Virus record (IMG/VR): IMGVR_UViG_3300042465_004258
Location: 1 to 26,702 of that record
From: a virus
Strand: one strand, 5' to 3'
Length of the DNA: 26,702 nt
The notes beneath the pieces were generated by a model, which saw nothing but the letters and a program-made list of their open reading frames with translations, was not told the origin of the DNA and ran no database searches. A program made the position numbers and the translations under genes. This document shows positions 1 through 26,702 of the stretch, piece by piece. Position 1 is the stretch's first letter; each line of letters begins with the position of its first letter.

Positions 1-1
1 A

Positions 2-144
2 ATCTACGGAAACGTCATCGACGGGTTTTTGTTCGTCGGTCCCTTCTCTAGCCGCGAAACGGCGGAAAATGCTATGGAGCATTTGCCTGCCGATTGTCGG
101 CCCTATGTGGCGCGGCTGTTTGCGCCCATGCAGGAAGATGCGCA

Positions 145-148
<4 letters not shown>
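2..148 (+). CDS. Hypothetical protein, 3' fragment (5' end outside window)
   Basis: An open frame runs from the left edge to a TGA at 146-148 and encodes 48 residues, beginning IYGNVIDGFLFVGPF and ending APMQEDAQ. There is no start codon in the window, so the gene continues to the left. The stop overlaps the next start as ATGA at 145-148, the coupling used throughout this cassette. The short motif GPFSSRETAENAMEHLP resembles small phage proteins of unknown role. No function can be assigned. That it is a real gene rests on the open frame and the overlap. Confidence 0.6.
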
Positions 149-863
<715 letters not shown>

Positions 864-867
<4 letters not shown>

Positions 868-1043
868 TTCAAGCAATCAAATCTAGACCACGCTGCGGAG
901 CGTGCTGGGGTGATGGATTCGTTCACTGCATTTTTACCGGCGAGCAAGAATACTGCGACGCTTGCGACGGTACAGGGTACGATCTTTACTATTTACCAGG
1001 AACCAAACATGACGCAGAAACGAGCGACAAAAACCAAATTTAG
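864..1043 (+). CDS. Small zinc-knuckle protein (DnaJ-like CxxC pairs)
   Basis: Encodes 59 residues from an ATG that overlaps the previous stop (ATGA, 864-867) to TAG at 1041-1043. The sequence contains CGACWGDGFVHC and, about 18 residues later, CDACDGTGYD. These two CxxCxGxG-like pairs are the pattern of DnaJ-type or RNA-polymerase-binding zinc fingers. Four of its five cysteines can plausibly bind one zinc ion. Small proteins of this kind are frequent in phage early regions, often without known partners. The last 35 bases overlap the next gene in another frame. The only Shine-Dalgarno-like sequence is a weak AAAGAAA, so translation is probably coupled to the upstream gene. Confidence 0.6.
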
Positions 1044-1170
1044 TGAATTCCGCCAAGGCTACCCGCGAACGTGCCGCGTATGCCGCGAACGCCGCTCCAC
1101 TAAAGGCGGACGTTATGCGGGCGGTTTTATGTGCGCGGAATGCGTCAACCGGAGGCTAAAGAATGGTTAA
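1009..1170 (+). CDS. Small basic zinc-finger-like protein
   Basis: Encodes 53 residues starting MTQKRATKTKFSEF. I chose the ATG at 1009 because CAGGA lies about 8 bases upstream and the protein then begins with a plausible basic N-terminus; the same frame opens further upstream at 910. A CRVC pair and a CAEC pair about 20 residues apart, in a Lys- and Arg-rich chain, suggest a single zinc ribbon that could bind nucleic acid. It overlaps the preceding zinc-knuckle gene by 35 bases and the thyX start by 8 bases. The thyX Shine-Dalgarno GGAGG at 1151-1155 lies inside its coding sequence. Role unknown. Confidence 0.55.
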   Translation: MTQKRATKTKFSEFRQGYPRTCRVCRERRSTKGGRYAGGFMCAECVNRRLKNG

Positions 1171-1798
1171 GCTGGTATGGATCACGCCCGACGCCGAGAA
1201 GCTGATCGGGTACATGGCCCGCGTCAGTAATCCGGGCAACCAGGACAACGAGGACGTGATGGGGCTGCTGCGGTACATGATCCGCAACGAGCATTGGTCG
1301 CCGTTCGAGATGGCGTCTGCGTGCTTCGAGATCAATACGACGCGGGACATTGGCCGACAGATTTTGCGGCATCGCAGCTTTAGCTTCCAGGAATTCAGTC
1401 AACGATACGAGGACGTTAGCAAACTGCCAGAGTTAAGCCTGCGGGAGTGTCGGCTACAGGACACGCAAAACCGCCAAAGCAGTATAGAATTAGAAGCGGG
1501 CGATAGTTTGGCGTGGAAATGGCAACATCAGCAGCAGGTGTTAAAAACGCTCGCCGTGGATGTGTATCGGTGGGCGCTGGTGAACGGGGTTGCAAAGGAA
1601 CAGGCCCGCGCCGTGTTGCCTGAAGGTCTGACGCCGAGCAGGATGTACATGAGTGGCACGCTGCGTAGCTGGATGCACTATGTGAAGCTGCGCACTGACC
1701 CGTCTACGCAAAAAGAGCACCGCCTGATCGCAGAGGAGATCGGCAAGGTGCTGGCCGAACAGGTGCCGACAATATGGGAGGCTTGGAGTGCGAAATGA
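1163..1798 (+). CDS. thyX: Flavin-dependent thymidylate synthase ThyX
   Basis: Encodes 211 residues, the usual length for ThyX. The enzyme makes dTMP from dUMP using methylenetetrahydrofolate, FAD and NADPH in the cytosol. The diagnostic RHR-x7-S motif is present at residues 69-79 (RHRSFSFQEFS), followed by QRYEDVS. The C-terminal signature RSWMHYVKLRTDPSTQKEHR matches the FAD/dUMP-binding helix of the family. A GGAGG lies 7 bases before the ATG. The gene overlaps its neighbours on both sides, the downstream one as ATGA at 1795-1798. Phages carry thyX to raise the thymidylate supply during replication. No intein or truncation is seen. Confidence 0.97.
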   Translation: MVKLVWITPDAEKLIGYMARVSNPGNQDNEDVMGLLRYMIRNEHWSPFEMASACFEINTTRDIGRQILRHRSFSFQEFSQRYEDVSKLPELSLRECRLQDTQNRQSSIELEAGDSLAWKWQHQQQVLKTLAVDVYRWALVNGVAKEQARAVLPEGLTPSRMYMSGTLRSWMHYVKLRTDPSTQKEHRLIAEEIGKVLAEQVPTIWEAWSAK

Positions 1799-1941
1799 AA
1801 ATTCTAAAATGGCTCCGCTGGATATTTTCGCGGAGCGTAATCGGGGCAAAAATAGACGGTTACGACCGCGCATGTATCCGCGCCGCTAGTGCATACGATT
1901 GCCAGGATAGATACATCCGGCGAATGGAGCGGCAATCATGA
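1795..1941 (+). CDS. Small basic protein of unknown function
   Basis: Encodes 48 residues beginning MKILKWLRWIFSRSVIGAK and ending YIRRMERQS. GGAG lies 6 bases before the ATG, which overlaps the thyX stop as ATGA. The N-terminal 15-20 residues form a cationic amphipathic or weakly hydrophobic helix (KILKWLRWIF), and the rest is Arg-rich. This could bind a membrane or a nucleic acid, but nothing in the sequence decides. The stop overlaps the next start in the same ATGA manner. Confidence 0.6.
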   Translation: MKILKWLRWIFSRSVIGAKIDGYDRACIRAASAYDCQDRYIRRMERQS

Positions 1942-1997
1942 TTTTTGTGCTTGCGACGCTGATTACATGGGCAATCTTTGAGGCACTAGACCTATGA
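1938..1997 (+). CDS. 19-residue hydrophobic micropeptide
   Basis: This very short reading frame encodes MIFVLATLITWAIFEALDL. It has its own GGAG 8 bases before the ATG, overlaps the previous stop as ATGA (1938-1941), and its stop overlaps the next start as ATGA (1994-1997). Nearly every residue up to the acidic C-terminus is hydrophobic, so the product could be one short membrane helix. Alternatively the frame may only relay ribosomes to the next gene. The double overlap plus the ribosome site is the support; a peptide this short cannot be assigned by family. Confidence 0.45.
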   Translation: MIFVLATLITWAIFEALDL

Positions 1998-2236
1998 ACG
2001 CGGAATCTGAGAAATACCGGGCGCTTTGGGCGATGGTACTGGTGACAGCCATTCGGGACATGGACCATGCAGCGGAAGAAATCCGCAGAGACGCCCGCAG
2101 ATTCATTTTTGACACCGACGAGCGCGCCGTCTCCATGCGATGGGTATGCAGCATGACCGGGATTGATGCGGAGGCGCTTCAGGCCCGTTGCATGAGCCGG
2201 GAATCGCGCCGCCGCATCGCGCTCAAAAAGCACTAG
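1994..2236 (+). CDS. Hypothetical protein, 80 residues
   Basis: Starts MNAESEKYRALWAMVLVTAIRDMDHAAEEIRRD. GAGG lies about 10 bases upstream and the ATG overlaps the preceding stop. The charged, helix-rich composition and the segment FIFDTDERAVSMRWVCSMTGIDAEALQARC followed by a basic tail (SRRRIALKKH) suggest a small helical, possibly DNA-binding phage protein. No confident family is recognised. It ends with TAG at 2234-2236, within the CTAG that also holds the stop of the convergent primase-helicase gene. Confidence 0.7.
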   Translation: MNAESEKYRALWAMVLVTAIRDMDHAAEEIRRDARRFIFDTDERAVSMRWVCSMTGIDAEALQARCMSRESRRRIALKKH

Positions 2237-4557
2237 CCTTTCTTTACCACCGACAGCACCGGAGCAATCGGGTCTTCGACCATGCGCCGAAGGTCTGATT
2301 TTATCAGGCGAGCGTGTTCGGGCGCGCAATAGACGCGCTTTTTGGACGGGTGATCGGCACTGGCCAGCATTCCTTTGTCGAGCCACCCAGCTTCTTGTAG
2401 CGCGTGCAGGACAGCCGCAGGAACGATCTTCACGCCATTCGGCGCACGCCCTTGCAGGGAGTCGCATATCTTGAAGAACGGCGAACCCACTGCGCCGCGG
2501 GCAAACTCTTGCCGGCGGTGACGTATCTCGTCCAACACGAACGCTTCGGCGATACTCATGCCCGATTCGATCAACGATGCCTTAAACTCCGTCATCATCG
2601 GCGTCGCAGCAGGGTTGAACGCCGACACATCGCGAGCATAGAGCCACGCCGCGATCTGCTGAAATGCGCCCGCCTGGTACCAGTTCCACATGGCGCGGGC
2701 TTCGTGTTCAGGCAGAATCGGCGTAGTGGATTGAATGCAGAACCAACGGCGATCTTGCGAGTCGAGCGTAATGGGCATCTGTTCGTTCGAGAATGCCAGC
2801 ACGAACATCCGGTTCAGCGCCTCGTAGGGGTGCATATTCTTGCGGTTAACGGAAATTGTTTCCGGCGGCGCAGCAATTACCGGCTTTAGGCGGTTCGCCA
2901 AGTCACGGCGAGCGGAGGCGTCCGTCTCTTTAAGCTCATTGAGAATCAGCACTTCCGTCTGAAAGGCGTATCCCCATTGGTTCATGATCTTGTCGCTATC
3001 GACCAGCGAACGGTTGAGGTTCCCTTCGCCGCCAATCGCCCATAGCATGGGCGCCCAAAGCGTATCTTTACCGCAGCCTGGCTTGCCGACGTGCAGCACG
3101 GCGTGGTTAATCTTGGCTTCCGGGTGCTGGACCTTGTAGGCCATGACATTGAAAACGTGTTCGCGCTCCGCTGAGTCGGGAATCAACGCCTCGGCATGGC
3201 GGAGCCAAGGGCCAATATCGCCCATCTCGACGCCCGACACGTCCGGGCGCGCATTGCGCCATAGGTTACCAAACACCGCGCCGTTGTAGGCGACCAGCGG
3301 CCCTTCGCCAGCGGCATAGGTGATACCGTCCAGAATCCGCCCGCCCCGGTCGCGGCGGTTCTCGTCAAAGCACACCGACGCTTCGATCCGGCGACCGTTA
3401 TGGTTGGAGAGGCATTTAACGTGCCGGTACATGGCGTTAAATGCGTTGCGGCGGAATTCCTGGCGGGTGTCTAAATCGAAATAAGCGTCATCTTTCGGAT
3501 TGTAGGCAAATCGATCAAACCATTCCGATTTCTCCAACCGGCTCAAATCTTTGCTCTCTACTTCCTTGATTATTCGCGCCGCTTCATCGGGGAACGCTTC
3601 ATTCGGGGTCAGCTTAGACAGCGCCCGATCCATGTGGACAGTCAAAAGCTCCTCCCTTAGCCCATGCTCGCGCTTAGGGCCGCCGTTATGGGCGATCCAT
3701 TCAAGATATTGCGCGCTGCCGAAACCTTGACAATGGCCGTGGAAACACATGAACGCCCGCGTTGCGGGGTTGTATCGACCCCCGGCGCTGCCGTCGCTGT
3801 GCTGCTCGTAATTCGGACAGAGCACGCCGTACCAGCCTTCCGTGTTCCGCGCCTCGATTACTTGGCCCTGCGCGACCAGCCACGCCAGCACATCATCGGT
3901 GCCGTCGTCCTTGATGCCCCGGATAGCCCGATACTCTTGCGTAGGCTCGCCCGGAACTACCTCAAGGGCTTGGCAGATTTGGGCTAGGGTAAAGGTGCGC
4001 TCGGGGTGGAACTCGCTTAGAACGGCAGCAAAGCCGTTATGGGCGGGCTTCAAGTTAACCGACCCTGGCAGGCGGAAATTGCGAACGGGGTTGATGGCAC
4101 CCGGATCGGTGTAACCCGCCCCGGCGATGGCCTTGATCGCGGCGCTGAATTCGCCCTTCTTGGGCTGGTGATCGAAATCAAAGGCGTAGCCCCATTGGAA
4201 GTTGCCGGGGCTGGTTTCAACCTTCCAGGTCGGCTCAAGGGGAGGCGTCTTGGACTTGGTGCCAATGTCGTCCAGCACCATGACGGCAACATGCTCGCAG
4301 TAGGCGCGAGAGGCACTTGGCTGGCCGTTCTCGAAGCGGTCGATGATATAGACGGCGGTGTTCCCATACCACGCCTGGCCGGGCTTTGCTTTGCGCTCAT
4401 ACTCGGACGGCAGATAGGCGGGCCAAGTCGCCACAATCGCACCGTCGCCGTGAAAAAGCAGGTCGCCGTCCGCGCCTTTCTTGGGCTTTTGACGAACGAA
4501 CAAAACAGTTTCGTTTTCGCCAACAAGTTGTGTAAGATACTCGGGCAAATCGTGCAT
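2233..4557 (-). CDS. Replicative primase-helicase (PrimPol-like domain plus DUF5906 SF3-type helicase)
   Basis: Encodes 774 residues from an ATG at 4557 with AGGGG 6 bases upstream; the frame is open further out but lacks a ribosome site there. Residues 30-180 resemble a PrimPol-type primase, with candidate acidic residues in AVMVLDDIG (Asp96-Asp97) and the RNFRLPGSVNLK element near 160-170. A Cys/His cluster around 260-290 (CPNYEQH and CFHGHC) looks like a zinc-binding linker. The C-terminal half is a phage/plasmid helicase of the DUF5906 class: Walker A GKPGCGKDT (Lys497), Walker B-like VLILNEL (Glu541) and the sensor stretch VLAFSNEQMP. It would prime and unwind DNA for the adjacent polymerase, like the NrS-1-type primase-helicases. 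Which acidic residues are catalytic is inferred. Confidence 0.88.
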   Translation of the reverse strand: MHDLPEYLTQLVGENETVLFVRQKPKKGADGDLLFHGDGAIVATWPAYLPSEYERKAKPGQAWYGNTAVYIIDRFENGQPSASRAYCEHVAVMVLDDIGTKSKTPPLEPTWKVETSPGNFQWGYAFDFDHQPKKGEFSAAIKAIAGAGYTDPGAINPVRNFRLPGSVNLKPAHNGFAAVLSEFHPERTFTLAQICQALEVVPGEPTQEYRAIRGIKDDGTDDVLAWLVAQGQVIEARNTEGWYGVLCPNYEQHSDGSAGGRYNPATRAFMCFHGHCQGFGSAQYLEWIAHNGGPKREHGLREELLTVHMDRALSKLTPNEAFPDEAARIIKEVESKDLSRLEKSEWFDRFAYNPKDDAYFDLDTRQEFRRNAFNAMYRHVKCLSNHNGRRIEASVCFDENRRDRGGRILDGITYAAGEGPLVAYNGAVFGNLWRNARPDVSGVEMGDIGPWLRHAEALIPDSAEREHVFNVMAYKVQHPEAKINHAVLHVGKPGCGKDTLWAPMLWAIGGEGNLNRSLVDSDKIMNQWGYAFQTEVLILNELKETDASARRDLANRLKPVIAAPPETISVNRKNMHPYEALNRMFVLAFSNEQMPITLDSQDRRWFCIQSTTPILPEHEARAMWNWYQAGAFQQIAAWLYARDVSAFNPAATPMMTEFKASLIESGMSIAEAFVLDEIRHRRQEFARGAVGSPFFKICDSLQGRAPNGVKIVPAAVLHALQEAGWLDKGMLASADHPSKKRVYCAPEHARLIKSDLRRMVEDPIAPVLSVVKKG

Positions 4558-4576
4558 TGTTTTCCCCTGTAAGTTG

Positions 4577-4612
4577 GCCCTCGCCGGATACCGTCCGGCG
4601 GGGGCTTTTTTT
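4577..4612 (+). terminator. GC-rich hairpin with T-tract, oriented for plus-strand transcripts
   Basis: The arms CCCTCGCCGGA (4578-4588) and TCCGGCGGGGG (4594-4604) pair over 11 bp with one G-U pair and the loop TACCG. They are followed on the plus strand by seven T (4606-4612). Both flanking genes are on the minus strand, where the hairpin is preceded by A and followed by no U-run. It should therefore stop antisense transcripts coming from the left. On the sense transcript it is a stem between the polymerase stop and the primase ribosome site. Confidence 0.6.
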
Positions 4613-6563
4613 ACTTGCCGTACCGTTGCATCGTCTTGATGCCAACCGATAACGGCAAACCTTCCGCCCACACGGGCGGCGTTGTCATGATCCGTTTCAT
4701 TTCTGCGACCACGCTATCAGCCGTTTCGCTAGGGCATTCAACAACAATTTCGTCGTGAACGTGCAAAACAACATCACCAAGCCCGCGAAGGCTATGGCGT
4801 AACAAATCAGCGGCAGTTGCTTGCGTGACATTCTCACAGGCAAGTCCTTTCCAGAGGCGAGCGCGGGGCCATTCGGTTGCCTCCGCCGCGGGTTTCCATG
4901 CAGCTTTGAGATAGGTGACGCCTTCGGCGTCAAGCTGCGCGAACGGGTAGCACAAGACGCGGCCAGACGGCAGAGCATACCATAGGTGCTGGCCGTCATA
5001 GAGGTACGTAATCCGACCCGCTGTAAACTCTCGGCCTTTGTTGCGTAGCGCCCGCGTATAGGCGTTTTCGAGATTCTGCCAGAATGACACCGCCCACGAA
5101 TTTGCCCGCCGCCAGGCGTCTACAATACGCTTGGCATCGCTTTCAGGCAGGGTAATGCCGTAGTTGCGGCCCATCGCGGCGAATGCGCCGACGCCGCCTG
5201 CGAAGCCTAGCGACAGAATAGCGACCTTACCGATCTGACGTTGATCGTCGTCAATCTCGCCTTCAGGCGTTGCAAAGATGCCCGCCGCTTCACGCTTATA
5301 GATGTCGCGGCCATCGCGGAACACTTGCAACACCGGCTCGGCGCGTTGCTCCCCGGACAGCCACGGGTTGACCCGCGCCTCAATCGCGGACCAGTCTGCT
5401 ACGACAAATACACATCCTCGTCGGGGGACAAGTGCAGGTCGGAGCATACCTTTAAGAACGTCAGTAACGCGTTTGCCGAAGGCGGGTACGATACTGTGAC
5501 CTCGGACCAAGGCAGTTCGCACCCCCTCGGGATCTCTAGCGCACTTACGCGTAAAGTTATGGACTTGCGCGCCATAGGAAGAAGCGCGTCCGGTGGCACT
5601 TCCACCAGCAAATACAAAGGCTCCTCGGACACGGTGGTCCTCCTCATCGGCTAACTGTAGCAGTCTCTCGAATTTGGCGACGGACGACGCCCATAGATCG
5701 TCGGCGCACTGTACGACATCGGCCACGGCGGACGGCACTTCGTCGGGGCTATCCTCGGCCAGCACCAACAGATTCGCCCGAACGGTCTTGTCAATGCTGA
5801 ACTTCTGCTCGCCATCCTTGTAGACGGTCATCAATTTCTGGCCTTGCGGGCCGACACGGGCCAGCACCCATTCGCGCATCTTGGGGCTGCGGACGCTGGT
5901 AATCTCGCCGATGGTAATGTCGGCCACCAAGCGCTCTATTTCCTCCAGCTCACGCTCGGCATATTCGGTCGCGGCCTGGGCCATTTCAACGTCTACCAGC
6001 ACGCCCCGATCATTGATGCGCTCGTTAACGTGATAGTCGGTCAGTTCTTCGTCGCTCAAGTCACGCATGGCAAGCGACGCGGCCCGCATGGCACGAACGT
6101 CCTGCTCGCAATAGGCCACCATCTCGGCCATTAAAGCGGGGTCGTCGTTAAACGTGCCGTCTGCACGGGGAACGGAAAGCAATCGGATAAGCTGCGCTCC
6201 GCGATGATCTTTACGCATATTGCTGCTAACTGCGCGGCCTAAGTCCTCAAGCGAACCGGGCAGGCAGTTAGCGCGGGCTTGCGCGGCAGTGCAATAAAAC
6301 TGCTCAAGCTCGAAGTTGATGTTGAGCACATACCAGAAAATCAGCCGCTCGAACGCGGCGTTGTGGGCGCGAATCTGGCCGGTGTGCTGGCGCACGGCCT
6401 CCGGGAAAGGCTCGCCTGGACGCCAAGTGCTAACGGGATCGTCGCCAAAAGCGTAGCTCATGCACAACACATCGGTGCTGGCATCCTGAGCGTAGTTGTA
6501 GACGCCGCGTGCAGGCAGGTCGCAGCGGGATTTTGTCTCGAAATCGAGCCAAAGTATACGCAT
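4611..6563 (-). CDS. polA: DNA polymerase, family A (Pol I-like) with 3'-5' exonuclease
   Basis: Encodes 650 residues from the ATG at 6563; MRILWLDFETKS is the natural start of the exonuclease domain, although a TTG at 6599 would add 12 residues. The exonuclease shows LDFET (Asp7, Glu9), HNAAFERLIFW and YCEQDV. The polymerase domain shows motif A VADWSAIEAR (Asp390), motif B RQIGKVAILSLGFAGG (Lys446) and motif C HVHDEIV (Asp604, Glu605). No 5'-3' exonuclease domain is present, as is usual in phages. The residue four after the motif B lysine, equivalent to E. coli Phe762, is Leu450, and the Tyr766 equivalent is Phe454. It acts with the downstream primase-helicase and the upstream ssDNA-binding candidate. 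A terminator-like hairpin sits directly before its start. Confidence 0.97.
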   Translation of the reverse strand: MRILWLDFETKSRCDLPARGVYNYAQDASTDVLCMSYAFGDDPVSTWRPGEPFPEAVRQHTGQIRAHNAAFERLIFWYVLNINFELEQFYCTAAQARANCLPGSLEDLGRAVSSNMRKDHRGAQLIRLLSVPRADGTFNDDPALMAEMVAYCEQDVRAMRAASLAMRDLSDEELTDYHVNERINDRGVLVDVEMAQAATEYAERELEEIERLVADITIGEITSVRSPKMREWVLARVGPQGQKLMTVYKDGEQKFSIDKTVRANLLVLAEDSPDEVPSAVADVVQCADDLWASSVAKFERLLQLADEEDHRVRGAFVFAGGSATGRASSYGAQVHNFTRKCARDPEGVRTALVRGHSIVPAFGKRVTDVLKGMLRPALVPRRGCVFVVADWSAIEARVNPWLSGEQRAEPVLQVFRDGRDIYKREAAGIFATPEGEIDDDQRQIGKVAILSLGFAGGVGAFAAMGRNYGITLPESDAKRIVDAWRRANSWAVSFWQNLENAYTRALRNKGREFTAGRITYLYDGQHLWYALPSGRVLCYPFAQLDAEGVTYLKAAWKPAAEATEWPRARLWKGLACENVTQATAADLLRHSLRGLGDVVLHVHDEIVVECPSETADSVVAEMKRIMTTPPVWAEGLPLSVGIKTMQRYGK

Positions 6564-6566
6564 AAG

Positions 6567-6593
6567 AAAAGGGGCGGCCTTGCGACCGCCCCT
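6567..6593 (-). terminator. Intrinsic terminator (minus strand) abutting the DNA polymerase start
   Basis: On the minus strand the arms AGGGGCGG (6593-6586) and CCGCCCCT (6577-6570) pair over 8 bp with an 8-base loop. TTTTCTT follows, ending at the polymerase ATG (6563). It lies 9 bases after the stop of the upstream gene, so it would reduce read-through into the polymerase. An AGGAGG at 6596-6591 overlaps the 5' arm, so the hairpin could also hide a ribosome site or bring it close to the ATG. Confidence 0.65.
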
Positions 6594-6602
6594 CCTCAAT
6601 CG

Positions 6603-7253
6603 TCAGACCGAACGCCGACGGCGGCCCGTTTCAGCGGGAGCAGGCGCGCCAGGCGCCGCTTCGGCTGGCGCTTTGCCATCCGTGCCGTTGACATCGACCC
6701 AACGCAACACCTCGAATACCGGGGTATAAATTTTGCCATAGGACTTGTGCTGATATGAGTCCTTGCCTAAGCGGACAATGGCAACCGGCTTGTTAGCATC
6801 TACTTCAACCTGAGCGGCAATCGCCGCCGCAATCGCCTGCACGGCCTTTTTGCCGCCGACGCTGGTTGTAGAGTACCTAACTTCGAGACCTTCATCCTCG
6901 CCCGTCAAGCAGTTGAGCGACAAGCCCACCTGCTTTTCCCACCCCTTCTTGGCGCCCGGAGGCGGTGCGCCCAGTTCAGGGGTAGGCTGATTGACGGGGG
7001 CCATCTTCTCCGCAAGCACGTCGCCATCGCCCCAGGCGATAAAGCCGTGAACGAAGCTAAACGGATTGACGGCCCATTCTGCGTCATCCTCCACTTCAGT
7101 CTGATCGGCTCCATAGACCCAGTGGCCGCCCTTATCCATCTTAAGAAGGGCAACGCCACCTGCGCCTACATCAATGTCGATAGACCGCAAAGCGGTGCTC
7201 AGGGAAGACACCGACGGAAGCGTACCATTACCGAACTTCACTACATTGGACAT
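6603..7253 (-). CDS. Conserved phage replication-module protein, putative ssDNA-binding protein
   Basis: Encodes 216 residues beginning MSNVVKFGNGTLPSVSSLSTAL. AGGAACC lies close upstream of the ATG. The sequence resembles a family found next to family A polymerases and RecB-like nucleases in proteobacterial podoviruses, with typical pieces KMDKGGHWVYGADQTEVED, NPFSFVHGFIAWGD and SYGKIYTPVFEVL. In related modules this position is held by single-stranded-DNA-binding proteins. The role is therefore inferred from neighbourhood and the mixed alpha/beta, aromatic-rich chain, not from a fold-specific motif. The C-terminal 25 residues are Pro- and Ala-rich and end RRRRSV, unlike the acidic tip of bacterial SSB. 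It is co-transcribed after the DUF2800 nuclease with a 12-base gap. Confidence 0.7.
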   Translation of the reverse strand: MSNVVKFGNGTLPSVSSLSTALRSIDIDVGAGGVALLKMDKGGHWVYGADQTEVEDDAEWAVNPFSFVHGFIAWGDGDVLAEKMAPVNQPTPELGAPPPGAKKGWEKQVGLSLNCLTGEDEGLEVRYSTTSVGGKKAVQAIAAAIAAQVEVDANKPVAIVRLGKDSYQHKSYGKIYTPVFEVLRWVDVNGTDGKAPAEAAPGAPAPAETGRRRRSV

Positions 7254-7265
7254 TTCTAGGTTCCT

Positions 7266-8375
7266 TTACATCAATTTACTAAGTGCCCGTGCAAGATCAA
7301 CCACTTCTGGCCGTGGGTCACTGACCGGCGCAAAAGTGCTACCCGATGACATCGAGACGGCTTGGCCTTCCGGCAACGCGAGCTTCAGCTTCTTGAGCTT
7401 CTTCTCGGCTTGGGCCGGTGAGATCAAAGACAACTCGACGACTTCAGATTCAGGCAAGTGAGCGAGCAGCGCAGCCTTAGCCGACGCTTCGTCAACCCAC
7501 TTGCGTATGCCGCGCTTGGCGACAAGTTTATAACCGGGGAGCTTAGCCCCGTTCTCCATCATCTGCAATGCAAGCGCACGCAGATCGCTGATCCAGCTTT
7601 CAAGCTGATCGGCTTTCGCCAGGTATTCGCTAATCTGCGCGGCGGGCAATGTTGCGACCGCCTGCGCGATACTGCGCTCTACTACGCCCGTCATCAACGG
7701 GCAGATCGGCTTTGCAGCGCACCACCGGCAATGGTCGCCCTGCGCCATCGGTGGCGTCGGCTTGTCGGACAGCTTTACGGCATAGGCCAATTCCCGCTCG
7801 AAGAAACGAACGCGATCAAACGTCGTCGTCCAGCGGCGAATTTCGGGCGGCTGCACGATAATGCACTCGATTTCTGTCGCGCCCTCGAACACCCATGCAA
7901 CACTCGGCGTCCGCATAGCGGCTGCCGCGTAGAACATCAACTGCGGGTTTTCCTCCGCCTCGACCATGACGCCATCGCCGAACTTCCAGTCCAGCACGAT
8001 AGCGCGGTCGCCGATTCGGCCAAGCAGATCGGTGGAGCCGAACACGCCATCCAGAAGCCCCTCGAATCCGACACGCGATTCGACGGCGTATTCCATTTCC
8101 TTGTTTGGATCAACTTCGTCCAGCATCGCCAGTGCGGGGAGCAGCTTGTCGTCGATCAATTCTTGCGTCAGCTCGATGCCGTCATGGCGCACCCCTAAGA
8201 ACGATTCCAGCGGTTTGCCGTTCAGCACTTCGGCGATGACGTTGTGCAACAGGGTGCCCTCGCTCGCGTACTTCGAGGACGGCTGCGGCGGCATCTTCTG
8301 GACCAGCTTGACGCTGCCGGGGCACTTCATTACCCGCTTGGCGGTCGAGCCGCCGACGATATTGCTGTGTTGCAT
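7266..8375 (-). CDS. DUF2800 RecB/Cas4-like nuclease with iron-sulfur cysteines
   Basis: Encodes 369 residues from the ATG at 8375, chosen because AGGG lies 6 bases upstream and the protein then begins MQHSNIVGGSTAKRVMKCPGSV, the usual family N-terminus. The nuclease core shows a GxxD strand (LDGVFGSTDLLG) followed by IVLDWKFGDG, the D-xx-DxK arrangement of PD-(D/E)XK enzymes, then NPQLMFYAAAAM. Four cysteines, Cys18 near the N-terminus and CRWC plus ICP near residue 220, match the 4Fe-4S clasp of AddB, Cas4 and phage relatives. It probably trims or processes DNA ends during replication or recombination. It is the first gene of the minus-strand replication block and starts 69 bases from the divergent nuclease gene. 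Confidence 0.9.
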   Translation of the reverse strand: MQHSNIVGGSTAKRVMKCPGSVKLVQKMPPQPSSKYASEGTLLHNVIAEVLNGKPLESFLGVRHDGIELTQELIDDKLLPALAMLDEVDPNKEMEYAVESRVGFEGLLDGVFGSTDLLGRIGDRAIVLDWKFGDGVMVEAEENPQLMFYAAAAMRTPSVAWVFEGATEIECIIVQPPEIRRWTTTFDRVRFFERELAYAVKLSDKPTPPMAQGDHCRWCAAKPICPLMTGVVERSIAQAVATLPAAQISEYLAKADQLESWISDLRALALQMMENGAKLPGYKLVAKRGIRKWVDEASAKAALLAHLPESEVVELSLISPAQAEKKLKKLKLALPEGQAVSMSSGSTFAPVSDPRPEVVDLARALSKLM

Positions 8376-8387
8376 CTTGCACCCTAG

Positions 8388-8416
8388 TTGACTGCTGAGG
8401 CTGCGTACCTTACTCT
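8388..8416 (+). promoter_or_regulatory. Candidate sigma70-type promoter for the plus-strand block
   Basis: TTGACT (8388-8393) and TACTCT (8411-8416) are separated by exactly 17 bases and lie about 30 bases before the GTG of the VRR-NUC gene. The -35 matches consensus at five of six positions and the -10 at only three. The 69-base divergent gap must also hold the start of the opposite transcript; on the minus strand I see only a weak TTGTTT-17-TAAGGT pair. This is pattern matching only. Confidence 0.35.
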
Positions 8417-8444
8417 GCATCAAGGTCAAAAACAAGGGGGCAAC

Positions 8445-8726
8445 GTGAAGGAATCGGAAATAGAGCGGTATTTCGTTTGGGCGGTTCAGAAAGCCGGGGG
8501 TAAAACGTGGAAGTTTACCAGCCCTGCGAATCGGGGCGTCGCAGACCGGATTGCTTGCTTTCCTGATGGAACGACATGGTTTGTCGAACTCAAGCGTCCT
8601 GGCGGTCGGCTATCGGCGTTGCAGGCTATTTTTGCTGACGACATGATCGCGCTCAAGCAAAACTATGTATTACTGTGGAATAAGGAAGAAGTAAATGCCT
8701 GGCTTAAAAGTATTGGTCGCATGTGA
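8445..8726 (+). CDS. VRR-NUC domain nuclease (phage stand-alone type)
   Basis: Encodes 93 residues from a GTG at 8445 with GGGGG 4 bases upstream; this gives the family-typical start VKESEIERYFVWAVQKAGG. The catalytic pattern is visible: GVADRIACFPDG, then FVELKRPGGRLSALQ, which is the D...ExK...Q signature of the minimal VRR-NUC PD-(D/E)XK fold. Such small phage enzymes act on branched DNA or nick duplexes and commonly sit beside SNF2-type helicases, as here. It overlaps the next gene by 32 bases. Confidence in the family is high; the exact substrate is unknown. Confidence 0.92.
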   Translation: MKESEIERYFVWAVQKAGGKTWKFTSPANRGVADRIACFPDGTTWFVELKRPGGRLSALQAIFADDMIALKQNYVLLWNKEEVNAWLKSIGRM

Positions 8727-9249
8727 GTACAGCGGCGCGGTGAGGGATGCGTTTTTGGCTAAAGGTCACGATGCCATGTCATGCGATCTGTTGCCTACAG
8801 AATCCGACGGGCCACACTATCAAGGCGATATTCGAGAGGTTTTATCTGATAAGTGGGATTTAATGATCGCTCATCCGCCCTGCACGCATTTAGCGGTTAG
8901 CGGCGCGCGATGGTTCAAAGACAAACAAAAAGAGCAGGCGGAAGCCATCGCTTTTTTTATGCTTTTGGTTAACGCGCCAATCGCAAAAATAGCTGTAGAA
9001 AACCCGGTTTGCATCATGTCGTCGCGGTATCGTAAGCCCGATCAGATTATTCAACCGTGGCAGTTCGGGCACGGGGAGACAAAAGCGACTTGTTTATGGT
9101 TAAAAAACTTGCCCGATCTTATGCCGACACAAATTGTCGAAGGCCGCGAAGCGCGGGTGCATAAAATGCCCCCGTCACCGACTCGATGGAAAGAGCGCAG
9201 CCGCACATACCAAGGAATCGCGGATGCAATGGCGGCGCAATGGAGCTGA
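8695..9249 (+). CDS. Cytosine-C5-methyltransferase-like protein, compact phage form
   Basis: Encodes 184 residues. The N-terminus KVLVACEYSGAVRDAFLAKGH resembles the SAM-binding motif I of C5 methyltransferases. HPPCTHLAVSGARWF contains the Pro-Cys catalytic motif IV, and AVENP corresponds to the ENV motif. The chain is about half the length of a full enzyme such as M.HhaI and has no obvious target-recognition domain, so specificity, and even activity, are uncertain. This compact family is common in tailed phages and usually labelled DNA cytosine methyltransferase. GGAAG precedes the ATG by about 7 bases. It overlaps the VRR-NUC gene and the helicase gene, which points to joint expression and a role in DNA modification or anti-restriction. 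Confidence 0.8.
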   Translation: MPGLKVLVACEYSGAVRDAFLAKGHDAMSCDLLPTESDGPHYQGDIREVLSDKWDLMIAHPPCTHLAVSGARWFKDKQKEQAEAIAFFMLLVNAPIAKIAVENPVCIMSSRYRKPDQIIQPWQFGHGETKATCLWLKNLPDLMPTQIVEGREARVHKMPPSPTRWKERSRTYQGIADAMAAQWS

Positions 9250-10580
9250 CATTACGACCTTACCAAGAAACGGCGGCTGACTTCCTGTTCGAGCGTGACC
9301 GGGCGATGATCTTGGCCCCGGTCGGCGCGGGCAAGACGGCCATCACGCTCACGGCCATGCAGGACATGATCCTGCGCGGGGTCGTCAAGCGGTTTCTTGT
9401 GCTGGCGCCTAAGCGCGTTTGCACCGACGTATGGCCGGTCGAAGGGCCGAAATGGGCGCCGCTGCTCAAAATCTCGATTGCAGTCGGAAATCAAGCTGCC
9501 CGGTCGGCGGCGCTCAAGTCAAACGCGCCCGTTGTCGTGACAAATTACGACAATCTGCAATGGCTGTCCGGCCAAGCGCTTAACTTCGACGCTATTGTGT
9601 TCGACGAGCTGACGCGGCTCAAAAACCCGTCCGGCGCTAGGTTCAAGGCGTTGGAAAAGGTCATCAAGCCTATGTCTATTCGGTGGGGGCTGACAGGTAG
9701 TTTCACCAGCAATGGCCTAGAAGACGTGTTCGGTCAGTGCAAAATCATCGACGAGCGCCTTCTGGGGCGCAGTAAGGGCGCCTTTTTGCAGCAGCATTTC
9801 ATACTGGTCAATAAGGACTACGGCGAATGGGAACCGCGCTCGGGGGCGCTGGAAACCGTCATGCGTAAGATCAAGCCGGCGACGTTCCTCCTCGATCCGG
9901 GCGAGTACAGCGACACCCTCCCGCCGCTGAACCTGGTGCCCTTGCGTAGCCCTCTGGACGACCGCGGGCCTTACGAAAAGATGAAAAAGACGTTCGTGGC
10001 GCAGTTTGGCACGGCCACCATTACGGCCATTAATGCCGGAGTGGTCACGGCCAAGCTGCAACAGATGGGATCCGGGTTCGTCTACCAGACTACGCAAACG
10101 CCCTCTGACACGCCCGGTAAGTTCAAAACGACCCAGACGCCGCATTGGTTCAGCACGCACAAGTTCGACGCTTTGGACGACTTGTTGCAAGAAAATCAAA
10201 GAGCTAATACTATTGTTGCGTATTGGTACAAAGAAGAATTGGCGGAGCTTAAGCGCCGGTATCCTCGCGCCGTAACGCTAGACGACGATCAGGCGGTGGA
10301 ACGGTGGAATCGGGGCGAGATTGAGTTGTTGTTGCTCCACCCGCGTTCGGCAGGGCACGGGCTGAACCTGCAACACGGGGGTTGCCGGATGGTGTTTGTG
10401 TCGTTGCCGTGGTCGCTGGAATTGTTTGAGCAGACTATTGGCCGGCTGCACCGCAGCGGGCAACGGCACGCGGTTTGGGTGTACGCGCTGCTCGCGACCA
10501 ATACGGTCGATGAACAGATATGGGCCGCGCTTCACGATAAGCGGGACATTTCGGATGTGGCTTTGGAGGCTTTGAAATGA
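9240..10580 (+). CDS. SNF2-family DNA helicase/translocase
   Basis: Encodes 446 residues from the ATG at 9240, so that the protein starts MELTLRPYQETAADFL, the normal Q-motif start; an earlier in-frame ATG at 9186 lies deep inside the upstream gene. Motifs in order: Walker A APVGAGKT (Lys32), motif II IVFDEL (Asp122, Glu123), motif III-like GLTGS, and motif VI QTIGRLHRSGQ near residue 400. The size is that of phage SNF2-like helicases, which lack extra accessory domains. It overlaps the methyltransferase-like gene by 10 bases and the next gene as ATGA. Together with the VRR-NUC nuclease it probably remodels or processes replication or recombination intermediates. Confidence 0.95.
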   Translation: MELTLRPYQETAADFLFERDRAMILAPVGAGKTAITLTAMQDMILRGVVKRFLVLAPKRVCTDVWPVEGPKWAPLLKISIAVGNQAARSAALKSNAPVVVTNYDNLQWLSGQALNFDAIVFDELTRLKNPSGARFKALEKVIKPMSIRWGLTGSFTSNGLEDVFGQCKIIDERLLGRSKGAFLQQHFILVNKDYGEWEPRSGALETVMRKIKPATFLLDPGEYSDTLPPLNLVPLRSPLDDRGPYEKMKKTFVAQFGTATITAINAGVVTAKLQQMGSGFVYQTTQTPSDTPGKFKTTQTPHWFSTHKFDALDDLLQENQRANTIVAYWYKEELAELKRRYPRAVTLDDDQAVERWNRGEIELLLLHPRSAGHGLNLQHGGCRMVFVSLPWSLELFEQTIGRLHRSGQRHAVWVYALLATNTVDEQIWAALHDKRDISDVALEALK

Positions 10581-10768
10581 AGATGACTTGGCGCGAGATT
10601 AACAAGCACCTGAATACTTTTACCGAGGAGCAACTGATTGCCCTGCTGGCTGAGGAACGCGCCGGACGCCGCCGCGCTTCCATCTTGCAGCGGCTTCATC
10701 AGCGGTATGCGGTACTACGCACCGCCCGCGAACGCCTGGAGTTGTTGCAACTGGCGGCTCGCCCATGA
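10577..10768 (+). CDS. Small helical protein of unknown function
   Basis: Encodes 63 residues starting MKMTWREINKHLNTFTEEQL. A strong GGAGG lies 7 bases upstream, and both ends overlap neighbours as ATGA. The chain is very rich in Arg, Leu, Ala and Glu (LLAEERAGRRRASILQRLHQRY) and should be mostly alpha-helical, with some resemblance to small phage proteins placed between a helicase and a DUF3310 gene. No motif gives a function. Confidence 0.7.
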   Translation: MKMTWREINKHLNTFTEEQLIALLAEERAGRRRASILQRLHQRYAVLRTARERLELLQLAARP

Positions 10769-11019
10769 ACGCCGACGATCGGCAAGTGGACGGCGACCAT
10801 TACAAAACCATGCCGATCCAGCCGTGGACGGTCATGGAAGCCGTGCTGACGCCCGAGGAATTTATCGGGTTCCTGAAGGGCAACATCATCAAATACAGCA
10901 TGAGAGCGGGCCGTAAGGCCGGGTCAGACGACGCCGAAAAGGCGTGGCATTACCGCGAGAAGCTGAACGACGTTATACGATCAAGTGCAACCGTTCCGCC
11001 GCTTCAACAAAGGCTTTGA
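10765..11019 (+). CDS. DUF3310 family protein (phage nucleotide-metabolism associated)
   Basis: Encodes 84 residues. The family hallmark is clear: VDGDHYKTMPIQPWTVMEAVLTPEEFIGFLKGNIIKYSMRAGRK, followed by DDAEKAWHYREKLN. DUF3310 proteins are common in tailed phages and are sometimes annotated as nucleotide kinase-like, but the biochemical role is not settled. The last dozen residues (SSATVPPLQQRL) look unlike the family's usual end. It is the last gene of the plus-strand block and is followed by a convergent gap containing a large inverted repeat. Its ribosome site is weak, so it is probably translated by coupling to the upstream gene. Confidence 0.9.
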   Translation: MNADDRQVDGDHYKTMPIQPWTVMEAVLTPEEFIGFLKGNIIKYSMRAGRKAGSDDAEKAWHYREKLNDVIRSSATVPPLQQRL

Positions 11020-11064
11020 TGTTTCGCTGGATTTCTTCGTAAGTCATTATTAGCAAGCTAGATT

Positions 11065-11125
11065 GCGCCAGCCTGAAATGCTCCGGTCTATCCTGGAGCA
11101 TTTCAGGCGGCGGTACTTTTGGCGC
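11065..11125. terminator. Large inverted repeat in the convergent gap (11020-11136)
   Basis: Perfect 14-bp arms GCCTGAAATGCTCC (11071-11084) and GGAGCATTTCAGGC (11095-11108) enclose a 10-base loop. A second pair of arms, GCGCCA (11065-11070) and TGGCGC (11120-11125), encloses them with an 11-base bulge on one side. It sits between the DUF3310 gene and the lysozyme gene, which converge, so it is probably a bidirectional terminator. No clean T-tract follows on either strand; the plus strand has only CTTTT. I see no convincing gene in the rest of the gap. Confidence 0.65.
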
Positions 11126-11136
11126 ATCGCCTACAT

Positions 11137-11640
11137 TCACGATAGAAACACCGCCCGCTCGTCATTACGTCGCTTGACGAGACCGGGCAGCACTTTACCG
11201 CCGCCGCGCACGAACTTCAGGAACTCTTCGGCGGCGCCGCTGTGATCGCCCCTGTTATACCGTTTCCGTAAGGTACTGCGCTGCAACGTGCCAAGGCCTA
11301 GATTGAAAGCAAAAGAGACCAGCCCATCGAAATGCCCTTGGCGACCAGTAGCAGCAGGGCAATATCGGGCAACGCCGCTCTCAAACCGACTAAGGTCTTG
11401 AGCGAGAAGATCGTCAACTTCAGCAGGACTCCAGACACGATCATCCTCCGGCTTGAGCGGATATTCCTTGCGAACCGGGCCGGCATAGTCGCCGGTACGA
11501 ACCAGTGGCAGTCGCGCCTGCTCCGGGTACAGAACGTGGCCCACGCCAATCGTCCACAAATGGGCCGGGCAGAGGTACGGCTTGAGACGTACCCCTTCGT
11601 GATGCTTAATCATCTGCCGCGCCGCTTCTGAGACTTTCAT
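11137..11640 (-). CDS. Phage lysozyme (endolysin), GH24 T4-type
   Basis: Encodes 167 residues, the normal size for GH24 endolysins. The catalytic pattern E-x8-C-x5-T is present as Glu15, Cys24 and Thr30 in HHEGVRLKPYLCPAHLWTIGVGH; Cys in place of Asp is found in other family members. Further conserved pieces are FDGLVSFAFNLG and a C-terminal GLVKRRNDE. There is no signal or SAR-type membrane segment, so it should need a holin to reach the peptidoglycan. The ATG overlaps the stop of the holin candidate as ATGA. It is the last gene of the minus-strand late block. Confidence 0.95.
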   Translation of the reverse strand: MKVSEAARQMIKHHEGVRLKPYLCPAHLWTIGVGHVLYPEQARLPLVRTGDYAGPVRKEYPLKPEDDRVWSPAEVDDLLAQDLSRFESGVARYCPAATGRQGHFDGLVSFAFNLGLGTLQRSTLRKRYNRGDHSGAAEEFLKFVRGGGKVLPGLVKRRNDERAVFLS

Positions 11641-12122
11641 TTCTTACTGAAGGCCTGCGTTCCGAACCAGAACGCGATCACAGTCGCCCAAATCTGCTGC
11701 GTATCGTCATCCCAGATATAATCCAGCAGGACTTGGAAATCGACGCCCTTCGTCCAGCCGTACCAAAACCCGGCGATATCCACGGCGACCAACAGGAAGA
11801 ACAGCCCGTAGGTGATTGTCGGCCTCACCAGCGCACGGATGTTGATGACCCACCGGCTGGCACCCTTTCCTAGCTCGGTGTCGTGCTGTAGTAGCGCTGC
11901 GTGCGTCTGGGCCTGAGTCTGCATAGCAACCTGCTCAGTGCGGATTTCCTCGACACGCTGCTGTGCAACAAAGCCGCGCTCGGCCATCGTTATGTCTCGA
12001 TCATTCTGAAGTCGAGCTAATTCCAGCTCGTGCTTGTTGTCCTGCTTGGACTGGAAGAAGTCGAGCAACTTTGGCAAGCCGCCCGATGCAAACCCAAGCA
12101 GAGTCGAGAATAGCGTCATCAT
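11637..12122 (-). CDS. Putative holin (3TM / gene-transfer-agent type)
   Basis: Encodes 161 residues. A short hydrophobic N-terminus (TLFSTLLGFASGG) is followed by a charged coiled region (about 25-75, HELELARLQNDRDITMAERG) and hydrophobic segments near 100-122 (PTITYGLFFLLVAVDIAGFWYGW) and 143-157 (IWATVIAFWFGTQAF). This layout resembles the three-transmembrane holin family described in gene-transfer agents and many phages. Its position directly before the lysozyme, with ATGA overlap, supports a role in permeabilising the inner membrane. The family call is from pattern memory, so a different membrane-bound virion or lysis protein remains possible. Confidence 0.7.
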   Translation of the reverse strand: MMTLFSTLLGFASGGLPKLLDFFQSKQDNKHELELARLQNDRDITMAERGFVAQQRVEEIRTEQVAMQTQAQTHAALLQHDTELGKGASRWVINIRALVRPTITYGLFFLLVAVDIAGFWYGWTKGVDFQVLLDYIWDDDTQQIWATVIAFWFGTQAFSKK

Positions 12123-12706
12123 TTGAGGATACCTGCTCCGGGCAGCGCCCGTAGAATCGGATGGTTAGTTACGTGCGCCAGCCAGATAATCAGCCCATAA
12201 CTACCTGTTACAAAAATAATTGCTGCTAAAATTACGCCTAAAATGGTTTCGTTGCGCTGCTTACGAGCATATTCAGCTTTCGCCTGTGCAATTTTTTCTG
12301 CCTTGATTGCATCAATCTGAGCTTTCTTAGCGGCGTCATATGCCTTCTTCTCCTCAAGCGTCATGGCGTTGTACATCGCCCGTTCTTCTGCTTCCTGTTT
12401 CTGCCGGATGAGTACCTGTCTCATCAAGGCTTGATTGGAAGCGACTGCCGCGTTGTACTTGTCCGCAGCCTCCGAAACATCGCGCTTGGCGATTTTCTTG
12501 ACAATCTTCTGATGAACTTTGCTGGGAGCTTTTTGCTCGGCCTTCTGTTCGCGGCGCTGCGCCTCTTTCTCGGCAATGGCGCGAACGTCCTCGACTAGCC
12601 CGTATCCTTCGTTAATGACCCCGCGAGCCGCCTTCAGGCTGGACTCAGCGGCGTTTAGCGGATTGCTGGCCGCGCCTGCAATCTCCGAAAGTTTATCAAT
12701 AGACAT
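12119..12706 (-). CDS. Coiled-coil protein with one C-terminal membrane helix
   Basis: Encodes 195 residues. The N-terminal 50 residues are Ala- and Ser-rich. A long Lys-, Glu-, Gln- and Ala-rich stretch (about 45-150, for example EKEAQRREQKAEQKAPSKVHQ) should form coiled coil, and a single strong membrane helix lies at about 155-176 (ILGVILAAIIFVTGSYGLIIW). The order, soluble coil inside and membrane anchor near the end, suits a lysis or membrane-organising protein. It does not have the N-terminal anchor and proline-rich lipoprotein partner of an Rz/Rz1 spanin. It lies between a small membrane protein and the holin candidate. Function unknown. Confidence 0.7.
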   Translation of the reverse strand: MSIDKLSEIAGAASNPLNAAESSLKAARGVINEGYGLVEDVRAIAEKEAQRREQKAEQKAPSKVHQKIVKKIAKRDVSEAADKYNAAVASNQALMRQVLIRQKQEAEERAMYNAMTLEEKKAYDAAKKAQIDAIKAEKIAQAKAEYARKQRNETILGVILAAIIFVTGSYGLIIWLAHVTNHPILRALPGAGILK

Positions 12707-12721
12707 TTCATGTGAACCTCT

Positions 12722-12943
12722 CTATCTATCGACTTTGGCTTCTAGCTTGTCAAAAATCTTGCCAAGCATTGCCTTGATCTCGTCAATGTCATGCCGGTAA
12801 TCATCTTTAGAGACGTAAGTGTGCGGTAGCTCTCTAACGTCCTTATCTAGCCGCTCAACCGAGCGATAAATGCTGTTCAGAATCCACCCGCCAAAAAACG
12901 CTGCGATGGCGACTGCCAGGTTAAAAAGAACTTGGTAGTCCAT
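12722..12943 (-). CDS. Small protein with N-terminal membrane helix and coiled-coil tail
   Basis: Encodes 73 residues from the ATG at 12943, preferred over an adjacent GTG because GGAG then lies 5 bases upstream. The start shares one base with the stop of the ejection-protein gene (TGATG). Residues 2-25 (DYQVLFNLAVAIAAFFGGWILN) form a membrane helix; the rest (YVSKDDYRHDIDEIKAMLGKIF) is an amphipathic coil. Similar small proteins are frequent in phage lysis regions and resemble XhlA-like or holin-accessory proteins, but no function is proven. Confidence 0.7.
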   Translation of the reverse strand: MDYQVLFNLAVAIAAFFGGWILNSIYRSVERLDKDVRELPHTYVSKDDYRHDIDEIKAMLGKIFDKLEAKVDR

Positions 12944-15075
12944 CACTGCTCCATGAAGGCGTTTTGGTTAGCGGGGGCTAATTGGTTGCGCGGCATTGCG
13001 CGGGGTATTCCTGTCATACCACGCGCAGTTTCTTCGGCGGGGACTGCTACCGCCGCCCCTGGCAGCCGCCATGCAGACGGATTGTTGAAAATTGCAAGCA
13101 CTTTGTTGCGCTCTACTGCGGGCAAAGTGTTTAGAAGATCAGACGCGCCTTTTGCCGTTTTTGCCGCTTGCGTTAACTTTGCCATAGTGCTTTTGCCGAG
13201 CCGCTGTTCAATGACGTTCAGCGCCGCTTCAGCGGTCGTGCGCACCGTATTCAAGTAAGACGGGATGCGAATTTTGCTCATGTGATCCATCCACATTTCG
13301 CGCAGTGCTTCCTGCCCTTCTGTTGCTTGTTTGGCGATTCTTGTTTCGCGCACGGCTTTCTTTGCTTCCTCTTGCAAAGTTGTCAACGTGCTATCGCTCA
13401 GTTCTTTGGCAATGTCGTATTTCCCAGCGCCCAAAATCTTTTCTACGGTTTTCGGGTCATTGCCTTCGACAAGCCGAACAAATGCGTCCTTATTGGTACG
13501 CCACAAATCAAGGGCTTTGCCCGCCAATTTTTGTTCCGCAATATCCGCCATGCCAGCGGAATAATCTTCTAGATATTGCCGGTACCCAGTACCGCCAGCT
13601 TCTTCAATAGCGTCTACAATAGCGGGCTTAATTTTTGACAACACAGAAGATGCCAAAGCTTTTTGTTGGCTGGCGGACAAATTAGGATTAAGTTTTGCAA
13701 TCGCCGCGTTAACCGAATTTTTACGGATAGCGTCAAGCGCCCAAGCGTCGATAACGCCGCCCTCATCTGTCCACGCAGAAACGTCTTTTGCGACCTGTTG
13801 CAAAGATTTTTGAATATCACGGTTGCCCGCATACTTAGGATTGCTTGCAACTGATACGATTTTTGACGTGACTGCATCGCTGGTTAGGGGCTTAAGCCCG
13901 CTTGCCGCGAGACTGTCGGCAGCGGATTGTGCAAAACGCGCCGCTTCACCAAACCGCAGCGAGCCTTCAGCGGCCCTCGCCGCTTCGCGTTCCGCTGCTT
14001 CGGCCAATTCACCCATGTAGGTATAACGCCCAGGCACTCTGGGCATGCCCGCAACGGGCGCTGTTTCGCTTGCTCTAGCGGTCGCTCTTTCGCCCGCTGC
14101 CGTAAACCGGCGCACATCCTCTACTTTTTGCGCTGCCGCTTCGCCAAACCGTGTTGCTTTTGCAGTAAGGTCTGGCAGCTTCTCGCCGGCAATATTGGCG
14201 GCCTCAAGCTCCGTGCGAAGGGTCGGAAGCAATTGGGCGTTAAGTTGATTCTTGGCTTCCTTTGTTGCCGTTCGAGCAGCCGTGGCCGTTTCGCCGCCCG
14301 CCAGTTTCGCCAGCGCATTGACCGAAATTTCGCCTTGGGATTTCTCTAGATCGGCCAAAAAACGCGGATCGCGTCGCAACGCACGTTGCAGCAAGGATTG
14401 CCAAACAGGGGAGTTAATATCCGCCGTCGCTTGCGCGGCGGTTTCGCCGGGCTTTGCCTTGCTCAATTCATTCAGCACTACCGGCAAATCATCGCCTAGC
14501 GCATTACGGGCTAACTTGGCCGCCTTTTGCTTGGATACCTGCGGTAAATCCATCAGCGCTCCGGCACCTTTTGCCAAAGCTTTCATGGCAACTTGACCGC
14601 CCATTTCGTAACTTGCGCCCGTCATCAAATTAGATACGGGTTCCGTAACTATCGCAGTCCCCTGCCGAGGCGCTTTGCCGCCGAAGTAAACATCTGCCAA
14701 TTCTGTCAGTTCTTTTGCGCCCGCATATCCCAAAGCACTGCCTGCGACGCCGCCGTATGCTGCGCCAACTGGACCGCCCCCCATTAAGCCCGCGCCAGCA
14801 CCAACGGCTCCGCCAGCCAAACCGCCCGCCATTTCCAGCGCCGGGGCGACGTAAGGGCGCGCTCGCTCCCACGCCCCTGGCTGACGAGCGGCGGGTATTC
14901 CTGAAGGCGGCGCGGTTGCTACGCCAAACCTCTGCCGAATAGCGTCCTGCGTAGCCGCGTTTGCATTGGTGAAGTTTGTATCTTGCGCGGAATACTTATC
15001 GAAAATGGCGCGTTTAGTCGCGTCATTAGCGTTAATATAGTTAGGGTCTTTAAGGATCGTCGATAGATCGGCCAC
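12943..15075 (-). CDS. Large ejection (internal virion) protein, P22 gp16 position
   Basis: Encodes 710 residues from a GTG at 15075 with AGGGGAG about 6 bases upstream. The N-terminus carries two related 20-residue units, DPNYINANDATKRAIFDKY and DTNFTNANAATQDAIRQRF, a short repeat often seen in phage internal proteins. Residues 80-120 are a Gly- and Ala-rich hydrophobic stretch (GGLAGGAVGAGAGLMGGGP) able to insert in a membrane. The remainder is long, Ala- and Lys-rich and helical. As the third of three consecutive large proteins after the tail genes it matches the position and size of P22 gp16, which enters the cell with the DNA. Homology is inferred from order and composition. Confidence 0.75.
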   Translation of the reverse strand: MADLSTILKDPNYINANDATKRAIFDKYSAQDTNFTNANAATQDAIRQRFGVATAPPSGIPAARQPGAWERARPYVAPALEMAGGLAGGAVGAGAGLMGGGPVGAAYGGVAGSALGYAGAKELTELADVYFGGKAPRQGTAIVTEPVSNLMTGASYEMGGQVAMKALAKGAGALMDLPQVSKQKAAKLARNALGDDLPVVLNELSKAKPGETAAQATADINSPVWQSLLQRALRRDPRFLADLEKSQGEISVNALAKLAGGETATAARTATKEAKNQLNAQLLPTLRTELEAANIAGEKLPDLTAKATRFGEAAAQKVEDVRRFTAAGERATARASETAPVAGMPRVPGRYTYMGELAEAAEREAARAAEGSLRFGEAARFAQSAADSLAASGLKPLTSDAVTSKIVSVASNPKYAGNRDIQKSLQQVAKDVSAWTDEGGVIDAWALDAIRKNSVNAAIAKLNPNLSASQQKALASSVLSKIKPAIVDAIEEAGGTGYRQYLEDYSAGMADIAEQKLAGKALDLWRTNKDAFVRLVEGNDPKTVEKILGAGKYDIAKELSDSTLTTLQEEAKKAVRETRIAKQATEGQEALREMWMDHMSKIRIPSYLNTVRTTAEAALNVIEQRLGKSTMAKLTQAAKTAKGASDLLNTLPAVERNKVLAIFNNPSAWRLPGAAVAVPAEETARGMTGIPRAMPRNQLAPANQNAFMEQ

Positions 15076-15087
15076 GGGCGCTCCCCT

Positions 15088-16296
15088 TTATTTCAACAAC
15101 GGGTTGCTAGTGTCCACTGCGTCATCGGCCCATGCCCCTGATGCGCCTTTCTTAGCGCGTGGCGACTGTACGTTAGCCCGTCGCTTTAGCATATCTAAAG
15201 CTTCAGTCCATGCTTTTAAGCGAGTTTCAGCGGGGATTGTTGGATTGCTAACATCGCCCAATCTTTTTTCTACGAATTCCCGATCTGTCGTAGAAATACC
15301 TGCGCCTAATTTTCCGTCAAGCAAATCCAAAGTAAGTGTATTTGCTAGAGTGGAAATTGCGGCTATGTTTTGCGCACCCGGCGTAGAAACCCCGACAGTA
15401 CCGGAAAGCCAATCCACCATCGCCCCCAACTGAGAGCCTGTAGAACCTTTAATAAGGTCCGACATTCGATCTGTGGACGTGGCAGAATCGTAACCAACAG
15501 TTTCTAACGCTTTTGTTGCTCGGCGAACATCAGACCGTTGTTGAACTTCAGTCAACGGCGTAAATTTGCCGGTAGTGGAACTAATAAATCCCCCCGCTTC
15601 GGCGTTATACGTTCCAAGGTTCGCCGCTGCGGCTTCTCTACTTTCTTTTGCCTTCGCTCGCCCTTCGGCAGCTTGCGCTCGCCCTTCGCCCGCCTTCGCT
15701 CGCCCTTCGGCAGCTTGCGCTCGCCCTTCGGCAGCCAAATCCCGTTCGTGTTGCGCCAACTGGCTAGCGCTGTTACTCATGCGAACCAAAAGCGCTCGTA
15801 GCGCCTTCGGGTTGTTTCGCGTAGCTTCAATTTGCTGCGCCCCCGGCTCTGGCGGTACCCCCATACGGTTAAGGTACGTCCCAAGAATAGGATCGCTATG
15901 GACCGCATTATGGATGCTAAGTAAATTGTCGGTCGTTCCGCTAAATCTCTGATAAACCTGTGACATATTATCTAGGGCTTTAGCCACTAGATTTTGTTGC
16001 TCCACAGCTTGGCCGGTAACATCCCGCGCCATCGCGACGCGATTTTTGGCAAGCGTAGACCCCAATTCAGGGTTAAGGCGGGTAACGTCTTGGATATAAG
16101 TTGGCGACGATGGATCGAATTGTCGCAGTGCGTTAATGTCAGCTTCTTCTCGCTGAATCGTCGCCATTTGCATTTGACGAAGCTGATTTTGCTGTTGCGC
16201 GTCGCGCAGCGCCATTAATTGCGCCATCTGATTAGCAGGCGACGGCGCGGCAATCTGCGGGGGCTGAATCTGCGTTGCAAACGGTTGAATAGCCAT
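15088..16296 (-). CDS. Ejection (internal virion) protein, P22 gp20 position
   Basis: Encodes 402 residues; GGGG precedes the ATG, which follows the upstream stop by two bases. The N-terminal part is Gln-, Ala- and Met-rich (NQMAQLMALRDAQQQNQLRQMQM), as in many ejection proteins. Residues 187-222 form a repeated helix made of AAEGRAQ/AAEGRAK heptads. The C-terminal third (MVDWLSGTVGVSTPG, TLTLDLLDGKLGAGISTTDREFV) looks like the conserved globular end of podovirus internal proteins. Its placement between the gp7-like and gp16-like genes fits P22 gp20. Function is inferred from order and composition. Confidence 0.7.
   Translation of the reverse strand: MAIQPFATQIQPPQIAAPSPANQMAQLMALRDAQQQNQLRQMQMATIQREEADINALRQFDPSSPTYIQDVTRLNPELGSTLAKNRVAMARDVTGQAVEQQNLVAKALDNMSQVYQRFSGTTDNLLSIHNAVHSDPILGTYLNRMGVPPEPGAQQIEATRNNPKALRALLVRMSNSASQLAQHERDLAAEGRAQAAEGRAKAGEGRAQAAEGRAKAKESREAAAANLGTYNAEAGGFISSTTGKFTPLTEVQQRSDVRRATKALETVGYDSATSTDRMSDLIKGSTGSQLGAMVDWLSGTVGVSTPGAQNIAAISTLANTLTLDLLDGKLGAGISTTDREFVEKRLGDVSNPTIPAETRLKAWTEALDMLKRRANVQSPRAKKGASGAWADDAVDTSNPLLK
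15652..15735 (-). repeat. Four tandem 21-bp units within the gp20-like gene
   Basis: Four in-frame 21-bp units, nearly identical and alternating in the last codon, encode AAEGRAQ, AAEGRAK, AGEGRAQ and AAEGRAK when read on the minus strand. The heptad length suits a coiled coil and copy number could vary among relatives without breaking the frame. Confidence 0.85.
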
Positions 16297-16298
16297 GA

Positions 16299-17081
16299 TT
16301 ACCCCACGTTGCCGTACACAGGCCCTTGATAGTTAAACGCCGTTGGAGGCGCATAAGGCGGCGTCATTGGCGATTGCCGGGGCATCAAAAACTGCGAATA
16401 TAGCTGATTCTGTCCATATCCTTGCGCCGCTCCAGCAACGCCCGACAACGCGGCGTTTAGGGCGTTTGCTTGGCCCGCATACCCTGAAGCCCGTGCCGCG
16501 CCTACGTCCGCCAACGCTTGCCCGCCTGCCGCACCGAAGCCTCCCGCCGCGCCGCTCAACGCGCCCGCCGCCTGCTGGCCGGATGCCAGAAGATTTTGCA
16601 ACGGGGCGTACCGCGCCTGGCGTTCTGCCTGATAGCGTTGAAATGCGTTCTGATACTCCTGCGACGCCAAATCCTGCCCGAAACGCTGGATGCCCTTCAG
16701 CGCCGCGCCAGACAACAGGCCGCCTCTCGCGGCGGCGCTGCGCTCTAGCGCCTTCATGCCTTCGGCCATGCGGAACCCGTAACCAGGATCGGCTTGGAAA
16801 TCCGTTTCGCCAAACGGTCGCGCAAGCGATCCGTAGCCAGCGGAGGCCGCGTCGCCGCGCAGCCCGAGAAGGCGCATCAGCTCATTCTGACCTTCCAGCC
16901 CCGCCTGCTGATAGGGCGACAGGAATTCCTGCTGTCGGCCAAACATTTCGCGCTGCAACGCCAACTGTTCCCGAGCGGCTTGCGCTTGGGCTTTGGACGC
17001 CTTTTTTGCACCACTTGAGCCAATTAGCCCGCCAAGAATTGATCCGCCAGCAGCGATGCCAGCAGCGACAGCGAAAGTCAT
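16299..17081 (-). CDS. DNA transfer / ejection protein, P22 gp7 position
   Basis: Encodes 260 residues. The N-terminus TFAVAAGIAAGGSILGGLIGSSGAKKASK is a glycine-zipper-like hydrophobic segment followed by a basic patch. A long Gln-, Ala- and Arg-rich helix follows (AAREQLALQREMFGRQQEFLSPYQQAG), then conserved pieces DPGYGFRMAEGMKALERSAAARGGLLSG and a Gly- and Ala-rich C-terminus. This layout is typical of proteins annotated as phage DNA transfer proteins. The size and first place in the trio fit P22 gp7. GAGG lies about 9 bases before the ATG, which overlaps the cupin stop as ATGA. It is expected to be packaged in the virion and released at DNA entry. Confidence 0.8.
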   Translation of the reverse strand: MTFAVAAGIAAGGSILGGLIGSSGAKKASKAQAQAAREQLALQREMFGRQQEFLSPYQQAGLEGQNELMRLLGLRGDAASAGYGSLARPFGETDFQADPGYGFRMAEGMKALERSAAARGGLLSGAALKGIQRFGQDLASQEYQNAFQRYQAERQARYAPLQNLLASGQQAAGALSGAAGGFGAAGGQALADVGAARASGYAGQANALNAALSGVAGAAQGYGQNQLYSQFLMPRQSPMTPPYAPPTAFNYQGPVYGNVG

Positions 17082-17509
17082 GTCAATACCTCGTAAGGTT
17101 TTTGCTTTAGGACGTTCCCGACGCCAAAAGCGCTATCAAGTTCATCTTCTACCAAATCCGTCTCTGCGGCCTCAATATCTTCCGCATCAGTGCGGTGGAT
17201 AGTCATGCACAGCGCATCCGTTTCCGCATAGACCGCCCGACGAGTGCCGGGTTTGCTGCACAGCAAGTGCGGACCCGTAATTGTTACCACACCGTCATCT
17301 GTTGTAACCGATACCGTCCCGCTTACCACCATATAGAAATGTTCTTTTTTGTGAACTTTTCCAATAATGACCGCCCCCGCAGGACGCCACACTTGACGGC
17401 AATACATCCCGCCGTGGAACGTATGCGTCGTTGGTAGCTCAATTTGCGGAAGGTTCAACACTTCCGTTTTGAGCGCGTCCACGCGGTCGCGGAGAGCCAA
17501 TTCGGTCAC
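17078..17509 (-). CDS. Cupin-fold protein in the tail/ejection operon
   Basis: Encodes 143 residues from a GTG at 17509 that overlaps the previous stop as GTGA. The core GAVIIGKVHKKEHFYMVVSGTVSV resembles cupin motif 1, with His53, Glu56, His57 and Gly64. LCSKPGTRRAVYAETD resembles motif 2, where an Arg stands near the usual second His. Thus a metal site may be incomplete. Similar cupin-like proteins occur next to tail genes in podoviruses. The role could be structural or enzymatic and is not known. It lies exactly between the fibre genes and the ejection genes. Confidence 0.75.
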   Translation of the reverse strand: MTELALRDRVDALKTEVLNLPQIELPTTHTFHGGMYCRQVWRPAGAVIIGKVHKKEHFYMVVSGTVSVTTDDGVVTITGPHLLCSKPGTRRAVYAETDALCMTIHRTDAEDIEAAETDLVEDELDSAFGVGNVLKQKPYEVLT

Positions 17510-17841
17510 GATATTTCCCGCCCGCTTGCGCGGATGCTGATCGCCAGCGCAGTGCCGGCTACGGTAGAAATATAGCCCCCAGACGGCAGTACATGGCCGA
17601 CAATTTCCGGAAAAGTGTACGCCTCTGACGGCTGTAATGTCTTGGCTTTCGTGATGACGTTATCGTTGGCAGCAGTGCCGCCAGGCGTCACTAGGTAGAC
17701 CGTAATTGTCGCCGCCGTCGTATCAAAGTTTGTTGCGGTGAACTTGTCTATAATCGTGACTACGTTAGCCGCTGTGTACTGAGTCGTTACAGACGCTTCA
17801 GCAACCTTAGCGGGGATGATGTTTTTAGCCGTTACCGTCAT
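17506..17841 (-). CDS. Small beta-rich virion-associated protein
   Basis: Encodes 111 residues, with GAGGA about 8 bases upstream of the ATG. The chain is Thr-, Val-, Ala- and Ile-rich with alternating strands (VVTIIDKFTATNFDTTAATITVYLV; AYTFPEIVGHVLPSGGYIS), typical of an Ig-like or jelly-roll sandwich. Proteins of this type recur beside fibre genes in proteobacterial podoviruses. A decoration, adaptor or receptor-contact role is possible; nothing in the sequence decides. It is coupled to the cupin gene by overlapping start and stop. Confidence 0.7.
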   Translation of the reverse strand: MTVTAKNIIPAKVAEASVTTQYTAANVVTIIDKFTATNFDTTAATITVYLVTPGGTAANDNVITKAKTLQPSEAYTFPEIVGHVLPSGGYISTVAGTALAISIRASGREIS

Positions 17842-17851
17842 ATCGCGGTCC

Positions 17852-18265
17852 TCAAGTCATGGTCCAATCGGCGGTGCCGCTACCTGTCAACGGCCAGCCG
17901 GCATAGCTCCACGCCCACGTAGCGGCGCCAAGAGAATAGCTATATACCGCGTCAGCGGCGCTTAGTGTACCGCCCGCCACGGTCATGTTGGAAAAGTATC
18001 CCAACGCACCTGGGTCCGCGCCAAAACCGGTAATGGTCATCACCGCTCCGTAGCTGAGTTCGCCCGTCGCCCCGTCATAAACAAAGTAGTAATAGACAGA
18101 GTTAAGCGTTCTGCTCCCCGGCAAAGAAGTCCCCGTGCTACTGCCGTGAGTGGAATCAAAGCCGTAATACGTAGTATCGCCGCTTGTCCACGTTGCTTGC
18201 GTAATGACGCCCGTGGCCTGCCCTACCGCCGAGCCGCCACTTCCGCCCAAAAGAGCTTGAAGCAT
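17852..18265 (-). CDS. Fibre-tip partner protein, copy 1 (paralogue of 25766-26176)
   Basis: Encodes 137 residues from the ATG at 18265, which shares one base with the stop of the tail-fibre gene (TGATG). The chain is rich in Gly, Ser, Thr and Tyr and has no Lys. It shares with the gene at 25766-26176 the ordered motifs SLPGS (47-51), ITGF followed two residues later by DP (78-85), and YSYS with A-x-W-x-W (108-119). Both are about 137 residues and both follow a fibre gene directly, so they probably form a tip, cap or assembly partner for the fibre. No enzyme motif is seen. The visible ribosome site is weak, which suggests translational coupling to the fibre gene. Confidence 0.75.
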   Translation of the reverse strand: MLQALLGGSGGSAVGQATGVITQATWTSGDTTYYGFDSTHGSSTGTSLPGSRTLNSVYYYFVYDGATGELSYGAVMTITGFGADPGALGYFSNMTVAGGTLSAADAVYSYSLGAATWAWSYAGWPLTGSGTADWTMT

Positions 18266-19227
18266 CACGACAGTCCGGCCCCCGTAACTATGGCTTCCGT
18301 AGTGGAATTAAACCAGATAGTAGCCATTCCTCTTGCCGCAAGCGTTCGGCTACCGGTGTTGGTCGTACCTCCCTGCCGCAACGTCAGCCCCGCGCCTTGC
18401 GTTAGCGTAATAGAGGACGCGGAATTGTTGTAAACGCTAAAGGCATCGCCCGCAGCAAACACGTTAGCGGGCACTTCTACGTTTCCCGTCGAAGCATAGC
18501 AATGCCCTCGACCCGTTAGCGCCGCGGTTCCTCCGGTGGTTGCGGTGTGAACGATCTGTTTATAGCCTACTTCGACGCCGCCGTAGTTGAACACGCCTGC
18601 CGCCGTCACCGTAGCCCGAGAGCTTCCCGCCGTCCTAAAATCCAGCGTGCCCGCCGCATCCGAAGCGCTGATCGTCAAAGCGCCGGAAACACTGCGAAGA
18701 AGCGTTCCCGCCTGTACTGTGCCGGATTGCACATCGAGCGTTTGGGCGGGGGCGCCAGTGCCAATCCCCACCCTGTTATTAGCCGCGTCAATGTACAGCG
18801 TATTGCTGTCAAAGTTCAGGTTGTTTGGCGTGCTTACATTCAATGCGTTAATTGTCACCGCGTCGCCGGAGGCGTCGCCAAGAGTTGTATTGCCTTGGAT
18901 GGTGACGTTGCCCGTAAATGTTGCGGTGCCAGAAAACGTCGGGGCAACAGACGACACGCCGCCGGAAAGATTATCGACTGTCCATATTTCAACATCGGCG
19001 GAGGTCGTCAGCTTGAACTTGTAATTGCTGGTCGTCAGCCAGATTGAGGCTTCGCCTCGGGAGTCCAAGATAACGGGATTGGCGTTAGCGACCGTACCCG
19101 TTTGGTCGGTGTACGTCGCCAACGGCGTTGTCGTCCCCGCCGCATAGGTATACACCTTGCCGCCCGACAAAGGAGCGCCATTCGCATCGAAAAACTGTAG
19201 CTTAGGTTGCGGGGAAATAAGTGACAT
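18265..19227 (-). CDS. Tail fibre protein
   Basis: Encodes 320 residues. The N-terminus (SLISPQPKLQFFDANGAPLSGGKVYTYAAGTTTPLATYTD) with DSRGEASIWL is the attachment domain seen in many phage fibre proteins. The shaft is Thr-, Ala-, Asn- and Gly-rich with RVGIGTGAPAQTLDV. The end (NNSASSITLTQGAGLTLRQGG; IWFNSTTEAIVTGAGLS) is a beta-rich C-terminal domain. AAGG lies 8 bases before the ATG. It should be part of the receptor-binding apparatus and is coupled by a one-base overlap to its tip partner. Confidence 0.85.
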   Translation of the reverse strand: MSLISPQPKLQFFDANGAPLSGGKVYTYAAGTTTPLATYTDQTGTVANANPVILDSRGEASIWLTTSNYKFKLTTSADVEIWTVDNLSGGVSSVAPTFSGTATFTGNVTIQGNTTLGDASGDAVTINALNVSTPNNLNFDSNTLYIDAANNRVGIGTGAPAQTLDVQSGTVQAGTLLRSVSGALTISASDAAGTLDFRTAGSSRATVTAAGVFNYGGVEVGYKQIVHTATTGGTAALTGRGHCYASTGNVEVPANVFAAGDAFSVYNNSASSITLTQGAGLTLRQGGTTNTGSRTLAARGMATIWFNSTTEAIVTGAGLS

Positions 19228-19228
19228 A

Positions 19229-19951
19229 TTAGTAGCCTTGCCAACTGATGTTATCGGTCACCGTAATGATTACAGACGGAATGCCAGGATGCACGCCCGA
19301 CGCCGCTTCAGCTAAAATTTGCGTGTTGGTATCGTCGGTAGCCCACATAATTTCAAAATAATCGCCAGCGTTCATTTGCAACAAATAGTTCCATGCCGCC
19401 AGCGTTTCGGCATTGTTTCCTTGAATTCGTATTTGCCCCGCCGAATTTGCTACGTCGTTGCCATTATGCCGTAGCCAAATATACGTAATAGACGTTCCGC
19501 CCGAAACTTTATCTAGCTGCGCCGAAAATTGAATGTTGTATATGCCGGGGTTGTCTACGTAAATCCGCGAGGTAGGTGAGCCTACATAGACACCAAAAGA
19601 TAAATCTGTTGCGTTGATCGTCATTGCATACGCAGTGTTGATAGCTGCTGCGGTTTGCGTTGTCGTATCGTAAAACGAGCCATACCGCAACCGAGAGGTA
19701 TGCGGAGTAAGCGCGGGGGCAACCGCCAATCCGTCTATTTGATTTTGAAGCTCTGCAAATGTCGATGTTGCGCTGTTATCAGAAGGCCCCAATTGCAAGT
19801 CTTCTGTCGATACTTGCACGGACCCGGCGCCCGTCAAGTTAAACAGATTGTAAAAGAATCTGTACCATTCACGCGCCATCAAGCCCGTGCGCGGGTCGAT
19901 AAATTCAACTCGCGGCGCGGGAATGTTGGTTACGTTGGGGACGTTAGGCAT
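19229..19951 (-). CDS. Tail fibre/spike-like protein with C1q/TNF-like jelly-roll end
   Basis: Encodes 240 residues from the ATG at 19951, chosen for the GGGGA just upstream; a TTG 12 bases earlier is less likely. The N-terminus (MPNVPNVTNIPAPRVEFIDPRTGLMAREWYRFFYNLF) is a common phage anchor for structural proteins. Residues 100-240 resemble a C1q/TNF-type jelly roll: RIYVDNPGIYNIQFSAQLDK, ITYIWLRHNGNDV, AWNYLLQMNAGDYFEIMWA and IPSVIITVTDN. Such domains trimerise and often bind receptors. It overlaps the gp10-like gene by 8 bases and precedes the tail fibre gene, so it may be a second receptor-contact component. Confidence 0.8.
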   Translation of the reverse strand: MPNVPNVTNIPAPRVEFIDPRTGLMAREWYRFFYNLFNLTGAGSVQVSTEDLQLGPSDNSATSTFAELQNQIDGLAVAPALTPHTSRLRYGSFYDTTTQTAAAINTAYAMTINATDLSFGVYVGSPTSRIYVDNPGIYNIQFSAQLDKVSGGTSITYIWLRHNGNDVANSAGQIRIQGNNAETLAAWNYLLQMNAGDYFEIMWATDDTNTQILAEAASGVHPGIPSVIITVTDNISWQGY

Positions 19952-21482
19952 TGGTCCCCGCAATCTGCAATTCCGCGCCCAAAATGGCGATCTTTACGGG
20001 GTCAGTGCCCGACACTTCATACACCCGATCACGGATTTTTAGCGTCGTGCCAAGGCGCCGCCAAATAGCGCGGTGCCCATATTTGCCGATTTTGCCAAGG
20101 CTAGCCCAATGCTCATTAGACCAAGTATGGCCTCCGTCATCCGACCAACGCAGCATCACTTGAGGATTACTGCCTTGAGTCTGTAAAAATGAAGGGCTTA
20201 CTTCTACAACGGTCAGATAAAAACCGGATTCCGTAGTAAGTAAATCGCCCGATTCCGTTTCTAGGAAAAAATTTTCAAAAGGCGAAACGCCGCCGCTTCC
20301 TACTCCAGTTTCGCAATCAAGCTGCATGGCGTGCTGCACCGTGCGTTTGAGATTATTTTGGCCTGTCGGTAACGCTCGCCAAGAACGCAGCCATTTTTGC
20401 GGCTGGTCGTCATCGGTGTACACATCGAGGTCATAGGCGTAAATTTTGCCGCTGGCGTAATCACCAACCACGATTTCGCGGTTAAAATTCATCTGGCAGA
20501 TTGGCCGCTGTTGCGTAAACTGCCCGTATTCAAACGCCGCTCGTTCATGCCACGCGCTGGTAGAAGCGTCGTACACCCATGTTTTGCCCGCTGACGGAAA
20601 CACCAGCGCATAAAACGAGTGCCCTTCTTGCTGATAGGTGTACCCGCGAGCATCCGAAATTACACCGTAATTCTGGATAGCAAACTCAACGGCGTGCGTC
20701 GAAATGCGTTGCGCTTGGTATCCGTTTGCCCTGTAGACGATTCCGTTTCCGCGAGCATCGGAGCCAAGCCAAAATACGGAATTATCCATTTTGGCAACGG
20801 AATAGGCCGCCGCGCAGCCAACTTCGTTGTACGCACCTTGAATCGGCGACAGAGGAAAGTCGGGCAACCCGGCGTCGTACCATACTTCGACAGAGTTGGT
20901 ACCAAACAACCAGACTTCGCGGTGGTCGATAATGAGCGATACCAGCCCATCCGGTGAGCCTTCGGCGCTGGCAAAATCAAGCGGGTCAACCTGGGTGCCT
21001 TCAAGCAAGCTAGTCACCCAGACTTTTTGCGAGTTAGGTTCGTTAAATACGAAATACCCGTCCAGATAGCCGACCATCACCGCGCCGGGAAAATCAGAAT
21101 CGGTAATTTGCTGAAACGCACTTGTCGTTGAGTTGTAGATGTACCCTGTAGGGTTAGCGGCGATAAATAATTGCGTGCCATTATCCGCCATCGACACCGG
21201 GCCAATACCCGCTACTGCGCCCAAAGCAGTCGCGCTCCACGTCGAGCTGACTTGATATAGCGTCGATCCGCTGACAACATAGCCAAAATTGCCAAACTGC
21301 CACATCCCGCGGATAGGCCCATCGCCAATTGTTGCGAGTAAGCGCAGCCCTGGCGCCCGGTTCAAAAAGGCCGGTTCCTTTCCGCCATCGGGGATAACTT
21401 CGGGGAACAAATTGACCATGCGGTTGTCCGCAGCATTGACGCTGCGGGCCACATACGCTTGTCCCAGAATCGGCGTTTTCAT
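19944..21482 (-). CDS. P22 gp10-like packaged-DNA stabilisation (tail hub) protein
   Basis: Encodes 512 residues, close to the 472 of P22 gp10. The start (KTPILGQAYVARSVNAADNRMVNLFPEVI) and the many short WD- or kelch-like blades (GYLDGYFVFNEPNSQKVWVT; WLFGTNSVEVWYDAG; QMNFNREIVVGDYASGKIYAYD) are typical of the gp10 family, a six-copy ring that closes the portal after packaging and supports the tail. The C-terminal part (PQVMLRWSDDGGHTWSNEHW) is also conserved. Its start overlaps the gp4-like stop (TAATG). The Shine-Dalgarno is weak, so coupling is likely. Confidence 0.92.
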   Translation of the reverse strand: MKTPILGQAYVARSVNAADNRMVNLFPEVIPDGGKEPAFLNRAPGLRLLATIGDGPIRGMWQFGNFGYVVSGSTLYQVSSTWSATALGAVAGIGPVSMADNGTQLFIAANPTGYIYNSTTSAFQQITDSDFPGAVMVGYLDGYFVFNEPNSQKVWVTSLLEGTQVDPLDFASAEGSPDGLVSLIIDHREVWLFGTNSVEVWYDAGLPDFPLSPIQGAYNEVGCAAAYSVAKMDNSVFWLGSDARGNGIVYRANGYQAQRISTHAVEFAIQNYGVISDARGYTYQQEGHSFYALVFPSAGKTWVYDASTSAWHERAAFEYGQFTQQRPICQMNFNREIVVGDYASGKIYAYDLDVYTDDDQPQKWLRSWRALPTGQNNLKRTVQHAMQLDCETGVGSGGVSPFENFFLETESGDLLTTESGFYLTVVEVSPSFLQTQGSNPQVMLRWSDDGGHTWSNEHWASLGKIGKYGHRAIWRRLGTTLKIRDRVYEVSGTDPVKIAILGAELQIAGTNA

Positions 21483-22195
21483 TAGTAGTTGCCGGCGAAG
21501 ATATTAAAGCGTTGCCGAGTACCAATCAGGCTGTACGGCATACTCATAATGTCATCTGGGTTATTAATGCGCTTCAACGTGCGTTTTGACGCCATTGCAA
21601 TGCGCTGCACTTGAGGCGGAGGCTCCATGCCAAACTCGGGAGCGAATTCGCACGCCAAGTTGTAGCGGAAAGCACGCAAGTATCCTGGCGGAAACGACAG
21701 CGTGGTTGCCAGTGTCGCCGGTTGCGTCAATTCCTCTACCGACACGACATGAAACTCCAGCACTCGGGTCGGCACCGGGTAAACGTACATTTCGATATTC
21801 GGGTACGTCATGTTGACCCACAGTACCTGCGGGTACGTGCTGGTCACGGTTTTTACCGCGATACCGTTGTATTGCTGCTGGTTAATCAGCTTCAGGCCGT
21901 AAGAAATGCCTGTGCTGGCATCGCGGAAATAGGTAGAGTCATCCACCAGCACCGGACGGTTAGCAACAAGATCGCCCGTCGGCCCCATCGTTCGATAGCG
22001 TTCGTTAGGCGGCCAGTTCACCACTTGGTCTTGGGTAGAAAAAACCGAAAGGCGCTCGGTGTTCCACGAATCAATCATTTGATTCATGGCGTTCAGCGCG
22101 TCTTGAGAAGTTTCTGCGGACGGCGACTCGCCTTCAGCCAGCACGCCAAGCAGCCGCAAAGACCCGTTAATGATGTCGCCGGCAGAAGTCGCCAT
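21482..22195 (-). CDS. P22 gp4-like head-to-tail adaptor (tail accessory factor)
   Basis: Encodes 237 residues, with AGGAAG 7 bases before the ATG. It begins ATSAGDIINGSLRLLGVLAEGE and continues ALNAMNQMIDSWNTERLSVFS, a helical start typical of P22-gp4-type adaptors. FPPGYLRAFRYNLACEFAPEFG lies near the C-terminus. It is expected to bind the portal and recruit the gp10-like hub. It is longer than P22 gp4 (166 residues), as in many environmental podoviruses. Some gp4 proteins have been linked with peptidoglycan hydrolysis; I see no motif for that here. It is coupled on both sides by TAATG. Confidence 0.88.
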   Translation of the reverse strand: MATSAGDIINGSLRLLGVLAEGESPSAETSQDALNAMNQMIDSWNTERLSVFSTQDQVVNWPPNERYRTMGPTGDLVANRPVLVDDSTYFRDASTGISYGLKLINQQQYNGIAVKTVTSTYPQVLWVNMTYPNIEMYVYPVPTRVLEFHVVSVEELTQPATLATTLSFPPGYLRAFRYNLACEFAPEFGMEPPPQVQRIAMASKRTLKRINNPDDIMSMPYSLIGTRQRFNIFAGNY

Positions 22196-22389
22196 TAAAG
22201 TGCTTCCTGAGGTTGTGCCTGTTTGCGACGGCGCGTGCGCGCCAAACCGTTATCCGGTGCCGCATCGTCAGGAACTGACGGCGTTCCCAAAGTATACCTT
22301 ACCCATCCATTTTGCTCATCTGCGGCGGCTTCCATGTCGGAAATCGCCACTTTTGTGCCGTGTTTAGGGTGCCTCAAATAGATGTGCAT
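22195..22389 (-). CDS. Small conserved phage protein
   Basis: Encodes 64 residues starting MHIYLRHPKHGTKVAISDMEAAADEQNGWVRY, a pattern found repeatedly in podovirus head modules. A very strong GGAGGAG lies 4 bases before the ATG. The C-terminal 20 residues are basic (ARTRRRKQAQPQ). It overlaps the glycosyltransferase gene by 16 bases and the gp4-like gene by 1. Role unknown; a head-assembly or connector accessory role would fit its place. Confidence 0.75.
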   Translation of the reverse strand: MHIYLRHPKHGTKVAISDMEAAADEQNGWVRYTLGTPSVPDDAAPDNGLARTRRRKQAQPQEAL

Positions 22390-23060
22390 AGGTCTCCTCC
22401 AGGTTGACGGCGCAAGTAAAGGTGAAAATTTCCTTTATATACAGCAGTTTCCGTGTGATGGTCTAGGTTTAGGTCGGGAACGATAAACAGTTCCCCTCCC
22501 CGCTGTAGCCACCGACGGCAAAAAGCATAGTCCTCGCCGTACCACGTATGGTTATACGCGCCGTGGTTAAACAGGTCTACATGGGGGGTGTGAAGCTCCC
22601 CGTAAACAAGCTCCGGGTATGAGCGAATGATGTCGTTAACGGCCTTAGTGGTAATCTTCAAAAATCCCGCGGGGGCCGAAAACCCGTGAAGCGCCCCGTC
22701 TTTAAGGCGCACAATGGGGTTGCCTTCGTCATCCGTGAGGACGCTTCCCATGTATTCTTCTTCGTCTTTTTTGAACCGATACACCCCTGCCACTACATCG
22801 CCTTCTGTCTCAATAAGCGTCAGAAGGTCTTGAGGGCGCCAAGACAGATCGTGGTCAATAAAAACGATAACGTCGGCTTTAGCATCGAGCGCTTTTCGCA
22901 GCATGGTGGCGCGGGCGCTAGAAATGTAAGGGCAGCCGATTTCAAAAACCAAGCCGTGTTCCCATCCGGCTGCTTTCAAAAGCGGCTCAGAAGCCGCCAG
23001 TGAGTCAGTGCAGGCTTTATGGGGCTTGGTCAGCGTAGGAACGCAAAATACAACTTTCAT
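22374..23060 (-). CDS. GT-A-fold glycosyltransferase-like protein within the head module
   Basis: Encodes 228 residues. It starts MKVVFCVPTLTKPHKACTDSL, a Rossmann-like first strand. Later it has SARATMLRKALDAKADVIVFIDHDLSW, where Asp69 and Asp71 form the D-x-D motif used by GT-A enzymes to hold a metal and nucleotide sugar, and GEDYAFCRRW as a probable acceptor-side acidic motif. The protein is short but compatible with phage GT-A proteins. The acceptor is unknown; capsid or fibre proteins, or host surface sugars, are all possible. It begins 6 bases after the T-tract of a strong terminator and has no recognisable Shine-Dalgarno, so expression is probably low or separately controlled. Confidence 0.8.
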   Translation of the reverse strand: MKVVFCVPTLTKPHKACTDSLAASEPLLKAAGWEHGLVFEIGCPYISSARATMLRKALDAKADVIVFIDHDLSWRPQDLLTLIETEGDVVAGVYRFKKDEEEYMGSVLTDDEGNPIVRLKDGALHGFSAPAGFLKITTKAVNDIIRSYPELVYGELHTPHVDLFNHGAYNHTWYGEDYAFCRRWLQRGGELFIVPDLNLDHHTETAVYKGNFHLYLRRQPGGDLCTSI

Positions 23061-23065
23061 AAGGT

Positions 23066-23099
23066 TAAAAAGGGCGGAAGGCTGTTGCCCCCCGCCCTT
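23066..23099 (-). terminator. Strong intrinsic terminator after the coat-protein genes
   Basis: On the minus strand AAGGGCGGGGGGC (23099-23087) pairs with GCCTTCCGCCCTT (23082-23070) over 13 bp including two G-U pairs. The loop is AACA and five T lie at 23071-23067. It follows the last small head gene by 5 bases and separates the high-output coat genes from the glycosyltransferase and later genes. Confidence 0.88.
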
Positions 23100-23104
23100 C
23101 GTAT

Positions 23105-23383
23105 TTACGCCGTGGCGTAAATGCCCAGGCCGATCAGGGTATTCTGAATTTCCTGAACGGCAGCAAGCTGCGTCGCACCAAAAGCGGTAGACGTAGCAAG
23201 GGCGCTCGTCGCATGAACGGCAGAGCTATACGGTCGGCGAACTACGGGCGCCTTGCCGTAGAAGCCCACCAAACCCGACGTACCTGCAACCTGAACCGTA
23301 GAGCCTGCGCGGCCCACGTTCAGCGTTTCGTTGGTATTGCCATCGCCCAACTGTTCACCATCACCAACCTGCGGAAGTGCCAT
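23105..23383 (-). CDS. Small head protein, decoration or head-fibre candidate
   Basis: Encodes 92 residues, with AAGGAG 8 bases before the ATG. It is Gly-, Ala- and Thr-rich (MALPQVGDGEQLGDGNTNETLNVGRAG; STVQVAGTSGLVGFYGKAPVVRRP) and ends with the helix AVQEIQNTLIGLGIYATA. This shape, a flexible or beta N-terminus plus a short C-terminal helix, is common for small capsid-associated proteins encoded directly after the coat gene. The assignment as decoration or head fibre is inferred from place and composition. A terminator follows at once. Confidence 0.7.
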   Translation of the reverse strand: MALPQVGDGEQLGDGNTNETLNVGRAGSTVQVAGTSGLVGFYGKAPVVRRPYSSAVHATSALATSTAFGATQLAAVQEIQNTLIGLGIYATA

Positions 23384-23395
23384 TGAAACTACTCC

Positions 23396-23710
23396 TTAAA
23401 TGTTGCCGTCGGTAATCGTCGAATCCTTCCGGCTCAACAAGACTTGATAAGTCTGGCTGGCCGTCGGAGTAATCGGCGATCCCGTAAAGTTGCCGAACGT
23501 AATCGCCAGCGTATTTGCCGCCGACACGCGAACACCAACAATACCCAAACCGGCCTGAGCCGTTGGCTTGTTGATGCTCACCTGATCTCCCGGCAGCAGG
23601 CCGTTGACCGTAAACGTCTGTTCGGCAGACGTATTGGCCGCGACCTGCGCCGGAGACAGCGTAACGCTGATGACCGATTGCTTGACGATATTGCCAAGAA
23701 CGTAACTCAT
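23396..23710 (-). CDS. Small beta-rich head protein (decoration candidate)
   Basis: Encodes 104 residues, with GGGGG about 6 bases upstream of the ATG. The sequence alternates strands and turns (SVISVTLSPAQVAANTSAEQTF; LLPGDQVSINKP; LGIVGVRVSAANTLAITFGN), like an Ig-type or other beta sandwich. It lies between the coat gene and another small head gene with gaps of 3 and 12 bases. A capsid decoration or stabilisation role is likely but unproven. Confidence 0.72.
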   Translation of the reverse strand: MSYVLGNIVKQSVISVTLSPAQVAANTSAEQTFTVNGLLPGDQVSINKPTAQAGLGIVGVRVSAANTLAITFGNFTGSPITPTASQTYQVLLSRKDSTITDGNI

Positions 23711-23713
23711 AGA

Positions 23714-24928
23714 TTACCCCCAAATACGGGCAGCCATCGGAGCGCGGATTACGCTGTAGCCGTACAGAACGTCGATACGGCAAGGCATACGGTCGTTGTT
23801 GATGTCGTACTGACGCACGATACGCAACGAAATACCGTTATGAACCTGGCGGGAAGCCATGTCCACACCCTGCGGCATCAAAAGGTCTGCCGTTGCAAAC
23901 GTAATCGCGTCCTTCTGGTACACGAGGTTTTGCGGGTAGCTGGTCGAAGCCGAACCGAGGAACGTAATGGTCGCGTTATCCTGCGGGAAGCTGTCAATGG
24001 TCGCCAGCGCGTTAGAGCTGGTGTACATCGGCGGGCTAACACTGACGTTAGTCCACGCGCCGCCCGTAGCGGTCGAGGCCGCCGTCACCACGAACTGCTG
24101 AAGCGAGCCGGTAGACTGGCGGGTCTGCGGGTTGACCGCGTACACGCCAGAAACCGTAAACACATCGCCCACGTTTACCGTGGCAGAACCCGTACCGCCA
24201 TCAAAACTGATGGTGGACTGGCCCTGAGTCGAAATGGTGCCATTAACAAGAATGGTATCGGAAGTCGAACGCGAACCCGTGGTGTGGTTCACGATAGACT
24301 GCGACATCGAAATCTCGTCATAGCCCAGAACGCCCGTACCCATGAGGCCATTCTTGAACTGACGGCTGATAGTATCAACCGGGTTAAAGAACCCCTTCAT
24401 GCCTTCGACAAGCCCCGCGTTTGCTGCCGGGTTGACCGTTGCATAGCGGCTGTTCATCGGGGCGGCGTACTCGTTCAGCTTCTGCTGCGCCTGCAACAGA
24501 ACCAGCGAAGTGCTAGGCACCGTGCCAGGCGTGCCGACCGAGCTATAAATGCCCTTGTACGCATTTGCAACGTCGTTATCAATGCTTGACGCAAGCTGGC
24601 TTACGCGAGGCTTAAGCACGCGTTCGGCAAAATCGTCAAGCTGCATCGTCAGTTCGGCGGTAGTGAAGTTGACGCCAATGTGCTTCTGGCTGGAAACCGT
24701 CAGCGTGGTGTACTGTTCGTTATCGTCCTGAACCTGGAGCGCGGCGCCGTCCGTCACCAAAGCGCGATCCGGCAGACGAATCCGCAGCGTGGAGCCGATC
24801 TTTGCGCCTTCGACCGCAAAGCTGTCGTCATATGCACGATTTACGTTACGGGTGAGTACGAGGTTATTCTCCAGAATTTCCAGAGTTTTCCGCGTAATCA
24901 TGTCAATAGTCAGCAGTGAATTAGCCAT
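23714..24928 (-). CDS. Major capsid (coat) protein, P22 gp5 type
   Basis: Encodes 404 residues, near the 430 of P22 coat. Diagnostic stretches are the start MANSLLTIDMITRKTLEILENNLVLTRNVNRAYDD, then GSTLRIRLPDRALV, KHIGVNFTTAELTMQLDDFAERVLKP, YDEISMSQSIVNHTTGS and the end VLYGYSVIRAPMAARIWG. The region of about 220-320 (TISFDGGTGSATVNVGDVFTV) should be the inserted beta domain typical of P22-like coats. A strong GGAGG lies 4 bases before the ATG. The protein assembles around the scaffold encoded just upstream. Confidence 0.96.
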   Translation of the reverse strand: MANSLLTIDMITRKTLEILENNLVLTRNVNRAYDDSFAVEGAKIGSTLRIRLPDRALVTDGAALQVQDDNEQYTTLTVSSQKHIGVNFTTAELTMQLDDFAERVLKPRVSQLASSIDNDVANAYKGIYSSVGTPGTVPSTSLVLLQAQQKLNEYAAPMNSRYATVNPAANAGLVEGMKGFFNPVDTISRQFKNGLMGTGVLGYDEISMSQSIVNHTTGSRSTSDTILVNGTISTQGQSTISFDGGTGSATVNVGDVFTVSGVYAVNPQTRQSTGSLQQFVVTAASTATGGAWTNVSVSPPMYTSSNALATIDSFPQDNATITFLGSASTSYPQNLVYQKDAITFATADLLMPQGVDMASRQVHNGISLRIVRQYDINNDRMPCRIDVLYGYSVIRAPMAARIWG

Positions 24929-24943
24929 GTGGCCTCCTAAAAA

Positions 24944-25717
24944 TTAACGGTTTTGTTGCGTTTCCCACTTTTTACGCTGGCGGGCGCGGTCGGCTTCAAT
25001 CCACTCTGACGTAGACATAGACTTGACCGAACGGGGGTCAGTCGTGTCGTATGTTGGAGCAGTCGAACCTCTCGGCGTTACAGGCGTAATCGGCGCTGGC
25101 GCGGTTGAAGTTTTCTTGGTCGGGGGATTGTCAGCCAATTTGACCTCAATCTTCCCGATTTCTTTGGCTTGCAGATACGGCGACAGTCGAGCAATTCGGT
25201 CTGCTTCCTTGGGGTTTGCGCCCAAGTAGTAGGCCAAATCCGGGCCAATATCCGACGCCTGAATTGTCTCCGCCATCACGGTCGTAACTTTAAGATTCGG
25301 GTTGTAGACAACTTGTTCAAAGTCGTCGTACTTGTTCCGAGCTTCTTCTTCACGTTCGTGATAGGCATCAAGCAATTCTTGACGCTGACGGGCCGCTTCA
25401 CGTTCAGCCAGCAACTGTTCCGCCTTTTGAGCCGCTACTGCTTCCGCATAGGCATCGGCTTCATCGGGCGTTGCAAACGCTTCCGGCTTTCTGATCTCGA
25501 CCGGGGCAACGGGGGCAGATACCGTTTTGGTTTTCTGCTCTCGCTCCCACTTTCGCTGCTCTCTTGCAAGCCTTTTGCCAATAGCGGCATCCAACTCCTC
25601 TTGAGTAAAGAGCCGTGGCTTTTCTTCCGGCGTAGAAACTTCAGCCTCCGGGGTCGCCGTGACATCCGGGGTCGGCGCGGGTGCAACCGCTTCTTCAGTG
25701 CTAACTACTTCGTCCAT
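24944..25717 (-). CDS. Scaffold protein
   Basis: Encodes 257 residues from the ATG at 25717, preferred because AGGA lies 6 bases upstream. The N-terminus is acidic and Pro-, Thr- and Val-rich (EVVSTEEAVAPAPTPDVTATPEAE). The middle is a long charged coiled coil (FTQEELDAAIGKRLAREQRKWEREQKTK; AEQLLAEREAARQRQELLDAYHEREEE). A basic C-terminus (SEWIEADRARQRKKWETQQNR) follows and could bind the coat, as in P22 gp8. Position directly before the coat gene is classical. The 25718-25765 gap upstream holds a small hairpin only. Confidence 0.92.
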   Translation of the reverse strand: MDEVVSTEEAVAPAPTPDVTATPEAEVSTPEEKPRLFTQEELDAAIGKRLAREQRKWEREQKTKTVSAPVAPVEIRKPEAFATPDEADAYAEAVAAQKAEQLLAEREAARQRQELLDAYHEREEEARNKYDDFEQVVYNPNLKVTTVMAETIQASDIGPDLAYYLGANPKEADRIARLSPYLQAKEIGKIEVKLADNPPTKKTSTAPAPITPVTPRGSTAPTYDTTDPRSVKSMSTSEWIEADRARQRKKWETQQNR

Positions 25718-25735
25718 TGTGATTCCTGAGAATCC

Positions 25736-25752
25736 CTGGTGTTCCGCACCAG
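25736..25752. other. Small hairpin between the fibre-tip gene and scaffold gene
   Basis: Perfect 6-bp arms CTGGTG (25736-25741) and CACCAG (25747-25752) flank a 5-base loop, with no T-tract on either strand. It sits at the boundary between the AT-richer fibre module and the scaffold gene. RNA processing or chance are equally possible. Confidence 0.4.
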
Positions 25753-25765
25753 TACGGCACAAAAT

Positions 25766-26176
25766 TTAATTTGTGTATATTAAAACAGGCGCGCTGCCAC
25801 CAGCGCTAGCAAAATTAAAATTACCGTTCCATATCCATAAAGCATTGCCAGATGAATATGAGTATGTTGCAGCAGAACTATACGCAGTTACGTTATTTGC
25901 TCGGCAAGCGGTAAAAAAATTAGCCGATGGGTCAGAGCTAAAGCCTGTTATGTATAACTGCGATGTCAACCCGGTAGCCGGATCATCAAAATCCATTAGC
26001 ACTGCTAAAGTCGTACTTCCAGGCAAAGAATCCGAAGTTATTGCCCCTAACGACGGCGATGCACGGTATCCGAAACCTAAAATTGGGTATCCTGACACAT
26101 CGGTGCCCACTGTCATTACCGCGTCTAACAGAATAACAAGTGAATTTCCTGTCGAAAATCTAGCCGCAAAAGACAT
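25766..26176 (-). CDS. Fibre-tip partner protein, copy 2 (paralogue of 17852-18265)
   Basis: Encodes 136 residues from the ATG at 26176, which shares one base with the stop of the upstream fibre gene (TAATG); AAAGG lies about 10 bases upstream. It matches copy 1 in length and in ordered motifs: SLPGS (50-54), ITGF with DP (76-83), YSYS (105-108), and A-L-W-I-W (112-116). The remaining sequence is well diverged, so the duplication or acquisition is not recent. DNA here is visibly richer in A and T than in the coat gene. A role as fibre tip, cap or assembly partner is inferred from the pairing with fibre genes. Confidence 0.75.
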   Translation of the reverse strand: MSFAARFSTGNSLVILLDAVMTVGTDVSGYPILGFGYRASPSLGAITSDSLPGSTTLAVLMDFDDPATGLTSQLYITGFSSDPSANFFTACRANNVTAYSSAATYSYSSGNALWIWNGNFNFASAGGSAPVLIYTN

Positions 26177-26702
26177 TAGGCAAAACCTTTTGAAAGTGTG
26201 GCGTACCAATACCCCGTACTGCTGCGGTATGTAGCCACCACCAAATCAACCGCGTTACTAGCGGTGGATAAAACGCCTGGTACACCTGACGGCCACTTAA
26301 AACTAGAAGGCCAAGTCATGGTACGCCCGCCCGAGCTGTCTTGAGTAATAAACCAGTTGATGGTTTGCCCGTCTGAAGGATTGCTAATTGTTGGCGCGCT
26401 GGTAACACTAGCAGTAAAAGTAGTAGTGAATACGTTAGACAACTGACAATTCACTGTCATTGTGGTTGCGGAAAAAGTAACCGCAACCGAAGTCGTATGC
26501 GCGCCGCCTGAAACTGACAAAATATTAGCCGGCGAACTTGTGCCGACGCCAAGTTTACTTCCGTCAAACGTCAGCGCGGCTCCAGTCGTCAGGACTTTGC
26601 TGGCGTTCAGATAGCTGACCCCGTTAGCAGTCCCGCCGCTAATCGTTACAGCACCGCTGGCCGTTAGCGCTCCAGCCGTTAGCGTTGTTCCGTCAAACGT
26701 CA
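26176..26702 (-). CDS. Tail-fibre-like protein, C-terminal part (5' end outside window)
   Basis: An open minus-strand frame enters from the right edge and ends with TAA at 26178-26176, giving about 175 residues. It contains TLTAGALTASGAVTISGG, LNASKVLTTGAALTFDGSKLGVGTSSPANILSV and a beta-rich end (GQTINWFITQDSSGGRTMTW; ATYRSSTGYWYATLSKGFA). The G-V-G-T-x-x-P-A element is the same shaft motif as in the fibre at 18265-19227. The C-terminal domain differs, so the two fibres could recognise different surfaces. Attachment domain and full length cannot be seen. Confidence 0.82.
   Translation of the reverse strand, partial: TFDGTTLTAGALTASGAVTISGGTANGVSYLNASKVLTTGAALTFDGSKLGVGTSSPANILSVSGGAHTTSVAVTFSATTMTVNCQLSNVFTTTFTASVTSAPTISNPSDGQTINWFITQDSSGGRTMTWPSSFKWPSGVPGVLSTASNAVDLVVATYRSSTGYWYATLSKGFA
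26561..26702 (-). repeat. Direct repeat in fibre shaft (13 bp, 129 bp apart)
   Basis: CCGTCAAACGTCA occurs at 26561-26573 and again at 26690-26702, where the window ends. On the coding strand each copy encodes LTFDG, and the 129-bp spacing equals 43 codons. This suggests repeating shaft segments that may continue beyond the edge. The intervening sequence is not an exact repeat. Confidence 0.6.

Follow-up and report, generated by a model that had tools for sequence, protein, structure and literature searches.

Two fibre genes of a single phage are each overlapped at their 3' end by a gene for a small protein, and the locus raises the question of what these small proteins do and why they occur as two pairs. 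We call the whole stretch analysed the window; it is a virus record from IMG/VR, 26,702 bases long and probably a fragment. Since it encodes a P22-type coat protein (PF11651, E = 1.5e-33, Pfam), a scaffold and the head-closure protein Hc3 (phrog_578, E = 2e-134, PHROGs), its source is, judged by gene content, a P22-like podovirus. The head-closure protein leads to Phage DSL-LC05, MW202483 and Rhodoferax phage P26218 as the nearest annotated phages. The structural genes of the window lie on the minus strand, and the gene for the small protein that we call tip A is located just before the scaffold gene.

An earlier reading of the sequence alone (the sequence-only reading) had picked out two open reading frames of about 137 residues, both starting on the stop codon of a fibre-like gene. 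Both frames are real, are encoded on the minus strand and specify 137 (B) and 136 (A) residues, and both start codons do overlap the fibre stop (Table 1). The shaft motif G-(I/V)-G-T-x-x-P-A that it had assigned to the two fibres is likewise present in each (VGIGTGAPA and LGVGTSSPA), and the fibre C-termini differ, as it had also said. Taken over their alignable length, fibres A and B match weakly (32% across 75 aa, E = 6e-4), and their C-terminal domains, which define two classes designated C and D, are unrelated (hhalign E = 0.07).

Table 1. Positions of the two fibres, their putative sockets and the overlapping tip genes in the window
Feature	Coordinates	Strand	Remarks
Fibre A, C-terminal 174 aa	26176..26700	minus	Gene cut by contig end; PHROG tail-fibre matches
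Class-C socket domain (putative)	26179..26520	minus	C-terminus of fibre A; 13 IMG/VR contigs, L165-L177
Tip A gene, 136 aa	25766..26176	minus	ATG shares one base with fibre A stop codon (TAATG)
Docking tag of tip A (putative)	26147..26176	minus	MSFAARFSTG; class-C tag M(S/T)FxAR
Tip A distal domain	25769..26131	minus	Same family as tip B
Fibre B, 320 aa	18265..19227	minus	N-terminal virion-attachment part (~90 aa), shaft, class-D C-terminal domain; overlaps tip B
Class-D socket domain (putative)	18268..18597	minus	C-terminus of fibre B; homologues and AF2 model
Tip B gene, 137 aa	17852..18265	minus	ATG shares one base with fibre B stop codon (TGATG)
Docking tag of tip B (putative)	18236..18265	minus	MLQALLGGSG; class-D variant; residues 1-10 with pLDDT below 50
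Tip B distal domain	17855..18217	minus	SLPGS / ITGF..DP / YSYS..W-W family; AF2 all-beta; homologous to tip A, L299, L301, L302, L310

The proposed kinship of the two small proteins was borne out. BLASTP aligns tip A with tip B at 36% identity across 115 aa (E = 3e-5), the pair reaches 25.8 bits, whereas none of 5000 shuffled versions of B exceeds 10.1, and in a search of 35,894 ORFs a profile built from L299, L301 and L302 alone recovers both tip A (E = 1e-18) and tip B (E = 2e-10). Because the shuffle test and an independent profile that recovers both proteins agree, the similarity is not due to chance, and by these comparisons the tips are true homologues. The family has no name in Pfam or PHROGs, in keeping with what had been supposed: neither tip matches either collection, and tblastn in named phages was likewise empty. 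IMG/VR scans seeded with one or two tip sequences returned no relatives, which surfaced only after searches with the fibre ends and then with a three-sequence alignment. The nearest relative of tip B is L310 (59%), whose tag reads MMLQALLGAT, and L299, which lies on a different contig, matches tip A better (E = 2e-12) than tip B does (E = 8e-7). The expectation that homologues would follow a fibre gene held for L299 (the same locus as L300), L301 and L310, all of which overlap a fibre end as in the window, and held in part for L302, in which the tip domain forms the C-terminus of a 311-aa protein near a fibre gene. A larger superfamily that would also take in L267/L297 and sphingomonad tips was unsupported (profile-profile E of 0.26-0.5).

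We sampled the two classes of fibre end in IMG/VR, GTDB genomes and named phages; these searches were seeded with the fibre ends and are therefore independent of tag and tip. Good class-C matches came from 13 further IMG/VR contigs, and class-D matches from 55 IMG/VR, 14 genome and 8 phage sequences, with weak class-D matches at residues 25-69 of many fibres treated as spurious. All strong matches are C-terminal, save one tandem class-C copy in L165, and none of them has socket and tip within one ORF. The N-terminus of fibre B has homologues in 80 IMG/VR loci.

Overlap with the next gene is the rule at these fibre ends. A 1- or 4-nt overlap with the following start was found at 86 of 94 distinct class C or D ends (a count that includes GTG starts in L287, L292 and L323), compared with 462 of 1642 (28%) long ORFs from the same loci. 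Three of the eight exceptions (L283, L255 and L311) keep the tag a few bases further on. In all class-C loci L165-L177 but L173, the overlapping gene starts M(S/T)F(A/L/M)AR, or VSFAVR in three cases; in L173, a further exception, a tag remnant is followed by a stop. Class-D partners start mostly like MSGIQMALLG, and MAGIHNLFAA, MSGVLGVLLG and MMTQMLMGAG are among the variants; the tag of tip B, MLQALLGG, is atypical and scores weakly on the class-D matrix. No recognisable tagged partner accompanies the other four exceptions, class-D fibre ends L010, L169 and L322 and the weak class-C end L193.

The opening residues of the partner tell the class of the fibre. Of 45 non-redundant partners, 43 were assigned correctly from tag residues 2-10 (balanced accuracy 0.97, the best of 500 label shuffles reaching 0.77), in a sample that is not fully independent because partners and fibres are co-inherited, whereas segments beyond the tag performed near chance (0.41-0.59). 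Among held-out class-D partners from genomes and named phages outside the training set, the class-D score exceeded the class-C score in 19 of 20; the odd one out was L323, where the GTG start at the overlap, reading SGILNAMF, was skipped in that scoring. As a control, 73 distinct fibre ends that have the fibre B N-terminus and lack socket C or D yielded two tag-like downstream starts, neither of them overlapping. Judged from these sequences, the tag follows the socket class and the remainder of the small protein does not.

What lies behind the tag is interchangeable. Four unrelated distal families were found behind both tags: an Ig-like family (class C in L167, L168 and L175; class D in L245, L252 and others), a Gly-rich family (C in L166; D in L277), a propeller-like family (C in L176 and L177; D in L005-L009 and L017) and the W-W (SLPGS) family of the window tips (C in tip A; D in tip B and L299), the fold names being taken from Pfam hints and sequence appearance rather than from structures. 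Co-inheritance does not explain this sharing of families between the tags. In addition, PF05268 (GP38, the T-even adhesin) was detected above the cut-off in four class-D partners, L303 (Sphaerotilus phage vB_SnaP-R1), L282, L307 (Limnohabitans phage YIMV22061) and L311, and further class-D partners match Gly_rich_2. The Gp38 domain is the strongest link to function, as experiments have established gp38 as a tip adhesin (PMC6851490, PMC12892980).

We propose that the small proteins are swappable adhesin tips, held by an N-terminal docking tag in a socket at the fibre end, in a gp37/gp38-like arrangement with a minimal tag; we put the probability of this reading at roughly 80%. Against it count the atypical tag of tip B, the four fibre ends that lack a tagged partner and the co-inheritance of partners with fibres. 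The fibre would terminate in a socket domain of class C or D, and the overlapping downstream gene would encode a separate tip protein, the first 6-10 residues of which would act as a docking tag specific to the socket class, while the rest would be an interchangeable beta adhesin domain that touches the host. Translational coupling would supply fibre and tip together, and during assembly the tip would come to sit at the far end of the fibre, in the way that gp38 caps gp37. The window phage would combine both socket and tag types, with a single tip family borne by two distinct fibres. Physical docking, the position and stoichiometry of the tip and receptor binding by the window family are what we infer here, and it is possible that the two fibres putatively address two host receptors.

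Other readings of the locus have to be weighed against the docking of adhesin tips. The sequence-only reading regarded the locus as one modular two-gene cassette present twice; a modular pair of fibre and tip partner that occurs twice is supported, but a single pair copied as a unit it is not, as sockets and tags differ and the distal domain alone is shared. Duplication of one fibre-tip pair within the lineage, with nothing general about it, would fit the homology of the tips and the shaft motif common to both fibres. However, the unrelated C-terminal domains of the fibres imply that the window pairs are not one duplicated pair, and the closer relatives of both tips outside the window (L299 for tip A, L310 for tip B) also speak against duplication, which we consider very improbable. 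Harder still to credit is the notion that the tag is a by-product of the gene junction, conserved as a DNA or RNA element (a recombination site, or a ribosome-binding or coupling signal) rather than as a peptide. The tag does sit exactly at the junction, where modules would exchange, but its codons vary synonymously (Arg6, for example, is AGA, CGG, AGG or CGT, drawn from both the AGR and CGN arginine boxes), the same peptide is preserved at both start offsets, -1 and +2, and the pattern depends on the fibre class. The synonymous variation therefore points to selection on the peptide, and the tag is, as far as its codons indicate, conserved at the protein level.

The main rival, which is disfavoured, casts the small proteins as fibre-specific assembly chaperones of the T4 gp38 or Tfa sort, which would bind to the end of the fibre, aid its folding and leave. 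Genes for such chaperones also stand directly after fibre genes, an N-terminus that recognises the fibre end would suit a chaperone equally well, and the Gly-rich partner L277 has a weak PHROG match to 'tail fiber assembly', a label drawn by the gp38 name. A folding helper of a conserved domain, however, would have no need of the many unrelated distal families (Ig-like, Gly-rich, propeller-like and W-W) that serve one socket class; several partners contain the Gp38 adhesin domain, and tips A and B match no chaperone family in Pfam or PHROG. We thus regard the chaperone reading as unlikely, although less so than the two alternatives above.

Structure predictions are consistent with a tag that precedes a folded tip. 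Five rows from the phages collection were left out of one AlphaFold input. The AlphaFold model of tip B, computed from six sequences, has a pLDDT of 87.5; residues 1-10 fall below 50 and what follows is mostly beta, suggesting that the tag is disordered ahead of a folded beta domain. The model matched nothing in the PDB (best E = 0.29) and resembles uncharacterised Caudovirales proteins (best E = 1.6e-10). The AF2 model of the class-D socket (pLDDT 94.2) resembles phage adsorption domains of the XD1/gp9 type (9ny6, 7rej, 1qex). We had considered it as an XD2/XD3 docking jelly-roll and dropped this assignment, since the structural matches are of the XD1/gp9 type (PMC8825819). BcepIL02 gp60, which overlaps a fibre gene, also gave a fold match, but one too weak to be used (E = 0.03).

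The closest precedent is gp37/gp38 of the T-even phages (T2, PP01 and Salmonella phage S16), in which a separate protein from the next gene caps the fibre trimer; the N-terminal part of gp38 sets fibre compatibility and its distal part binds the receptor (PMC6851490, PMC12892980). Attachment is through an N-terminal helical bundle with three tryptophans, and 113 aa were exchanged to restore PP01/T2 compatibility. Our loci share with this system a tip gene directly after the fibre gene, which in both window pairs overlaps the fibre stop codon, and the PF05268 domain in several class-D partners. They differ in that the conserved part is about 6-10 residues long, is of two types and precedes several unrelated distal domains; tips A and B themselves have no PF05268 match at the Pfam cut-off and lack the glycine-rich motifs of the polyglycine sandwich, and are thus not members of the gp38 family.

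Short docking peptides also have a precedent. The secondary tailspikes of K1-5, SP6, KP34, KP32 and Menlow begin with a conserved peptide of 7-11 residues, hydrophobic in KP34 (MALxxLV), that is proposed to anchor a receptor-binding protein to another virion protein (PMC6872550). A conserved N-terminal peptide of this kind ahead of divergent domains is found here as well. Those peptides, however, target either an adapter or, close to the virion, a T4gp10-like branch domain, whereas here the target would be the C-terminal end of the fibre, and our partners are small, non-enzymatic and encoded by genes that overlap the fibre gene. Nor is the class-D model of the T4gp10-like (XD2/XD3 jelly-roll) kind, being XD1/gp9-type (PMC8825819). 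In this it resembles XD1 of CBA120 TSP4 and T4 gp9 (7rej, 1qex), but in TSP4 partners are bound by the modules XD2 and XD3, XD1 being described as a spacer (PMC8825819). The T5-like phages DT57C and DT571/2 have a two-protein lateral fibre, LtfA/LtfB, whose second protein is conserved over its N-terminal 45 aa (PMC4728585); that fibre is proposed to be branched rather than end-capped, and its conserved stretch is longer.

Both the gp37/gp38 logic and short docking peptides are thus already known or proposed, and what sets the present case apart is that the tag is minimal and comes in two classes. In a literature search made mostly without subscription journals, which leaves novelty unproven, we found no description of a minimal tag that pairs with two fibre-end domains unrelated to each other and is common to several unrelated tip families in different phage groups.

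Fibre ends largely set the host range of tailed phages, and the majority of tip genes carry the annotation 'hypothetical'. In metagenomic phages, a short tag that can be read from sequence would flag tip adhesins of unknown families; it would also account for the exchange of unrelated receptor-binding domains on an unchanged fibre. We lean towards the view, with less assurance than for the window itself, that this is a general plug-and-socket standard, in which at least two unrelated sockets, each with its own tag of 6-10 residues, would let separate genes for unrelated adhesins, the gp38 type included, pass between P22-like, T7-like (Autographiviridae) and cyanobacterial phages; the window phage would use both sockets at once, presenting one tip family on two fibres.

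The pairs occupy several genomic sites. In MW202483, a class-D pair lies between portal and scaffold, the site of pair A in the window. In L301, a related phage, a class-D fibre with a different N-terminus is paired with a W-W-family tip between an ejection protein and a 74-aa gene, and in L005, L006, L007, L009 and L017 the pair directly follows the head-closure gene. Finally, some loci have more than one class-D fibre end: there are three in L291, every one with a partner of its own, and two in each of L295 and L296. Two pairs in one phage are therefore not exceptional.

Several contigs carry more than one fibre and partner pair. Three class-D fibre ends (one of two unrelated C-terminal domain classes, C and D) occur in IMGVR_UViG_3300047546_000049 (L291), each followed directly by its own overlapping partner gene, and two such ends with a partner were found in each of two further loci, L295 and L296.

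Downstream of the class-C fibre in L173, the gene consists only of a remnant (SFAAQ...) of the tag, which forms the first ~6 to 10 residues of a partner, and then a stop; this may reflect tip loss or a sequencing error. In L302, a 311-aa protein ends in the distal domain of tips A and B and is encoded close to a fibre whose own C terminus is Peptidase_S74-like; therefore, this domain also occurs without a tag. The protein gp43 of Sphaerotilus phage vB_SnaP-R1 combines the class-D tag with an adhesin domain of the Gp38 type (PF05268, 25.9 bits). This is an Autographiviridae phage, in which a T-even gp38 is unexpected.

A weak fold match to tip B (E = 0.03) points to gp60 of Burkholderia phage BcepIL02, which has the length of the matched protein (166 aa) and whose gene shares 4 nt with the end of the gene for tail fibre gp59.

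Coordinates of fibre, partner, and neighboring features
Feature	Locus	Position	Strand	Remark
Class-D fibre ends	L291	415-912, 2725-3225, 4481-5053		overlapping partner each
Tag remnant, stop	L173	1078-1110		after class-C fibre
311-aa protein	L302	3383-4315		C-terminal tip domain
vB_SnaP-R1 gp43	L303	2746-3519		annotated hypothetical
BcepIL02 gp60	L331	17401-17901		weak match to tip B
111-aa protein	window	17506-17841	-	directly after fibre in many relatives lacking a tip gene
Putative fibre-like protein	window	19229-19963	-	N terminus like L005 class-D fibre
Alanine-rich repeat ORF	window	94-867	+	long repeats (AAARADAAR..., AYAADAY...)

The putative fibre-like protein of the window, which has a different C-terminal domain from the L005 fibre, is possibly a third host-contact protein of this phage. 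Fragments of a close relative of the window phage lie in scrambled order amid bacterial genes and runs of N in CP070643.1, a Betaproteobacteria MAG chromosome (L333 and L334). Since these represent a chimeric assembly or a degraded prophage, any host assignment is unsafe.
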